Shown here in pieces: positions 1 through 64,000 of a stretch of DNA of 64,000 bases. A program made the position numbers and the translations under genes. The DNA is taken from contig NZ_JAIVMC010000006.1 of the NCBI RefSeq assembly GCF_020177265.1, forward strand, positions 1 to 64,000, written 5' to 3'. The notes under the pieces are model-generated. The model was given only the letters and a program-made list of their open reading frames with translations, had not been told where the DNA came from and searched no databases. Positions within the stretch are counted from its first letter, which is position 1; each line of letters starts with the position of its first letter. This stretch comes from Pseudooceanicola marinus (GTDB taxonomy: Bacteria > Pseudomonadota > Alphaproteobacteria > Rhodobacterales > Rhodobacteraceae).

Positions 1-1
1 C

Positions 2-547
2 TACGCCGGCAACGCCGTGCAGACGGTCAAGTCGCTGGATCCGAAGAAGGTGATCACCTTCCGCACCTCGACCTTCGACGCCGCCGGTGACGGCGGATCC
101 GCCGCGGTCGAGGCCACCGAGACGGCCGACGATCCGGCCCTGTCGTCCTGGGTCGAGGACAAGCTGGCCGAAAGCGACCGCCCCGAGCTGACCTCGGCCG
201 GCATCGTCGTCTCGGGTGGCCGTGGCGTCGGTTCGGAAGAGAACTTCGAGCTGATCGAGAAGCTGGCCGACAAGCTGGGCGCCGCCGTGGGCGCGTCGCG
301 CGCGGCCGTCGACTCGGGCTTTGCGCCGAACGACTGGCAGGTCGGCCAGACCGGCAAGGTCGTGGCGCCCGAGCTTTACGTGGCCGTCGGCATCTCCGGG
401 GCGATCCAGCACCTTGCGGGGATGAAGGACTCGAAGGTCATCGTGGCGATCAACAAGGACGAAGAGGCGCCGATCTTCCAGGTCGCCGACTACGGCCTGG
501 TCGCCGACCTCTTCGACGCCGTCCCCGAGCTTCTGGAAAAGCTCTGA
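2..547 (+). CDS. etfA: Electron transfer flavoprotein alpha subunit (C-terminal part, 5' truncated)
   Basis: ETF alpha binds FAD and, with ETF beta, carries electrons from acyl-CoA and other dehydrogenases to ETF:ubiquinone oxidoreductase. The frame is open from the first complete codon, so the start lies outside the window; about 181 residues of a roughly 310-residue protein are present. The C-terminal FAD-binding signature is clear: SGGRGVGS, then [22 protein letters not shown], then [15 protein letters not shown] and [12 protein letters not shown]. etfB would be expected just upstream. A strong hairpin terminator follows the stop. A partner ETF-QO lies at 43.7 kb and an acyl-CoA dehydrogenase at 53 kb in this window. 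Confidence 0.97.
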
Positions 548-585
548 GCGACGGGCGGGGCTCTCTCCCGCCGCGCAACATCGGA

Positions 586-610
586 AAGGCCCGCCTCGGC
601 GGGCCTTTTT
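586..610 (+). terminator. Rho-independent terminator of etfA
   Basis: Perfect 10-bp stem (AAGGCCCGCC / GGCGGGCCTT) with a 2-nt loop, running into five T residues, 39 nt after the etfA stop. Confidence 0.9.
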
Positions 611-746
611 CGTGGGCGCCCGGATGTGGGGCCCGGTGCTGCTGCCCTCCCCTAAAAGCTGCGCGCGGGACGGGCGGAGCGCCGGGGGCGCGCAGAGCCC
701 CCCGCCGCCGAGGCGCCTCGATGGCGCCGAGGGGGCCCCGCCGATG

Positions 747-1376
747 CTAGCGCATGTCCCAGACCAGGGGCACGCCGGAGGCTTTCGACATGGCGCGGGT
801 GTAGGCCTCCACTTCCGCGGGGAACTCCAGCCCGTCGACGATGGTCAGCGAGCGCAGCACCGGGAAGATGTGGATGTCGTCGCTGGAGGGATGCGCGGCA
901 TCCGGCAGGACCGAGACCAGGTCGCGCAGGCCGTCCGTCATGTCGGCGATGTATTCATCCGTCCGGGCGCGCAGTTGGTCGAAATCACCGAGGGAGGCGG
1001 TCTTCTTCGCGGTGAAATAGGCCCGGGCGCTTTCGGTGGCGAACTCGGGGAAGACCGGATCGGGGGCGCAGGGGATCACCAGGGTGCTGACCCGCTCGGC
1101 CCAGTTGCGCATCCAGGTCAGCAACTCGTCCTGCGGCGGGGCGTCGAACATCCGCTCGCCCGAGAGCCCGTCCAGCTTCGCCACGATGTCGAGGCTTTCG
1201 GCCATGTGGCCGTCGGCATCCTCCAGGATCGGCACCATCTTCGCGCCGATCATCCCGATCGGCGTCTCTTCGTCGTCATTGGCCAGGTAGACCTCCTCGG
1301 CGGAGATGGATTTCAGACCCAGCGGCATGCGCACACGGGTGCAGAAGGGGCAATGGTCGTAGAGGTAGAGTTTCAT
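747..1376 (-). CDS. grxB: Glutaredoxin 2 (GrxB family)
   Basis: A 209-residue protein matching the length of E. coli Grx2 (215). It begins with the Grx2-type N-terminus MKLYLYDHCPFC, so the active site is CPFC (C9, C12; E. coli has CPYC). VPILEDADGHMAESLDIV is the cis-Pro and glutathione-binding segment. The C-terminal half is the all-helical GST-like domain typical of Grx2. It would reduce protein disulfides or glutathione mixed disulfides in the cytoplasm. The ATG at 1376 is chosen because the fold begins there; longer frames upstream have no family match. It lies downstream of aspS on the same strand, across 215 nt that include a terminator, so it is probably transcribed separately. Confidence 0.92.
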   Translation of the reverse strand: MKLYLYDHCPFCTRVRMPLGLKSISAEEVYLANDDEETPIGMIGAKMVPILEDADGHMAESLDIVAKLDGLSGERMFDAPPQDELLTWMRNWAERVSTLVIPCAPDPVFPEFATESARAYFTAKKTASLGDFDQLRARTDEYIADMTDGLRDLVSVLPDAAHPSSDDIHIFPVLRSLTIVDGLEFPAEVEAYTRAMSKASGVPLVWDMR

Positions 1377-1518
1377 CGGGGAGATCGTCCTTTGTCTTGG
1401 CCCTCCCCGATGTAGCACGGGGCGCTGCGCCGGACAGGGCGTGCCGCCTGCCCGGGCGCACAGAGAGCGCCGGCCCCTTGCCTTTGCCCGAAGAATGCGC
1501 GGGTTGGCGCCTGAACGC

Positions 1519-1555
1519 AAAACACCCGGACCTGTCGGCCTGCCGGCCCGGGTGT
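1519..1555 (-). terminator. Terminator downstream of aspS
   Basis: On the minus strand, arms ACACCCGG / CCGGGTGT enclose 18 nt that can extend the stem further, followed by TTTT. It sits 37 nt beyond the aspS stop. Confidence 0.7.
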
Positions 1556-1591
1556 CGGATCTTTCGCGGTGTGCGCCCGAAGGCGCCCGTA

Positions 1592-3373
1592 TCACTCCTG
1601 CGGGATGACCCGCAGGTTCAGTTCCATCAGCTGTTCGGCCGTCGGCTCGGAGGGGGCGTCCATCATCAGGTCCTCGGCGCGCTGGTTCATCGGGAAGAGG
1701 ATGACCTCGCGGATATTGCTTTCCTCGGCCAGCAGCATGACGATCCGGTCGATGCCCGCCGCGCAGCCACCGTGCGGCGGCGCGCCGTACTGGAAGGCGT
1801 TGACCATGCCGCCGAAGCGTTTCAGCACTTCTTCCTTCGGGTAGCCCGCGATCTCGAAGGCCTTGAACATGATCTCCGGCTTGTGGTTCCGGATCGCGCC
1901 CGAGACCAGCTCGTAGCCGTTGCAGGCCAGGTCGTACTGGTAGCCGCGCACGTCCAGCGGGTCGCCCTCCAGCGCCTCCATGCCGCCCTGGGGCATGGAG
2001 AAGGGGTTGTGCTCGAAGTCGAGCTTGCCGGTTTCCTCGTCCTTCTCGTAGATCGGGAAATCGACGATCCAGGCGAAGGCAAAACGGTTCTGGTCGGTCA
2101 GGCCCAGTTCTTCGCCGATGACGTTACGGGCGCGGCCCGCGACGGCCTCGAAGGACTTCGGCTTGCCACCCAGGAAGAAGGCCGCGTCGCCGACGCCCAG
2201 GCCCAGTTGCTGGCGGATCGCCTCGGTCCGCTCGGGGCCGATGTTCTTGGCCAGGGGGCCGGCCGCTTCCATCTCGCCGTCCTTGTCGCGCCAGAAGATG
2301 TAGCCCATGCCGGGCAGACCTTCCTTCTGCGCGAAGGCGTTCATCCGGTCGCAGAACTTGCGCGAGCCACCCGTGGGCGCGGGGATGGCGCGGATCTCGG
2401 TGCCCTCCTGCTCCAGCAGCTTGGCGAAGATCGCGAAGCCGGAGCCGGCGAAATGCTCGGACACGACCTGCATCTCGATCGGGTTGCGCAGATCGGGCTT
2501 GTCGGAGCCGTATTTCAGCGCCGCATCCTTGTAGGAGATCTGCGGCCAGGTCGCCGGGTCATCCACGGTCTTGTCGCCGCCGAACTCCTCGAAGATCCCC
2601 GCCAGAACGGGGCTGATCGTGTCGAAGACGTCCTGCTGGGTGACGAAGGACATCTCCATGTCCAGCTGGTAGAAGTCGGTGGGCGAGCGGTCGGCGCGCG
2701 GGTCCTCGTCGCGGAAGCAGGGCGCGATCTGGAAATACTTGTCGAAGCCCGACACCATCAGCAGCTGCTTGAACTGCTGCGGGGCCTGGGGCAGCGCGTA
2801 GAACTTGCCCGGATGCAGACGCGAGGGCACCAGGAAGTCGCGCGCGCCTTCGGGGCTGGACGCGGTGATGATCGGCGTCTGGAATTCCTTGAACTTCAGG
2901 TCCCACATGCGGCGACGGATCGAGCTGACCACGTCGGAGCGCAGCACCATGTTCTTCTGCATCTGCTCGCGGCGCAGATCCAGGTAGCGATAGCGCAGGC
3001 GGGTTTCCTCGGGGTATTCCTGATCGCCGAAGACCATCAGCGGCAGTTCTTTCGAGGCGCCCAGCACCTCGATGTCGCGCACGAAGACCTCGATCTCACC
3101 GGTCGGCAGCTTCGGATTCACCAGCTCGGGGTCGCGGGCCTTCACCTCGCCGTCAATGCGGATGCACCATTCGGACCGGACCTTCTCGACCTCGGCGAAG
3201 GCCGCGCTGTCGGGGTCGCACAGGACCTGGGTGGTGCCGTAGTGGTCGCGCAGGTCGATGAAGAGGATCCCGCCGTGATCTCGCACCCGGTGCACCCAGC
3301 CGGACAGGCGAACGGTGTCGCCCACGTTGGCCTTGGTCAGGTCGGCGCAGGTGTGGCTGCGATAGGAATGCAT
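1592..3373 (-). CDS. aspS: Aspartyl-tRNA synthetase (class II)
   Basis: Charges tRNA-Asp in the cytoplasm. The 593 residues match the bacterial AspRS length (E. coli 590). Domain order is the N-terminal OB-fold anticodon-binding domain ([20 protein letters not shown] near residues 16-35), the class II core with motif 2 ([19 protein letters not shown]), the bacterial GAD insertion domain, and motif 3 ([13 protein letters not shown]) near the C-terminus. The start at 3373 has AGAGGA six nt upstream and gives the usual [12 protein letters not shown] opening. Many alphaproteobacteria use a non-discriminating AspRS with GatCAB; the sequence alone does not tell me whether this one is discriminating. 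Confidence 0.98.
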
Positions 3374-3967
3374 CTCGTGTCCTCTTCGTCTCTCGGGCTG
3401 GATGGGGCGCGGCATGCCCCGCATCTTGGGCCAGCGCCGGTTCACACGGAAGCGCGCGGAAAGTCAAGTCGGACAGGCGTGCAAAGGCGCCCCGCGCCCC
3501 TGATGACAGGCTCATTGCGGGCCATGTGACCTCAGTCTTCGAGCGACCGTGCCGGACCGCCCAAGCAGGTCGTGCGGGACGGATCTGCCGGGCTCGTCGC
3601 GCCCCGGCGCGCCGCAAGATCGGCCGCTGGAGGACCCGGCCTGTCGCCGCAGGCAGAGCGTCGGGGGTGCTGCGGATTTCGGGCCAACACCCTGCCCTGG
3701 CCGGGTTTTCGCCCTCGCGGGCGATAGCTCTGCGCAGGAATGCAGCAACCCCGCGCCCAGCCCAATCGTTTGTGCAGTCATACACAATTCATCCGCATTC
3801 ATGACATTTACATCTATTGTGAATTCCTGCCAATGTTCAGGGGTAAGCGAACGGTCCGGGCCCTGGCCCCGATTGCAGTTTCCTGAGCGCGTCCCGCACT
3901 CTGGCTGTCGTGACCCAATCCTTTGTGACCGCCGCGCTGATTGGACCCTTCCGAGGGAGAGAAAGAC
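3374..3967. other. Intergenic region between aspS and cfa (divergent promoters)
   Basis: 594 nt between two divergent genes. Short frames exist on both strands, but none has a ribosome site or recognisable protein. About 3770-3830 is markedly more A+T-rich than its surroundings and is the most likely promoter zone; I could not fix a convincing -35/-10 pair. No RNA gene or repeat was recognised. Confidence 0.5.
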
Positions 3968-5251
3968 ATGTGGGAAAATCTACTCAAGGCATACCTCGCC
4001 CGGGCGATCCGAAAGGGTCGCCTGACCGTGACCTTTGCCGACGGCACGACGGAAAGCTACGGCACCGGCGTCGACGGGCCCGAGGTGGCCGTCAAGATCA
4101 ACGACCCAGCCCTGGCGCGCAAGATGATCTCGGACATCGAGCTGGGCTTCAGCGAGGCCTACATGGACGGCCGGCTGGAGATCGAGAACGAGGACATCTA
4201 TGGCATCGTCGTGCTGGCCATGCTGAACCTGCGCAGCGAAGGCGCCCATCGGGGCACCGTTCACAAGCTGGTGGCAGGCAGCCGCAAGCTGCTGCGCCGG
4301 ATGGCGCAGTTCAACCCGGTCGGCAAGGCGCAGGAAAACGTGGCGCACCACTATGACCTGTCGGGCGAGCTCTACGACCTGTTCCTCGACGAGGACCGTC
4401 AGTATTCCTGCGGCTACTGGCCCCGCCTGGACATGACGCTGGAAGAGGCCCAGGAGGCCAAGAAACAGCACATCGCCGGCAAGCTGCTACTGAAGCCGGG
4501 GATGCGGGTTCTGGACATCGGCTGTGGCTGGGGCGGCATGGCGCTGACCCTGGCGAAGGATTATGGCGTGCAGGTCGTCGGCGTGACCCTGTCGAAGGAA
4601 CAGCACGGCATCGCGGTAAAGCGCGCCAAGGACGCCGGCCTGGAAGGTCAGGTCGAATTCCGCCTGCAGGATTACCGCCATGTGGAAGAGACCTTCGACC
4701 GGATCGTCTCGGTCGGCATGTTCGAACACGTCGGCGTGCCGCATTACCGCGAGTATTTCCGCCATGTGAAGAAGCTGCTGGCGCCGGACGGCGTGGCCCT
4801 GATCCACACCATCGGCCGGTCCGACCCGCCAGGCACCACTGCGGCCTTCATCACCAAGTACATCTTCCCCGGTGGCTACGTCCCCGCCCTGTCCGAGGCC
4901 AGCGCGGCCATCGAGAAGGAACGCCTGGTGACCACCGATGTCGAGGTGTGGCGTCTGCACTACGCCGAGACGCTGAAGCACTGGTATGACCGGTTCATGG
5001 AAAACGTCGACAAGGCCGAGGCCCTGTATGATGCGCAGTTCGTGCGCATGTGGCGCCTCTACCTGATCGCCTGCGAGATGACCTTCCGCATGAACGACCA
5101 GGTGGTGTTCCAGTTCCAGCTGGCCCGCGACCAGGAAGCCGTGCCGCTGACGCGCGACTACCTCTACACCCCCGACCGTCCCGACGTGTTGAAGGCCCCG
5201 CTGGAAGAGACCGGTCGGAGCGACAGCGCCCCGGTGCGCGCGGCCGAATGA
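3968..5251 (+). CDS. cfa: Cyclopropane-fatty-acyl-phospholipid synthase
   Basis: SAM-dependent methylene transfer to cis double bonds of membrane phospholipid acyl chains, acting at the inner face of the membrane. The 427-residue protein has the N-terminal lipid-binding domain (about residues 1-110), the signature YDLSGELYDLFLDEDRQYSCGYW (about 129-151), SAM motif I VLDIGCGWGG (181-190), and the family block EHVGVPHYREYF. The C-terminal Rossmann domain is full length. The ATG at 3968 has GGGAGAG about 7 nt upstream; a start nine codons earlier is possible but lacks a ribosome site. It is monocistronic: aspS diverges from it and carB has its own promoter. Confidence 0.96.
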   Translation: MWENLLKAYLARAIRKGRLTVTFADGTTESYGTGVDGPEVAVKINDPALARKMISDIELGFSEAYMDGRLEIENEDIYGIVVLAMLNLRSEGAHRGTVHKLVAGSRKLLRRMAQFNPVGKAQENVAHHYDLSGELYDLFLDEDRQYSCGYWPRLDMTLEEAQEAKKQHIAGKLLLKPGMRVLDIGCGWGGMALTLAKDYGVQVVGVTLSKEQHGIAVKRAKDAGLEGQVEFRLQDYRHVEETFDRIVSVGMFEHVGVPHYREYFRHVKKLLAPDGVALIHTIGRSDPPGTTAAFITKYIFPGGYVPALSEASAAIEKERLVTTDVEVWRLHYAETLKHWYDRFMENVDKAEALYDAQFVRMWRLYLIACEMTFRMNDQVVFQFQLARDQEAVPLTRDYLYTPDRPDVLKAPLEETGRSDSAPVRAAE

Positions 5252-5433
5252 TCCCGCGCGTTCCGGGCACGGCCCGGGACGCCTCCCTCGCGCCTGGCGC
5301 GCTCCACACTCCCCCCTGCCCCGTTGCGCCATAGCGGACGCAGACCGCCCCTGCCGCCGCGCGTCGGGCGTCCCGTCGGGCCTGCCCGCGTCGGCCCGCT
5401 ATTCCCCGCGGTCAACAGGATGGCGATGAGGGG

Positions 5434-5461
5434 TTGAACCCCAACGCGCGCTGACTATAAC
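5434..5461 (+). promoter_or_regulatory. Candidate sigma-70 promoter of carB
   Basis: TTGAAC (5434-5439) and TATAAC (5456-5461) separated by 16 nt, about 60 nt before the carB start. Both hexamers are close to consensus and stand out in GC-rich surroundings. Confidence 0.65.
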
Positions 5462-5521
5462 GCAGACAATTTTGCGCGGGGCTGTTTGCCCTTCCCTGTC
5501 CGCTGTCACGAGGTCCCTCCC

Positions 5522-8808
<3,287 letters not shown>

Positions 8809-8812
<4 letters not shown>

Positions 8813-8898
8813 CCCGCGTGCTGGCCCGCCTCGCGGCAGGCGCGGCGCTTCTGGCCCTTGCGGCCTGCGGCGGTGTGCCCCTGGTGCCGCTGATCTGA
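8809..8898 (+). CDS. Micro-lipoprotein (29 residues) overlapping the carB stop
   Basis: The start codon overlaps the carB stop (ATGA), as in translationally coupled genes. The frame encodes 29 residues: two Arg in the n-region, a hydrophobic Ala/Leu stretch, and a good lipobox LALAAC with the lipidated Cys at residue 20. Only nine residues follow (GGVPLVPLI). If made, the mature product would be a ten-residue lipopeptide anchored in the envelope. A strong terminator follows 31 nt after its stop, so the frame is inside the carB transcript. It is vaguely like very small envelope lipoproteins with a CG-x-PL core such as LptM, but far shorter; I do not assign a function. No independent ribosome site is evident. 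Confidence 0.55.
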
Positions 8899-8929
8899 CG
8901 CGACAGGCATCACAGCCCCTCATGAACAG

Positions 8930-8958
8930 CCCCCGCCGAGCGATCGGCGGGGGTTTTT
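8930..8958 (+). terminator. Terminator of the carB unit
   Basis: Perfect 10-bp stem CCCCCGCCGA / TCGGCGGGGG with loop GCGA, then five T residues. Confidence 0.93.
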
Positions 8959-9107
8959 CGTGGCCCCTCACGCGGTCTGTCCCGCCCGCTCGCCTCCCTC
9001 ATCTGCGCGCCTTTCCGCGCGGGTGCAGGGGCGGCTGCAGACGGCACGGAACATCTGCGCGCATCAGGTCGTTGGTTCGGCAACTCCAGACGCAAGGGAG
9101 ACATCCT

Positions 9108-9587
9108 ATGAAAGACCTTCACAGCGAAACCGCAGAGAAATTCTTCGACCGCATGGGCGACGTGACCGCCGGCATGCTGATGACCGGCGACGACCATCAC
9201 ATTCCCATGAGCCACTACGCCGACGCCGAGGAAGGCGTGATCTGGTTCATCACCGCCAAGGGCACTGCCGCCGACCAGGCCGGGATCGAGAAGCGGAACG
9301 TGAACTACCTGATCGCGGAAAGCGGTGCCAAGCTTTACGCCGATGTGCGCGGCACGCTGCATGAGGTGAACAAGCCCGGCAAGCTGGACGAGCTGTGGAG
9401 CCGCGCGGCGGGTGCCTGGTTCGAGGAGGGCCGCGACGACCCCGACGTGCGCCTGCTGTGCCTGCGCCCCTCCCATGCCGAGGTCTGGATGACCGACGGC
9501 GGGGCGAAGTTCGTCTACGAGATCGCCCGTGCCCACACCAGCGGCAAGACCCCCGACCTGGGCGAGCATGAGGTCATCACCTTCTGA
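9108..9587 (+). CDS. Pyridoxamine 5'-phosphate oxidase-family protein (general stress protein 26 type)
   Basis: A 159-residue single-domain FMN-binding split-barrel protein of the general stress protein 26 group. Visible landmarks are MLMTGDDHHIPMSHYADAE (first strands), GVIWFITAKGTAADQ (the strand and turn that hold the flavin phosphate in this family), and a C-terminal region with VRLLCLRPSHAEVWM. These proteins are cytoplasmic and bind FMN, FAD or F420-like cofactors; the substrate is usually unknown. The start at 9108 has AGGGAG upstream and gives the family-typical length. It lies between two terminators, so it is probably a single-gene unit. Family confidence is high; function is open. 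Confidence 0.85.
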   Translation: MKDLHSETAEKFFDRMGDVTAGMLMTGDDHHIPMSHYADAEEGVIWFITAKGTAADQAGIEKRNVNYLIAESGAKLYADVRGTLHEVNKPGKLDELWSRAAGAWFEEGRDDPDVRLLCLRPSHAEVWMTDGGAKFVYEIARAHTSGKTPDLGEHEVITF

Positions 9588-9617
9588 TCCGATCGCCGCG
9601 AAGCGAAGCAGCATGGC

Positions 9618-9637
9618 GGGCGCCCCTTGGGGCGCCC
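9618..9637 (+). terminator. Hairpin after the PPOX-family gene
   Basis: GGGCGCCCC / GGGGCGCCC perfect 9-bp stem 30 nt past the stop. The T tract is poor (GTCGTGTTT), so termination strength is uncertain. Confidence 0.55.
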
Positions 9638-9724
9638 GTCGTGTTTCGCCCCTCCGTGCAGGCAGGCCGCAGCGGGGCGGTTTACCACCTTGCCCCCCGG
9701 CCCGCGCCCGGCCTATCTAGCGCC

Positions 9725-10312
9725 ATGGCCAAGCTCTATTTCCACTACTCCACCATGAACGCGGGCAAGTCGACGATCCTGCTGCAAGCCTCGCACAACT
9801 ACCGCGAACGCGGCATGGACACCTACCTGCTGACGGCGCAGTTCGACAATCGCGCCGGCGAAGGCCGTATCGGGTCGCGCATCGGCATCGGGGACGAGGC
9901 CGACACCTTCGCCGAAGGGGATGACCTCTTTGCCCGGATCGAGGCACGTCGCGCCGCCGCGCCCTTCGCCTGCGTCTTCATCGACGAGGCACAGTTCCTG
10001 ACCCGCGCCCAGGTCTGGCAGCTGGCCCGGGTGGTGGATGACCTGCGAATACCGGTGATGTGCTACGGCCTGCGCGTCGATTTCCGCGGCGAGCTGTTCC
10101 CCGGCTCCGCCGCCTTGCTGGCCCTGGCCGACGAGATGCGCGAGGTGCGCACCATCTGCCATTGCGGCAAGAAGGCCACCATGGTGGTGCGGCGCGGGGC
10201 CGACGGCACGGCGCTGCACGAGGGCGCCCAGATCCAGATCGGCGGGAATGAAACCTATGTCTCGCTCTGCCGCCGCCACTGGCGCGAGGAGATGGGCGAA
10301 GCCGCGCCCTGA
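9725..10312 (+). CDS. tdk: Thymidine kinase (type II)
   Basis: Salvage phosphorylation of thymidine to dTMP with ATP. The 195 residues match the bacterial TK1-like family. The P-loop is unusually close to the N-terminus, as is normal for this family (STMNAGKST, about residues 9-17). The catalytic base is E88 in FIDEAQF. A structural zinc site is formed by C145 and C147 (ICHCGKKAT) with C182 and H185 (LCRRHW). The lasso loop precedes GNETYVSLC. The ATG at 9725 is the first in frame that leaves the P-loop at its usual distance. No strong ribosome site is visible. Confidence 0.96.
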   Translation: MAKLYFHYSTMNAGKSTILLQASHNYRERGMDTYLLTAQFDNRAGEGRIGSRIGIGDEADTFAEGDDLFARIEARRAAAPFACVFIDEAQFLTRAQVWQLARVVDDLRIPVMCYGLRVDFRGELFPGSAALLALADEMREVRTICHCGKKATMVVRRGADGTALHEGAQIQIGGNETYVSLCRRHWREEMGEAAP

Positions 10313-10413
10313 GGGACGCCCCGCCTGCCCCATGGGGACCTCGACCGCGGTTGACCCGGGCCGGCGGAGGTGCTTTCTCGACCTCAGGCTTTTCGACAGA
10401 AGGCAGGCTGCCC

Positions 10414-11475
10414 GTGCTCCGATCCGTCCTCCTGCTGGTCCTGGCGGGTCTGCTGCTGAGCGGCTGTTCGGCCCGGCCGGACCCCGCCGTGCTGATCCCC
10501 CATCCCGAGGTCGCCGGGGCCGCCGATCCCGATCGCGTGATCCGCGTCTACGCGGCCAGCAACCGCGCCGCCGTCAACGGCTATGAGAACCTGCCGGCCT
10601 TCGCCACCACCTACCGCTACTACGACATCGCCGTACCGGACGAGGCGCCGGGGGCCCAGATCGCCTACCCCGAGGGCGACAGGCCGGATCCCGCCCGCAG
10701 CTATGTGGTGCTGGACAGCGGCGTGCTGACCCGTCCCGCCTTCCTCGCCGCCACCCGGGGCGCCGGCACGGGCCCGGAGGGAGAGGCCGGGCTTTACATC
10801 CACGGTTACAACACCCGCTTCCAGGAGGCGCTGTTTCGCCTGGCGCAGATCGCGGTGGAGGCCGACGCGGGCGTGGCGCCGGTGCTCTTCTCCTGGCCCT
10901 CGACCAGCCGACCGCTGGAATACGAGGCCGACCGCCAGGCGGCGCTGTTCTCCCGGCAGGAGCTGGCCGACCTGATCACCGACCTGACCGCCGGCAACCG
11001 GCGGCTGATGGTCTTCGGGCATTCCATGGGGGCCTTCCTGACGATGGAAAGCCTGCGCACGCTGAAACTGACGGGCCAGGAGGCCGTGCTGGCGCGGCTC
11101 GACGTGGTGCTGGCGGCGCCTGACATCGATGTCTTCACCTTCATCCGGCTGATGCAGGAGGTGGGGCCGCTGTCCGCCCCCATGGTGGTCCTGTCGTCCC
11201 CCGACGACCGGGCCCTGGCCCTGTCCTCGCGCCTTGCGGGGGGCCGCCCGCGCCTCGGTGCCCTGCCCGCCAACTCGCCGCTGGTGGCCGAAGCCGCACG
11301 GCGCGCCAATATCCAGATCATCGACATATCGGAGCTGGAAGCAGACCCGATGCGCCACCTGCGCTACATCCGCATGGCGGAGCTTTACACACGCCAGCTG
11401 GAGGCCCCGCCGGAACTGCGCCTGCCCGGTGCCTTCATCTTCGATGCGCTGTCGCGCTCTCTGGTGGCCCCTTAA
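10414..11475 (+). CDS. Lipoprotein alpha/beta hydrolase (DUF900-type)
   Basis: A 353-residue envelope protein. From the GTG at 10414 it starts with a lipoprotein signal peptide (LLLVLAGLLLSGC, lipidated Cys at residue 18), and AAGGCAGG lies upstream of that codon. The body is an alpha/beta-hydrolase fold of the DUF900 group: IHGYNTRFQEALFRLAQ (oxyanion region), VLFSWPSTSRPLEYEADR, nucleophile elbow FGHSMGAFL (catalytic Ser), and a candidate acid in APDIDVFTF. A catalytic His is not obvious by eye. Substrate unknown. It is separated from tdk by about 100 nt on the same strand. Confidence 0.85.
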   Translation: MLRSVLLLVLAGLLLSGCSARPDPAVLIPHPEVAGAADPDRVIRVYAASNRAAVNGYENLPAFATTYRYYDIAVPDEAPGAQIAYPEGDRPDPARSYVVLDSGVLTRPAFLAATRGAGTGPEGEAGLYIHGYNTRFQEALFRLAQIAVEADAGVAPVLFSWPSTSRPLEYEADRQAALFSRQELADLITDLTAGNRRLMVFGHSMGAFLTMESLRTLKLTGQEAVLARLDVVLAAPDIDVFTFIRLMQEVGPLSAPMVVLSSPDDRALALSSRLAGGRPRLGALPANSPLVAEAARRANIQIIDISELEADPMRHLRYIRMAELYTRQLEAPPELRLPGAFIFDALSRSLVAP

Positions 11476-11529
11476 ACGCAGCCGGACGAGCCAGACGCCC
11501 CCTCCACGGTCGGAGCCGGCCACTGACGG

Positions 11530-11584
11530 GGTCTGGGGGGCGCTGCCCCCGTCCGCCTGCGGCGGCCTCCCCCGGAGTATTTCC
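11530..11584 (+). repeat. Short intergenic palindromic repeat, copy 1
   Basis: The unit runs GGGGGGCGCTGCCCCC, then a GC-rich inverted repeat (CCGCC-TGC-GGCGG), then CTCCCCCGGAGTATTT. The same order of parts occurs, reversed, at 22666-22704 and, more degenerate, at 14622-14673. From general familiarity with these genomes, elements ending CCCCCGGAGTATTT are common between genes in Rhodobacteraceae. Confidence 0.75.
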
Positions 11585-11625
11585 GGCCTGCGTATGGGAA
11601 AATGGGGCCGCGCCCGGAGGGAAGG

Positions 11626-12585
11626 TCAGTTCACCCGGTTCGGGCAGTCCTCACCGGCGAAGAAGGCGCGCAGGTTTTCCACCGCCATGGCGCCCATGTC
11701 CTCGCGCACCTCAAGACAGGCGGTGCCGAGGTGGGGCAGCAGCACGGCGTTCTCGTGGATCAGCAGCGCCTCGGGCACCTCCGGTTCGTACTCGTAGACG
11801 TCCAGACCCACGCCGCCGATCTCGCCCGCCTCCAGAGCGGCAATCAGCGCCGTCTCGTCCACGATGTCGCCGCGGGCGATGTTGATCAGCCGGGCATGGG
11901 GCTGCATCGCCTTGAAGACCGGGCGGCCTACCAGGTGATGGGTCTCGGGGCTGGCCGGGGTGGCGACCACGACGATATCGGCCCAGGCCGCCAGTTCCTC
12001 CAGCGTGTCGTAGCGGGTGGCGGGAATCTCCGTCTCCTTTTCGGAGCGGTTGAAATAGCCCACCTCCATGCCGAAGCCGTAGTGGCAACGCCGGGCGATG
12101 GCCTGGCCGATGCGGCCCATGCCGATCACGCCCAGCTTGGCGCCGGTGACATGCTGGCCCAGCATCTGGGTCGGGTGCCACCCTTCCCACTGGCCCGCGC
12201 GCACCAGCCGTTCGGCCTCGCCCGCGCGGCGCGAGGCCATCAGGATCAGGGTCATGGCCACGTCGGCGGTGGCATCCGTCACCGCGCCTGGCGTGTTGGT
12301 CACCGTCACCCCGTGAGAGCGGCAGGCTTCGGTATCAATATGATTATAGCCAACGCCGAAGTTCGCCAGGATCTTGCAGCGCGGGCGGCCGAAATCCTGC
12401 AGGACCTCCGCCGTGACCTGGTCGCCCAGGGTCACCATCATCCCGTCGTAGACCGCCAGCCCGGCGCGCAGCTCGGCGGCGGACATGGGCCGGGTGCTGT
12501 CGCGTACCTCGACGTCGAACAGCGCCGAGGCGGCCTCGATCGTGCCGGGGGGCATCGGGCGGGACAGCAGGATCCGCTTGCTCAT
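11626..12585 (-). CDS. D-isomer 2-hydroxyacid dehydrogenase (glyoxylate/hydroxypyruvate reductase type)
   Basis: A 319-residue NAD(P)-dependent dehydrogenase reducing 2-oxo acids to D-2-hydroxy acids. Visible features are the substrate loop FGVGYNHIDTEACRSHG, Rossmann motif GVIGMGRIGQAIARR, catalytic Arg in LINIARGDIVDE, the acidic residue region GLDVYEYEPEVP, and catalytic His in LLPHLGTA. The overall pattern is closest to glyoxylate/hydroxypyruvate or D-glycerate dehydrogenases, but the exact substrate cannot be read from sequence. Its ATG shares one base with the csaA stop codon, so translation is probably coupled; it is the last gene of ybjN-like > proC > csaA > this gene. Confidence 0.9.
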   Translation of the reverse strand: MSKRILLSRPMPPGTIEAASALFDVEVRDSTRPMSAAELRAGLAVYDGMMVTLGDQVTAEVLQDFGRPRCKILANFGVGYNHIDTEACRSHGVTVTNTPGAVTDATADVAMTLILMASRRAGEAERLVRAGQWEGWHPTQMLGQHVTGAKLGVIGMGRIGQAIARRCHYGFGMEVGYFNRSEKETEIPATRYDTLEELAAWADIVVVATPASPETHHLVGRPVFKAMQPHARLINIARGDIVDETALIAALEAGEIGGVGLDVYEYEPEVPEALLIHENAVLLPHLGTACLEVREDMGAMAVENLRAFFAGEDCPNRVN

Positions 12586-12926
12586 CAGTGCATCCTCTGG
12601 CCGGGGGTCACGTCCTGGTCGGGGGTGACCAGCACCACGCCGCCCGCCTCATCAGAAACGCCCAGGGTAAGCACTTCCGACCGCACCGGTCCGATCTGGC
12701 GCGGCGGGAAGTTCACCACCGCCATGACCATCTTCCCCACCAGGGCCTCCGGCGTGTAATGCGCCGTGATCTGGGCCGAGGTCTTCTTCTCCCCGATCTC
12801 GGGGCCGAAATCGATCCACAGCTTCAGCGCCGGCTTGCGCGCCTCCGGGAAAGGTTCGGCGCGCACCACGCGCCCGGCGCGAATGTCGACCTTCAGGAAG
12901 TCGTCGAAGGTGATCTCGTCAGCCAT
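12585..12926 (-). CDS. csaA: tRNA-binding domain protein, CsaA type
   Basis: A 113-residue protein consisting of a single OB-fold tRNA-binding domain: FDDFLKVDIRAGRVVRAEPFP, then ARKPALKLWIDFG, and VNFPPRQIGPVRSEVLTLG. CsaA proteins of this length form dimers and were described as secretion-related chaperones; tRNA binding is inferred from the fold. It overlaps proC by 8 nt and abuts the dehydrogenase by one base, both on the minus strand. GGGAGC lies upstream of its ATG inside the proC end. Confidence 0.9.
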   Translation of the reverse strand: MADEITFDDFLKVDIRAGRVVRAEPFPEARKPALKLWIDFGPEIGEKKTSAQITAHYTPEALVGKMVMAVVNFPPRQIGPVRSEVLTLGVSDEAGGVVLVTPDQDVTPGQRMH

Positions 12927-13734
12927 TGGCCAGCTCCCGCCCCCGGTCCGCGGCGGCCTTCACCGCGCGTTTCAGCAGCGGCGGGAAGCCCGTCTGCTCA
13001 TCCATCAGCACCTCAAGCGCGGCCTGGGTGGTGCCGTTCGGGCTGGTCACATTGACCCGCAGCTGCGCCGGTTCTTCCTCGGCCTCCTCGGCGAGGGCGC
13101 CGGCCCCGGCCACGGTGGCCTTGGCCAGTTGCATCGCCAGCTCGGGCGCCAGGCCCTGAGCCTCGCCCGCCGCCGCCAGCGTCTCGATCAGGTGGAAGAC
13201 ATAGGCGGGGCCGGAACCCGATACGCCGGTGACCGCGTCGATCTGGCTTTCATCATCAAGCCGCACCACCTGGCCCACGGCCGACAGCAGCTCGTCCGCC
13301 AGATCCAGGTCGGCCTCGCTGGTGTGGGGATTGCCGATGATGGCGGTGATGCCCCGGCCCACGGCAGCGGGCGTGTTGGGCATGGCGCGGATCACCGGGC
13401 TTTGGGCGCCGAAGGCCGCCTCGAAGGCCGAAATCGGCGTGCCGGCGGCGACCGACAGGAACAGGGTCGACCCGTTGCCAAGCGCCGCGAGCCCCGGCAG
13501 GGCGTCGCCCATCATCTGCGGCTTCACCGCGATCAGCGCCACGGCGGGCGCCTCGGGCAGGCCATCGTTCAGATGCACGCCGGTCGACTGCAGCCAGTCG
13601 GAGGGTTTCGGGTCCAGCACCCAGACAGATGTAGCGGGCAGACCGCGTTTCAGCCAGCCCGCCAGCATGGCGGATCCCATCTTGCCGCATCCCAGCAGCA
13701 CCAGGCCGCGTTCGGCCACCTTGTCCAAGGACAT
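12919..13734 (-). CDS. proC: Pyrroline-5-carboxylate reductase
   Basis: Last step of proline synthesis: NAD(P)H-dependent reduction of pyrroline-5-carboxylate. The 271 residues show the N-terminal Rossmann motif (LVLLGCGKMGSAMLAGWL, residues ~11-28), AVKPQMMGDAL, and MPNTPAAVGRG. The C-terminal dimerisation/active-site signature is VTGVSGSGPAYVFHLIE followed by VTSPNGTTQAALEVL. AAGGGG precedes the ATG at 13734. It follows the YbjN-like gene by 38 nt. Confidence 0.97.
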   Translation of the reverse strand: MSLDKVAERGLVLLGCGKMGSAMLAGWLKRGLPATSVWVLDPKPSDWLQSTGVHLNDGLPEAPAVALIAVKPQMMGDALPGLAALGNGSTLFLSVAAGTPISAFEAAFGAQSPVIRAMPNTPAAVGRGITAIIGNPHTSEADLDLADELLSAVGQVVRLDDESQIDAVTGVSGSGPAYVFHLIETLAAAGEAQGLAPELAMQLAKATVAGAGALAEEAEEEPAQLRVNVTSPNGTTQAALEVLMDEQTGFPPLLKRAVKAAADRGRELANG

Positions 13735-13772
13735 GTGTTCCCCTTCAGCTAATCTCGCGTCGGGGGCCAGTG

Positions 13773-14273
13773 TTACGCGCGGCCGTAGGCCTCTGCAATG
13801 GCGACCTCCAGCGCGGCGCGCGGGGACTTGCCACCGTAGACGTTCAGCTGGAACGCCGGGTAATAGCGTTCGGCCGAGAGCACGGCGGCGGAGATCAGGG
13901 TGGAGATCTGGTCGGCGCTGGCCATCTGTTCGCCGGTCAGCAGCAGGCCGTAGCGGTAGACCATCAGCTGATGCTCAGCCCAGTAGGTGAAGGCCCCGGC
14001 CCAGCACTGGTCGTTGACGTGGTTCAGCAGCTCGTACAGCCCCGGCAGCGCCTCGGCGGGCGGCTCCATCTCGAAGGTGCAGACCAGCCGCAGCGTTTCG
14101 TCGTAGGCCGACCAGGCCAGGGTGATGGAATAGGTGCGCCATTGCCCCTCGACCGCCATGGCGATCTGGTCGTCGCCGATCCGGTCGAAATCCCAGGCGT
14201 GGTGCTCGGCCAGGGTTTCGACGATGTCGATCGGGTGCAGTTCTTCGGAAATGAAGGATTCGGACAATGCCAT
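13773..14273 (-). CDS. YbjN domain-containing protein
   Basis: A 166-residue cytoplasmic protein with the YbjN/type III secretion chaperone-like fold: early HPIDIVETLAEHHAWDFDR, then a central beta-sheet with ITLAWSAYDETLRLVCTFEM, and YELLNHVNDQCWAGAFTYWAEH, then VYRYGLLL. This architecture is common in alphaproteobacterial proteins placed immediately before proC. The molecular role is unknown. AGGTGGCGTC directly precedes the ATG. It appears to be the first gene of the proC operon, with the gap 14274-14802 upstream as its promoter region. Confidence 0.85.
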   Translation of the reverse strand: MALSESFISEELHPIDIVETLAEHHAWDFDRIGDDQIAMAVEGQWRTYSITLAWSAYDETLRLVCTFEMEPPAEALPGLYELLNHVNDQCWAGAFTYWAEHQLMVYRYGLLLTGEQMASADQISTLISAAVLSAERYYPAFQLNVYGGKSPRAALEVAIAEAYGRA

Positions 14274-14802
14274 GACGCCACCTCATTTTATGGTAGCGCG
14301 AGGGGCTGGCAGCGCCCCAAGCGCTAGGTGCCTGCTCTAGAAGCGGGGCGATTTCCGCCGCTCCTTACAAGATATGGTGTGGCCGGGGCGACCCTCTGTA
14401 AAGCCTAAACTTGGGGACAACTACGATTTGTTGTGGAAAGCTCTGGGGAAACCCCAAAAAGTGGACCGAAGCCCAGGTGCCCGGGATTTGCCCGCGACGC
14501 CCCCGTGGTGGTCGGCCTGGAAACGCGTGCCAAGCACGCCCAATGCCCAGACGGCCCGCGAACGAGCCGCAGGTCCGGCGCGGTCACTACCCTAGAGAGC
14601 GCGCCGCTCTTCTCTTTGCCGAAATTATACAGGGGGGAGTGGCGGCACCGCCGCGACGGGGGGCAGCGCCCCTACCACCACCGTCGTTGGCACGTTCGTC
14701 GGAAGAAAGGGGTCGATGTCGCACATGACAGACCGATCGCGCGTCAGGCGCACTGCAACCAGCGGCTGGTCCACACCCATGTTCACAGCAGGGACTGGCG
14801 GC
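14274..14802. other. Intergenic region between the proC operon and tonB
   Basis: 529 nt holding the upstream region of the YbjN-like gene and the end of the tonB operon; both genes are on the minus strand. Several short open frames cross it but none has a ribosome site, codon pattern or product I recognise. It contains a divergent copy of the palindromic repeat (14622-14673) and an A+T-richer patch at 14380-14460 with three weak DnaA-box-like words, which I do not accept as real. Confidence 0.5.
14622..14673 (-). repeat. Short intergenic palindromic repeat, divergent copy
   Basis: Read on the minus strand it has the same architecture as the copy at 11530: GGGGCGCTGCCCCCC, then a GC-rich inverted repeat (GGCGG-T-GCCGCC), then CTCCCCCC and a TATAATTT end instead of GGAGTATTT. 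I infer a diverged member of the same family. Confidence 0.5.
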
Positions 14803-15807
14803 TCAGGAGAAATCCATCGGCAGGGTGAAGGTATAGCTCGACTGGGTCAGCCCGTTCGGTGCCGAGGGCAGGCGCCCGGCCCGCTGCACCGCCTGCACCG
14901 CTGCCTGGTCGAAGGCCGCCTGGCCCGACGACCGCGCGATGGAGGCGCCCAGGATCGTCCCGTCGCGCCCCACGGTGATGCGCATCACCACGCGCCCGGT
15001 CTGGCCCCGCATCCCGTTGGGGAAACGTTTGCGGCGCTCGATGCGCGAGCGGATCTTGGCGCCCCAGACCGCCTGCAGCTTGGCTTCCTGCTGGGCGTTG
15101 CCGGTACGCACCTGGGCGTTGCCGGCGTTGCCGGCCTGCGAGGCCCCGCCGGACCCGGCCGCGCGCTGTGTCACGCCGCCCGCGCCGCCCTGGCGGGCCT
15201 GCTGGGTGCGATCGGCGGGACGCGCCTCGGGCGTCGGTTCGGGGGCGGGTTGCGGCTCCGGCGGGGGCGGCGGGGCCGCCTCGACCTGGGGCGCGGCGCG
15301 TTCGGGGCGGGTCATCGGGCGCAGGCTGGCCACGGGGGCCAGCGCCGGCGCCTCATCCTCGACCACCTCGGGTTGCTCCTCGGCCGGGGTGGGCTCCGGC
15401 TCAGGCTGCATCTCGGGGACCTCCTGCGGCACCTCCTCGGGGGGCTGCGGGGGCGGGGGCACCTCGGTGTCGAAGCTGGGCACGCTGACGGTGTCGGTGC
15501 TGGCCTCGGCCACATCGAGGCTGGGCATGCTGGGCGGCGGGGTCTCCTCGATCACCGGGCGGGCGATCTCCTCCACCGGCTCGGGCTCCACCGGCTCCGG
15601 CGCCTCGGGGTCCACCTCCGCCTCGGGCGGGGTCTCCCAGGCGCGGATCATCTCCTCCATCCCTTCGGGCGCGCCCTGCAGGGTGACCATGGCCTCGCCC
15701 CCGGAACCACCGGATTCGCTGCCCGACGCGGGCACGCGGATCGCCAGGGCCAGATGCAGACCCACGGCCAGGGCCACGAAGGCCAGGGCTTCGGCAAGAC
15801 GTTTCAT
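14803..15807 (-). CDS. tonB: TonB, energy-transducing protein
   Basis: Links the inner-membrane ExbB/ExbD proton motor to outer-membrane receptors. The 334 residues run as: short cytoplasmic start and one N-terminal membrane anchor (LAFVALAVGLHLALAI, ~8-23), a long Pro/Glu-rich periplasmic spacer (about 60-190) with repeats such as EPEPVEE and PPPPEPQPAPEPTPE, and a C-terminal TonB domain (QAVWGAKIRSRIERRKRFPNG, GRVVMRITVGRDG, FDQAAVQAVQRAG). Its ATG overlaps the exbD2 stop (ATGA). No TonB-dependent receptor is in the window. The neighbouring siderophore ABC transporter suggests a ferric-siderophore role. Confidence 0.95.
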   Translation of the reverse strand: MKRLAEALAFVALAVGLHLALAIRVPASGSESGGSGGEAMVTLQGAPEGMEEMIRAWETPPEAEVDPEAPEPVEPEPVEEIARPVIEETPPPSMPSLDVAEASTDTVSVPSFDTEVPPPPQPPEEVPQEVPEMQPEPEPTPAEEQPEVVEDEAPALAPVASLRPMTRPERAAPQVEAAPPPPPEPQPAPEPTPEARPADRTQQARQGGAGGVTQRAAGSGGASQAGNAGNAQVRTGNAQQEAKLQAVWGAKIRSRIERRKRFPNGMRGQTGRVVMRITVGRDGTILGASIARSSGQAAFDQAAVQAVQRAGRLPSAPNGLTQSSYTFTLPMDFS

Positions 15808-16217
15808 TGCGGCGCCACCACAAGCGAGACCTCCGACAGGCCCGCCTCCGTCAGCGCCTTCAGCACGCGGGCGACCTCGGCGGCCTCCGTCTGCGCATCG
15901 GCGCGCAGCTGCGGCGCCTCACCGCCCGGCGCGGCCTGCGCCCGGGTGGCGAAGGCCGCGATGGCCGCCTCGCCCCGCGCCTCCTCGAAGCCCGCCTCGC
16001 CCTCGGGCGAGAGGTAGAGAACGGGGGCTTCGACGGCCTCGGCGCCCTCCTCGGCGCGCGGCGGTTCCACCTCGAAGGGTTCCGGCGGCGCCAGGCGCGA
16101 AGTCATCAGGAAGAAGATCAGCAGCAGGAAGACCACGTTGATCATCGGCACGATGCTTTCGCCCTTCGGCCGACGCGGCGGCGGGGTGAAGCTCATGGTC
16201 ATGGGCGACTTTGCCAT
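15804..16217 (-). CDS. ExbD-family protein 2, with Asn in place of the transmembrane Asp
   Basis: A 137-residue ExbD/TolR-type protein: short cytoplasmic N-terminus, one TM helix (about 26-42) and a periplasmic domain (about 45-137). The helix reads VPMINVVFLLLIFFLM: residue 27 is Asn where ExbD1 next door (PMIDVVFLLL) and characterised ExbD proteins have the protonatable Asp. The codon is AAC versus GAC in ExbD1, so it is a real substitution in this read. The rest of the helix and domain look intact, and the gene sits 4 nt after exbD1 and overlaps tonB by 4 nt, so it is probably expressed. The start at 16217 follows the exbD1 stop; longer frames would overlap exbD1. Confidence 0.88.
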   Translation of the reverse strand: MAKSPMTMSFTPPPRRPKGESIVPMINVVFLLLIFFLMTSRLAPPEPFEVEPPRAEEGAEAVEAPVLYLSPEGEAGFEEARGEAAIAAFATRAQAAPGGEAPQLRADAQTEAAEVARVLKALTEAGLSEVSLVVAPQ

Positions 16218-16221
16218 CGGA

Positions 16222-16608
16222 TCACTCCACCAGCACGAGGTTGGTAAAGCCCGCGGCGCGCAGGGCGCTGGCCACGTCCACGACCCGTTGCAGGGGCGCG
16301 CCGTCACGCCCACGCAGGATGATCGTGTCCGAGGGCCGCTCGGTCAGTGCGCGCAGGCGTTCGGCCAGGGCCTCCGCCGTCGTCTCGCGGCCGTTCAGGG
16401 TCAGGCCCTCCGGCCCCACGTCCAGCAGGCGCGGCGGCCCGGCGTAGGCGCTGCCCCCCTGAGACGAGGCGAGCGGCAAGGGCAGCACCTCGTCGGCGCC
16501 AAAGCGCGAGGCCAGCATGAAGAAGACCAGCAGCAGGAAGACCACGTCGATCATCGGGGTGAGCGAGGGCTTCCGGCGCGGGCGCGGGGTATGGTCGAGG
16601 AAGGACAT
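16222..16608 (-). CDS. exbD: ExbD-family protein 1 (canonical Asp)
   Basis: A 128-residue ExbD: cytoplasmic N-terminus with basic residues (PRPRRKPSLTP), one TM helix carrying the essential acidic residue (PMIDVVFLLLVFFML, Asp21), and a periplasmic domain containing LTLNGRETTAEALAERL and DTIILRGRDGAPLQRVVDV. With ExbB it forms the proton-driven motor for TonB. It is placed 21 nt after exbB and 4 nt before a second exbD. Confidence 0.94.
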   Translation of the reverse strand: MSFLDHTPRPRRKPSLTPMIDVVFLLLVFFMLASRFGADEVLPLPLASSQGGSAYAGPPRLLDVGPEGLTLNGRETTAEALAERLRALTERPSDTIILRGRDGAPLQRVVDVASALRAAGFTNLVLVE

Positions 16609-16629
16609 CGGGATTTCCCGGCGCGGGGC

Positions 16630-17784
16630 TTACTGCGCGGCCAGCTTGGTGATGTTCTCGCCCATGCCGTCACCGGGCAGATCGGCCACGAAGATCCGGG
16701 CGGAGATATCCTCCAGGTCGGCGCGCAGGTTGTCCAGCACCGCCTCGAACCAGGTCAGCGCGGCGGAGGCCGGGATCGCCACGGCCATACCGGCGGCGGT
16801 GGTCAGCAGCGCTTCCCAGATGCCGCCCGCCAGCATCGACGGATCGGCCCGGCTGCCCGCTTCCTGCAGGGCCTGGAAGGCGGAGATCATGCCCATCACC
16901 GTGCCCAGCAGACCCAGCAGGGGCGCGATGGTCGAGATCAGTTCCAGCGCGCGCAGAGCAGACCCCTGCCCGGCCAGCAGGCGGCGGGCGACGCGGCTGG
17001 TCTCCTCGCGGGCGGCCTCGTCCGACAGGGTCAGGCGGGCGCGCATGGCGGCGCGGGTCAGGCGCGAGCGGACGCCCTTGCGGCCCTCGATGGTGTCCAT
17101 GGCGATGCCGGCCTCGCCGTTTTCCCAGGCCTCGACGGCCTTGCGGGAAGTGCGGCGCGACCAGGCGCCGGCCAGGACAAGGCGCCAGATCTTCCACAGG
17201 ATCAGTGCGACGGTGACGACCGACAGAGCGGCGATGGCCCAGATCGCCGGGCCGCCGTTGACCAGAAAGTCCTGGGTGCGGGCCCAGGCTCCGGCCAGGC
17301 CGGCCTCGGGGGCCGGCGCAGGGGCGGCGGCGTCCAGATCGGGCGCCAGTTCTTCTGCGGCGGTTTCAGCCAGGGTCGTGGCACCGTCGGTGGCCGGGCT
17401 GGCCTCCGTCGTGGTGGTGGTCTCGGGGGCGGTGGTGGTCTCGGGGGCAGCGTCGGTTGCGGGAGCGGCCGTGCCGGTCTCCGCCGTCTGCTCCGTCCCC
17501 TCGGCAGTCGTACTCTCGGCGGTCGTTTCGGGGGCGTTTGGCGCCGGGGCGGTGGTCGTCTCGGCGGGGGCGCTGTCCGTGGTGGGCACCGTCGGTGCCT
17601 CGTCCGTCGCGGCGCTGCCGGCCTCGGGGCTGCCCATGGTGGGGGCCATGTCGCCCGAGACCTGCGGGGCGTTGTCCGCTGCGGGGGCCGCCGGGGCCTC
17701 CTGCGCGATCGCCGGTGCGGCGGAGAGCAGAGCGGCCATCGCCGCCGAGAGGATCAGGGCCTGTCGTGCCTGCCGAATTGCCAT
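16630..17784 (-). CDS. exbB: ExbB with signal peptide and long Thr/Ala/Pro/Glu-rich periplasmic extension
   Basis: Pentameric scaffold of the TonB motor (MotA/TolQ/ExbB family). From the ATG at 17784 (AAGGGAG eight nt upstream) the 384-residue protein has a cleavable-looking signal peptide (1-28, ending AAPAIAQ), a low-complexity linker (~29-165) dominated by Thr, Ala, Pro and Glu, a first TM helix (~180-200), and the conserved core with LISTIAPLLGLLGTVMGMISAFQ and LLTTAAGMAVAIPASAA forming TM2 and TM3. N-terminal extensions occur in some other ExbB proteins; the length and composition here are notable. It is the first gene of exbB-exbD1-exbD2-tonB. Confidence 0.94.
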   Translation of the reverse strand: MAIRQARQALILSAAMAALLSAAPAIAQEAPAAPAADNAPQVSGDMAPTMGSPEAGSAATDEAPTVPTTDSAPAETTTAPAPNAPETTAESTTAEGTEQTAETGTAAPATDAAPETTTAPETTTTTEASPATDGATTLAETAAEELAPDLDAAAPAPAPEAGLAGAWARTQDFLVNGGPAIWAIAALSVVTVALILWKIWRLVLAGAWSRRTSRKAVEAWENGEAGIAMDTIEGRKGVRSRLTRAAMRARLTLSDEAAREETSRVARRLLAGQGSALRALELISTIAPLLGLLGTVMGMISAFQALQEAGSRADPSMLAGGIWEALLTTAAGMAVAIPASAALTWFEAVLDNLRADLEDISARIFVADLPGDGMGENITKLAAQ

Positions 17785-17972
17785 TGCAATGCTCCCTTTC
17801 AAGCTCCGGGCGTTTGCGATCGGGCCCCTTGCCCATACCCGTTGCCCCGCAGCCGGGGCAAATGTTTCGCGCGCCACCCGACCCTGCGGGGGACTGAGAA
17901 CCCCTCGGGTGGTGGCGCGCCATCTTGGCTGGCAAAGCGGCCATGTGTCGCGCGATTGCTGGCGTTGCGCCG

Positions 17973-18001
17973 GAAGTAGGATAACCGACAATTACTGTCA
18001 A
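17973..18001 (-). promoter_or_regulatory. Candidate promoter of the exbB-exbD-exbD-tonB operon
   Basis: On the minus strand, a perfect TTGACA (18001-17996) is followed after 17 nt by TACTTC (17978-17973), about 190 nt upstream of the exbB start. The A+T-rich TGACAGGGAATGTTGACAG context is a plausible place for an iron-dependent repressor, but I cannot match a defined Irr, RirA or Fur box. Confidence 0.5.
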
Positions 18002-18106
18002 CATTCCCTGTCACGTCGGGGAAGGCAAGGCCCCTGCCCGTCCGATGCCGCCTCGGGCGGGTTTCGCCCCGGGCCGGGCCTGCGGATGCCTGCCGGATCA
18101 GCAGGA

Positions 18107-18859
18107 TCAGACCAGAACCACGGGCCGTCCGTCCTGGTGGGAGATCTCGGCATCGGTGCCGAAGACATTGGTCAGCAGGTCCTGGGTCACAATCTCGTGC
18201 GGGGCGCCCATGGCGGCCACGCGGCCCTCGTGCAGGGCGATGATCCGGTCGGCAAAACGGGCGGCGTAGTTGATGTCGTGCAGGACGATGACGATGGTCT
18301 TGCCGTCCTCGTCGGCCATCTGCCGCAGCAGGCGCATCAGGCTGCGGGCGCCCGCGATGTCGAGATTGTTCAGGGGCTCGTCCAGCAGCAGGTAGTCGGT
18401 GTCCTGGGCGAAGGCCATGGCGACGAAGGCGCGCTGGCGCTGACCGCCGGAGATCTCGTCGAGGAAGCGATGCCGCATGGCGCCCAGACCGAAGCGCGCG
18501 ATGGCGCTTTCGACGATGGCGTGATCCTCGGGGCCGGGGCGCCCGCGGTGCCAGGGATAGCGGCCGAAGCCCACCAGTTCCTCCACCCGCAGCCGGGCGG
18601 AGACATGGGTCGACTGGGCCATGATCGCCAGATGCCGGGCCAGCTCGCGGTCGCTGACCTGGCCGATCTGCAGGCCGTCGACCTCGATCTTTCCCGTCTT
18701 CAGGGACGACAGCCGGGCGATCAGCGACAGCAGCGTCGACTTGCCCGCCCCATTGGGACCGATCAGCGCGGTGATGCCGCCCTTGGGGATCTCGACCGAG
18801 ATGTCGTGCAGGATCGGCGCTGCGCCGATGGAATGGCTCACGTTGCTTACGCGGATCAT
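18107..18859 (-). CDS. Siderophore ABC transporter, ATP-binding protein
   Basis: A 250-residue ABC ATPase energising import of ferric siderophore across the inner membrane. Walker A is GPNGAGKST, the signature is SGGQRQRAF, and Walker B is YLLLDEPLNNLD, with the switch His in VLHDINYAARFAD. It is closest in pattern to the FatE/CeuD/YclP-type iron-complex ATPases, as expected from its partners. Its ATG at 18859 overlaps the preceding permease by 4 nt. It is the last gene of the transporter; 321 nt separate it from exbB. Confidence 0.93.
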   Translation of the reverse strand: MIRVSNVSHSIGAAPILHDISVEIPKGGITALIGPNGAGKSTLLSLIARLSSLKTGKIEVDGLQIGQVSDRELARHLAIMAQSTHVSARLRVEELVGFGRYPWHRGRPGPEDHAIVESAIARFGLGAMRHRFLDEISGGQRQRAFVAMAFAQDTDYLLLDEPLNNLDIAGARSLMRLLRQMADEDGKTIVIVLHDINYAARFADRIIALHEGRVAAMGAPHEIVTQDLLTNVFGTDAEISHQDGRPVVLV

Positions 18860-19881
18860 GCGCGTTTCCTCTTCAGCAGGAGGGCCAGGAACAGCGCCCC
18901 GCCCAGGGCTTCGATCACCACGGCAATGGGGGTGGTCAGGGCCAAGACCCGTTCCAGCACGGTCTGGCCGCCAACCAGCACCACGCAGCCCGTCAGCGCC
19001 GCCGAGGGCAGCAGGATGGCATGGCGTTCGGTGGGGGTGACGGTATGGGCCAGGGCCGAGACGATCAGGCCGAAGAAGGCCGCCATGGGCCCGACCAGCG
19101 CCGTCGCGGCGGCCACCAGCACGCAGATCAGCACCAGCACGATGGACTGGCCCCGGCGCGGCGGCTCCCCCAGGCTCAGCGCGACGGTATCGCCCAGGCC
19201 CAGCACATCCAGCCGGTGGCGCATCCGCCAGGCCAGCCACAGAACCGGCAGGGTGACCGCGGCGGTCAGCGGCAGCAACACCGGGTCCACCGTGTTGAAC
19301 CGCGCGTAGCTGACCGAGGTGACGACCGAGAACTCCGCCGGGTCGATCAGCCGCTGCACGAATTCCGTGGCCGAGCGCAGGAAGACGCCGAAGATGATGC
19401 CCGTCAGGACCAGCCGCATCATCTCCCCCCGCGCGCCCCGTCGCAGGACGACGAACAGGCCCAGCCCCAGCAGTGACATCATCGCGGTGTTCAGCGCAAA
19501 CAGCAGCCCGGTCGGCAGGGCGATGTAGCCGGTGGCCCCGAAGAGATGCACCAGCAGCGCCAGGATCATCACGTAAAGCGCATCGAACCCAAGAAGCGAG
19601 GGCGTCAGGATGCGGTTGCCGGTGATGGTCTGGAACAGGATCGTCGCCACCGACAGGCAGCTAGCCACCAGCAGCATCGCCGCCAGTTTCTGCCCCCGGA
19701 AGGGCAGGATGAACCCCCAGGAGCCCTTGGCGCCGTAGACCATGTAGACGGCGGAGGCCACGGCGACCGCCAAGGCCAGCCAGATCACCCGGCGCCCCAT
19801 GGCGGGCGGCGGCGCGGCCTGCGCGCCCTCCGCCCCAGCCTGCGCGCGCGGCGCGGTGGTATCGCCGGTCAGCTCAGCCAT
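18856..19881 (-). CDS. Siderophore ABC transporter, permease (FecCD family) 2
   Basis: A 341-residue integral membrane protein of the FecCD/BtuC family with about nine to ten hydrophobic helices. Recognisable segments are LVASCLSVATILFQTITGN (family motif with TGN after the second helix), LLGFDALYVM, GIIFGVFLRSATEF and LGLGDTVALSLGEPPRRG. The last of these is the cytoplasmic coupling region that contacts the ATPase. The ATG at 19881 overlaps the end of permease 1 by 8 nt; I prefer it to one 12 codons upstream, which would extend further into permease 1. A charged N-terminal tail (~1-25) precedes the first helix. Confidence 0.92.
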   Translation of the reverse strand: MAELTGDTTAPRAQAGAEGAQAAPPPAMGRRVIWLALAVAVASAVYMVYGAKGSWGFILPFRGQKLAAMLLVASCLSVATILFQTITGNRILTPSLLGFDALYVMILALLVHLFGATGYIALPTGLLFALNTAMMSLLGLGLFVVLRRGARGEMMRLVLTGIIFGVFLRSATEFVQRLIDPAEFSVVTSVSYARFNTVDPVLLPLTAAVTLPVLWLAWRMRHRLDVLGLGDTVALSLGEPPRRGQSIVLVLICVLVAAATALVGPMAAFFGLIVSALAHTVTPTERHAILLPSAALTGCVVLVGGQTVLERVLALTTPIAVVIEALGGALFLALLLKRKRA

Positions 19882-20812
19882 GACGCGGCTCGTTGTAAAG
19901 AAGGTAGAGGAAGACACCGGCCCCCACGACGCCCACCAGCGTGGCCACCGGGATCTCGTAGGGCGCGCGCAGCACGCGGCCCAGGATATCGGCGGCCAGC
20001 ACCAGGGCGGCGCCGGTAAAGGCGGAGACGGGAATGGCGCGGCGCAGGTTGTCGCCCATGCGACGGGCGATGATGTTGGGCACGATCAGCCCGACGAAGG
20101 GGATGGCACCCAGGGTGACGACGACCATGGCCGTGGTCACCGACAGCGCGGCCAGACCGGCGGCGGTAATCGCCTGCACGTTCAGACCCAGCCCGCGCGC
20201 CGCATCCGTGCCCAGGGCCAGTACCGTCAGCCGGTCGGCGATCAGCCAGGTGGCGGCAGCGGCGGCACCGGCGATCCACAGCAGCTCGTACCGACCCGCC
20301 AGCACGCCCGATAGCTCGCCAGTCAGCCAGACACCGATGAATTGCAGCATGTCGCCCTGATAGGCGATGAATGTGACGACGGCCCCAATCAGCCCGCCGT
20401 AGATCAGCGCCACCAGAGGCACCAGCAGGGGCTGGGTTGGCGGCAGCGGCCGCAGGATCAGCAGCAGCCCCGCCGAGCCGACCAGCGTGGTCAGCGCGGC
20501 GATGGACATCTTCGCCCAGATGGCGGTGGCGGGAAACAGCATGGCGGCAATCAGCACGCCCAGGGCCGCGGACTGGCCCGCACCGGCCGTCATCGGCTCG
20601 ACGAAGCGGTTCCGGGCCAGGATCTGCATGATCTGCCCGCTGACGGCCAGGGCGGCTCCGGCCAGCATCGCGGCGAAGGTGCGCGGAAGGCGCGAGATCA
20701 GGAGCAGCCGCTGGCTGTCCGGATCATGCAGGAAATCCCCCAGGCTCACCGGCACGGCACCGATGAACAGGGACAGGATGGCGAGAGGCCCCAGCACTGC
20801 CAGGGCCTGCAT
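19874..20812 (-). CDS. Siderophore ABC transporter, permease (FecCD family) 1
   Basis: A 312-residue polytopic permease: RLPRTFAAMLAGAALAVSGQIMQILARN is the family hallmark (residues ~41-68), followed by GAGQSAALGVLIAA, a helix pair with FIAYQGDMLQFIGVWLTGELSG, and the coupling region ALGTDAARGLGLNV. LGAIPFVGLIVPNIIARRMG is the conserved FecCD segment near the C-terminus. It pairs with permease 2 to form the heterodimeric channel. It starts 14 nt after the stop of the binding-protein gene, same strand. Confidence 0.93.
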   Translation of the reverse strand: MQALAVLGPLAILSLFIGAVPVSLGDFLHDPDSQRLLLISRLPRTFAAMLAGAALAVSGQIMQILARNRFVEPMTAGAGQSAALGVLIAAMLFPATAIWAKMSIAALTTLVGSAGLLLILRPLPPTQPLLVPLVALIYGGLIGAVVTFIAYQGDMLQFIGVWLTGELSGVLAGRYELLWIAGAAAAATWLIADRLTVLALGTDAARGLGLNVQAITAAGLAALSVTTAMVVVTLGAIPFVGLIVPNIIARRMGDNLRRAIPVSAFTGAALVLAADILGRVLRAPYEIPVATLVGVVGAGVFLYLLYNEPRHG

Positions 20813-20826
20813 GGCTAGCGGCAGTT

Positions 20827-21762
20827 TCAGGACGCGGTCTCCGCCAGGCCCTCGGTGATGGCGTCCAGCACGGTCATCAGCGACTGCACCCCGCCCGAGG
20901 AGATGTACATCTCCGCCGCCGGCACGAAGAGGACGCGATCCTCCTTCCAGGCGGTGGTGGAATGGACCAACTCGTTGTCCAGCGTGGTCAGCCCGCTTTG
21001 CGTATCGGCCTGGATGGCCGCGCCGCGATCGACGACGATCAGCGTGTCGGGGTTCATCTCGGCGATATACTCGAAGGAAATCGCCTCGCCATGGGTGGTG
21101 GCGTCGATCTGGTCGGCGGCGGCGGGCCAGTTCAGCTGGCTGTGGATCCAGCCGAAGCGCGAGCCTTCGCCATAGGCCGACACCTTGGGACCGTTGGTCA
21201 GCACGATCAGGGCGTTGCCCCCCAGCTCGGCCACGGCGTCCCGCGCGGCGGCCAGTTTCTCCTCGACCTGGGCGGCCAGCTCGTCGGCCTTCTCCTCTTC
21301 GCCCAGCAGGGCGCCGAAGGCCTCCAGGCGGGCCAGGCCGTCGGTGACGGCATCAGGTCCCACGGACATGTCGGCCACCGGCGCGATCCGCTCCAGCGCG
21401 TCCTTCTGTTTCAGCGAGCGCAGGCCGACGACGATCAGGTCGGGCTGCATGGCGGCCACGGCCTCAAAATCGGGTTCGAAGAGCGTGCCGACGACCTCCG
21501 CATCCGCGGCCTGCTCGGCGATATGCGGCACGTAGATCGGGCCCGGCACACCGGCGGGCACATGGCCCAGGGCGGCCAGGGTGTCGACCGAGGCCAGCTC
21601 ATAGGCGACGATGGTCTCGGGCACCGCGGGCAGCTCCATCGCGCCCTCGGCGGTCTCGAAGGTGACGGGCTGGGCCTGGGCGGCGCCGGCCATCAGGGCA
21701 GCGGCGGCACAGAGGGCGGCAGGGCGCGGAAGATGCGCGGCAACACGCTCGAAAAGGGTCAT
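20827..21762 (-). CDS. Siderophore-binding periplasmic protein (CeuE/FatB/YclQ-like)
   Basis: A 311-residue class III substrate-binding protein. The signal peptide ends at AGAAQAQ (about residue 30) and has no lipobox, so it is a soluble periplasmic protein. VAYELASVDTLAALGHVPAGVP is typical of the CeuE/FatB/YclQ group, which bind catecholate-type ferric siderophores. LIVVGLRSLKQKDALERIAPV and DTLIVVDRGAA are further family landmarks. AGGAG lies six nt before the ATG. It is the first gene of the transporter operon and diverges from the DUF2218 gene. The actual ligand is inferred from family only. Confidence 0.9.
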   Translation of the reverse strand: MTLFERVAAHLPRPAALCAAAALMAGAAQAQPVTFETAEGAMELPAVPETIVAYELASVDTLAALGHVPAGVPGPIYVPHIAEQAADAEVVGTLFEPDFEAVAAMQPDLIVVGLRSLKQKDALERIAPVADMSVGPDAVTDGLARLEAFGALLGEEEKADELAAQVEEKLAAARDAVAELGGNALIVLTNGPKVSAYGEGSRFGWIHSQLNWPAAADQIDATTHGEAISFEYIAEMNPDTLIVVDRGAAIQADTQSGLTTLDNELVHSTTAWKEDRVLFVPAAEMYISSGGVQSLMTVLDAITEGLAETAS

Positions 21763-21865
21763 GCATAACTCCTGGGGCTCGGGGTCCCGCCGATTGGCTG
21801 GCCCCCGATGCGCGTGGATACGCGCGACGGGAGTGGGCTGACGGCATCGGCTTCGGGCTATCCCG

Positions 21866-21894
21866 TTGTCCGCAAGCGGTCAAGAACATACCTT
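21866..21894 (+). promoter_or_regulatory. Candidate promoter of the DUF2218 gene
   Basis: TTGTCC (21866-21871) and TACCTT (21889-21894) with 17-nt spacing, 28 nt before the start codon, inside the divergent region shared with the siderophore binding-protein gene. Confidence 0.45.
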
Positions 21895-21922
21895 AGCGAA
21901 AGAATCAGAGAAGGTTTGCCCC

Positions 21923-22210
21923 ATGCCCGCTGCCCAGGCCCGCTACACCACCGCCCACGGTTCGAAATATCTTCAGCAGCTGTGCAAGCACTTCGCCCAC
22001 AAGGTCGAAGTGGACTTCACCCCGACCGAGGGTCAGGCCGCCCTGCCCCCGGGTCCGGCGACCCTGCGCGCGGATGCCGACGGGCTTCACATGCATGTGA
22101 GCGCCGAAGATGACACCGGTCTGGCGCAGGCCAAGCACATCGTCGAGATCCACCTGGTGAAGTTCGCCTTCCGCGAGAACCTGGAACGCCTCGACTGGCA
22201 GCCGGCCTGA
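21923..22210 (+). CDS. DUF2218 domain protein next to siderophore transport genes
   Basis: A 95-residue protein that is almost entirely one DUF2218 domain: ARYTTAHGSKYLQQLCKHFAHK near the start, a middle strand with GPATLRADADGLHMHV, and VEIHLVKFAFRENLERLDW at the end. The His-rich spacing (HGS, KHFAHK, LHMHV, EIHL) is conspicuous, but I do not know of a proven metal site. DUF2218 genes are often found beside iron-siderophore genes, and here it diverges from such an operon. GAGAAGG precedes the ATG at 21923. Function unknown; a cytoplasmic role in iron or siderophore handling is an inference from context. Confidence 0.85.
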   Translation: MPAAQARYTTAHGSKYLQQLCKHFAHKVEVDFTPTEGQAALPPGPATLRADADGLHMHVSAEDDTGLAQAKHIVEIHLVKFAFRENLERLDWQPA

Positions 22211-22246
22211 ACGGCGCCCCTCCCCGCACGCCCCGCCCTCGCATGC

Positions 22247-22272
22247 AAAAGGCGGCCCCGCCGGGACCGCCC
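22247..22272 (-). terminator. Terminator between DUF2218 and the Lrp-type gene
   Basis: GGCGGTCCC / GGGGCCGCC hairpin with one mismatch; TTTT follows on the minus strand, so it mainly serves the Lrp/AsnC-domain gene and may also stop the convergent DUF2218 transcript. Confidence 0.6.
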
Positions 22273-22296
22273 ATTTCATCACATCTGGCTGCTGTC

Positions 22297-22536
22297 TCAG
22301 AACGCCTTGAAGGTCAGCGTTGTCAGGGTCCGTTCGATCCCCTCGATCCCCTTGAAGCATTCATCGACGAAGAGGCCCACGTCCGCATCCTCGGGCGGGT
22401 AGACCTTCAGCAGCAGGTCGAACTCGCCGGAGGTGGAATAAAGCTCGGAATGGAACTCCCGCAGGACGATCTGGCCCGCGACATCATAGGTGGTGCCGGG
22501 GCGGCAGCGGATCTGGATGATCAGGGGGGTGCTCAT
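22297..22536 (-). CDS. Stand-alone Lrp/AsnC ligand-binding (RAM) domain protein
   Basis: A 79-residue protein comprising only the effector-binding/oligomerisation domain of Lrp/AsnC regulators, with no DNA-binding helix-turn-helix. The domain is recognised from IIQIRCRPGTTYDVAGQIV, the central EFDLLLKVYPPED strand pair and IEGIERTLTTLTFKAF at the end. Such stand-alone RAM domains form ring oligomers and bind amino acids or modulate full-length regulators. AAAGGACA precedes the ATG at 22536. It stands between the DUF2218 gene and the liv-type transporter; a link to amino-acid sensing is suggestive only. Confidence 0.88.
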   Translation of the reverse strand: MSTPLIIQIRCRPGTTYDVAGQIVLREFHSELYSTSGEFDLLLKVYPPEDADVGLFVDECFKGIEGIERTLTTLTFKAF

Positions 22537-22665
22537 GAACTGTCCTTTCGGTCTCCTCGGACGGCAAGATGCGCCGGGCGGCGCCCGGGTGCAAGAGAGC
22601 GCGACGCCCAGGCCCCCGGCGCGCCCCGTCGCCACCCCGCGCCGCGCCCCTGTTATCCGACAGCT

Positions 22666-22704
22666 AAAAATACTCCGGGGGTCCGGGGGCAGCGCCCCCG
22701 GCGG
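22666..22704 (-). repeat. Short intergenic palindromic repeat, copy 2
   Basis: On the minus strand: CCGCCGGGGGCGCTGCCCCC, GGA, then CCCCCGGAGTATTTTT. It is the same family as 11530-11584 but without the internal CCGCC/GGCGG hairpin, and in the opposite orientation. Confidence 0.75.
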
Positions 22705-22761
22705 TTGAGACATCTGAAGCGAAGTGCCCCGACCTGAGACGCCGGGCAGGCGCTCCGTCCC

Positions 22762-23457
22762 TCACACGTGCAGCCAGCGTTCCTTCACCCCGCCCACATC
22801 GGCCAGCAGGTCGGCGTTGCTGCCCGTCCAGACCACCTGGCCCTTCTCCAGCACGTAATGGCGATCGGCAAAACGGCTCAGCGCATCGGCGTTCTTGTCG
22901 ATCACAAAAATCGCGGCGCCCTCGGCGCGGATGCGCGCGAGGCAGGCCCAGATTTCCTCCCGGACCAGCGGCGCCAGCCCTTCGGTGGCCTCGTCCAGCA
23001 CCACCAACCGGGGGTTGGTCATCAGCGCGCGGGCCACGGCCAGCATCTGCTGTTCCCCGCCCGATAGCTGGTCGCCCATGTTGCGCCGCCGCTCCTTCAA
23101 CCGGGGGAACAGATCCCAGACCGCCTGCAAGGACCAGGGACCGCGGCCGCGCGCGGTGGCCACCAGGTTTTCCTCCACCGTCAGGTTCGGAAAGACCTGC
23201 CGCCCCTCGGGCACAAGGCCCAGCCCGGCCCGCGCCACCCTATGCGGCCCCGCGCCGGTCATGTCCTGGCCGTCGATGCTCACCACGCCGCCGCGCGCAG
23301 GCAGCAGGCCGAAAAGGGTCGTGACCGTCGTGGTCTTGCCCATGCCGTTGCGGCCCATCAGGGTGACCACCTCGCCCGCACCGACGCTGAGGTCCACGCC
23401 GTGCAGCACCTGCGCCTCACCATAGCCCGCCTGCAACCCCTCGATCCGCAGCATCAC
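22762..23457 (-). CDS. livF: Branched-chain/aromatic-type ABC transporter ATP-binding protein LivF
   Basis: A 231-residue LivF-type ATPase: Walker A GRNGMGKTT (the G-M-G-K variant typical of LivF), signature LSGGEQQMLAVARALM, and Walker B LVVLDEATEGL, followed by the family's APLVREEIW. It partners LivG in the inner-membrane HAAT transporter encoded upstream. The ATG overlaps the livG stop by 4 nt. It is the distal gene of the cluster. Confidence 0.95.
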   Translation of the reverse strand: MMLRIEGLQAGYGEAQVLHGVDLSVGAGEVVTLMGRNGMGKTTTVTTLFGLLPARGGVVSIDGQDMTGAGPHRVARAGLGLVPEGRQVFPNLTVEENLVATARGRGPWSLQAVWDLFPRLKERRRNMGDQLSGGEQQMLAVARALMTNPRLVVLDEATEGLAPLVREEIWACLARIRAEGAAIFVIDKNADALSRFADRHYVLEKGQVVWTGSNADLLADVGGVKERWLHV

Positions 23458-24206
23458 GCGCCCTCCTCTTCGCCGAGATAGGCCGCCCGCACCGCCGGGT
23501 CGGCGCGCACCGCCTCGGGCGTGCCGGAGGCGACGATGCGCCCGTAGACCAGCACCGAGATCCGGTCGGCCAGCTGGAACACCGCGTCCATGTCATGTTC
23601 GATCAGCACCAACGTCAGCCGCTTCTTCAGCCGCTGCATCAGCGCGATCAGCCGCTCCGCCTCGGCCCCGCCGGTGCCCGCCAGCGGCTCGTCCAGCAGC
23701 AGCAGGCGCGGCTTCGTGGCCAGCGCCACGGCCAGCTCCAGCTGCCGCTGCTCGCCATGGGAAAGCGCGGAGGCCAGCGCGCCCGCGCGATCGGCCAGCC
23801 CGACCTCGTCCAGCGCCATGCGGGCCTGGGCGTTGGTGATTTCCTCCGCCCCGGCATCGCGCCAGAACCGGAAGGAGGAGCCCGAACGGGCCTGCACCGC
23901 CAGCGCAACATTTTCCAGCACCGTCATGCCCGGAAGCAGCGCGGTGATCTGGAAGGACCGCGCCAGCCCCGCCTCGACCCGGGCGGCCATGTCGGCGCGG
24001 GTGATGTCCTGCCCCGCATAGATCACCTGGCCACTGTCGGGCGCCAGTTGCCCCGACAGCTGCGCGATCAGCGTCGTCTTGCCCGCGCCATTGGGGCCGA
24101 TGACGGCGTGCAGCTCGCCCTCCGCCACGCTCATGTCGACGCCATCGGTCACCGCCAGCGCGCCGAAATTCTTGCGCAGATCGCGCACCTGCAGGAGGTC
24201 AGTCAT
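23454..24206 (-). CDS. livG: Branched-chain/aromatic-type ABC transporter ATP-binding protein LivG
   Basis: A 250-residue LivG-type ATPase: Walker A GPNGAGKTT, family segment ARSFQITALLPGMTVLENV, signature LSHGEQRQLELAVALA (His variant of the SGG signature, normal in LivG), Walker B LLLLDEPLAGTG, switch IEHDMDAVF. The ATG at 24206 has AGGAGG-like sequence in front and overlaps livM by 8 nt; the frame extends six codons further upstream without a better site. Confidence 0.95.
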   Translation of the reverse strand: MTDLLQVRDLRKNFGALAVTDGVDMSVAEGELHAVIGPNGAGKTTLIAQLSGQLAPDSGQVIYAGQDITRADMAARVEAGLARSFQITALLPGMTVLENVALAVQARSGSSFRFWRDAGAEEITNAQARMALDEVGLADRAGALASALSHGEQRQLELAVALATKPRLLLLDEPLAGTGGAEAERLIALMQRLKKRLTLVLIEHDMDAVFQLADRISVLVYGRIVASGTPEAVRADPAVRAAYLGEEEGA

Positions 24207-25197
24207 CGCCGCGCCCCTCCCCATCGTTGCGCAGGCCGGGCGCTCGCAGCCCGAGGCGCTGCATCAATCCGGTCAGCCCGTCGGGCGAGAACAGCACCAC
24301 CAGCACCAGGATCAGGCCGAAGCCCAGGCGCCAGTGCTCGGAAAAGACCGCCAGCAGCTCTTCCAGCCCCACGGCCACCAGCGCCCCCGCCACGGCCCCG
24401 GTCAGCGTGCCGATGCCACCGAAGACCAGCATCACGATCAACTCGCCCGAGCGGTGCCAGCTCATGTAGGCCGGCGAGACATATTCGGTCAGGTTCGCCA
24501 GCAGCACCCCCGCAACGGAACACAGGCAGGCGGCGATGACATAGGCCACCAGTTGATAGCGGAAGGGGCGATAGCCGATGGCCTGCATGCGCAGCGCGTT
24601 TTCCCGCGTGCCCTTCAGCACCCGGCCAAAGCGCGACAGGGTCAGCCGGTAGAGCCCCGCATAGATCGCCACCAGCGCGCCGAGGATGGTATAGTAAAGC
24701 GTCTGATCGCCCTCCAGCGGCAGGCCCAGCAGGGTGGACCGCGCCTGCAGGGCCACTCCGTCGTCGCCCCCCAGCGAGGACTGGGCCACGAAGAAGAAAT
24801 AGGCCATCTGCGCGAAGGCCAGGGTGATCATGATGAAATAGACGCCGCGCGTGCGCAGGCTGATCGCGCCGGTCACGGTGGCAAAGGCGGCAGACATCCC
24901 CATGCCCAGCAGGATCTGTGCCAGGAGGTCGGTCACCCCCCAGCGGGCGCCAAGGGCCACGGCATAGGCCCCGATGCCAAGGTAGGCGGCGTGGCCGAAG
25001 CTGACCATGGCGCCGTAGCCCAGGATCAGGTCCAGCGACAGGGCGGCGATGGCAAAGACCAGCATCCGACTGGCGATGACCATCAGGAACGGGTCGTCCA
25101 CGGCCAGCGCCAGGGGCGGCACGGCGGCCATGACGACGAAGATCGCCAGAGCAGCGCTCAGGCGCGGGGCCAGGGTACGGGTGGCAGAGGTGCTCAT
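24199..25197 (-). CDS. livM: Branched-chain/aromatic-type ABC transporter permease LivM
   Basis: A 332-residue integral membrane permease of the HAAT family. Landmarks are LDLILGYGAMVSFGHAAYLGIGAYA, the LivM version of the G-x-x-S-x-G-H motif, GVYFIMITLAFAQMAYFF, the coupling loop SRFGRVLKGTRENALRMQAIGY, and GGIGTLTGAVAGALVAVGLEE near the end. It overlaps livH by 4 nt (ATGA). Confidence 0.95.
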   Translation of the reverse strand: MSTSATRTLAPRLSAALAIFVVMAAVPPLALAVDDPFLMVIASRMLVFAIAALSLDLILGYGAMVSFGHAAYLGIGAYAVALGARWGVTDLLAQILLGMGMSAAFATVTGAISLRTRGVYFIMITLAFAQMAYFFFVAQSSLGGDDGVALQARSTLLGLPLEGDQTLYYTILGALVAIYAGLYRLTLSRFGRVLKGTRENALRMQAIGYRPFRYQLVAYVIAACLCSVAGVLLANLTEYVSPAYMSWHRSGELIVMLVFGGIGTLTGAVAGALVAVGLEELLAVFSEHWRLGFGLILVLVVLFSPDGLTGLMQRLGLRAPGLRNDGEGRGDD

Positions 25198-26117
25198 TTC
25201 GCCCCCTTGCGGCCGAAGAGGCCCGTGGGCGACCAGAAGAGGACAGCGGCCATCAGCAGGTAGACCAGCATCGGCGCCACCATGCGGCCTGTCTGCGAGG
25301 CTGCCGCCGGGTCCATCACCATGCGCAGCCAGATCGGCCCGAAGGTGCGGCCCACGGTATCGACGACGCCCACCAGGATCGCGGCCAGGAAGGCGCCCCG
25401 GATGGATCCGACGCCGCCGATGACGATCACCACAAAGGTCAGGATCAGAATGCTTTCGCCCATGCCCGGGTCCACCGACAGGATCGGTGCCACGATGGCG
25501 CCCGCAAACCCCGCCAGCATCGCGCCGCCTGCGAAGACCAGCATGAAGAGGCGCGAGATGTCGACGCCAAGCGCCGCCACCATGGGTCGGTTCGACGCCC
25601 CCGCGCGCAGCAGCATCCCGGCCCGCGTGTGGTTGATCAGGGCCCAGAGGCCGACCGCACTGGCCAGGCCGGCGGCGATCACGGCAATCCGATAGACCGG
25701 GTACTGCAGCGGTCCCGCCAGCGGCACGGACCCCGACAGCAGCGCCGGCATATCCACGTTCAGCGGCGCGGAGCCCCAGAGGATCTTCACCCCTTCCGAC
25801 AGCATCAGGATCAGCCCGAAGGTGGCCAGCACCTGGTCCAGATGGCTGCGATCATAGAGCCTTCGGAACACCAGGAACTCCAGCACCAGCCCGAAGACCA
25901 GCGTGGCGGGCAGCGCCAGCAACAGCCCGAACCAGTAGCTGCCGGTCATCCCCGCAAAGGTCGCCATCAGGTAGGCGCCCACCATGTAAAGGACGCCATG
26001 GGCCAGGTTGATGAAGTCCATGATCCCGAAGACCAGCGTCAGCCCGGCGGCGACGAGGAACAGCAGGATGCCGAACTGCGCCCCGTTCAGAAGCTGCAGC
26101 AGGAAAAGATTGAACAC
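25194..26117 (-). CDS. livH: Branched-chain/aromatic-type ABC transporter permease LivH
   Basis: A 307-residue HAAT permease: QLLNGAQFGILLFLVAAGLTLVFGIMDFINLAHG is the family N-terminus, followed by ALGVDISRLFMLVFAGGAMLAGFAG and VIVIGGVGSIRGAFLAAILVG. The start is a GTG at 26117 with GGAGG nine nt upstream; there is no in-frame ATG nearby that keeps the conserved N-terminus. A hairpin separates it from the binding-protein gene. Confidence 0.94.
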   Translation of the reverse strand: MFNLFLLQLLNGAQFGILLFLVAAGLTLVFGIMDFINLAHGVLYMVGAYLMATFAGMTGSYWFGLLLALPATLVFGLVLEFLVFRRLYDRSHLDQVLATFGLILMLSEGVKILWGSAPLNVDMPALLSGSVPLAGPLQYPVYRIAVIAAGLASAVGLWALINHTRAGMLLRAGASNRPMVAALGVDISRLFMLVFAGGAMLAGFAGAIVAPILSVDPGMGESILILTFVVIVIGGVGSIRGAFLAAILVGVVDTVGRTFGPIWLRMVMDPAAASQTGRMVAPMLVYLLMAAVLFWSPTGLFGRKGAK

Positions 26118-26155
26118 GGGATGGCGCCTCCGGCAGGCAGGGGGATGGCAGCGAA

Positions 26156-26179
26156 AGGGGCCGGGTTCCCCCGGCCCCT
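26156..26179 (-). terminator. Hairpin between binding-protein gene and livH
   Basis: Perfect 10-bp stem AGGGGCCGGG / CCCGGCCCCT with a 4-nt loop, followed by TTTCGC on the minus strand. The T tract is short, so it is more likely a partial terminator or mRNA-stabilising hairpin than a full stop. Confidence 0.6.
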
Positions 26180-26202
26180 CGGTTCAGCCCGTCAGGGGCG
26201 TC

Positions 26203-27357
26203 TTACATCTTGCACTGGTCGACATAGGTGTCGGCGTAGTCTTCCCAGACCGTCTCGACGATCTGGGTGGCGTATTTGCCATCCTCACGCTGCACCGCCT
26301 CGGCCAGGTAGAAGTTCTGGATGGGGAAGTGGTTGGGCGAGAAGCTGAACTTGCCGCGCACGGAGGGGAAGTCGGCCTCTTCCAGGGCCGCGCGCAGGGC
26401 GTCCATGTCGTCGAGGCGACCCACCTTCTTCACCGCGCTGTCGATCAGCATCATCGCGTCATAGCCGCCTGCGGCGTAAAGGGCGGGAACGTAGTCGTAC
26501 TTGGCCTCAAACGCCTCGACGAAGGCCTGGCTTTCCGGCACCTCCAGCGAGGGCGACCAGTTGGTGCCCGACAGCATCCCCAGGGCCGCGTCCTGTTCGG
26601 CGGGCAGCGTGGTTTCATCCACGGTGAAGGCGGTCATCAGCGGGATGCTTTTCAGCCCCGCCTGATCGTATTGCTTGACGAAGTTCACGCCCATGCCGCC
26701 CGGCAGGAAGGCATAGACGGCCGAGGGCTGCATCGCGGCGATCTGCGCCAGTTCGGCCTGATAGTCCAGCTGACCCAGCTGCACGTAAAGTTCGGAGGTG
26801 ACGGTGCCCTCGAAGACCGACTTGAAGCCGTTCAGGCTGTCCTTCCCGGCCTGGTAGTTGGGCGCCAGGATGAAGGCATCGCCGATGCCCTCGTCGTTCA
26901 TGTGCTTGGCGATCACCGTGGGCATCTGGTCGTTCTGGTAGGCCACGACGAAGAGGTTCGGATCGCAGCCCTCACCGGCGAAGACCGAGGGCCCGGCGTT
27001 CGGGCTGAGCAGGAAGGCGCTTTCGGTGACGGGGCCCGCGATGGCGCCCATGACGTTGGAAAAGATCGGGCCGATGACGAAATCGACCTCGTCACGCTCC
27101 ACCAGTTCCCGCGCCTTCTGGGCCGCCACGTCGGGTTTGCCCTCGGCGTCGACCACCAGGATCTCGGTCTCCATGCCGCCGACCATGCCAAGCTGTTCTG
27201 CGGCCAGCAGGGCACCGTCGCGGGCGTGTTCGCCCAGAACCGCCGGCGGGCCGGAGGTGGTGGTCAGGATCCCGATCTTCAGGGTCTCTGCGGCGCCCAT
27301 GGCGGGGGCCATGGCGACAGACAGCATCAGGGCGGCGCCCAGCTTGGTGCGGTTCAT
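26203..27357 (-). CDS. HAAT-family ABC transporter substrate-binding protein (LivK-like)
   Basis: A 384-residue periplasmic binding protein of type I fold, with a Sec signal peptide ending at GAAETL (~22). The mature start LKIGILTTTSGPPAVLGEHARDGALLA is typical of the family; VDFVIGPIFSNVMGAIAGP, VAYQNDQMP and AAGGYDAMMLIDSAVKKV are further landmarks. The ligand cannot be read directly; this subgroup transports branched-chain amino acids, amides or aromatic acids. GGGAG lies seven nt before the ATG at 27357. It leads the operon into livHMGF. Confidence 0.93.
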   Translation of the reverse strand: MNRTKLGAALMLSVAMAPAMGAAETLKIGILTTTSGPPAVLGEHARDGALLAAEQLGMVGGMETEILVVDAEGKPDVAAQKARELVERDEVDFVIGPIFSNVMGAIAGPVTESAFLLSPNAGPSVFAGEGCDPNLFVVAYQNDQMPTVIAKHMNDEGIGDAFILAPNYQAGKDSLNGFKSVFEGTVTSELYVQLGQLDYQAELAQIAAMQPSAVYAFLPGGMGVNFVKQYDQAGLKSIPLMTAFTVDETTLPAEQDAALGMLSGTNWSPSLEVPESQAFVEAFEAKYDYVPALYAAGGYDAMMLIDSAVKKVGRLDDMDALRAALEEADFPSVRGKFSFSPNHFPIQNFYLAEAVQREDGKYATQIVETVWEDYADTYVDQCKM

Positions 27358-27493
27358 TCTCACTCTCCCGTTGGTGGGGCCGCTGCGGCCCCGTCGCGGG
27401 GTGGATCCCCGCTGTCAGGGGCGATCAAACCGGGCCGGGCGACGCAGTGCAAGGCAAAACTCGGGTCAGTCAGCGCGCCCGGGCGGGGCGACC

Positions 27494-28393
27494 TCAGTCG
27501 CGCCCCAGAAAGGCCTCGCCAAGCGGCGATCCGGGCACGAAGAGGCCATCGACCACGTCGAAATGATGGCGCCCGTTCTCGATCACCCGGCGCAGGCGGG
27601 CGACGCGGCCCTGCCAGGCCTCGGCCATCAGGGCGGTCTGGCGCAGGAACTCCGGCCGCTCCTCGCCACCGACCCAGAGGATCGCATCGGTGTCGGGGCG
27701 CGGCGCCAGCAGCGCGGGGCTTTCGGCGGTGGCTTCCTCCGCGTCGATTCCAAGGGTGTCGTTCATCGGGCTGCGGCGCAGCGGGCGCAGGTCATGCAGA
27801 CCGGAGATCGAGACGACCCGCGCGATGCGCCGGGCCACGGCGGGTGCCAGCGGCGCATCCTCGCAGGCCAGGCGCAGGGCCAGGTGGCCGCCGGCGGAAT
27901 GGCCTGCCACCCGGATCGGCCCGTCGACGCGCCGCGCCGCCGCCGTCACCGCGCGCGCGGCCTCGCGCACCATGTCCGACAACCGCGCCTCGGGCGCCAG
28001 CGTGTAGGAGGGGATCGCCATGGCCCAGCCCCGGGCCAGCGCGCCGGCGGCCATGTGCGACCAGTCGTCCTTCGACAGCTTGTGCCAGTAGCCCCCATGC
28101 AGGAAGACGGCCAGGCCGCGGGGCGCACAACTGGGCCAGTAGAGGTCCATCACCTGCCGGCGCCCCTCGCCATAGGGCACGTCAAACTCAGCATTGGAGA
28201 CGGATTCGCGAAAGGCGACGGCCTCTTCGCTGCCGCTTTTCAGCAGCTCTGCGGCGCCGGGCACATGGCCCCGGTTGTCAAAGGCCTCCGCCCAGTCGAT
28301 TCCCGTCGCGGAGAGCGAGGAAGCCTCACCCTCAGGCGAATTTTCTTCAGTATTTTCAATATATTCCACCGCCGCGCGCGCCTTGCTCGCCAT
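27494..28393 (-). CDS. Alpha/beta hydrolase resembling arylformamidase (kynurenine formamidase)
   Basis: A 299-residue cytoplasmic hydrolase. The oxyanion motif HGGYWHKLSKDDWSHMA closely follows the HGGYW pattern of eukaryotic-type arylformamidases. The nucleophile elbow is GHSAGGHLAL (catalytic Ser), followed by VSISGLHDLRPL; a candidate acid is in DAILWVGGEERPEF and the His in NGRHHFDVVDGL. Substrate is not certain: the family also contains other esterases. It lies 136 nt upstream of the binding-protein gene on the same strand, so it may share a theme of aromatic amino-acid-derived compounds. Confidence 0.82.
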   Translation of the reverse strand: MASKARAAVEYIENTEENSPEGEASSLSATGIDWAEAFDNRGHVPGAAELLKSGSEEAVAFRESVSNAEFDVPYGEGRRQVMDLYWPSCAPRGLAVFLHGGYWHKLSKDDWSHMAAGALARGWAMAIPSYTLAPEARLSDMVREAARAVTAAARRVDGPIRVAGHSAGGHLALRLACEDAPLAPAVARRIARVVSISGLHDLRPLRRSPMNDTLGIDAEEATAESPALLAPRPDTDAILWVGGEERPEFLRQTALMAEAWQGRVARLRRVIENGRHHFDVVDGLFVPGSPLGEAFLGRD

Positions 28394-28480
28394 GCCTGCT
28401 CGTCCTCTGATGCCGGAACTTTCCGGGCAGAGTGCCGGGCGCGCGCGGGGAAGTAAACCTGACCTTCCGGTCAGTCGGGC

Positions 28481-30331
28481 CTATTCGGCGGGCAGGCCCT
28501 GCGGGGCCACCGCACGGGCCGCGCCGGCCTGGGCCTGGTCCTCCGCGGGCGCCCCGGTCCAGCGGCCATGGATTTCGCGCCAGCGGGTGATGACGGGGGC
28601 AGGATCGCCCTCTTCCGGGCTGCGGAACAGCCAGTTGTCCAACGGCAGGGAACTGGCCCAGATCAACAGCGGGGCCAGCAGCATCGGCCCGCCCACGGGC
28701 AACAGCCAGAGCGTCAGTTCCGGCGCGACCCAGGCCACCAGGCCGAGGCCCACGGCGCCGATGACGCTGATCCAGGCGCCGGCCGCCAGGCTTTCGCCGA
28801 AGGTCAGCCGCCCCTCGCCGCGCTGGTTCGCGGGCCAGCCACCATCGGCGCCCGACAGGACCTGCAGCACCGCACGGGTCTGGTAGGCCAGATGCAGCGG
28901 CGCCAGCATCGACGACAGCAGCAGCTCGGCCAGCATCGAGGGGGCTGCGCGCCAGCCGCCGAAGCCTTGCCGAGCCCGACCGGAGATCAGCGCCCCGGCC
29001 AGGATCGCCAGTTTCGGCAGCACCAGCAGCCCCAGCACACCGATGCCAAGCGCCAGGATCTGACGCGTGCGGTCACTGGGGAAGACCGGGAAGAGCTGAT
29101 GTGGATCGGGGAAGTAATCCGGCAGCGGCGCCCAGATCGCGGCGGTGATCGAGGTGACCAGGAACAGCCCCCAGACCAGCGACACCAGGTAGCTGAAGAT
29201 GCCCTGCAGGAAGGTGAAGCGCGACCAGGGGTGCAGCCCCGGCGTGGTCAGCAGGCGGATGTGCTGCAGGTTGCCCTGGCACCAGCGGCGGTCGCGGCGG
29301 GCGAAGGACAGGATGTTGTCGGGGCCTTCCTCGTAGGAGCCGGGGATCGTTTCGTCCAGCGTCACACGCCAGCCGGCGCGGGCCAGCAGCGCGGCTTCGA
29401 CGTAGTCATGGCTTAGGATCGGGCCGCCGAAGGGCGGGCGCCCACGCAGCGGCGGCAGGGCGCAGCTTTCGGCGAAGGCGCGGATGCGGATCATCGCGTT
29501 GTGGCCCCAGAAGGGACCGGTGCGGCCCTGCATGCGGGCCAGCCCGCGCGAGAAGACGGGGGAGAAGAAGGCGGCGGAAAACTGCAGCGCGCGACCGAAG
29601 ACAGAGCGCGCGGAATGCAGGTTCGGCAGGGTCTGCAACAGGCCGAGGTCGGGTTCTGCCCGCATCCGGTCCAGCATCTGCGCGACGGCACGACCCTCCA
29701 TCAGGCTGTCGGCGTCCAGCACCAGAGCATAATCCCAGGCCCCACCGGAACGGCGGATGAAATCCTCGACGTTGCCAGCCTTGCGGCCCCAGTTGTCCTG
29801 ACGGCGACGATAGAACATGCGTCCGCCCGCCCCGGTTTCGGCCAGCAGCCGGGCGAAGGCATCGCGTTCTGCGCGGGCCGCCTCCTCGTCGCGGGTGTCC
29901 GACAGCACCGCGAAATCGGCAGAGACGCCGGCCTCGTGCAGCGAGGCATCCATGGCCGCGATGCGCGAGAAGGTGGCGACTGGATCCTCGTTGCAGATCG
30001 GCACCAGCAGGACCAGTTCCCGGTCTGCCGTGTCACTGGCCGCAGACTGCGGAACATCACTACCCGCGGCCTGTTCCACCGCGTCTTGCCGCGCTGCGCG
30101 ACGCCGGGGCGCCAGCCCCGCCATCGCCTGTACGGCGCCCCAGGCCAGCCAAGCCGTGGTCACGCAGACCAGAGCCGAGCGCAGCACGTCGAGCCAGTCG
30201 AATCCGTCGGCCAGCGCCGCATCGGCCATAAAGCCGGTGGCGGTCAGCGCCGCTGCGGCTGCGAGGGTCAGCGCCACCGCCCGGGTGACGCGGGTGGCAG
30301 TGTCGGCACGCGCCCAGCGTCTCTCACCCAT
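28481..30331 (-). CDS. opgH: Glucans biosynthesis glucosyltransferase H
   Basis: Inner-membrane family-2 glucosyltransferase that polymerises UDP-glucose into the backbone of osmoregulated periplasmic glucans and exports it. The 616 residues show two N-terminal helices (~16-38 and ~52-72), the catalytic domain with PICNEDP (111-117), DADS (206-209, UDP-glucose/metal), SHDYVEA (307-313, general base Asp) and RDRRWCQGN (346-354), and at least four C-terminal helices. It is shorter than E. coli OpgH (847). The ATG at 30331 has GAGG seven nt upstream; a GTG six codons earlier has no ribosome site and overlaps opgI. Confidence 0.94.
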   Translation of the reverse strand: MGERRWARADTATRVTRAVALTLAAAAALTATGFMADAALADGFDWLDVLRSALVCVTTAWLAWGAVQAMAGLAPRRRAARQDAVEQAAGSDVPQSAASDTADRELVLLVPICNEDPVATFSRIAAMDASLHEAGVSADFAVLSDTRDEEAARAERDAFARLLAETGAGGRMFYRRRQDNWGRKAGNVEDFIRRSGGAWDYALVLDADSLMEGRAVAQMLDRMRAEPDLGLLQTLPNLHSARSVFGRALQFSAAFFSPVFSRGLARMQGRTGPFWGHNAMIRIRAFAESCALPPLRGRPPFGGPILSHDYVEAALLARAGWRVTLDETIPGSYEEGPDNILSFARRDRRWCQGNLQHIRLLTTPGLHPWSRFTFLQGIFSYLVSLVWGLFLVTSITAAIWAPLPDYFPDPHQLFPVFPSDRTRQILALGIGVLGLLVLPKLAILAGALISGRARQGFGGWRAAPSMLAELLLSSMLAPLHLAYQTRAVLQVLSGADGGWPANQRGEGRLTFGESLAAGAWISVIGAVGLGLVAWVAPELTLWLLPVGGPMLLAPLLIWASSLPLDNWLFRSPEEGDPAPVITRWREIHGRWTGAPAEDQAQAGAARAVAPQGLPAE

Positions 30332-30339
30332 GGGGAACC

Positions 30340-30537
30340 TCAGGCCCACTGCGAGGGCTGAAGCAGCCGGGCCAGAAGGCCCTGCCCTGCGCCCTGCGCC
30401 TCGGCCCCGTCACGTTCCAGCACCTGGCGCGGCATGGCCAGCGGCGCCTCCGGCGGCGCCCAGTGCGGCCCTTCGACAGCCTCGGCGCTGGTCATGTCGA
30501 CGGTATTCCCGTTCCCGAAGATATTGTCCTGTTTCAT
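30340..30537 (-). CDS. opgI: Small OpgI-like protein between opgG and opgH
   Basis: A 65-residue protein with no signal peptide or membrane helix: MKQDNIFGNGNTVDM at the start, a Pro-rich centre (WAPPEAPLAMP), and an alpha-helical tail GLLARLLQPSQWA. Its ATG overlaps the opgG stop (ATGA) and opgH starts 8 nt after its stop, so it is tightly embedded. The R. sphaeroides operon was described as opgGIH, with a short opgI in the same place; I assign the name by position and size, not by a remembered sequence. Function unknown. It could act with the cytosolic face of OpgH, whose N-terminus is short here. Confidence 0.65.
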   Translation of the reverse strand: MKQDNIFGNGNTVDMTSAEAVEGPHWAPPEAPLAMPRQVLERDGAEAQGAGQGLLARLLQPSQWA

Positions 30538-32231
30538 GCGTCTCTCATCCATTGATAGGCCCAGGTTTCACTAAGAACCTGGCCGTAGCCCTCCAGATGG
30601 GCCGTCACTTCCGCGATTTCGTCGCCATTGGCGGCGACCTCGGCCACGAGGCGCCAGATGTCGCGGCCCTCCACCGGGCTCAGCACCACCTCGCGCAATT
30701 CACCCCCCGTGACCTGCACTACTGGCGAAACCTCCGCCTCGGCCGGAAGTTCCCGCAAAAGCGCCCCTTCGAAATCGACAACGAATTTTCGGCGATCCGT
30801 CGCCGGTTCGGTGCCCGAAACGCCGCCATGGCCGGCAAGGCTTCGCCGAACCCCGGCGACGCGGGCGGGCCTTTCGCCCGGGCCGAGGCCCCAGTCCATG
30901 TCGTAGGCCAGGTGGATTTCACGGCCCGGGGTGAAATCTCCATCGGGCACCCAGAAGGCGACGATGTTGTCGTTGGTTTCCAGTTCGGTCGGGATCTCGA
31001 CCAGCCGCAGCCGGCCCTTGCCCCAGTCCCCGCGCGGGCGGATCATCAGCGAGGGGCGCAGATCGTAACGCGCGCCGGCGTCGAGGTAATGTTCGAACCC
31101 GCGGCGACGCTGCACCAGGCCGAAAGCCCGCGGGTTGTCGGCCTCGAAGTAGGAATTCGCCAGCCGGCCGGGGTTCTTCAGCGGTCGCCAGATCCGCTGG
31201 CCGCCCACCTCCAGCAGCAGCGCCTCGCTGTCATGCACCGCGGGGCGGTAGTCGTCGAAATCGCCCTGATCCACCGGCCCGTAGAGGAACATCGAGGTCA
31301 GGGGCGCCATGCCCAGCTGTTCGACCTCCTGCCGCAGGAAGAGGTGGCAATCGACCTCCATCCGCGTGGGATCGCCCGGGGTGACGATGAAACGGTAGGC
31401 GCCGGTGACGCTTTCGCTATTGAGCGCGGCATAAACGGTCACGCTTTGCGCGCCCTCGGCCGGGCGTTCCATCCAGAAACTCTCGAAGCGGGGGAATTCC
31501 TCCCCGGGGGCCAGGCCGGTGTTCACCGCCAGACCGCGCGCCGACAGCCCGTAGCGGCAGCCCTGGCCGAGAGCACGGAAGTAGGACGCCCCGAGGAAGG
31601 CCAGCACCTCGTCGTAAAGGTCGGCCCGGTTCATCGGCGCGGCCAGCCGGAAGCCCGCCACGCCAGGCATCTCGCGATGCTCGGGCACCTCGATGCCCAG
31701 CGGTTCGTGGTAGATGAAATCGTCGGTGGAGAAGCTCATGGGCCGCGACTGGCCGTCGGTAACCTCGTAGAGACCCACCGCCTCGGAGAAAAGCCAGCCC
31801 AGATGGAAGGCATGAAGGCGGAAGAGCCCCCCGTCGTTCCACCTGGCCTGCTTGGGGTCGTACTGGATGCGCTGGTAACCGTCGTAGCTCAGCTCGGTGA
31901 AGAAGCCCTCGGCCTTCGGAGGGGCCTGCCAGTCCTCGCCCGCGCGCTGGCGCATCGTCTCGATCAGGGCCTCATAGCTGAACGGCTGGGCCTCGGGCGC
32001 AGTCGACGCATCGGGCGCCTGCGCGTCGGACGCGCCATCCTGCTCCTGAGCCCGCGCTGCCCCGGCCAGACCGGCGCCCACCAGCGCCGTGCTACCGGCC
32101 AGCAGGCCCAATATCTGGCGACGACGGAGTGCGCCGGGTCCGGTGTCGGCCCGGGCGGCCAGCGTGGCGACAGAGGTCTTCGAGGAAGGGGTGTCCGCCT
32201 TGGGGCGGGCAGAGGAGATGTTCGGCAGCAT
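30534..32231 (-). CDS. opgG: Glucan biosynthesis protein G/D (periplasmic, Tat signal)
   Basis: A 565-residue periplasmic protein required for osmoregulated periplasmic glucan synthesis. From the ATG at 32231 (AAGGGA six nt upstream) it has a long charged n-region and a twin-arginine signal, LRRRQILGLLAGS (about residues 34-46), with cleavage after ARAQ. Tat export is known for OpgD of E. coli. The mature OpgG/MdoG family begins FSYEALIETMRQRAGEDW, with FTELSYDGYQRIQYDP and RPKGDWG-like IRPRGDWGKGRLRLVEIPT later. It is first in opgG-opgI-opgH. Confidence 0.93.
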   Translation of the reverse strand: MLPNISSARPKADTPSSKTSVATLAARADTGPGALRRRQILGLLAGSTALVGAGLAGAARAQEQDGASDAQAPDASTAPEAQPFSYEALIETMRQRAGEDWQAPPKAEGFFTELSYDGYQRIQYDPKQARWNDGGLFRLHAFHLGWLFSEAVGLYEVTDGQSRPMSFSTDDFIYHEPLGIEVPEHREMPGVAGFRLAAPMNRADLYDEVLAFLGASYFRALGQGCRYGLSARGLAVNTGLAPGEEFPRFESFWMERPAEGAQSVTVYAALNSESVTGAYRFIVTPGDPTRMEVDCHLFLRQEVEQLGMAPLTSMFLYGPVDQGDFDDYRPAVHDSEALLLEVGGQRIWRPLKNPGRLANSYFEADNPRAFGLVQRRRGFEHYLDAGARYDLRPSLMIRPRGDWGKGRLRLVEIPTELETNDNIVAFWVPDGDFTPGREIHLAYDMDWGLGPGERPARVAGVRRSLAGHGGVSGTEPATDRRKFVVDFEGALLRELPAEAEVSPVVQVTGGELREVVLSPVEGRDIWRLVAEVAANGDEIAEVTAHLEGYGQVLSETWAYQWMRDA

Positions 32232-32744
32232 GCAATATCCCTTGATGAAACCATTTTCCCGTTGGGTCACCGAAAGCTCCCGCGCGGCGGCCGCGAAGGC
32301 AATCCCGTGCCCGGATCCCGGCAGCGGTCTGCCGGAACGTTCCTTCCGCAACGCGGCAAAGCCGCCGATGGTTCACGGACAATTTCGCAAGAGCCTGTCT
32401 TTCTTGGGCGCAGCAGGATTAATGCCGCGACTCCGGGTGGTTACGGCTCGGCAGAATACTGCCAACGGCATGTGCTGCGCCAGATGAGTCGTGTTGGGCG
32501 TCCCATGCCATGGGCGAAAAGGCGCCAGTGGTTGCCGCAGTGCGGCGGTACGGGCCGGCCGATGCGCATGTCGTTGCCACAGCTCCGGCGGCAGGCCGCG
32601 CAAGGCCCCTGACCGCCACGTCCGCCAAGCGGCAGGCCCGGCCTGCCGCACGCCCGCCGGACAGATCCGGACCTGTCCGTCTCACGAAAAACGCGGGCCC
32701 CCGAAGGGACCCGCGCGCTGTCATTTTCCAATGACCGGACCGTG
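32232..32744. other. Intergenic region upstream of opgG
   Basis: 513 nt between opgG and the aminotransferase, both on the minus strand. It should hold the opgGIH promoter and any osmotic control site, but I found no clear -35/-10 pair. The aminotransferase terminator occupies 32687-32715. Open frames across the region look like chance. Confidence 0.5.
32687..32715 (-). terminator. Terminator of the aminotransferase gene
   Basis: Minus-strand hairpin CGCGGGTCCC / GGGGCCCGCG with one mismatch, loop of four, followed by five T residues, 30 nt past the stop codon. Confidence 0.85.
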
Positions 32745-34130
32745 TCAGACCAGGCCTTCGGCCTTGCACCAGTCCAGCGTGCGATCCAGCGCCCGGCCCA
32801 TGCGGGTGATGATCTCGGCAATGTCCTCCTCGGTGACGATCAGCGGCGGGCAAAGCGCCATCGTGTCCCCCACCGCGCGGCTGATCAGCCCTTCCTCCGC
32901 GGCGATGTCGGCACATTTCGCACCCACCTTCTTCTTCGGATCGAAGGCCGAGCCGACGGTCTTGGCCGCCACCAGCTCGATCCCCGCGATCAGGCCGGTG
33001 CCGCGCACCTCGCCCACCAGCGGGTGATCGGCGAAGGCCTTGCGCAGCCCCTGCTGGAAGGTCTCTTCCAGGGCGGCGGCATTGGCGACCAGGCCCTTCT
33101 CCTCGATGATCGCCAGGTTCTCCAGGCCGACAGCGGTAGCGACGGGGTGACCCGAGCCGGTGAATCCGTGACCGAAGGTGCCCAGCTTGGCGGTGTTGTC
33201 GGCGATGGCGTTGTAGACGGCATCCGACACCATGATCGCGGCCAGCGGCATGTAGGAGGAGCTGATCTGCTTCGACAGCACCAGGATGTCCGGCTGGAAG
33301 CCGTATTTTTCGCAGGCGAAGGTGGTGCCGCAGCGCCCGAAGCCGCAGATCACCTCGTCCGCCACGACCAGGATGTCGTTCTTGCGGCAGATATCGGACA
33401 CACCTTCCCAATAGCCCGCGGGCGGCACCATGACGCCGCCGGCGCCCATGACCGGCTCGCCGATGAAGGCGGCGATGTTGTCGGCGCCCTCGGCCTCGAT
33501 CGTGTCTTCCAGCTCCTTCAGCAGACGGGCGCAGAACGCGGCCTCATCCTCGCCCTCATTGGCGAAGCGCCAGTGGTGCGGGGTGGTCAGGTGGGTGACG
33601 GGGATCGCGGGCAGGTCGAAATCGCCGTGGTTCGCCGGCAGGCCGGTCAGCGAGCCCGACGCGATGGTGATGCCGTGATAGCCCTTGTTGCGCGCCAGGA
33701 ACTTCTTCTTGTTCGGGCGACCCAGGGCGTTGTTCATGAACCAGACCATCTTCACGACGGTATCGTTGGCCTCGGACCCGGAGTTGGTGAAAAAGCAGTG
33801 ATTCAGATCACCCGGGGTCATCTCCGCCAGCTTCTCGGCCAGACGGATCGAGGGTTCATGCGCCTTGTGGGCGAAGGTGTGGTAATAGGGCAGAAGCTCC
33901 ATCTGCTTCATCGCCGCATCCTTCAGCCGGCTCTCGGAGAAGCCCACGGCGACGGACCACAGGCCGGCCATGCCCTCGATGTATTCCTTGCCCTTGTCGT
34001 CGAAGACACGGATGCCCTCGCCGCGCGCGATCACCATGGGGCCTTGCTCCTCATGGGCGCGCATGTTGGTGTAGGGGTGCATGGAATGGGCGATGTCGGC
34101 CGCGACCAGCGAGTTGGAGATCTCGTTCAT
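32745..34130 (-). CDS. Class III (omega) aminotransferase
   Basis: A 461-residue PLP enzyme of fold type I. Landmarks are IEGMAGLWSVAVGFSE (substrate entry), FTNSGSEANDTVVKM (phosphate-binding GSEA motif), FIGEPVMGAGGVMVPP, VVADEVICGFGRCGT (Asp that contacts the PLP nitrogen) and LSKQISSSYMPLAAIM with the Schiff-base Lys. The N-terminus SNSLVAADIAHSMHPYTN and GLWSV pattern resemble omega-amino-acid/diamine:pyruvate transaminases of Roseobacters; beta-alanine, taurine or putrescine are possible donors. The ATG at 34130 is preceded by AGGA. It has its own promoter and terminator, so it is monocistronic. Confidence 0.9.
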   Translation of the reverse strand: MNEISNSLVAADIAHSMHPYTNMRAHEEQGPMVIARGEGIRVFDDKGKEYIEGMAGLWSVAVGFSESRLKDAAMKQMELLPYYHTFAHKAHEPSIRLAEKLAEMTPGDLNHCFFTNSGSEANDTVVKMVWFMNNALGRPNKKKFLARNKGYHGITIASGSLTGLPANHGDFDLPAIPVTHLTTPHHWRFANEGEDEAAFCARLLKELEDTIEAEGADNIAAFIGEPVMGAGGVMVPPAGYWEGVSDICRKNDILVVADEVICGFGRCGTTFACEKYGFQPDILVLSKQISSSYMPLAAIMVSDAVYNAIADNTAKLGTFGHGFTGSGHPVATAVGLENLAIIEEKGLVANAAALEETFQQGLRKAFADHPLVGEVRGTGLIAGIELVAAKTVGSAFDPKKKVGAKCADIAAEEGLISRAVGDTMALCPPLIVTEEDIAEIITRMGRALDRTLDWCKAEGLV

Positions 34131-34186
34131 GGGGCTGTTCCTGTAGGCTTGGGGTGAAGAGGCCGGGCGAACCCGCGCGAATATGC

Positions 34187-34219
34187 GCTCATTATATTGA
34201 GCAAGACCCCACTTGAGAA
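34187..34219 (-). promoter_or_regulatory. Promoter with overlapping inverted repeat, aminotransferase gene
   Basis: On the minus strand, TTCTCA (34219-34214), 17 nt, then a perfect TATAAT (34196-34191), about 60 nt before the start codon. An inverted repeat GCTCA-N6-TGAGC (34187-34202) lies directly over the -10 hexamer, a typical repressor-site position. Confidence 0.65.
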
Positions 34220-34280
34220 CCCCCTTTCCGGACGACATTCGAAGAAGAGGCCCGCTCGGGCGATCCCGTGGCGCGCGACT

Positions 34281-34868
34281 TCAGCCGGCCTTCATTGCCG
34301 CGACGCGGTCGTGACAGTGGCAGCCGACGATATGGTCGTTGACCAGGCCGCAGGCCTCCATGAAGGCATAGACGATGGTCGGGCCGACGAACCGGAAACC
34401 CGCCTTGCGCAGATCCTTGGACACCTGTTCCGACAGGGGCGTCGAGGGGGGCACCTCGGCCTGGGTGGCGAAGCGGGGCTGCAGGGCCACCCCGTCGACG
34501 TAGCGCCACAGGAACTGGTCGAAGCCCTCGCGTTCCTCGATCGCGATCCAGGCGCGGGCATTGCCGATGGTCGCCTCGATCTTGCCGCGGTGACGGATGA
34601 TGCCCGGATCGCCCAGCAGGGCCTGCACCTCCGCCTCGCCCCAACCGGCGATGACATGGGGATCGAACCCGTTGAAGGCGTTGCGGAAATTGTCACGCTT
34701 CTTGAGGATGGTGATCCAGCTCAGCCCAGCCTGGAAACCGTCCAGCACCAGCTTTTCCCAAAGCGCGCGACTGTCCCGTTCGGGCACGCCCCATTCCTCG
34801 TCGTGATAGGCCTGGTAGATCGGATCGGACCCGACCCAGTTGCAGCGTTGCAGTTCCTGTTGCGCCAT
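34281..34868 (-). CDS. tag: DNA-3-methyladenine glycosylase I
   Basis: Removes 3-methyladenine from alkylated DNA. The 195 residues match Tag (E. coli 187). Zinc ligands are visible: Cys9 in RCNWV, His22 in YHDEEWGVP, and His/Cys in the C-terminal NDHIVGCHCHDR. The helix-hairpin-helix-like core includes LVLDGFQAGLSWITILKKRDNFRNAF with the family's LSW-x3-L-x-KR pattern, and GDPGIIRHRGKIEATIGNA. It starts 62 nt from the divergent EAL gene. Confidence 0.95.
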   Translation of the reverse strand: MAQQELQRCNWVGSDPIYQAYHDEEWGVPERDSRALWEKLVLDGFQAGLSWITILKKRDNFRNAFNGFDPHVIAGWGEAEVQALLGDPGIIRHRGKIEATIGNARAWIAIEEREGFDQFLWRYVDGVALQPRFATQAEVPPSTPLSEQVSKDLRKAGFRFVGPTIVYAFMEACGLVNDHIVGCHCHDRVAAMKAG

Positions 34869-34930
34869 GGACTTAACCCCCTGTTGACCTCTGCCCTGCT
34901 ATCACCCGCGCGGTCAGGAGGCATCAAGTG

Positions 34931-35752
34931 ATGGCGGGATACAAGTCGAACTGGACAGAGGTTCCCCAGGGCTGGGAGGACCCGCTGAATTACGCCGTCA
35001 CCACGCGCGACGCCAACCTGCTGGAAACCGTCGCCCATGCCGCCGAGGCACGGGAGGTTGCGCTGGCCTATCAGCCGATCCTGCGGGCCGACACCGGGCA
35101 GGTCGCCTTCTACGAAGGGCTGCTGCGCATCTTCGACCCCGCCGGCCGCATCATTCCTGCCCGCGAATTCATCAACCAGACCGAGGGGCTGGAGCTGGGC
35201 CGCATCCTGGATTGCCTGTCGCTGGAAATCGGGCTGGCGGCGCTGAGGGACACGCCCGGCTTGCGCCTGTCGGTCAACATGTCCGCCCGGTCCATCGGCT
35301 ACCCCAACTGGATGCTGACCCTGCAGCGCGGCCTGCAGGCGGATCCCACGGTGGGAGAGCGGCTGATCCTGGAAATCAGCGAACGGTCCGCCATGCATGT
35401 GCCGGAACTGGTCACCTATTTCATGCGCGACCTGCAGGCGCGCGGTGTCTCCTTCGCGCTGGATGATTTCGGGTCCGGCTACACCTCCTTCCGCTACCTG
35501 AAGGATTTCTATTTCGACATCCTGAAGATCGACGACAGCTTTTCCCGCGGGATCGCCGAGACCCCGGACAATCAGGTGCTGGTGAAGGCGCTGCTGGTCA
35601 TCGCGCATCAACTGGACATGTTCACCGTCGCCGAAGGGGTGGAGCGGGAGGAGGATGCCGCCTGGATGGCCGAGAACGGCATCGAGTATCTGCAGGGGTT
35701 CTACTTCGCCGCTCCCACGCTCTACCCGTCCTGGGCCAAGAGCAACAGCTGA
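34931..35752 (+). CDS. EAL-domain cyclic-di-GMP phosphodiesterase (stand-alone)
   Basis: A 273-residue cytoplasmic protein made of one EAL domain with a ~40-residue N-terminal lead. All residues usually needed for c-di-GMP hydrolysis are present: E62 (YEGLLR, an EGL variant), N116 (SVNMS), E148 (LEIS), D178-D179 ([10 protein letters not shown]), K199 (LKIDD), E235 (AEGVE) and Q255 (LQGFYFA). It is therefore probably active rather than degenerate. No sensor or membrane domain. AGGAGG precedes both a GTG at 34928 and the ATG at 34931; I use the ATG. It diverges from tag. Confidence 0.92.
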
Positions 35753-35840
35753 CCCCGCCCGACCGGCCTCGGCGTGCCCGGGCGGCCCCTTCCCGGCTGG
35801 GCCGGCCCCTGCCGGCGTCGCTGCGCCGCAGTATGGACCA

Positions 35841-35869
35841 TTGAGGCAACGCGTCAGATGTTCTATCCA
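35841..35869 (+). promoter_or_regulatory. Possible promoter of phaA
   Basis: TTGAGG (35841-35846) and TATCCA (35864-35869) with 17-nt spacing, about 50 nt before the phaA start. Confidence 0.35.
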
Positions 35870-35918
35870 CAAGGCAAGGGCCTGGGGACAGCCTCGGCCC
35901 ATCAGGTGGAGGACCTAC

Positions 35919-37094
35919 ATGACCAATGTCGTAATCGTATCCGCGGCCCGGACGCCCGTCGGATCCTTCCTCGGTTCTTTCGCGACCACGCCCGCCCATG
36001 ATCTGGGCGCCGCCGTGCTGAGCGAAATCGTCGCCCGCGCCGGCATCGACAAGTCCGAGGTTTCCGAGACCATCCTGGGCCAGGTCCTGACCGCGGGCCA
36101 GGGCCAGAACCCCGCCCGCCAGGCCCATATCAACGCCGGCCTGCCGATCGAATCGGCCGCCTGGGGCATCAACCAGGTCTGTGGCTCGGGCCTGCGCGCC
36201 GTGGCCCTGGGCGCCCAGCACGTCATGCTGGGGGATGCCGCCATTGTCGCCGCCGGCGGCCAGGAGAACATGTCTCTGGCCCCTCATGTCGCGCACCTGC
36301 GCACCGGCACCAAGATGGGTGACGTCTCCTACATCGACTCGATGATCCGCGACGGCTTGTGGGACGCCTTCAACGGCTACCACATGGGCCAGACCGCCGA
36401 GAACGTGGCCAACCAGTGGCAGATCTCCCGCGACATGCAGGACGAGTTCGCCGTCGCCTCTCAGAACAAGGCCGAGGCCGCCCAGGCCGCCGGCAAGTTC
36501 AAGGATGAGATCCTTCCCTTCACCGTGAAGACCCGCAAGGGCGAGACCGTGGTCGACCAGGATGAATACATCCGTCACGGCGCCACGATGGAAGCGATGC
36601 AGAAGCTGCGCCCCGCCTTCACCAAGGACGGCTCGGTCACCGCGGCCAACGCCTCCGGCATCAACGACGGCGCCGCCGCCGTGCTGCTGATGTCCGCAGA
36701 GGAAGCCGAGAAGCGCGGCCTGGAACCGCTGGCCCGCATCGCCTCCTACGCCACCGCCGGTCTCGACCCGTCGATCATGGGCACCGGCCCGATCCCCGCG
36801 TCGCGCAAGGCACTGGAAAAGGCCGGCTGGGCCGCCTCTGACCTGGATCTGGTCGAAGCGAACGAGGCCTTCGCCGCCCAGGCCTGCGCCGTGAACAAGG
36901 ACATGGGCTGGGACCCGTCGATCGTGAACGTGAACGGCGGCGCCATCGCCATCGGCCACCCGATCGGCGCCTCGGGGTGCCGAATCCTCAACACGCTTCT
37001 GTTCGAGATGAAGCGCCGCGAGGCGAAAAAGGGCCTCGCCACGCTCTGCATTGGTGGCGGCATGGGCGTTGCCATGTGCCTCGAACGCCCCTGA
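35919..37094 (+). CDS. phaA: Acetyl-CoA acetyltransferase (beta-ketothiolase)
   Basis: Condenses two acetyl-CoA to acetoacetyl-CoA, the first step of polyhydroxybutyrate synthesis, or runs in reverse for ketone degradation. The 391 residues carry the full thiolase set: nucleophilic C88 in [12 protein letters not shown]347 in GHPIGASG, and C377 in [18 protein letters not shown] precedes the ATG at 35919. phaB follows, but with a terminator and its own upstream region in between; the polymerase gene phaC is not in this window. Confidence 0.97.
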
Positions 37095-37103
37095 CCTGCG
37101 ACA

Positions 37104-37130
37104 GAAAGGCGCCCCACGGGGCGCCTTTCT
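37104..37130 (+). terminator. Terminator between phaA and phaB
   Basis: Near-perfect palindrome AAAGGCGCCCC-AC-GGGGCGCCTTT starting 10 nt after the phaA stop, then CTTGTTTCTG. It argues that phaA and phaB are not a single simple transcript. Confidence 0.82.
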
Positions 37131-37157
37131 TGTTTCTGTGATCTTCATCGTCTCAGA

Positions 37158-37173
37158 TACGTGAAAACACGTA
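37158..37173. promoter_or_regulatory. Inverted repeat upstream of phaB (possible operator)
   Basis: Perfect inverted repeat TACGTG-AAAA-CACGTA, about 105 nt before the phaB start. The following 37198-37262 is strongly A+T-rich and probably carries the phaB promoter, although I cannot choose one -35/-10 pair. Confidence 0.4.
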
Positions 37174-37277
37174 GCATGGCGCCTGGCAGACCCAAATCGA
37201 CTAAGAAATTTTATTGCCCCAATGAATAGTGTTTTGTAACGGTATTACTGAGCGAATTTTTTAAGTGGGAGGAAAAC

Positions 37278-38000
37278 ATGGCTCGTACAGCTCTGGTCAC
37301 CGGCGGCACGCGCGGCATCGGCGCGGCAATTTCCAAGGCGCTGAAGGGGGCGGGCTATCAGGTGGCCGCAACCTTCGCCGGCAATGAGGCCGCCGCGGCC
37401 GCCTTTACCGAGGAAACCGGCATTCACACCTACAAGTGGGATGTCTCGTCCTACGAGGACAGCAAGGCCGGCCTCGAAAAGGTCGAGGCGGACCTGGGTC
37501 CGATCGACGTGGTGGTGGCCAACGCAGGCATCACCCGCGACGCGCCCTTCCACAAGATGACGCCCGACCAGTGGTCGGAGGTGGTCAACACCAACCTCAC
37601 CGGCGTCTTCAACACCGTGCACCCCGTCTGGCCCGGCATGCGCGAACGCAAGTTCGGCCGCGTCATCGTGATCTCCTCGATCAACGGCCAGAAGGGGCAG
37701 TTCGGTCAGGTGAACTACGCCGCCACGAAGGCGGGCGATCTGGGCATCGTGAAATCCCTGGCCCAGGAAGGCGCGCGTTTCGGCATCACCGCCAACGCCA
37801 TCTGCCCCGGCTACATCGCGACCGAGATGGTCATGGCCGTGCCGGAGAAGGTGCGCGAGTCGATCATCGCGCAGATCCCCACCGGCCGCCTGGGCGAACC
37901 GGAGGAGATCGCCCGCTGCGTGCTCTTCCTGGCCGACGATGACGCAACCTTCATCAATGGCTCGACCATCACCGCCAACGGCGGCCAGTTCTTCGTCTGA
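37278..38000 (+). CDS. phaB: Acetoacetyl-CoA reductase
   Basis: NADPH-dependent reduction of acetoacetyl-CoA to (R)-3-hydroxybutyryl-CoA, the monomer for polyhydroxybutyrate. This 240-residue classical short-chain dehydrogenase has TGGTRGIG (8-15), NAGITRD (82-88), catalytic Ser134, Tyr147 and Lys151 (SSINGQKGQFGQVNYAATK) and the CPGYIATEMV segment after the active site. The PhaB-type QKGQFGQ stretch separates it from FabG. GGGAGG six nt before the ATG is a strong ribosome site. Confidence 0.96.
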   Translation: MARTALVTGGTRGIGAAISKALKGAGYQVAATFAGNEAAAAAFTEETGIHTYKWDVSSYEDSKAGLEKVEADLGPIDVVVANAGITRDAPFHKMTPDQWSEVVNTNLTGVFNTVHPVWPGMRERKFGRVIVISSINGQKGQFGQVNYAATKAGDLGIVKSLAQEGARFGITANAICPGYIATEMVMAVPEKVRESIIAQIPTGRLGEPEEIARCVLFLADDDATFINGSTITANGGQFFV

Positions 38001-38026
38001 GCCCGCACGCACAGCGGACCCCCTTC

Positions 38027-38053
38027 AAAGGCGCCGGCCCCCGGCGCCTTTTT
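38027..38053 (+). terminator. Terminator of phaB
   Basis: AAAGGCGCCGG / CCGGCGCCTTT perfect 11-bp stem with a 3-nt loop, then TT, 27 nt after the stop codon. Confidence 0.9.
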
Positions 38054-38127
38054 GCATCTCCCCCTGTCACGCCGGTGCCCCCCGACACCGCGCCCCCTCG
38101 GCCATCCGCATGGTCCCGCAAATGAAA

Positions 38128-38155
38128 GGGCGGCGAAGCCTGATGCTCGCCGCCC
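38128..38155 (-). terminator. Terminator of the DUF465 gene
   Basis: GGGCGGCGA / TCGCCGCCC perfect 9-bp stem with a 10-nt loop, followed on the minus strand by TTTCATTT. It lies about 87 nt past the DUF465 stop. Confidence 0.6.
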
Positions 38156-38241
38156 TGGGTCTTGGGGGGATTTTAGGAAGGTGTTCGGTCTTGGCACCCT
38201 GGCCGAAGCCGGTCAGAGTGATCGTCACACCCGGGTCACGC

Positions 38242-38412
38242 TCAGTGCGCGGGGGCCAGGCGGGTAATCTCTTCCTTCAGGCGAAGCTTCTGCTTCTTCA
38301 TTGCGGTGATCTCGGAGGACGAGACGCCGGGCGACCGTTGGGCTTCATCCACGGCCGCCGAGAGGTGGGCATGTTTCTTCTTCAGTTCCTCAACATGGGA
38401 AGACAGGCTCAT
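38242..38412 (-). CDS. DUF465 (YdcH-like) small coiled-coil protein
   Basis: A 56-residue protein read directly from the minus strand: MSLSSHVEELKKKHAHLSAA, a short linker rich in Ser/Pro, then EITAMKKQKLRLKEEITRL. The K-K-x-x-A-L spacing, the two short charged helices and the KLRLKEEI ending are the DUF465/YdcH pattern, common in several copies in alphaproteobacteria. AGGAG lies eight nt before the ATG at 38412. Function is unknown; the predicted structure is a helical hairpin. It has its own terminator and the 155-nt gap to the methyltransferase gene as promoter space. Confidence 0.88.
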   Translation of the reverse strand: MSLSSHVEELKKKHAHLSAAVDEAQRSPGVSSSEITAMKKQKLRLKEEITRLAPAH

Positions 38413-38567
38413 TGGGGACACTCCTCTCTGTGGTGAACATCTTCAGTGCAGCACATTTTCATAATTCTGTCACGCGCCACGGTGAAGCATCCTTCCCAAG
38501 CGCTTAAACCGGCGTAAATGTGCGGGTTTGGGCAGGGAAAAGGCGCAAATCGCCCGCATCTTTTCGC

Positions 38568-39356
38568 CTAGACGGCGAACTCCAGCGGGGCGGCAGCCCG
38601 CATGATGCGACTCGCCTCATCCGTGTAATCGCTGCCCAGCTCCGAATGCGCCTCCCCCTCGTGCAGCAGAAGGCCGGCGTGCAGGCGGAAGGCGGCGCGC
38701 CCGCCCTTGCGCCCGCGCAGCAGCACCAGCTGGCTTTCGCGCCCCGCGCGCGGCACCAGCGGTTTCAGCTCCAGCGAGCCCAGCCGGGCGGCGAAGGCGG
38801 TCATCAGGTCGGGCAGACGTTCGGCCCGGTGGATGAAGGTCACCGTGCCCCCGGGGCGGCAGCGCCGCGCGGCGGCATCGACCCAGAGGGCCAGCGGGGT
38901 TTCCTCGCCCAGGGCGCCCTCGCGGTCGTCGGCCCGGGCGCGGACAGAGGCGTCACGGCGGAAGTAGGGGGGATTGGCGATGACATGGTGGAACTGCTGC
39001 TGGCGCAGCGCCTCGGGCATCACCGACAGGTCGCCGCAGGTCACCGTCATCTCCAGCCCGTTCTCGCGGGCATTACGCCGAGCCAACTCGGCATAGGCGG
39101 GCTGACGTTCCAGCCCCGCCAGGCGCAGCCCCGGCACCCGCGATCCGGCACAGAGCGCCGCCGTGCCCGCGCCGCAGCCCAGGTCCAGAAGGCTTTCGCC
39201 CGGCCGGGCCAGCACCGCGGCCGCCAGCAGCACCGGATCGGCCCCGGCGCGATAGCCCTTGCGGGGCTGGCGCAACACCAGCCGCCCGCCCAGGAACTTG
39301 TCGGCACTCAGTTCGGCCTCGGACCAGCCCCCAGCGACGGCCTCCGGCGCGCTCAC
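38568..39356 (-). CDS. tRNA1(Val) N6-adenine methyltransferase-like protein
   Basis: A 262-residue SAM-dependent methyltransferase: SAM motif I LLDLGCGAGTAAL (about residues 56-68), the N6-adenine catalytic motif NPPYF (about 127-131), and an N-terminal FLGGRLVLRQPRKGYRAGADPVLLAA lead typical of the TrmN6/YfiC group. Modification of A37 in tRNA is inferred from family. The start is a GTG at 39356 that overlaps the stop of the preceding DUF2007 gene (GTGA), so the two are probably co-translated. Confidence 0.87.
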   Translation of the reverse strand: MSAPEAVAGGWSEAELSADKFLGGRLVLRQPRKGYRAGADPVLLAAAVLARPGESLLDLGCGAGTAALCAGSRVPGLRLAGLERQPAYAELARRNARENGLEMTVTCGDLSVMPEALRQQQFHHVIANPPYFRRDASVRARADDREGALGEETPLALWVDAAARRCRPGGTVTFIHRAERLPDLMTAFAARLGSLELKPLVPRAGRESQLVLLRGRKGGRAAFRLHAGLLLHEGEAHSELGSDYTDEASRIMRAAAPLEFAV

Positions 39357-39568
39357 GACGTGACCGGCAGGCCGTTGTCCCGCATCACCTCTGCAGCGGC
39401 GTCGAAATCGCCGTCGCGCACCATAAGGCGGCGCGGCAAAATGCCGAGCGAGCCATCCAGAACGCTCATGTTTACGTCCATTTCAAAGCAGTCTATATCC
39501 TCCCCCTGAAGCAGGGCCTGGGCGAATGCCATTTGTGTCGGATCGGTGCTGCGCAGAAGCTCTTTCAT
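39353..39568 (-). CDS. DUF2007 domain protein
   Basis: A 71-residue protein consisting of one DUF2007 domain (a ferredoxin-like fold sometimes annotated as putative signal transducer): MKELLRSTDPTQMAFAQALL, GEDIDCFEMDVNMSVLDGSLG, RRLMVRDGDFDAAAEVM. No catalytic residues are known. It diverges from the polyprenyl synthase gene by 91 nt and overlaps the methyltransferase start. The role is unknown. Confidence 0.87.
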   Translation of the reverse strand: MKELLRSTDPTQMAFAQALLQGEDIDCFEMDVNMSVLDGSLGILPRRLMVRDGDFDAAAEVMRDNGLPVTS

Positions 39569-39659
39569 GCGCCCAGCCCTACAGAAGCCCTGCGCCGAAC
39601 GCCAGTTTCTTGACGGGCCAGCCGCCCCACCGGGGCCATGAAATGACGGGAGAGCCTGG

Positions 39660-40655
39660 GTGAGCCAAGCCGAGATGAAACCCAACGACGTCCTGGCCGC
39701 CGCCCTGTCGGATGAGCTGGACGCGGTGAACGCCCTCATCAAGGAGCGCATGGCGTCGAAGCACGCCCCCCGCATTCCGGAGGTCACCGCCCACCTGATC
39801 GAGGCCGGCGGCAAGCGCCTGCGCCCGATGCTGGTTCTGGCCGCGGCCAAGATGTGCGGCTACACCGGCCCCTTCCACATCCACCTGGCCACCACGGTGG
39901 AATTCATCCACACCGCCACCCTGCTGCACGACGACGTGGTCGACGAAAGCCAGCAGCGGCGCGGCCGGCCCACGGCCAACCTGCTGTGGGACAACCAGTC
40001 CTCGGTGCTGGTCGGTGACTACCTCTTTGCCCGTGCCTTCCAGATGATGGTCGAGCCCGGCAACCTGCGCGTCCTCGACATCCTGTCGTCGGCGGCGGCG
40101 GTCATCACCGAGGGCGAGGTGCTGCAGCTTTCCGTGGCGCAGGATCTGACCACCAGCGAGGACACCTACGTGACGGTGGTGCGCGGCAAAACCGCCGCGC
40201 TGTTCTCGGCGGCGACGCAATCGGGCGCCGTCCTGGCCGAGGCCCCGGAAGAGCATATCGAGGCGCTTTATACCTATGGCGACGCCCTGGGCATCGCCTT
40301 CCAGATGGCGGACGACCTGCTGGATTACCTGGGCGACAGCGGCCAGACCGGCAAGAACGTCGGCGACGACTTCCGCGAGCGCAAGATGACCCTGCCGGTG
40401 ATCCGCGCCATCGCGGCGGCGGATGAGGAGGAAATGGCCTTCTGGACCCGCACCATCGCCCGCGGCAAGCAGGTCGAGGGCGACCTGGATCAGGCCATGG
40501 CGCTGTTCGAAAAGCATGGCACGCTGGAAAGCACCCGCCAGACCGCGCTGGACTGGTCCGAGACAGCCCGCAGCGCCCTGCAGGTCCTGCCGCAGAGCGA
40601 GCTGCGAGACACCCTTTCGGATCTCGCCGCCTACGTGGTCGCCCGGCTGAACTGA
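39660..40655 (+). CDS. ispB: Polyprenyl diphosphate synthase (ubiquinone side chain)
   Basis: Trans-type long-chain prenyltransferase that builds the octa- or decaprenyl tail of ubiquinone. The 331 residues contain GGKRLRPMLV, the first Asp-rich motif LLHDDVVDES, GDYLFARAF, and the second Asp-rich motif QMADDLLDYLGD. Alphaproteobacteria usually make Q-10, so a decaprenyl product is likely, but chain length cannot be read reliably here. The start is a GTG at 39660 with GGGAGAG upstream; an in-frame ATG five codons later is the alternative. Confidence 0.94.
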   Translation: MSQAEMKPNDVLAAALSDELDAVNALIKERMASKHAPRIPEVTAHLIEAGGKRLRPMLVLAAAKMCGYTGPFHIHLATTVEFIHTATLLHDDVVDESQQRRGRPTANLLWDNQSSVLVGDYLFARAFQMMVEPGNLRVLDILSSAAAVITEGEVLQLSVAQDLTTSEDTYVTVVRGKTAALFSAATQSGAVLAEAPEEHIEALYTYGDALGIAFQMADDLLDYLGDSGQTGKNVGDDFRERKMTLPVIRAIAAADEEEMAFWTRTIARGKQVEGDLDQAMALFEKHGTLESTRQTALDWSETARSALQVLPQSELRDTLSDLAAYVVARLN

Positions 40656-40684
40656 GCCGGCGAACGATCCGTCCCCAGGATGCG

Positions 40685-40717
40685 AAAAAGGCGCGCCGGT
40701 TAGCCCGGACGCGCCTT
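40685..40717. terminator. Bidirectional terminator between ispB and the two-TM protein gene
   Basis: AAGGCGCG / CGCGCCTT stem around a 13-nt loop. Five T residues follow on the minus strand (40689-40685), making it stronger in that direction. Confidence 0.8.
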
Positions 40718-40740
40718 GTTCATGTCTCCTGCAAGCGGGA

Positions 40741-41769
40741 TCAGTCGAAGATCCCCGCCACCCGTCCCAGCAGCATGAAGGCGCGGGCGGTGCGGGTGTC
40801 GGCCAGATCCTGGATGTCCTGGTCGCTGCCGGTCTTCTCGAATTCCACGAACATCTTGTCGAAGCGGCGCAGGAAATGATGCGCCGCGTCGCGGAAGATC
40901 GGATCCTGTTTCATCCGGCCCGCCGCCAGCGCCAGCGAGCTGCGGTCGCGGATGCCACCCAGGGCCGCGATCTGGCGGCCCCGCTCCCCGGCCGCGAAGC
41001 GACGCCAGATTTCCGACCGCGCGGTGTCGGGGCGCAGGTCATCCATGTAGATGCCGTCCTGGCTGAGCAGGGTCAGAACGTCCTGCGCCGCCTGGATCAG
41101 CAGGGCGGTCTGCCGATCCCTCAGCGCCTTGCGCAGCGCGGCGAATCCCTCCTCGTCCTCCGCCGTCTCGGGGAAGTTCAGGGCACGGACGAAATCGTCC
41201 TTCACCACCGGCACCTGCGGCGCCTCTTCCGGCGTGCCCAGGGGCAGCGGCGCCTGGTCCGCATCCTGCGGCCTGGGCGCGGGGGTCGCCAGCGCCGGCT
41301 GCGGCGCGGCATCGGCCGGGGCGGAATGATCGCGGATCGAGGAGAAGGTCAGCAACGCCGTCTCGGTCTTGCGCTGCGCCATGGCGATCTCGTCGAGCTT
41401 GCGCGCGATCGAGGCGTCGCCCCCCTTCTGGTTCTGGCTGACATAGGCCTGGCGGATCGCGTCGATGGCGGTGCGCAGCCGCAGGCTCTCCTCGCGCATG
41501 ACCCGGGCCGAACGCGCGGCCATCGCCGCCACCCAGATCATCGCCACCGGCATCAGCACGGCAAAGACCGTCAGCACCAGTTGCAGCGACCGCAGGCGTT
41601 CACCGTCGCCCGCATCCGCGTCGTAGAGAAAGAGGAAATAGACCGCCGCGCCCAGGGCCCAGGCCAGGCTGGCCAGCACTGCGACCGCTTCGGCCACTGA
41701 CAGTCCCGGGCGGTGCTTGCTTTCATAGGCACCGACAAGGGTCGGCTTGCTTGTCTGGCTCTCGCTCAT
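40741..41769 (-). CDS. Uncharacterised two-helix membrane protein with coiled coil
   Basis: I do not recognise a named family. The 342-residue protein has two TM helices (~25-48, ~62-84) close to the N-terminus, then a charged helical stretch with coiled-coil character (ARSARVMREESLRLRTAIDAI to KLDEIAMAQRKTE), a Pro/Ala-rich linker (~155-185) and a soluble alpha-rich C-terminal domain beginning DDFVRALNFPETAEDEEG. The C-terminal domain would lie in the cytoplasm if both ends are inside. The ATG at 41769 with AGAGGG six nt upstream is preferred to a longer TTG-initiated frame. It follows greA on the same strand after 200 nt. Proteins of this shape recur in Rhodobacteraceae, but the role is open. 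Confidence 0.75.
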   Translation of the reverse strand: MSESQTSKPTLVGAYESKHRPGLSVAEAVAVLASLAWALGAAVYFLFLYDADAGDGERLRSLQLVLTVFAVLMPVAMIWVAAMAARSARVMREESLRLRTAIDAIRQAYVSQNQKGGDASIARKLDEIAMAQRKTETALLTFSSIRDHSAPADAAPQPALATPAPRPQDADQAPLPLGTPEEAPQVPVVKDDFVRALNFPETAEDEEGFAALRKALRDRQTALLIQAAQDVLTLLSQDGIYMDDLRPDTARSEIWRRFAAGERGRQIAALGGIRDRSSLALAAGRMKQDPIFRDAAHHFLRRFDKMFVEFEKTGSDQDIQDLADTRTARAFMLLGRVAGIFD

Positions 41770-41969
41770 TCCGGCCCTCTGCAGACCACTGGGACCCGGA
41801 GACCGGGCCTCCGCGGCCCCGTCCCCAAGCTGCTTCTTCGTGCCGAACCGGGTCTGCGCAAGACCGCGGCGCCTCTCCGGCGCCGTCTCTGCTGGTCCGC
41901 CCTGCAGCTGCGCGGGGCTATCGCCGCCTGGCTTGGTCAAGGCAGATGTCCGTTTCGTCCGCGTTCGTC

Positions 41970-42440
41970 TTATTGATAGCTGATCTTCAGCACTTCGTAG
42001 GATTTTTCACCACCCGGCGTGCGGACCTCGACGGAATCGCCCTCTTCCTTGCCGATCAGCGCCCGGGCAATGGGCGAGCGGATGTTCAGCAGGCCCTTCT
42101 CGATATTGGCCTCCTGCTCGCCCACGATCTGCCAGGTCTTCTCCTCGTCCGTATCCTCGTCGACCAGGGTGACGGTGGCCCCGAACTTGATGCTGCCCGA
42201 CAGGGTCTTGGGGTCGATCACCTCGGCCAGGCCCAGCAGGCCCTCGATTTCCTTGATCCGGCCCTCGATGAAGCTCTGCTTCTCGCGGGCGGAATGGTAC
42301 TCGGCGTTTTCCGAAAGGTCGCCGTGCTCCCGTGCCTCGGAAATCGCGCGGATGATCTCGGGACGTTCCACCGATTTCAACTGTTTCAACTCGGCTTCAA
42401 GCTTCTGGAAGCCAGTGCGGGTCATCGGTACTTTTTCCAT
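41970..42440 (-). CDS. greA: Transcription elongation factor GreA
   Basis: Rescues backtracked RNA polymerase by stimulating transcript cleavage. The 156 residues show the N-terminal coiled coil with the tip acidic motif ([21 protein letters not shown], the D-L-S-E-N-A-E-Y signature) and the C-terminal FKBP-like domain ([41 protein letters not shown]). GGAGGG precedes the ATG at 42440. It lies downstream of the VOC gene, separated by a terminator. Confidence 0.97.
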
Positions 42441-42460
42441 TCGGCCCTCCATGGCACGGA

Positions 42461-42487
42461 GAAAGGGGCCTGCGAGGGCCCCTCTCT
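42461..42487 (-). terminator. Terminator downstream of the VOC gene
   Basis: AGGGGCC / GGCCCCT perfect 7-bp stem with a 6-nt loop and TTTCTC after it on the minus strand; it sits in the gap before greA. Confidence 0.65.
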
Positions 42488-42588
42488 CAAAATCTCGTCG
42501 TTCGGTTACCTGACCCAAAGCAGGGCGCCTTTGCAAGCGAATTGCGGGCGCTGCCGACGTGGCGCGCCTGCGCGTGGGCGGTGGCACG

Positions 42589-42972
42589 CTACCCCTGCCG
42601 CGCCGCCACTTCCCATTCGATTCCATCGTGGTCGAGGAAACAGAAGCGGCGGCGCGCGCCGGCCTCGCGATGGTTGATCGGCTCGAACCCGGCGTTGGCC
42701 ACCCGTGCCTCCACCGCGCCGATGTCCTCCTCCGTCAGCACCGACAGCTGGTTCAGCATGCCCTGTGTCCGGTACCGCGCCGGACGCGGCGCATTCGGCC
42801 CGCCGAAGGTGAAAAGCGCGATATAGCTGTCGTCCGTGCCCACATGGACCGTCCGACCGACCTCGATGCCCGACCCGCGCCACAGCACCTGCCAGCCAAA
42901 GACATTGCACAGCCAGTCGGCGGTCGCGTCGGGGTCGTCCACGGTGATGTTGGCGTGGTCCAGTCGGATCAT
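42589..42972 (-). CDS. VOC-family (glyoxalase/bleomycin-resistance-like) protein, probable SoxR target
   Basis: A 127-residue single vicinal-oxygen-chelate domain: [21 protein letters not shown] (first metal-ligand His in DHA), [19 protein letters not shown], and [25 protein letters not shown] (second half with the conserved D-H-D-G-x-E, where the Glu is the usual metal ligand). Substrate unknown: members act as glyoxalases, dioxygenases or drug-binding proteins. The ATG at 42972 begins the domain. A SoxR-type promoter with 19-bp spacer lies ~40 nt upstream, so redox-active compounds probably induce it. Confidence 0.88.
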
Positions 42973-43013
42973 CTCTTCGGTGTCCTGTCTTGCGCTGAAT
43001 TTCGACTTTTCCA

Positions 43014-43044
43014 ATCCTGACAGCTAAAGTAAACTTCAGGGCAA
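43014..43044 (-). promoter_or_regulatory. SoxR box within a 19-bp-spacer promoter driving the VOC gene
   Basis: On the minus strand, -35 TTGCCC (43044-43039), 19 nt, -10 CAGGAT (43019-43014). The spacer region holds CCTGAAGTTTACTTTAGC (43040-43023), 14 of 18 positions identical to the enterobacterial SoxR box CCTCAAGTTAACTTGAGG and placed in the same register relative to the -35. It lies between the divergent VOC and soxR genes. Confidence 0.8.
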
Positions 43045-43054
43045 GGGGAAAGAA

Positions 43055-43570
43055 ATGCGACAATCCAATGACATACGCAGAACTGCACGTCGCGACGGCC
43101 TGCCCATCGGCGCCATGGCCACGCGCACGGGCCTGTCTGTCTCGGCGATCCGCTACTATGAAAGCGAGGGATTGATCGCGCCCTGGCGCAACGAGGCGGG
43201 CCAACGCCGCTACGACCGGGCCGACATCCGCCGCCTGTCCTTCGTGCTGATCGCCCAGGGTCTGGGCGCCTCGATCGCCGAGATCCGCGCCCAGCTGACC
43301 ACCCTGCCCCGGGGCCGTACGCCGACGGCCGCCGACTGGCGCCGCCTGTCTGCCCATTACCGCGCCGACCTGGACCGCCGCATCGCCCAGCTGACCAAAC
43401 TGCGCGACGATCTGGACGGCTGCATCGGCTGCGGCTGCCTCTCTCTTGAGCGTTGCGCGCTCTACAACCCGGGGGACCGGGCCGCTCGCCTTGGCCCCGG
43501 ACCGCGCTACCTGCTGGGCGACGACACAGCAGAAACGCCGGAAAACGCGAGCGATAACAGCAGTTCATGA
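43055..43570 (+). CDS. soxR: Redox-sensitive transcriptional activator SoxR
   Basis: A 171-residue MerR-family regulator with a [2Fe-2S] switch: winged helix-turn-helix (LPIGAMATRTGLSVSAIRYYESEGLI, residues ~16-41), dimerisation coiled coil, and the diagnostic cysteine cluster C-I-G-C-G-C-L-S-L-E-R-C (Cys123, 126, 128, 134) followed by LYNPGD. Oxidation of the cluster by redox-cycling compounds activates target promoters with an overlong spacer. There is no soxS in the window, as is usual outside enterics. The start at 43055 is 15 nt from the SoxR box, so autoregulation is likely. Confidence 0.97.
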   Translation: MRQSNDIRRTARRDGLPIGAMATRTGLSVSAIRYYESEGLIAPWRNEAGQRRYDRADIRRLSFVLIAQGLGASIAEIRAQLTTLPRGRTPTAADWRRLSAHYRADLDRRIAQLTKLRDDLDGCIGCGCLSLERCALYNPGDRAARLGPGPRYLLGDDTAETPENASDNSSS

Positions 43571-43617
43571 CGCATCGTTGCAATTGACCAGCGCGCCGCG
43601 AAGCGGCTAACGATGCG
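43571..43617 (+). promoter_or_regulatory. Long-armed inverted repeat around a candidate promoter of the ETF-QO gene
   Basis: Arms CGCATCGTT (43571-43579) and AACGATGCG (43609-43617) are perfect complements separated by 29 nt. A TTGACC at 43584-43589 lies between them. It begins one nt after the soxR stop, so it could be a soxR terminator stem or a pair of operator half-sites 51 nt before the ETF-QO start. Confidence 0.45.
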
Positions 43618-43667
43618 AAAGAAAATTTCGAAGCCCATAACAAAGCCACGCCGACAGGGAAGCCAAC

Positions 43668-45311
43668 ATGTCCGAGACACAACGCGAAACGATGGAATAT
43701 GACGTGGTGATCGTCGGGGCCGGCCCCGCCGGTCTGTCCGCCGCCATCCGCCTGAAACAGCTCGATTCCGACCTGGAGGTCGTGGTGCTGGAGAAGGGCT
43801 CGGAAGTGGGCGCGCACATCCTGTCGGGTGCCGTGCTGGATCCCTGCGGCCTGGACGCGTTGATCCCCGACTGGAAGGAAAAGGGCGCGCCGCTGAACAC
43901 GCCGGTTAAGGACGACAACTTCTACATGCTGGGCGAAGCGGGCCAGATCCGTGTGCCCAACTTCCCCATGCCGCCGCTGATGAACAACCACGGCAACTAC
44001 ATCGTGTCGATGGGCAACGTCTGCCGCTGGATGGCCGAACAGGCCGAGGAGCTGGGAGTGGAAATCTTCCCCGGCATGGCCTGTTCCGAGCTGGTCTATG
44101 ACGGCGACGTGGTGAAGGGCGTCGTGGCCGGCGAGTTCGGCCGCAACCCGGATGGCACCGAGGGCCCGGGCTACGAGCCGGGGATGGAACTGCACGGCAA
44201 GTATGTCTTCATCTCCGAGGGCGTGCGCGGCTCGCTCGCCAAGGAGCTGATCAACAAATACGAGCTGTCGCAGGGCCATGAGCCGCAGAAGTTCGGCCTC
44301 GGCATGAAGGAAATCTGGGAGATCGACCCGGCCAAGCACAAGGAAGGGTCCGTGACCCACACCATGGGCTGGCCCCTAGGCAAGAACGCCGGCGGCGGGT
44401 CCTTCATCTATCACCTGGAGAACAACCAGGTCTACGTGGGCTTCGTGGTGCACCTGAACTACAAGAACCCGCACCTCTTCCCCTACATGGAATTCCAGCG
44501 GTTCAAGCATCACCCGATCGTCAAGGACCTGCTGGAAGGCGGCAAGCGCGTCGCCTATGGCGCCCGCGCCATCTCCGAGGGCGGTTATCAGTCGATGCCG
44601 AAGATGACCGTGCCGGGCGCCGCCCTGCTGGGCTGTTCGGTCGGCATGGTCAACGTGCCCCGCATCAAGGGCAACCATAACGCCATGCTGTCCGGCAAGG
44701 CCGCCGCCGAAGCCGCCTATGAGGCGCTGCAGGCGGGCCGCAGTTCGGATGAGCTGACCGCCTACGAAGACGAGGTGCGTTCGGGCGCCATCGGCAAGGA
44801 CCTGAAGAAGGTCCGCAACGTGAAGCCGCTGTGGTCCAAGTACGGCCTGACCGCCAGCCTGGCGCTTGGCGGCATGGACATGTGGACCAACACCTTCGGC
44901 TTCTCCCTGCTGGGCACCCTGGGCCACGGCAAGACCGACGCCGAGGCCACCGAAGAGGCATCGAAACACAAGCCGATCGACTATCCCAAGCCCGACGGCA
45001 AGATCAGCTTCGACCGGCTGACCAACGTCTCCTTCGCGGCGACGAACCACGAGGAAAGCCAGCCCTGTCACCTGAAGCTGGCCGATCCCGAGCTGCCCGT
45101 GCGGGAGAACCTGCCGAAATTCGATGGCCCCTCGGCGCGCTACTGCCCGGCAGGGGTCTACGAATTCATCGGCGAAGGGGACGACAAGCGGTTCCAGATC
45201 AACTTCCAGAACTGTGTCCACTGCAAGACCTGCGACATCAAGGACCCGGCCCAGAACATCAACTGGACCACACCCCAGGGCGGCGACGGGCCGAACTATC
45301 CCAATATGTAA
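43668..45311 (+). CDS. Electron transfer flavoprotein:ubiquinone oxidoreductase
   Basis: Inner-membrane-bound flavo-iron-sulfur enzyme that takes electrons from ETF and reduces ubiquinone. The 547 residues have the FAD-binding dinucleotide motif VVIVGAGPAGLSAA (residues 13-26), the family middle with GLGMKEIWEIDPAKH and the ubiquinone/membrane segment GWPLGKNAGGGSFIYHL. The C-terminal 4Fe-4S ligands are Cys493 (ARYCPAGVYE) and Cys516, 519 and 522 (NCVHCKTCDIKDP). AGGGA eight nt before the ATG. It completes the pathway whose etfA part is at the left edge. Confidence 0.97.
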   Translation: MSETQRETMEYDVVIVGAGPAGLSAAIRLKQLDSDLEVVVLEKGSEVGAHILSGAVLDPCGLDALIPDWKEKGAPLNTPVKDDNFYMLGEAGQIRVPNFPMPPLMNNHGNYIVSMGNVCRWMAEQAEELGVEIFPGMACSELVYDGDVVKGVVAGEFGRNPDGTEGPGYEPGMELHGKYVFISEGVRGSLAKELINKYELSQGHEPQKFGLGMKEIWEIDPAKHKEGSVTHTMGWPLGKNAGGGSFIYHLENNQVYVGFVVHLNYKNPHLFPYMEFQRFKHHPIVKDLLEGGKRVAYGARAISEGGYQSMPKMTVPGAALLGCSVGMVNVPRIKGNHNAMLSGKAAAEAAYEALQAGRSSDELTAYEDEVRSGAIGKDLKKVRNVKPLWSKYGLTASLALGGMDMWTNTFGFSLLGTLGHGKTDAEATEEASKHKPIDYPKPDGKISFDRLTNVSFAATNHEESQPCHLKLADPELPVRENLPKFDGPSARYCPAGVYEFIGEGDDKRFQINFQNCVHCKTCDIKDPAQNINWTTPQGGDGPNYPNM

Positions 45312-45337
45312 ACTTCGCAGGAACAATTCCGCGAGCG

Positions 45338-45358
45338 GGGGCGTCCATCGGGCGCCCC
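45338..45358 (+). terminator. Hairpin after the ETF-QO gene
   Basis: GGGGCG / CGCCCC stem with a 9-nt loop, 26 nt past the stop; the following T content (TCATTGCTTT) is modest. Confidence 0.5.
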
Positions 45359-45420
45359 TCATTGCTTTCGCGACCGCCCGCTTCTAGTCTCGCCTGACCA
45401 GAAGTATCGAGGGGTCCGGC

Positions 45421-47124
45421 ATGACAGGAATGAAGCTCTCCGCATCGCTTACGGCGCTAACCTGCACCGTCCTGCTGCCGTTGCCCGTGGCGGCGGCGGA
45501 TCTGGCCGGCAACTACCTTGCCGCGCGCCAGGCCCGGCTGACCTCCGACTATGATGCGGCGATCCACTATTACATGCGTGCGCTTGGCGATCAGCCGCGC
45601 GAACCGCTGCTGCTGGACGGGCTGATCATGGCACAGGTCTCCGCCGGGGCGGTGGATGCCGCCGTCAGCCCGGCGCAGCGGCTGGACGAGATGAACATCG
45701 ACAGCCAGGTCGGCCATATGGCCCTGATCGTCGATGCGGTGAAACGCGAGGACTACGCCTCGGTCCTGACCCGCATCGAGCAGAGCCGCGCAATCGGCCC
45801 GCTGGTCGACGGGCTGCTGGCTGCCTGGATGGAACTGGGTCAGGGCAACATGAGCGCCGCACTGGCGCGGTTCGACAGCGTCGCCGGTGAACCCGGCCTG
45901 GCCCGCTTCGCCCGCTATCACAAGGCGCTGGCCCTGTCCTACGTGGGGGATTACGAGGGCGCCGAGGCGCTCTATGCCTCCGACGGCGAAAACCCGGTGC
46001 AGATGACCCGCCGCAGCGTGCTGGCCCGGGTCGAGGCCCTGTCGCAGCTCGATCGCAACGAGGATGCGCTGACCCTGCTGGGCAACATCTTCGGCTCCGA
46101 CCCGGGGATGGAGATTCAGGACCTGCGCGAACGGCTGGCCGCTGGGGAAACCCTGCCCAACAGCCATGTCACCTCCGTCGCCGATGGGGTGGCCGAGGTG
46201 TTCTATTCCGTGGCCGCCGCGCTGGAACAGGAAACCGCCGAGGCCTACACCCTGCTTTACGCCCGCATCGCCACTGCGCTGCGCCCCGACCATGTGGATG
46301 CCATCCTGCTGTCGGGCGAACTGCTGGAGGACCTGGAGCGCCCCGAGCTGGCGACCCGCGCCTACCGCGCCGTGCCGCGCGACAACCCGAATTTCTACCT
46401 GGCCGAACTGGGCCGCGCCACGGCCCTGCGCCGCGCCGGCCGCGAGGATGCGGCGATCGAGGTGCTGGACCAGCTGGCCGCCACCTACCCCACCCTGCCC
46501 AAGATCCAGGCCTCGCGCGGGGATCACTACCGCTGGCAGGGCCGCCACATGGACGCCGTTCAGGCCTATGACGCGGCGCTGGATCTCTACAGTGGCGACG
46601 ACCCGTCGAAATGGTTCGTCTACTACGCCCGCGGCATGAGCCAGGAACGCCTGGAAAACTGGGAAGACGCCAAGACCGATTTCCGCGCCGCCCTGGCGAT
46701 CAACCCCGATCAGCCCAACCTGCTGAACTATCTCGGCTACGCCATGGTCGAGAAGGGGGAGAACCTGGACGAGGCGCTGACGATGATCGAGCGCGCGGTC
46801 GAGCTGGACAACTCCTCGGGCTACATCGTCGACAGCCTGGGCTGGGCCTTCTACCAGCTGGGCCGCTACGAGGACGCGGTCGTGCAGATGGAACGCGCGG
46901 CAGAGCTGATGCCCGTTGATCCGGTGATCAACGACCACCTGGGCGATGTCTACTGGAAGGTGGGCCGCATCCGCGAGGCGCAGTTCCAATGGACCCGCGC
47001 CCTGTCCTTCGATCCCGAAGAGGAGGAGGCCGACCGCATCCGGCGCAAGCTGGCCGCGGGGCTGGACGCCGTGCTGGCGGAAGAGCAGAAAGGCACGGAA
47101 CAGGTCGCCGCCGACGGCGGCTGA
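45421..47124 (+). CDS. Secreted TPR-repeat protein
   Basis: A 567-residue exported protein: Sec signal peptide ending VAAADLAGNY (about residue 27), then helical repeats throughout. At least four good TPR units lie in the last third (VQAYDAALDLYSGDDPSKWF, AKTDFRAALAINPDQPNLLN, ALTMIERAVELDNSSGYIVD, AVVQMERAAELMPVDPVIND), ending IREAQFQWTRALSFDPEEEE. Proteins of this layout directly before ispE are common in Rhodobacterales. There is no lipobox, so a soluble periplasmic scaffold is the simplest reading. The gene ends 30 nt before ispE, probably one operon. Confidence 0.87.
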   Translation: MTGMKLSASLTALTCTVLLPLPVAAADLAGNYLAARQARLTSDYDAAIHYYMRALGDQPREPLLLDGLIMAQVSAGAVDAAVSPAQRLDEMNIDSQVGHMALIVDAVKREDYASVLTRIEQSRAIGPLVDGLLAAWMELGQGNMSAALARFDSVAGEPGLARFARYHKALALSYVGDYEGAEALYASDGENPVQMTRRSVLARVEALSQLDRNEDALTLLGNIFGSDPGMEIQDLRERLAAGETLPNSHVTSVADGVAEVFYSVAAALEQETAEAYTLLYARIATALRPDHVDAILLSGELLEDLERPELATRAYRAVPRDNPNFYLAELGRATALRRAGREDAAIEVLDQLAATYPTLPKIQASRGDHYRWQGRHMDAVQAYDAALDLYSGDDPSKWFVYYARGMSQERLENWEDAKTDFRAALAINPDQPNLLNYLGYAMVEKGENLDEALTMIERAVELDNSSGYIVDSLGWAFYQLGRYEDAVVQMERAAELMPVDPVINDHLGDVYWKVGRIREAQFQWTRALSFDPEEEEADRIRRKLAAGLDAVLAEEQKGTEQVAADGG

Positions 47125-47154
47125 TCCGCCCCTTCAAGGCTGCCCGAGGTTCCG

Positions 47155-47997
47155 ATGACCCAGACCGACATGCCCACCGGGCCCGCGCTGCTGGCGCCGG
47201 CCAAGGTGAACCTGGCCCTGCACGTCACCGGCCAGCGCGCCGACGGCTATCACCTGCTTGATTCGCTCGTGGTCTTCGCGGACCTGGGCGATCGCCTCTC
47301 CGTCACCCCGGCCGAGGATTATTCCCTGACCGTCACCGGCCCCTGTAGCGCCGGTGTGCCCGTGGACGACGGCAATCTGTGCCTCAAGGCCGCGCGCCTT
47401 GCCGGGCACCCCGTCGCCATCGCGCTGGAGAAGCATCTGCCGAACCAGGCGGGCATCGGGGGTGGGTCTTCGGACGCCGCCGCCGTGCTGCGCGGGCTGG
47501 CCGATCTGGGCACGCCCCTGCCCGACCACCCGGAGGTGCTGGGCGCCGATGTGCCCGTCTGTCTGACGGCCCGTGCCGCGCGGATGCAGGGGTTGGGAGA
47601 GGTGGTGACGCCCCTCGAAGGCCTGCCGCCCCTGCCCGCCGTGCTGGTGAACCCCGGCCGCCCGGTCGCCACGCCTGCCGTCTTCAAGCGGCTGGAAAAA
47701 CGCGACAATCCCGGGATGGGCGAGATCCCCGAAGATCTGGCCACGCCCGCCGACCTTGCCGCCTGGCTTGCCACCACCCGCAACGACCTGGAGGCCCCGG
47801 CCCTGGCGCTGGAGCCTGCCATCGGCGCCGTGCTGAGCGCGCTGGCCAGCCTGCCGGGCTGCCTGCTCGCGCGCATGTCCGGCTCCGGCGCGAGCTGTTT
47901 CGCGCTCTTCCCCGATGGCGCGGCGGCGGCGGAGGCGGCGCGGATGCTGCGCGCCGCGCAGCCTGACTGGTGGGTCGTCGATACGCGTCTCAGCTAG
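47155..47997 (+). CDS. ispE: 4-diphosphocytidyl-2-C-methyl-D-erythritol kinase
   Basis: ATP-dependent kinase of the MEP isoprenoid pathway. The 280-residue GHMP-family protein has [22 protein letters not shown] (substrate-binding start with Lys17), the glycine-rich ATP loop [16 protein letters not shown] (98-113), GADVPVCL with the catalytic Asp, and the C-terminal [12 protein letters not shown] motif. CGAGG precedes the ATG by six nt. It follows the TPR gene and precedes the lytic transglycosylase on the same strand. Confidence 0.96.
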
Positions 47998-48119
47998 GCA
48001 AAAAAGGGCTCTCGCCCGGCTGCGTTGCGCAACCCTCCGCCTATCGCGCCCCGTTGCGCTTTGCGATTTCGCCCCCCTGCCGTAAGCCCTTGGTAACCGA
48101 GTTTACCGGAGCCTGGCCG

Positions 48120-48602
48120 ATGCGCCCCCTCACCACCCTGACCCTGGTTTTCGCCTGCCTTCTGCCCCTTGCCGCCTGCAGCACGCCCGATCCCGAACAG
48201 CCCTCCATGGCCTTCCGCGATACGGCGCCGCTCTACCCCAACGAGACGCCCGAACTTCGTGGGCTGATCGAGCAATATGCGGCGGAATACGAAGTGCCGG
48301 TGACCCTGGTCCAACGGGTGGTGATCCGCGAAAGCACCCATCGGCCCGGCGCCCGCAACGGCCCCTACTACGGGCTGATGCAGATCCTGCCGGCCACCGC
48401 CCGCTCCATGGGCTTTGCCGGCCAGCCGCGGGACCTGCTGGATGCGGAAACCAACCTGAAATACGCGGTGAAATACCTGCGCGGCGCCTGGCTGCTGTCC
48501 GACGGGGACGAGGCGACGGCGGTGAAATGGTACGCCCGCGGCTACTACTTCGAGGCCAAGCGCCAGGACATGCTGGTCGAGACCGGCCTGCGCAGCGAGT
48601 AA
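48120..48602 (+). CDS. Lipoprotein lytic transglycosylase (SLT family)
   Basis: Cleaves peptidoglycan glycan strands with formation of anhydromuramic ends. The 160-residue protein has a lipoprotein signal (FACLLPLAAC, Cys20) and one SLT domain: catalytic Glu71 in VVIRESTHRPGARN, then YYGLMQILPATARSMGF, and a last helix with LKYAVKYLRGAW. The ATG at 48120 gives a proper signal peptide, with GGAG about nine nt ahead. Its stop is five nt from the convergent mobA stop. Confidence 0.93.
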   Translation: MRPLTTLTLVFACLLPLAACSTPDPEQPSMAFRDTAPLYPNETPELRGLIEQYAAEYEVPVTLVQRVVIRESTHRPGARNGPYYGLMQILPATARSMGFAGQPRDLLDAETNLKYAVKYLRGAWLLSDGDEATAVKWYARGYYFEAKRQDMLVETGLRSE

Positions 48603-48607
48603 GGCTC

Positions 48608-49228
48608 TCAGCCGTCCATCAGCACCTGCGCCCGGGCCAGATCCTCGGGCGTGTTGATGTTGAAGAAGGGGTCGAGGCCGGGCGCGGCGAACTCCACCGC
48701 CCGGGCGCCCCGACTTTCCGCCCAACCCATCATCCGACGCTGCCCGGCCTGAAGCGCGCTGCGCAGGTCCTCGGCCAGCGCCACGGGCCAGAGCGCACAG
48801 GTCGGATGCAGGCGCATCTCTCCGTCCGCGTCGCGGCTTTGCGCCAGAACCGGGCCGTCGTGGTCCTCGGCGGCCATCAGCAGGCGCGGCACGAAATCCC
48901 CGGGCAGGAAGGGCTGATCGCCCGCCAGGGTGAAGACCCGCTCGGCGCCCAGCCCCGCCGCCCAGTCCATCGCCGCCAGCACGCCAGCCAGCGGGCCGGG
49001 ACGCTCCGGCACCCCCTCGGGCAGGTGATCGGGCACGATCAGCAGGCCGAAGCGTTCCAGCCGTGCGGGATCGCCATTGGCGTTCAGCGCCAGGTGCGAC
49101 AGCTGCGGCTCCGCCCGGTCGATGACATGGGACAGCAGCGGACGCCCCGCCAGTGGCAGCAGCGCCTTCTCGCGCCCCTCCATGCGGCGCGACAACCCGC
49201 CGGCCAGGATCATGCCGGGCCGCATCAT
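48608..49228 (-). CDS. mobA: Molybdenum cofactor guanylyltransferase
   Basis: Transfers GMP from GTP to molybdopterin to form the MGD cofactor. The 206 residues show the nucleotidyltransferase signature MILAGGLSRRMEGREKALLPLAG (residues 6-28), GPLAGVLAAMDWA, the metal-binding Asp in FTLAGDQPFLPG, and NINTPEDLARAQ at the end. It starts with two ATG codons (MMRPG). The second moco gene here, moaB, is at 62.5 kb, so the genes are dispersed. Confidence 0.94.
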   Translation of the reverse strand: MMRPGMILAGGLSRRMEGREKALLPLAGRPLLSHVIDRAEPQLSHLALNANGDPARLERFGLLIVPDHLPEGVPERPGPLAGVLAAMDWAAGLGAERVFTLAGDQPFLPGDFVPRLLMAAEDHDGPVLAQSRDADGEMRLHPTCALWPVALAEDLRSALQAGQRRMMGWAESRGARAVEFAAPGLDPFFNINTPEDLARAQVLMDG

Positions 49229-49349
49229 GCGCGGCCCCCGTCACGCCGATTATCGGCCCTGCGTCCGTCCATACCGGAAGATGCGGAATATGCGTTGTGC
49301 ATGTATCTCGGATTGCCTCTGGCCGGGTTGCCGGGTAGCGATACGCCTC

Positions 49350-50084
49350 ATGACAGCCTACGCCGAAACCCCCTCCCCCGCCAGCGCCCGCGCGACCTTC
49401 CTCCGAGGCATGCGCGATGGCGCGCCCTTCCTGCTGGTCGTCGGCCCCTTCGCCATGCTCTTCGGCGTGGTCGCCTCCGAGGCCGGGCTGAAGGTCTACG
49501 AGGCGCTGGTCTATTCCATCGCCGTGATCGCCGGCGCGTCACAGTTCGCCTCGCTGCAACTGCTGCGCGACGGGGCGCCGGTGGCGGTGGCGCTGGTCTC
49601 GGCCCTGGCGGTGAACCTGCGGATGGCGATGTATTCCGCCTCGCTGACCCCGCATATCGGCGGCGCGCCCCTGTGGCAGCGGGCGTTGGCGGCCTATTTC
49701 CTGGTGGATCAAAGCTATGCCTGTTCCGTCATGGCCTTTGAAAAGCACCGTGACTGGTCGTTGTCGCAGAAGGTGGGGTATTTCTTCGGGGTGATCATCC
49801 CGATCTGTCCCTTCTGGTACGTCTTCACCGTGATCGGGGCCATGGTCGGATCCACCATCCCGCCGGAGCTGGCGCTGGACTTCGCCCTGCCGATCACCTT
49901 CATCGCCATGGTCGCGCCGATGCTGCGCTCGGTCGCGCACCTCGCGGCCTGCGGCGTGGCCATCGCGCTGGCGCTGATCTTTGCCGGGCTGCCCTACAAC
50001 CTCGGCCTGCTGATCGCCGCCCTGGCGGGCATGATGACCGGCGCCGCAATCGAGAAACGCAGCACCACGGAGGCCAGCGCATGA
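49350..50084 (+). CDS. azlC: AzlC-family branched-chain amino acid exporter subunit
   Basis: A 244-residue inner-membrane protein with about five or six helices: GPFAMLFGVVASEAGL, then the family motif YSIAVIAGASQFASLQLL, NLRMAMYSASLTPHI, and DQSYACSVMAF. AzlC with AzlD forms a branched-chain amino acid efflux system related to YgaZH. The ATG at 49350 follows a weak ribosome site; upstream codons in frame have no start that adds a helix. It overlaps azlD by 4 nt. Confidence 0.9.
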   Translation: MTAYAETPSPASARATFLRGMRDGAPFLLVVGPFAMLFGVVASEAGLKVYEALVYSIAVIAGASQFASLQLLRDGAPVAVALVSALAVNLRMAMYSASLTPHIGGAPLWQRALAAYFLVDQSYACSVMAFEKHRDWSLSQKVGYFFGVIIPICPFWYVFTVIGAMVGSTIPPELALDFALPITFIAMVAPMLRSVAHLAACGVAIALALIFAGLPYNLGLLIAALAGMMTGAAIEKRSTTEASA

Positions 50085-50437
50085 ACGGGACCAACCTCGC
50101 CACCGGTGCGGCCATCGACCGCGTCGACCTGTGGATCGTCATCATCGGGCTGGGCCTGGGCAGTTTCGCCCTGCGCTTTGCCTTCCTCGGTCTGATCGGC
50201 AACCGGCAGATGCCGGAATGGCTGCTGCGCCACCTGCGCTACACGCCGGTCGCCGTGCTGCCGGCGCTGGTGGCGCCGCTCGTCGTCTGGCCCGGCGCCA
50301 CGGGGGGCGAACTGGACCCGCCGCGCCTGACCGCCGCGCTGGTCACCCTGGCCCTGGGGGTGATGTTCCGGCGCACCCTGCTGGCCATCGTCTGCGGCCT
50401 GGGCACCCTCTACCTGATGCTGTGGTTGATGGGCTGA
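50081..50437 (+). CDS. azlD: AzlD-family small exporter subunit
   Basis: A 118-residue protein with four hydrophobic helices (LWIVIIGLGLGSFALRF, YTPVAVLPALVAPLVVW, LTAALVTLALGVMF, TLLAIVCGLGTLYLML) in the AzlD pattern, including LLRHLRYTPVAVLPAL. Its ATG overlaps the azlC stop (ATGA), so the two subunits are translationally coupled. It ends before a strong bidirectional terminator. Confidence 0.9.
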   Translation: MNGTNLATGAAIDRVDLWIVIIGLGLGSFALRFAFLGLIGNRQMPEWLLRHLRYTPVAVLPALVAPLVVWPGATGGELDPPRLTAALVTLALGVMFRRTLLAIVCGLGTLYLMLWLMG

Positions 50438-50474
50438 CGCCGCAAAAGCCGCGCCCTGCCCCTTCCGGACAGAG

Positions 50475-50507
50475 AAAAGGCCGGCCCGTCACCGGGCCGG
50501 CCTTTTT
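50475..50507. terminator. Bidirectional terminator between azlD and the lipoprotein gene
   Basis: Perfect 10-bp stem GGCCGGCCCG / CGGGCCGGCC, loop of four, flanked by AAAA on the left and TTTTT on the right, so it can serve both convergent genes. Confidence 0.93.
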
Positions 50508-50530
50508 CATGTCCATCGCATCCGGGCCTG

Positions 50531-51157
50531 TCAGCCCTCGGCGCGGGCGACCGTGGTCCGGTCGACACCCAGGATCGCGCCCTCGGGCACCGGGCTGTAA
50601 TCCTCGTAGTAGGAGGTCGGCTCGACGCCCGTCACCTCCTCGAAGGACTCCTGCAGCTGGTTGGGCCACCAGGTCTGACGGATGCCGCCGAAGCCCGGCA
50701 GCTTCGACAGCAGCCCCGAGGTCGACAGCGCGCATTGCGCCCCCGCCACGCCGCCACGGGCATAAGCCAGGCGCAGGGCCTGTTCAGCCACTTCAGGAGA
50801 GACCGTCACGGTCTGGGTATCGAAATGGTGCGTGTCGCGCGCGTGCATCGACCGGTAGCCTTCCCAGAAGGCCGGGCTGATGCCCACCAGGACGTCGCCT
50901 TCGCGGCGGATCTGCGGATGATGGAAGGACCCGGCGGGATCGAAGATCACCCGTTCCGACCCGTTGATCAGCAGCGCGGTATGCGCACCCTTGCCGGTGT
51001 CATTGGAGCGGATGGTGATCAGCGTCAGCGACGGCGGACCGGGGTGGCGGTAGGAATCCTCCGCCATCTCGGGCGCCGGCTGTTCATAGCCGGCATTTTT
51101 CGCAGCGCAGCCGGCAAGCACGCCGATGGCGGCCAGGGCAAGGATCAGGCGTTTCAT
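50531..51157 (-). CDS. Lipoprotein with possible permuted papain-like (NlpC/P60-related) domain
   Basis: A 208-residue protein with a clear lipobox (LAAIGVLAGC, Cys17). I recognise no named family. H59 lies in a hydrophobic strand (GAHTALLIN), followed by VIFDPAGSFHH; C142 lies at the start of a helix (VAGAQCALSTSGLL). A His-strand first and Cys-helix later is the order seen in permuted NlpC/P60/LRAT-type enzymes, so a peptidase or acyltransferase-like fold is possible; this is inference from order and setting only. It is preceded on the same strand by the oxidase subunit IV gene, 57 nt away. Confidence 0.7.
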   Translation of the reverse strand: MKRLILALAAIGVLAGCAAKNAGYEQPAPEMAEDSYRHPGPPSLTLITIRSNDTGKGAHTALLINGSERVIFDPAGSFHHPQIRREGDVLVGISPAFWEGYRSMHARDTHHFDTQTVTVSPEVAEQALRLAYARGGVAGAQCALSTSGLLSKLPGFGGIRQTWWPNQLQESFEEVTGVEPTSYYEDYSPVPEGAILGVDRTTVARAEG

Positions 51158-51214
51158 GGAATTCTCCGTCGATCGGCCCTGCCGGGCTTGCCCGCCGACG
51201 CGGTAGGCGCGGGA

Positions 51215-51349
51215 TCAGCTGTTGAACAGGGCGAGGAAGACCAGCACGCCGATAGAAATGCCGCAGACCCACATCGCAGCCTTGATGAAGCCCTCGAAGG
51301 TCTTTTCCTGCGGTTCAATGTCCATTTCGCCATGCTTGTGCTCGGCCAT
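51215..51349 (-). CDS. aa3-type cytochrome c oxidase subunit IV
   Basis: A 44-residue membrane protein: short acidic cytoplasmic start with [20 protein letters not shown], then one TM helix ([19 protein letters not shown]), ending NS. This is the bacterial aa3 oxidase subunit IV pattern (HGEMDI, then QEKTF-x-GF), as known from Paracoccus and Rhodobacter oxidases. GGAGG lies eight nt before the ATG at 51349. The catalytic oxidase subunits are not nearby, which is normal for this gene. Confidence 0.9.
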
Positions 51350-51423
51350 CGTCTATCCTCCCGGTGGTCGTTACAGGGCCGGGAATACTGCAAAGATCGG
51401 TCCCTGTCACCTGTTTCGGTCGC

Positions 51424-51882
51424 TCAACTGGCGGTGTTTTCCAGATCCCGGCGCAGGCGGAAGCCGATGCGGGCAGGTTCCGCCACCTCGGGGCGTTTCG
51501 GCATCGCCCGCAGGATCACTGACAGCTGGCTGACATGCTGCACCAGCTGGGTTTTCGCCCCCTGGGCATCGGTGCCGGTGAAGGTCACGATGTCGGGGTC
51601 GAAATAGCCCATCCCCTCGATCCGCAGGACGCCCGCGTCACCGCCGGCGAAGCCCATGGCGACCTCCTCGTCGCCGTTCAGGCTTTCCTCGAACTGCTGG
51701 ATGTAGAGGATCAGCCGCTCATAGGCCCAGGCAGCGGCGCTCTTCTTCTCCACCGGCTTGTCGATCACGTTCTCGGGCAAGGGCCCCTGCGGCGTGCGGC
51801 CATCGGAATGCACCTCGTGCCGGCAGGGCTGCACCGCGTCCTCGGCCATCTCGGCGCTGGTCGATACCATGGTTTCGCGCAT
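51424..51882 (-). CDS. DUF6173-family protein
   Basis: A 152-residue cytoplasmic protein without membrane helices. Visible segments are ENVIDKPVEKKSAAAWAYERLILYIQQFEESLNGDEEVAMGF, then GYFDPDIVTFTGTDAQGAKTQLVQHVSQLSVILRAMPK, and an Arg-rich end RIGFRLRRDLEN. The WAYERL..YI..FE pattern fits a small conserved family of alphaproteobacteria that I would call DUF6173; no function is known. AGAGGA lies six nt before the ATG at 51882. It follows the MBL-fold gene on the same strand by 43 nt and may be in its operon. Confidence 0.75.
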   Translation of the reverse strand: MRETMVSTSAEMAEDAVQPCRHEVHSDGRTPQGPLPENVIDKPVEKKSAAAWAYERLILYIQQFEESLNGDEEVAMGFAGGDAGVLRIEGMGYFDPDIVTFTGTDAQGAKTQLVQHVSQLSVILRAMPKRPEVAEPARIGFRLRRDLENTAS

Positions 51883-51925
51883 CTCGGTCCTCTCTCCTGC
51901 CCGCGTGGGACGCGGAGGCGACCGG

Positions 51926-52963
51926 TCAGTGGCTCTGCCACTCCCAGGCGCCATCCGCGCGCAGCCGCCGGGTAATCTCACCCCGCCTGTGGAGATAGTT
52001 AAGGTGCGCGAGGGATTCGGCCATGGCCAGCCCGTAATTTCCCTCGTCGATGCGGCGCATGAACAGTTGCGGGAAACAGTCGACCACGGTGCGCGGGGTG
52101 GCGAGGAAGCCCTTCAGCCGCTCCAGTCCCGAGACGTGGTTGTCGATCATTTGCCGCAGCCGCATCGGCAGCCCGGTATAGGGCAGCTTGTGACCGCCCA
52201 GCACCAGCTGGTCCTCGCGGGCATGGGCGGCCAGACGGCGGCTGGCCTCCAGGAACTCGGCCAAGGGGTCGGCCTCGGGCTCGGTCACATGGACGCCGAT
52301 GTTGGGGCTGATCGACGACAGGAGCTGGTCGCCCCCCAGCACCAGGTTGTCGTCCCGAGACCACAGCGTGACATGCTCGGGCGCGTGGCCGTTGCCCATG
52401 CGTATGTCCCAGTCGCGGCCGCCCGCGCGGATCACCTCGCCTTCCTGCAGGCGGGTGTAACCGGGCGGCAGACGATGGACCACGTCGACGAAGTTGAAGG
52501 GCCGGTCCCCCTCGCGCTTGGCGCGCAGGTCCGGATCCATCCCGGCGCGGGTCCAGAAGGTCACCGCCTGCTCGGTCGGGCGCGTTTCCTCGTCGAGGAT
52601 CAGCATCCGCGCCATCAGCCAGGAGGTGCGCGAGGTCAGAAGCTCGGCCCCGTGGTGCTTCATGAACCAGCCGGCCATGCCAATGTGATCGGGGTGGTGA
52701 TGGGTGATCAGAACGCGGGTGACGGGCTTGCCCGCCAGGGGACCCGCCAGCAGGTCCTGCCACAGCGCCTTCGCCTCACGCGTATGGACCCCGGTATCCA
52801 CCAGGGTCCAGCCGTCGCCATCGTCCAGCGCGTAGATGTTCACGTGGTTCAGGGCCATGGGCAGCGGCAGGCGGATCCACAGCACGCCCTCGGCGATCTC
52901 CACCACCTCCCCCGGGGCCGGCGCCTCTTCCCAGGGGAAACGGATGGCGCCCGCGACGGTCAC
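51926..52963 (-). CDS. MBL-fold metallo-hydrolase
   Basis: A 345-residue metallo-beta-lactamase-fold hydrolase: ITHHHPDHIGMAGWF with the HxHxDH motif (88-93), further metal ligands in GNGHAPEH and VLGGDQLL, and the family's LVLGGHKLPYTG near 260. An extended C-terminal helical part (~285-345) completes it. Substrate unknown; members include thioesterases and lactonases. The start is a GTG at 52963 that overlaps the acyl-CoA dehydrogenase stop (GTGA), so coupled translation and a related job, such as acyl-CoA or thioester turnover, are likely. Confidence 0.9.
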   Translation of the reverse strand: MTVAGAIRFPWEEAPAPGEVVEIAEGVLWIRLPLPMALNHVNIYALDDGDGWTLVDTGVHTREAKALWQDLLAGPLAGKPVTRVLITHHHPDHIGMAGWFMKHHGAELLTSRTSWLMARMLILDEETRPTEQAVTFWTRAGMDPDLRAKREGDRPFNFVDVVHRLPPGYTRLQEGEVIRAGGRDWDIRMGNGHAPEHVTLWSRDDNLVLGGDQLLSSISPNIGVHVTEPEADPLAEFLEASRRLAAHAREDQLVLGGHKLPYTGLPMRLRQMIDNHVSGLERLKGFLATPRTVVDCFPQLFMRRIDEGNYGLAMAESLAHLNYLHRRGEITRRLRADGAWEWQSH

Positions 52964-54684
52964 GCCGACAGGTCCTCGATGCTCAGCGCATAGAGGTCCG
53001 CAGCCCCCACGGTGGCATGGGCCAGCAGGCCCGCATGTTCCGGCAGCAGCCGCTTCAGGTAGAAGGCGGCCAGGCGCGAACGGGGCCCCTCACCGCCCTC
53101 GGCCAGCGCGGCCTTCAGGTGGTAGTAGCCGCCCAACACCCGGGCGAAGCCCATCAGGTAGGGCACGCAGCCGGCGAACCGTTCGTTCAGGTCGCCCTGC
53201 GCCAGCATCCACTCGGTCGCCTCGCGCAGGGTCTCGATGGCCTGCCACAGCGGTTCGGCCAGGGTGTCGCAGCTGGCGCGCGCCGTTTCGGTGAAGGCCT
53301 GCATCTCGTCGATCAGGGCAAAGGCCGTCTCGCCCTTGTCCATCATCTTGCGCGCCACCAGGTCCATCGCCTGGATGCCGTTGGTGCCCTCGTAGATGGC
53401 GGTCACGCGGACATCGCGGTAGAACTGCGCCGCACCGGTTTCCTCGATGAAGCCCATGCCGCCGTGCACCTGCATCCCCATCTCGGAGACGCGCATGCCG
53501 GTTTCGGTGCCGAAGGCCTTGGCAATGGGGGTCAGGAAGGCGGCGCGCGCCTTCCACTCCGCCTCGCCGGTGGCATGGCCCATGTCGATGGCCACGGCAC
53601 AGGCCAGCGCGATCGACCGTGCGGTGAAGATATCGGCGCGCATCTCGCCCAGCATCCGGCGGACGTCGGCGAAATCGGCGATGGCGCCGGTGCCACCCTT
53701 GCCCTCCAGCGGGGTGCGGCCCTGCTTGCGCTCCAGCGCGAACTCCAGCGCCTTCTGGTAGGCCCCTTCGGCGGCGCCCAGCCCCTGGATGCCGACGCCG
53801 AGGCGTGCGTTGTTCATCATGGTGAACATCGCGGCCATGCCCTTGTGCTCCTCACCGACCAGCCAGCCGGTGGCGCCGTCGTATTCCATCACCGCGGTCG
53901 GGCTGCCGTGCAGGCCCATCTTGTGCTCCAGGCTGACCACGCGCAGGCTGTTGGCCTCGCCCAACGAGCCGTCCTCGTTGGGAATGTACTTGGGCACCAT
54001 GAAGAGGCTGATGCCCTTGGTGCCCGGCACCCCGTCGGGCAGTCGCGCCAGCACCAGGTGGCAGACGTTGCCGCCGAAATCGTGATCGCCCCAGGAGATG
54101 TAGACCTTCTGCCCCGAGATCGCATAGGTGCCATCGCCGTTCGGCACGGCCTTTGAACGCAGCGCGCCGACGTCCGACCCGGCCTGCGGCTCGGTCAGGT
54201 TCATCGTGCCGGTCCATTCGCCCGAGATCAGCTTGGGCAGGTACATCGCCTTCAGCGCGTCGCTGGCGTGGTTTTCCAGCGCCTCGATCTGGCCCTGGGT
54301 CAGCAGCGGGTTCAGACCCAGCGACAGGCAGGAGGCCGACAGCATGTCGTTCATCGCCGAGGTCAGCGCCAGCGGCAGCCCCATGCCGCCGCTGTCTTCC
54401 GCCGCCGACAGGCCCAGCCAGCCGCCCTCGGCCAGGGCACCGAAGGCCTCCTTGAAGCCCTTGGAGGTGCGCACCACGCCGTTTTCCAGCATCGCCGGAT
54501 CGGTGTCGCCATCGCGGTTGATCGGCGCCCAGACCTCTTCGGACAGGCGGGCCAGCTCGCCCAGGATCGCGTCGACCGTGTCGGAGGAGGCTTCGGCAAA
54601 GCGATCGGTTGCGGCGACCTTGTCGAAATCGACGACATTGTCGAAGATGAACCGGACGTCATCGACGGGGGCGCGGAATGGCAT
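52960..54684 (-). CDS. Long acyl-CoA dehydrogenase (AidB/DmdC-like architecture)
   Basis: FAD-dependent alpha,beta-desaturation of an acyl-CoA, feeding electrons to ETF. The 574-residue length, the N-terminal PFRAPVDDVRFIF and the extra C-terminal domain put it in the long group that includes 3-methylmercaptopropionyl-CoA dehydrogenase (DmdC), not the ~390-residue group. LTEPQAGSD (163-171) and the catalytic Glu432 in IYEGTNGIQAMDL are present. Whether it acts on fatty acyl-CoA or DMSP-derived substrates cannot be told. GGAGG lies about eight nt before the ATG at 54684. It shares its stop with the MBL gene start. Confidence 0.93.
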   Translation of the reverse strand: MPFRAPVDDVRFIFDNVVDFDKVAATDRFAEASSDTVDAILGELARLSEEVWAPINRDGDTDPAMLENGVVRTSKGFKEAFGALAEGGWLGLSAAEDSGGMGLPLALTSAMNDMLSASCLSLGLNPLLTQGQIEALENHASDALKAMYLPKLISGEWTGTMNLTEPQAGSDVGALRSKAVPNGDGTYAISGQKVYISWGDHDFGGNVCHLVLARLPDGVPGTKGISLFMVPKYIPNEDGSLGEANSLRVVSLEHKMGLHGSPTAVMEYDGATGWLVGEEHKGMAAMFTMMNNARLGVGIQGLGAAEGAYQKALEFALERKQGRTPLEGKGGTGAIADFADVRRMLGEMRADIFTARSIALACAVAIDMGHATGEAEWKARAAFLTPIAKAFGTETGMRVSEMGMQVHGGMGFIEETGAAQFYRDVRVTAIYEGTNGIQAMDLVARKMMDKGETAFALIDEMQAFTETARASCDTLAEPLWQAIETLREATEWMLAQGDLNERFAGCVPYLMGFARVLGGYYHLKAALAEGGEGPRSRLAAFYLKRLLPEHAGLLAHATVGAADLYALSIEDLSA

Positions 54685-54850
54685 GTGGGTCTCCTCCCTC
54701 AGCATCTTGGCAAGCTGCGGCACCGGCTGTAGGACAGCCCGGCCCGGGTTCGATATCTAACCGCGACCCGGTGGGCATCAAAGTCAAACGCGGCGTCACA
54801 ACTCCCGCATCGCGGAAGGCCGGAGCCGGGCCAGAGGCATACGTATCAGC

Positions 54851-55804
54851 ATGGTAAAGACCGAGATCCTGGGCACCGATGCCACCGCGCTGACCCGCGC
54901 GGCGGATCTGCTGCGGGCCGGATCGCTGGTGGCGATGCCCACGGAAACGGTCTACGGGCTGGCCGGGGACGCAGGCTCCGACGCGGCGGTGGCCGCGATC
55001 TATGCCGCCAAGGGCCGCCCCTCGTTCAACCCGCTGATCGCCCATGTCGCCGACATGGAGATGGCACAGCGCCTGGCCGACTTCCCGCCCGAGGCCCTGG
55101 CGCTGGCCCGCGCCTTCTGGCCCGGCCCGCTGACCCTGGTGCTGCCCCTGTGCGCCGGGGCTGCCGTCGCGCCGCGGGTCACCGCGGGCCTGCCCACGCT
55201 GGCGATCCGCATGCCCGCCCACCCGGCGGCGCGTGCCCTGCTGCGCGAATTCGGCGGCCCGCTGGCCGCCCCCTCGGCCAACCCCTCGGGCCGGATCAGC
55301 CCGACAGAACCGGCCCATGTGATCGACGGCCTCGGCGGGCGCATCGCGGCGGTGATCGACGGCGGCCCCTGCGACGTGGGCGTCGAATCGACCATCCTGT
55401 CGGTCGCCCCCGACGGCGCCCTGCGCCTGCTGCGCCCCGGCGGTATCGGCGCGGAGAAAATCCTGGAGCACACCGGCCTGACTCTGCCCGCCCCCGAGGC
55501 GCAGGCCGAGAAGATCGAGGCGCCAGGCCAGATGCTGTCGCACTACGCGCCACGCGGGCAGGTCCGGTTGAACGTCACCGATCCGCGCCCGGACGAGGTG
55601 CTGCTGGCCTTTGGCCCCTCCGACAGCCGCTATTCGCTGTCCCAAACTGGCGACCTGGCCGAGGCCGCGGCCAATCTCTTCCGCCGCTTGCATGAAATGG
55701 ACCGCGACGGGATCGAGCGCATCGCCGTGGCGCCCGTCCCCGAGACGGGCATTGGCCGCGCGATCAACGACCGGCTGCGCCGGGCTGCGGCGCCACGGGA
55801 CTGA
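54851..55804 (+). CDS. L-threonylcarbamoyladenylate synthase (Sua5/YrdC/YciO family)
   Basis: Makes threonylcarbamoyl-AMP for the universal t6A37 tRNA modification. The 317 residues comprise the N-terminal YrdC domain (MPTETVYGLAGDAGSDAAV, KGRPSFNPLIAHV, SANPSGRISPT, and the VESTILSV strand) plus the ~100-residue C-terminal Sua5 domain (PGQMLSHYAPRG linker, then VLLAFGPSD). The longer Sua5 form is typical of archaea, eukaryotes and many alphaproteobacteria. The ATG at 54851 has only a weak ribosome site. Confidence 0.95.
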   Translation: MVKTEILGTDATALTRAADLLRAGSLVAMPTETVYGLAGDAGSDAAVAAIYAAKGRPSFNPLIAHVADMEMAQRLADFPPEALALARAFWPGPLTLVLPLCAGAAVAPRVTAGLPTLAIRMPAHPAARALLREFGGPLAAPSANPSGRISPTEPAHVIDGLGGRIAAVIDGGPCDVGVESTILSVAPDGALRLLRPGGIGAEKILEHTGLTLPAPEAQAEKIEAPGQMLSHYAPRGQVRLNVTDPRPDEVLLAFGPSDSRYSLSQTGDLAEAAANLFRRLHEMDRDGIERIAVAPVPETGIGRAINDRLRRAAAPRD

Positions 55805-55858
55805 TCCCGACACGCGGATTTCTCGAAAATCGGAACGACGAAAGGCGGCCTGCCCCGG

Positions 55859-56440
55859 TCAGGCGCGGCCCGCGACGGCCGAGAGGCTCAGCGGGTCGAT
55901 TCCCAGGCCGGACATGGCCAAGTCCCACTTGCGATCATCCTCGGCCTCGAAGACCAGGCCGCCGGTCGGATCGCCGACCAGCCAGCCGTTCTGCGCGATC
56001 TCGTCTTCCAGCTGTCCAGGCGCCCAGCCGCAATAGCCCAGGGCGACCATTGCCAGCATCGGACCCTGCCCGGCGGCGATATCTTCCAGCACGTCGAGGG
56101 TCGCGGTCATGGCGAACTGCTCGTTCACCTGCAGCGTCGACATCTCGGTATCGTAGTCAGGGGAATGCAGGACGAAGCCGCGCTCCATCTCCACCGGGCC
56201 GCCGGCATAGACCGACCGGCCCGACAGGTCGGCGCGGCGCGGGATCTCCAGCTGGTCGAGAAGGGACGGCAGGGACACATGGTCCGCGGGCTTGTTCACC
56301 ACGAGGCCCATTGCACCTTCGTCCGAATGTGCGCATAGAACGATCACCGTGTTGGCGAACCGTTCGTCAGACAGGCCTGGCATCGCGATGAGGATCTTGC
56401 CAGTGAGATCGAATAGTCCAGGCAATTGCTCTGCCCCCAA
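55859..56440 (-). CDS. YqgE/AlgH-family protein
   Basis: A 193-residue conserved cytoplasmic protein of the YqgE/AlgH family: LTGKILIAMPGLSDERFANTVIVLCAHSDEGAMGLVVNKP is the signature start, with VYAGGPVEMERGFVLHS in the middle and ALGYCGWAPGQLEDEI near the end. Function is not established. The only in-frame starts that keep the conserved N-terminus are TTG codons at 56440 and 56425; an in-frame TAA lies four codons above 56440. I use 56440, so the exact start is uncertain. It diverges from the DsbD-domain gene. Confidence 0.9.
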   Translation of the reverse strand: MGAEQLPGLFDLTGKILIAMPGLSDERFANTVIVLCAHSDEGAMGLVVNKPADHVSLPSLLDQLEIPRRADLSGRSVYAGGPVEMERGFVLHSPDYDTEMSTLQVNEQFAMTATLDVLEDIAAGQGPMLAMVALGYCGWAPGQLEDEIAQNGWLVGDPTGGLVFEAEDDRKWDLAMSGLGIDPLSLSAVAGRA

Positions 56441-56582
56441 GACTTGTACTTAACCCCACCTCCACTCTTTTGACGCGCTCTCGCATCATTTGCAACCATT
56501 AAGGCGCTATTCAGCACCCAAACCTGAATCCACCCCGCGCCTGTCTCTGCTTTGTGAGTTGGCAATTGCCCCGTCTGTCGCC

Positions 56583-57407
56583 ATGTCTATGGCCATGATC
56601 CGACGTATTACCCGCCTTATCCCCCTGTTCTCGCTGCTGATGGCCGCCCTGCCGCTGCCCGCGGCGGCGAATCCCTATGCCGAGTACCTGACCGCCCGCA
56701 TCCTGCCCGGCTGGCGCGAGGCCGACGGGACCCATGTGGCGGGCCTGGAACTGACCCTGGCCGACGGGTGGAAGACCTACTGGCGCCAGCCCGGCAGCGC
56801 GGGCATCCCGCCCAGCTTCAACTGGTCGGGGTCCGACAACCTGCAGCGGGTCGAGGTGATCTGGCCGCGACCGGAGGTCTTCGAGCTGTCGGGGATGCGC
56901 TCCATCGGCTACCACGATCACGTGGTCCTGCCGCTGCGTATCGCGCCCACGCGCGACGGAGCCCCGGTGGAGCTGCGCGGCGACATCTTCCTCGGCATCT
57001 GCGAGAATGTCTGCGTGCCGCTGGACATCAGCGTGGCCGGCACCCTGCCCGCCGGCGGGAATCGCACGCCGGCCATCGCCGCCGCGCTGGCCGGCCGGCC
57101 CTACAGCGAGCAGGAGGCGCGGGTCAGCTCCGTCACCTGTGCCGTGCGCCCCAAGGACAAGGGCCTGCTGATCGAGGCGCGCATCCGCATGCCCTCCGCC
57201 GGGGGCACCGAGGTGACTGTCTTCGAGCCGCATGTGCCCGGTGCGGTCGTGTCGGATTCGGTCAGTCGCCGGGAGGGCGATACGTTGGTGTCCAAGGCGA
57301 TCCTGAGCCCCGGCGCCACCGGCCTGCACCTGGATCGCTCGCGCCTGAAGATTACCGTACTGGGCCACAACTACGCGGTCGAGATCGAGGGCTGCCCGGC
57401 CCGCTGA
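56583..57407 (+). CDS. Secreted DsbD N-terminal-domain (PF11412-type) protein
   Basis: A 274-residue exported protein: signal peptide ending LPAAANPY (~29), then an all-beta domain with VAGLELTLADGWKTYWRQPG, LPLRIAPTRDGAPVELRG, and the Cys pair C140-C144 in GICENVCVPLDIS. This matches the periplasmic immunoglobulin-like domain of DsbD/ScsB proteins but without the membrane and thioredoxin parts. A role in periplasmic thiol-disulfide exchange is inferred. Three ATG codons lie close together (56583, 56589, 56595); the first is used. It is divergent from yqgE and convergent with the RND pump. Confidence 0.87.
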   Translation: MSMAMIRRITRLIPLFSLLMAALPLPAAANPYAEYLTARILPGWREADGTHVAGLELTLADGWKTYWRQPGSAGIPPSFNWSGSDNLQRVEVIWPRPEVFELSGMRSIGYHDHVVLPLRIAPTRDGAPVELRGDIFLGICENVCVPLDISVAGTLPAGGNRTPAIAAALAGRPYSEQEARVSSVTCAVRPKDKGLLIEARIRMPSAGGTEVTVFEPHVPGAVVSDSVSRREGDTLVSKAILSPGATGLHLDRSRLKITVLGHNYAVEIEGCPAR

Positions 57408-57517
57408 GGCGGGAGCCCCCTGCTCCTGCCGTCCTCCGGAGCTGTCCGCAGCTGACGTCACCGCGCCGTCTGGCGTGAGGCACCCAGTGTCAGGATCGCC
57501 GTGTCAGGCTCACCTTG

Positions 57518-60500
57518 TCAGGCCGTGCCTCCGGCCTGCCCGCGCAGGGTCAGACCCGCCACCGCGAAGAGCGCCAGCACGATCACCGCCGCCCCGGCGA
57601 GATAGAGCAGCAGCGCCGACGCCAGCCCCCCGCCACCGGGCACCAGCCCCGCCAGGACCGACGGCAGCGCCCCCTGCCACAGGACATGGCCCAGGGTGGC
57701 CGCGAACCACGCCAGCACCAGCGCCAGGCCCAGCCCCATCAGGCCGCGCAACCCGCTCGCACGGCGCGTGCGCAGCGCCCGGCGCAGCCCGGCCCGCATC
57801 CGTCCCACGTCGTCCTGCATCGCCATCAGCGCCGGCACCACCAGCAGCACCAGCACCATGCCGAAGCCCAGCCCGTAGACCAGGGTGATGACCGTGGGCA
57901 TCAGGAACTGTGCCTGGCTGGATTTCTCGTAAAGCAGCGGCGCCAGCCCCATCACCGTGGTCAGCGTGGTCAGCATCACGGGCCGCAGCCGGTCGGCGGC
58001 GGCGTCGATGATCGCCGGGCGCAGGCCCCGCCCTTCGGCATATTCATCAACCGTGGTCACCAGCACGATGGAATCGTTGATGATGATCCCGGTCATCCCC
58101 AGCAGGCCCACCACCGTGAACATCGACAGCGGCACCCCCCAGAGGGCATGGCCCCAGAAGGCCCCGACCAGGCCAAAGGGAATGATCGCCATTACGACCA
58201 GCGGCCGCGTCCAGCTGGCAAAGACCCAGGACAGCACGAGGTAGATCCCCGTCAGCACCATCACCAGCCCGAAGAGCGCATCGTTGAGGAAATCATCCTC
58301 CTGCTCCGCCAGGCCCGACAGGCGGAACTCCACCTGCCGTTCGGCGGCGATGCGCGGCAGGATCTCGGTTTCCAGCGTGCGCAGGATCTCCTCGGCCCGC
58401 GCCGGGTCGTCATCGGAAATCTCACCGTTCACCGACAGCAGGCGCAAGCCGTTCTCGCGCCGCACGGTGGAGAAGCCGGAGCGGCGGTCGACCGTCACGA
58501 GATCCGCCAGCGGCACGTAGACGCCCTCGGGGCTGCGCAGCATCATCCGTTCCAGGAAATCCGCCGACAGCTCCTCCTCCGGCAGCTCCACCCGGATCTC
58601 GGCCGAGCGCGGCCCCACCGGGTAGGTCGCCGCCTCGATCCCGTTCAGCCGGTTGCGCAGGACCCGGCCCAGTTCATCCACCGAGAACCCCAGGGCCTCG
58701 CCCTGCGGGGTCAGCTCCAGGATCATCTCTTCCTTGTCGTAGGACAGGTTGTCCTCCACCGCAGAAACCTCGGGGTAGCGCAGCACGGCTTGCTGCAGGT
58801 CCTGGCTGGCGGCCTTCAGGGTGTCGGGATCGGCACCCGAGAACTGCACGTCAAGCGAGTCGCCCGCCGGGCCGGAGCCCCAGCCGCGGAAGCTGACCAC
58901 CTCGGCCAGCGGGTGCTGCTGCACCTCCTCCTGCAGGGCGCTGACGAAGGCAGAGCTGGAATAGGGGCGGAAGTCGGGGTCGATCAGCTCGATGGTGATC
59001 GAACCCAGCTGATCCGGCTCCTTGCTGTCCGATCCCGACAGGGGCCGACCCGAGTTGCCGCCGATCTCGGCAATGGCATAATCGACCGGGTTCACCCCGT
59101 ATTCGGCCTCATACCGCGCGCCCAGGGCCTCGGTCGCGCGCTGCATCTCGCGCATCATCGCCAGCGTGTCGTCGCGGGTCGCACCCGGGGCCATCATGAA
59201 GTTGCCGGTGACCGACCCGCGTTCCGGCGAGCTGAAGAAGCGCCATTGCAGGTCGCCGCGAATGAAGTTCGACATCTGCCCGGCGAAGATCACCAGCACC
59301 AGCGCCAGCACCGGGTAGCGCAGGCGGATCACCAGCCCCATGGCCGGGCGGAACAGCCGGTCGCGCACCCAGCCGAAGCCACGGTTCACCTGGCGCGACG
59401 GCCAGTCGTACCAGCGTTCCTCGCCGGAATGGGCCAGGGCATGGGACATGTGGTTGGGCAGAATCAGGAAGCATTCCACCAGCGAGGCCATCAGCACCAC
59501 GATCACGGTGAAGGGGATGTCGGCGATCATCTCGCCGAAGCGGCCCTCGATCACGGTCAGGCCGAAGAAGGCGATCACGGTGGTCAGCGTGGCCGAGAAT
59601 ACCGGCATGGCCATGCGCTTCGCCGCGCCTTCGGCGGCCTCCACCGGGCCTTCGCCCCGGCGGCGCACGCGGGCATCGGCGTATTCTGCGACCACGATCG
59701 CGTCATCCACCACGATGCCAAGCGTGATGATCAGCGCGAAAAGCGAGATCATGTTCAGAGTCAGACCGAAGGCATACATCAGCGCGATGGCCGTCAGCAT
59801 GGACACCGGGATCCCGGCGGCCACCCAGAAGGCCGAGCGCGCGTTGAGAAACAGGAACAGCAGGCACAGCACCAGGCCCAGACCCATGGCGCCGTTCTCG
59901 ATCAGGATGTCGAGGCGACCGGTGATCTGTTCGGACCGGGTGCGGATCAGGTCGATCGAGGTGCCCTCCGGCAGGGTCGGCAGCATCTCGGCCGCGACCT
60001 TCTCCACGCTGTCCTGGATGGCGATGGCATCGCCCGTGTCGGACCGGTCGACGCGGACGGAAATCGCCGGATCGTCGCCGACGAAATAGGTGCGCTCGCG
60101 GTCCGTGCCCTCGCCCCGCACGCGGGCCACGTCGCCCACGGTCAGCGCCGCACCATCCTCGCCCCGGCGCAGCACCAGCGCCTCGATCTCCTCGGCGGAG
60201 CGTTTCTCGCGTCCCGTCCGGACCCGCGCATTGGCCCCGGTCACGTCGCCCGCGGGGGAGGCATCGACCTCCGCTCCGATGGCCTGGGCGATCTCGGCCA
60301 TGGTCACGTCATGGGCAATGAGATTCAGCGAGGGCACCTCGACGATCACCTGAGGCGCCGAGAGGCCGCGGATCGTGGTGCGCGTCACGCCCTCGGCAAA
60401 GAGCCGGGTGACGAATTCATCGGCGAAGCGCGCGATCTGGTCCACCCCCACGGGGCCGGTGATGACCACGTCGGTGACCCGGTCGCGCCAGGCGGATCGG

Positions 60501-60907
60501 CTGACCTCCGGCTCCTCGGCCTCCTCGGGCAGGTTCGACACCCCGTCGACGGCGCTTTGCACGTCATCGGCGGCGCGGGCCATGTCCCAGCCCGGCTCGA
60601 ACTCCAGACTGATGCGCGCGGACCCTTCGGTGGAGCGCGCCTCGGAGGACATCACCCCCTCGACCGTCATCAGTTCCGGGTCCAGCAGCTGAACGATGGC
60701 GCGGTCCACGTCTTCGGCGCCCGCGCCATCCCAGCGGACAGAGACGCTGATCGTGTCGACGATGATGTCGGGGAAATACTGCGCCCGCATCCGCGGCAGG
60801 GACGCGACGCCAGCGGCCAGCATGACCAGCAGCAGCAGGTTGGCGACCGTGCGGTGGCGGGTGAAATAGCTCAGCAGGCCGGTGGCGCGTCGAGGGGCGG
60901 GGCGCAT
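57518..60907 (-). CDS. RND efflux pump, inner-membrane component (AcrB/MdtB family) with extended C-terminus
   Basis: Proton-driven export pump of 1129 residues, longer than usual (~1030-1050). N-terminal TM1 follows TGLLSYFTRHRTVANLLL; the porter domain is duplicated. TM4 carries the proton-relay Asp pair in GIVVDDAIVVAEY; the second half has GIIINDSIVLVTTV. The extra length is at the C-terminus: after the usual end (VPALMAMQDDVGR) come about 100 residues with two additional hydrophobic helices (GLGLALVLAWFAATLGHVLW and LLLYLAGAAVIVLALFAVAG). It starts four nt after the adaptor gene stop. Confidence 0.93.
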   Translation of the reverse strand: MRPAPRRATGLLSYFTRHRTVANLLLLVMLAAGVASLPRMRAQYFPDIIVDTISVSVRWDGAGAEDVDRAIVQLLDPELMTVEGVMSSEARSTEGSARISLEFEPGWDMARAADDVQSAVDGVSNLPEEAEEPEVSRSAWRDRVTDVVITGPVGVDQIARFADEFVTRLFAEGVTRTTIRGLSAPQVIVEVPSLNLIAHDVTMAEIAQAIGAEVDASPAGDVTGANARVRTGREKRSAEEIEALVLRRGEDGAALTVGDVARVRGEGTDRERTYFVGDDPAISVRVDRSDTGDAIAIQDSVEKVAAEMLPTLPEGTSIDLIRTRSEQITGRLDILIENGAMGLGLVLCLLFLFLNARSAFWVAAGIPVSMLTAIALMYAFGLTLNMISLFALIITLGIVVDDAIVVAEYADARVRRRGEGPVEAAEGAAKRMAMPVFSATLTTVIAFFGLTVIEGRFGEMIADIPFTVIVVLMASLVECFLILPNHMSHALAHSGEERWYDWPSRQVNRGFGWVRDRLFRPAMGLVIRLRYPVLALVLVIFAGQMSNFIRGDLQWRFFSSPERGSVTGNFMMAPGATRDDTLAMMREMQRATEALGARYEAEYGVNPVDYAIAEIGGNSGRPLSGSDSKEPDQLGSITIELIDPDFRPYSSSAFVSALQEEVQQHPLAEVVSFRGWGSGPAGDSLDVQFSGADPDTLKAASQDLQQAVLRYPEVSAVEDNLSYDKEEMILELTPQGEALGFSVDELGRVLRNRLNGIEAATYPVGPRSAEIRVELPEEELSADFLERMMLRSPEGVYVPLADLVTVDRRSGFSTVRRENGLRLLSVNGEISDDDPARAEEILRTLETEILPRIAAERQVEFRLSGLAEQEDDFLNDALFGLVMVLTGIYLVLSWVFASWTRPLVVMAIIPFGLVGAFWGHALWGVPLSMFTVVGLLGMTGIIINDSIVLVTTVDEYAEGRGLRPAIIDAAADRLRPVMLTTLTTVMGLAPLLYEKSSQAQFLMPTVITLVYGLGFGMVLVLLVVPALMAMQDDVGRMRAGLRRALRTRRASGLRGLMGLGLALVLAWFAATLGHVLWQGALPSVLAGLVPGGGGLASALLLYLAGAAVIVLALFAVAGLTLRGQAGGTA

Positions 60908-60911
60908 CGGC

Positions 60912-62399
60912 TCAGCCTCCGCGCCGCTGTTCGAGGCGTTCGATCACCTGCGCCGGCACCTGCGGCTGGTCGAGCTGCGCCAGCAGACGCGCGCGCACCT
61001 CCTGCGGCAGGCGGTCGTTGCCCTCGACCATGGCCACCAGTTCGGCGCGGCGCTCGGGCGTCAGGGGAATCATCTGCGCGGCCTCGGCGGGGCCCGCGGC
61101 CCCCTCCGCGCCCGCGTCGGTCGCGGCCTCCGGCCCGCCCAGCGGGCGCACCAGGATCCCCTGCCCCAGAAGCGGCGTGCGTTCGGCCACGATCAGGCGG
61201 CCTTCCAGCGCGGGCGCGCGCACCAGGATGTCGTCGCCCTGGCGGCGCACCAGCTCGGCGGGCTGTTCCTCCAACCGGCTGTCGTCATTGATCGCCAGCA
61301 CCAGCCCGTCGGCGGACAGCGCCGTGGCCGGCAGGCGGATCAGATCTTCCAGCGGGCGTTCCTGCACGCGGACGGTGACGAAATCGCCGGGCTTCAGCCC
61401 CGGCGCCGGGCCCAGTTCGGCCAGCAGCATCCGGCCCGTCTGCCCCTCGCCCACGGCGGCGCTGTCGCGGCGGATCTCGCCCTCGGCCGAAAGGGTCGTG
61501 CCGAAGACCTCCAGCGCGGCCTCGACCGGCAGCGGCGGCAGGCGGCCCGCGTCATCCAGCAGGCGCACGTATTGCGGGGTGGAGACGCGGAAGGCGACGT
61601 TCAGCGCATCCGGGTCGATCAGCTCCGCCAGGGCCTCGCTGGCCGAGACACGGCGGCCCTCCACCAGGTCCACACCCGACAGCGTCCCGTCAAAACCCGC
61701 GCGGATCACCGTGTCGGTCAGGTCGCGTTCGGCCTCGTCGCGGTCCAGCTCCGCCCGGCGCAGGGCGGTGGCGGCGCTGTCGACCCGCGCCTCGGCCACG
61801 GCCAGGGCGTTGCGCGCCGACAGCACGGACTGCCGTGCGGCGGAGGCGGCCAGTTCGGCGTCCTCCTCGGCGGCGGCGGATCCGACACCGCGTTCGATCA
61901 GGGTCTGCTGCCGTTCCAGCGCGCGCTGACGCAGCGCCGCCTGGTCCTCGGCAGCAACAAGGGTATCGCGGGCGATCTCCAGCGCGCGGGTCGCGTCGCG
62001 CTGCTCGGCCCGGGCATCGGCCAGGTCCGCCTCGGCGCGATCCCGCGCGGTCTCGGCCTGCGCCGGGTCCAGCCGCAACAGGACCTGGCCCGCGCTGACC
62101 TGACCGCCCTCGACGAAATCTTCCGACAGCTCCACAACCTCGCCGCCGACGGCGGCGCGGATTTCCAAGATGCGGCGGCTTTCCACCTCGCCGAAGACCG
62201 TCAGCACCGGGGCCACGGTGCCCGCGCGCGCCTCCACCACGTTGACCGCGAACTCCCGCTCGCGCCCGCGCGGCATGAAGGGTTCGCGCGCCATGCGCAC
62301 CTGCACCGCGTCATAGACCAAGCTGCCCGCGTAGGTCAGCAGGCCCAGGGTCAGGGAAAGGAGGAACAGCCCCAAGAGGCTGCGGCTGAGAAATCTCAT
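60912..62399 (-). CDS. RND efflux periplasmic adaptor (membrane fusion protein)
   Basis: A 495-residue membrane fusion protein anchored by one N-terminal helix (LLGLFLLSLTLGLLTYAGSLV). The order is: barrel-sandwich part VFGEVESRRILEIRAAVGGEVVELSEDF, a long alpha-hairpin with heptads (about 130-240), the returning half TVIRAGFDGTLSGVDLVEGRRVSA, then beta-barrel and membrane-proximal domains, and a C-terminal Glu/Arg-rich tail (RAELVAMVEGNDRLPQEVRARLLAQLDQ) that is not part of the usual fold. The start at 62399 has a weak GGGA site. It precedes the pump gene by four nt. Confidence 0.9.
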   Translation of the reverse strand: MRFLSRSLLGLFLLSLTLGLLTYAGSLVYDAVQVRMAREPFMPRGREREFAVNVVEARAGTVAPVLTVFGEVESRRILEIRAAVGGEVVELSEDFVEGGQVSAGQVLLRLDPAQAETARDRAEADLADARAEQRDATRALEIARDTLVAAEDQAALRQRALERQQTLIERGVGSAAAEEDAELAASAARQSVLSARNALAVAEARVDSAATALRRAELDRDEAERDLTDTVIRAGFDGTLSGVDLVEGRRVSASEALAELIDPDALNVAFRVSTPQYVRLLDDAGRLPPLPVEAALEVFGTTLSAEGEIRRDSAAVGEGQTGRMLLAELGPAPGLKPGDFVTVRVQERPLEDLIRLPATALSADGLVLAINDDSRLEEQPAELVRRQGDDILVRAPALEGRLIVAERTPLLGQGILVRPLGGPEAATDAGAEGAAGPAEAAQMIPLTPERRAELVAMVEGNDRLPQEVRARLLAQLDQPQVPAQVIERLEQRRGG

Positions 62400-62529
62400 G
62401 CGGTTCGGTCCCGTCAGATCGGCGCGGCAAGGGTCATGGCGACCAGCCTGCACCACGCCCGGTCAGTCTCCAACAAACAATACGGTTATGACGATCTACA
62501 CGATCACTTGGAACGTCTTACGCAGAGGT

Positions 62530-63063
62530 TCACGGTTTCCGTCGCAGATGTTCATCCAGTCGGGGCATAATTTCGACGAAATTGCAGGGCGCGTGGCGAT
62601 AATCCAGCTGCTTGACCAGGATTTCGTCCCAGGCATCCTTGCAGGCGCCGGGGCTGCCGGGCAGCGCGAAGAGGTAGGTGCCCCCCGCGACCCCGCCCGT
62701 GGCGCGGCTTTGTACCGCGCTGGTGCCGATCTTGTTCATCGAGACGATGGTGAAAACCGTGGCGAAGGCCTCAATCTCCTTCTCGTAGATGTCACGATGC
62801 GCCTCGACAGTCACGTCGCGCCCCGTCAGCCCGGTACCCCCGGTGGAGATCACCACGTCGATACCCGGATCACCCACCCAGGCGGCCAGCTGATCGCGGA
62901 TCTGCGGGCGGTCGTCGGGCAGGATGTGGCGCGCGGCCAGGATATGGCCCGCCGCCTCGATCCGCGCCGCCAGCGTGTCGCCCGACCGATCCTCGGCCAG
63001 GGTCCTGCTGTCGGACACGGTCAGCACGGCGATGCGCACCGGGATGAAGTCTTTCTCGCTCAT
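62530..63063 (-). CDS. moaB: Molybdenum cofactor biosynthesis protein B
   Basis: A 177-residue MoaB/MogA-type protein that adenylylates molybdopterin or supports this step: RIAVLTVSDSRTLAEDRSGD at the start, the nucleotide motif VISTGGTGLTGRDVTVEA, and LFALPGSPGACKDAWDEIL. GGAGGAG lies five nt before the ATG. It is 40 nt downstream of the uracil-DNA glycosylase gene on the same strand and may share its transcript. Confidence 0.94.
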   Translation of the reverse strand: MSEKDFIPVRIAVLTVSDSRTLAEDRSGDTLAARIEAAGHILAARHILPDDRPQIRDQLAAWVGDPGIDVVISTGGTGLTGRDVTVEAHRDIYEKEIEAFATVFTIVSMNKIGTSAVQSRATGGVAGGTYLFALPGSPGACKDAWDEILVKQLDYRHAPCNFVEIMPRLDEHLRRKP

Positions 63064-63103
63064 CGGATCTCCTCCTCGGGGCGCACCGGGTCCGGGCCAG
63101 GCG

Positions 63104-63940
63104 TCAGCCCCGGTCCTCCAGCCGCGCCTTCAGCGACAGCAGATCCGCCCAGGCCTCGCGCTTGGCATGGGGCTGGCGCAGCAGGTAGGCGGGGTGGGTC
63201 ATCGGCAGCGCGGGCAGGCCGAAGGCCTCGGCCCAGGTGCCGCGCAGTTTCAGGATACCACGTTTTTTCAGCGCCGCCTGGCAGGAAATATTGCCCATCA
63301 GGATCAGCACATCGGGGTTCGCCAGTGCCACGTGCTTCTGCACGAAAGGCAGCATCATGGCGATTTCCTCGGGTTTCGGGTCGCGGTTTTGCGGCGGCCG
63401 CCAGGGCAGCACGTTGGTGATGTAGACCGCTTCCTCCGGCTCCTCGGCGTCACGCGCCAGGCCGATGGCGGCCAGCATCCGGTCCAGCAGCTGGCCCGCC
63501 CGGCCGACGAAGGGACGCCCCTCGCGGTCCTCGTCGCGACCCGGCGCCTCGCCCAGGATCATCACCTTCGCCGCCGGGTTGCCGTCGGAGAAGACCAGGC
63601 TGCGGGCGCCGCGCTTCAGCTCGCAATGTTCGTAGGCGGCCAGGGCCTCGCGCAGGCCCTCCAGGCTGGCGGCGCCCTCCGCGGCTTGGCGGGCGACCTC
63701 CACCGCGTCGATCTCCTGACGCGGCTGCACCGGGGTTTCGGGGGCGTGGGCCTGCCCCGGCGCGCGCGCCGGCGCCTTCGGGCGCTCGGCCTCCACGGCG
63801 AAGCGATCGACCGGTGCCTCGGCCATGCATTCGTCGACGCCCATCTCGATCTGCCATTCCAGAAGGGCACGCGCCAGGTGCCAGTCCATCTGGCCGGCGG
63901 GCATCTCTGCGATCATGTCGAGGGGGGGCTGCGATTCCAT
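63104..63940 (-). CDS. Family-4-like uracil-DNA glycosylase lacking most iron-sulfur ligands
   Basis: Removes uracil from DNA. The 278-residue protein has a ~95-residue non-conserved N-terminal lead, then motif A ([27 protein letters not shown], 127-153), [16 protein letters not shown] (173-188), and the C-terminal [15 protein letters not shown]. Compared from memory with Thermus family-4 enzymes, the 4Fe-4S cysteines are changed at three of four places: Tyr103, Cys106 (kept), Trp180, Met196. Activity is probably retained because the catalytic motifs are intact. The ATG at 63940 is the first in frame. Nothing recognisable follows to the right edge of the window. Confidence 0.9.
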
Positions 63941-64000
63941 GGCGCCACCCTATCCTGCCGTCCGCGCGGGGAAAAGCGCGGGCGCGCCGCCCCCGGCAGA

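Follow-up and report, generated by a model that had tools for sequence, protein, structure and literature searches.

The ExbB-ExbD motors described for Escherichia coli and Serratia comprise an ExbB ring with pore threonines, ExbD with a transmembrane (TM) helix and a periplasmic domain, and TonB. They contain two identical ExbD chains and with them two TM aspartates. In the portions of the literature covered here, models of ExbBD, TolQR and MotAB rest on two equivalent Asp that alternate, with 36 degrees of rotation per proton in the published 5:2 models (PMC12215075), or need both to be protonated, one MotAB model allowing rotation only when both sites carry a proton (PMC9389320). In the Serratia structure, according to the accessible text, the positions of the two Asp differ from each other: the first lies at a Thr of ExbB, the second at a subunit interface (PMC9008036).

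Tandem exbD genes are already known. In Xanthomonas campestris and Flavobacterium psychrophilum, exbD1-exbD2 likewise lie in tandem within one ton cluster (PMC3551730), a likeness by gene arrangement alone in the text available; the words asparagine and aspartate are absent from the main text of that paper. The heme cluster of Ruegeria sp. TM1040 contains exbB, exbD1, a 'duplicate' exbD1a and tonB, and its HmuR receptor is required for growth on heme (PMC5225302). The likeness here is one of gene content, and the available part of that paper calls the second exbD a duplicate and leaves its residue unmentioned. The AglR-AglQ-AglS system of Myxococcus also combines a single ring protein with two distinct MotB/ExbD-like proteins, but it is a gliding motor; the accessible sections of PMC9389320 and PMC9120999 discuss a two-subunit motor, treat the heterodimer as unknown, and report Asn in neither chain. 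No report of Asn in a tandem ExbD was found in the part of the open literature surveyed, a scope that leaves aside subscription papers and preprints.

The window analyzed here, a 64,000-nucleotide stretch of a Pseudooceanicola marinus contig, has the same motor parts as E. coli and Serratia, except that the second ExbD chain is encoded by a distinct gene with Asn at the TM site. The exbB-exbD1-exbD2-tonB genes lie downstream of a FecCD-type ABC importer on the same strand (Table 1). The original prediction had noted an Asp (GAC) in ExbD1 and an Asn (AAC) in ExbD2, and both residues were read at those codons: Asp21 lies within LTPMIDVVFLLLVFFML (also given as LTPMIDVVFLLL) and Asn27 within IVPMINVVFLLLIFFLM (also given as IVPMINVVFLLL). 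It had also described both exbD genes as tightly placed between exbB and tonB, which the coordinates bear out, with 21 nt from the exbB stop to the exbD1 start, 4 nt between exbD1 and exbD2, and a 4-nt overlap of exbD2 with tonB. ExbB has an apparent signal peptide, and its N-terminal region ahead of the first TM helix includes a long stretch rich in Thr, Ala and Pro, an extension that resembles the long ExbB of Alphaproteobacteria described in the accessible part of PMC9008036.

Table 1. Features of the ton locus and the neighboring importer, by position in the window. The exbB start codon at 17784 was chosen within an open frame that extends further.
Feature	Position	Strand	Description
tonB	14803-15807	-	sole TonB_C match in the genome
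exbD2	15804-16217	-	137 aa, ATG start, ExbD family, Asn27 at the transmembrane Asp site
Asn27 codon AAC of exbD2	16139-16137	-	also matched by the Asn DNA pattern at 16120-16142
exbD1	16222-16608	-	128 aa, ExbD family, usual Asp21
Asp21 codon GAC of exbD1	16548-16546	-	
exbB	16630-17784	-	MotA/TolQ/ExbB ring subunit
iron-chelate type ABC importer	18107-21762	-	ATPase, two FecCD permeases, periplasmic binding protein

Both ExbD proteins are members of the Pfam ExbD/TolR family PF02472 (69.3 bits for ExbD2 and 75.5 bits for ExbD1, cut-off 25.4). Both scored below the cut-off of the NCBIfam tolR equivalog (30.3-31.4 bits for ExbD2 and 35.0-35.9 bits for ExbD1, against 127.3), and ExbD1 also scored below that of the ExbD_1 equivalog (31.0 bits against 152.95). 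The AlphaFold model of ExbD2 (mean pLDDT 83) has a TM helix at residues 25-39 and an ExbD/TolR periplasmic domain, and its best matches among PDB structures were TolR (5by4, E 3.1e-4) and ExbD (8pek, E 1.1e-3). By sequence, the PDB contained no close relative of ExbD2, the best match having an E value of 0.29. No match was found in libraries of defence and phage families. ExbD2 is thus an ExbD/TolR family member by sequence and fold; the proton-carrying TM Asp is present in ExbD1 as Asp21 and replaced in ExbD2 by Asn27, and ExbD2 is accordingly not classed as a proton-carrying ExbD.

The genome contains three ExbD/TolR genes, namely exbD1, exbD2 and one on contig 7. The latter grouped near E. 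coli ExbD in a tree, but we ruled it out as a second ExbD because its score of 135.9 bits to tolR exceeds the cut-off of 127.3. Three MotA/TolQ/ExbB genes were also found: the exbB of the window, a second one beside tolR on contig 7, and a third, weaker match that is probably motA. The tonB of the window accounts for the only match to the TonB C-terminal domain in the genome, which encodes seven TonB-dependent receptor plugs. exbB, exbD and tonB thus occur together in a genome with receptors, as in a Ton system. With one ExbB, one TonB, a separate TolR, two ExbDs and seven plugs, the pair is part of the cell's sole Ton motor. The Asn-type ExbD2 is therefore not a spare next to another Ton system.

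The original prediction would have been undermined if orthologs of ExbD2 mostly carried Asp, and relatives were therefore read at this site. A search with the Asn-type ExbD2 as the query, not seeded on the Asn motif, matched 88 of 120 genomes of the same family. We read 70 loci, 30 of them returned (including the window's own) and 40 fetched, and dropped the weaker matches beyond these, as well as unlisted ones. Besides the window's pair they comprised 68 tandem pairs, of which 53 were Asp/Asn and 15 Asp/Asp; in one relative (L133) the exbD2 reading frame was broken. A second scan of 80 named loci, mostly from Rhodobacterales judging by title, was biased to Asn because one seed contained the Asn motif; it yielded Asp/Asn in all 78 readable pairs, the upstream gene lying past a contig end in the other two loci. 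One of these loci bears the title Nocardioides marinus, which is probably a labelling error. The residue is thus mostly Asn among relatives, and its conservation rules out a local mutation or a sequencing error.

For scans of the class and phylum, we used a degenerate DNA pattern for I-N-x-V-F-L/F-x-L; the sampled class was taken as Alphaproteobacteria, as inferred from named relatives. Of 385 genomes of the class, 56 contained the pattern, which marked an Asn-type ExbD gene in 47 of them. In the other nine genomes the match that was read is not ExbD, with three further matches there left unread. In the phylum, 38 of 398 genomes matched, 14 of them outside the class, where four had Asp/Asn ExbD pairs (L211, L212, L214 and L215) and ten were chance matches. 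Asn thus occurs in further families as well as in four genomes from beyond the class, so that it is not confined to the window's own family. A plasmid search with the ExbD2 of another family gave no match.

A sample independent of the motif was obtained by applying a general family profile to 113 genomes, one per family and at least 90% complete, and choosing tandem pairs by eye from the coordinates. This gave 31 tandem pairs in 29 genomes, all of which were read: 21 were Asp/Asn and 10 Asp/Asp. The Asp/Asn pairs fell in 19 genomes, and hence 19 families, with the Asp gene first in all 21, and six of the 21 had been found only by fetching, since the Asn pattern misses some types. In 14 of these 19 genomes, just one further ExbD-family gene was found. 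One of the 21 pairs (L160, 976-1857) reads as one continuous frame that encodes both an Asp-type and an Asn-type ExbD domain. We set it aside as a natural Asp-Asn fusion, because the assembly is fragmented and the first gene shifts out of its normal frame towards its end, which makes an indel likely.

All tandem pairs read amounted to 231, counting the window's pair once and including some met in two collections; they represent 219 distinct ExbD2 sequences (193 in Asp/Asn pairs, 25 in Asp/Asp pairs and one in a pair cut by a contig end). Of the 231, 205 were Asp/Asn, 25 Asp/Asp and one was cut by a contig end, so that the second gene encoded Asn in 206 cases (205 after an Asp gene, one after the cut gene) and Asp in 25. 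The first gene carried Asp in all 230 readable pairs, and no Asn-first pair, Asn/Asn pair or third residue at the site occurred among the 231. Spacing was at most 20 nt in 204 of the 205 Asp/Asn pairs, with a 4-nt overlap in 68, as measured with exbD2 starting at whichever candidate start codon lies closest to the exbD1 stop, a choice that favors short gaps. Such tight spacing suits coupled, equal synthesis of ExbD1 and ExbD2.

Isolated Asn genes were explained by contig ends (L074 and L113) or by the broken frame of L133. Among 24 non-tandem ExbD-family genes fetched, 20 scored best as classic TolR/ExbD. The remaining four were L287 (at a contig end), L274 and L300, all three matching ExbD1 best though not strongly, and L273, a weak match to ExbD2; no clear solitary ExbD1 or ExbD2 was present among the 24. 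A TolR-like protein in L301 has Glu in place of the TM Asp (APLVEVMLVL).

The history of the Asn-type genes was addressed with a quick tree of 126 rows, from which the trait column had been removed and in which support was low at many forks. It gathered 48 of the 50 Asn rows into a single group, inside which four Asp-type ExbD2 rows were nested, and set the other two Asn rows (L259 and L272) apart; the partners of that ExbD2 group fell mostly in an ExbD1 group. Constraining the 50 Asn rows together with the four nested Asp rows improved the likelihood by 53.8 (p-AU 0.948), which led us to reject several independent origins of Asn, and constraining only the 50 Asn rows to form a clade improved it by 40.2 (p-AU 0.897). 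As the constrained trees improve the likelihood, the Asn genes are compatible with a single ancient ExbD2 lineage that goes back to one duplication and one origin of Asn. The Asp-type ExbD2 genes may be reversions or old Asp lines; the Asn-only constraint likewise was not rejected, and the trees therefore make no choice between the two.

At helix position +4, every Asn-type gene standing second in an Asp/Asn pair (208, own duplicates counted) encoded Leu; of the 25 Asp-type second genes, 16 encoded Phe. These are the 16 that are ExbD2-like by motif and have an Asp partner (L130, L132, L134, L136-L139, L141-L144, L146-L148, L150 and L268), four of which were placed in the tree. They suggest that two Asp can also persist in what seems to be the same lineage, of which they are possibly natural two-Asp versions.

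If exbD2 were a neutral or decaying duplicate, its Asn would be a loss of function without consequence. Asp and Asn codons are only one nucleotide apart, and the broken exbD2 of L133 would be in keeping with decay. Conservation contradicts this explanation, which we regard as highly improbable: only Asn or Asp occurs at the site although the tree of the ExbD2 clade is 43.8 changes per column long, Asn is kept in 193 distinct ExbD2 sequences, and both synonymous codons are in use in the Asp/Asn pairs (139 AAC and 66 AAT). The sequence comparisons thus support the view that Asp/Asn pairing is a lasting change of a motor part rather than a duplicate that picked up a mutation by chance. The original prediction had likewise seen 'not just a duplication', and this holds up in that the Asp/Asn pair is kept in many families and in the cell's only Ton system.

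We propose that ExbD1 and ExbD2 form an obligate heterodimer, with one chain of each in the ExbB pentamer and one protonatable site instead of two, a reading to which we give a probability of roughly 0.55. Its basis in sequence lies in the residues, their pairing and order, their conservation, the intact pore Thr of ExbB and the presence of a single Ton system. The strictness with which the pairing is kept suggests a motor that probably operates with a single proton site. In the same pocket, Asn would take the place of a protonated Asp while always remaining neutral, and only ExbD1 would take up and release protons. If the ring turns as in the published 5:2 models, the protons required per turn would be halved, from ten to five, and the two axle chains would have fixed, different roles towards TonB. 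That these loci represent a widespread class of Ton motors, spread over many families of the class, with a few representatives elsewhere in the phylum, and built on an obligate single-site heterodimer, is a broader proposition that we hold more tentatively, at slightly under even odds.

Two pore Thr that ExbB has in common with its E. coli counterpart, where we take them to be T148 and T181, were conserved as Thr in each of the 196 Asp/Asn loci that have residues at these positions. Both were kept in Asp/Asn and Asp/Asp loci alike. No clear difference in ExbB accounting for Asn versus Asp was found; several other ExbB columns differ between the two types, in a comparison in which the 16 Asp/Asp loci come mostly from one family.

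ExbD forms homodimers, and two homodimer species could thus exist side by side; the number of ionisable sites would be one in an ExbD1-ExbD2 heterodimer and two in an ExbD1 homodimer. ExbD1 homodimers might then be the working motor, with ExbD2 in proton-silent Asn/Asn homodimers or mixed rings, where it would tune output, mark a subset of complexes or relay a receptor signal. E. coli ExbD D25N is called inactive in a passage that is silent on an Asp partner (PMC11658791), and a D25N-like chain would be expected to be inactive alone. The tandem exbD2 of X. campestris is, in the text available, dispensable for iron uptake and needed for another envelope process (PMC3551730), which fits the alternative of a regulatory ExbD2 raised in the original prediction. 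Together, the reported inactivity of E. coli ExbD D25N and the dispensable Xanthomonas gene leave room for a regulatory or silent-dimer role. However, the constant gene order, the tight spacing and the lack of clear solitary genes suit equal amounts of the two proteins, and loss in some lineages would be expected of a regulator. We consider such a role rather unlikely, while regarding it as the chief rival to the heterodimer.

ExbD2 might also reside outside the ExbB pore and tether TonB or peptidoglycan through its periplasmic domain. The fold of this domain is kept, and 48 of 50 ExbD2 rows have a conserved periplasmic Asp that is also present in E. coli ExbD (LRAD/FRAD). Yet in a 49-row ExbD2 alignment, 14 of the 17 invariant residues, Asn27 among them, lie at positions 23-38, in or beside the TM helix. 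That the most conserved part is a TM helix with a polar mid-membrane Asn, needless outside the pore, makes a tether improbable.

Should the heterodimer be correct, the proton cost per turn would be halved, the twofold symmetry of the axle would be broken, and alternation between two Asp would not be a general requirement of 5:2 motors; the sub-lineages with Asp in ExbD2 would then be natural two-site versions. An Asp/Asn pair that occurs in nature, is ancient and is conserved in many lineages offers a ready test of how many proton sites such a motor needs, and chemically distinct axle chains would let structural work separate the two positions.

The motor concerned drives iron and heme uptake in many environmental bacteria. 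In Leisingera caerulea (L280) an Asp/Asn pair is clustered with an iron ABC importer and a siderophore-interacting protein, and a TonB-dependent siderophore receptor is encoded convergently to that cluster. In Phaeobacter inhibens (L282) another Asp/Asn pair lies in a heme cluster with the same ten-gene content as the TM1040 cluster, as far as the latter is described in the accessible text. L282 and L283 are both of the clusters read for a second kind of roseobacter Asp/Asn pair, and in each the gene directly before exbB encodes a small hypothetical protein that probably has a signal peptide (L282, 5517-5948; L283, 5665-6093).
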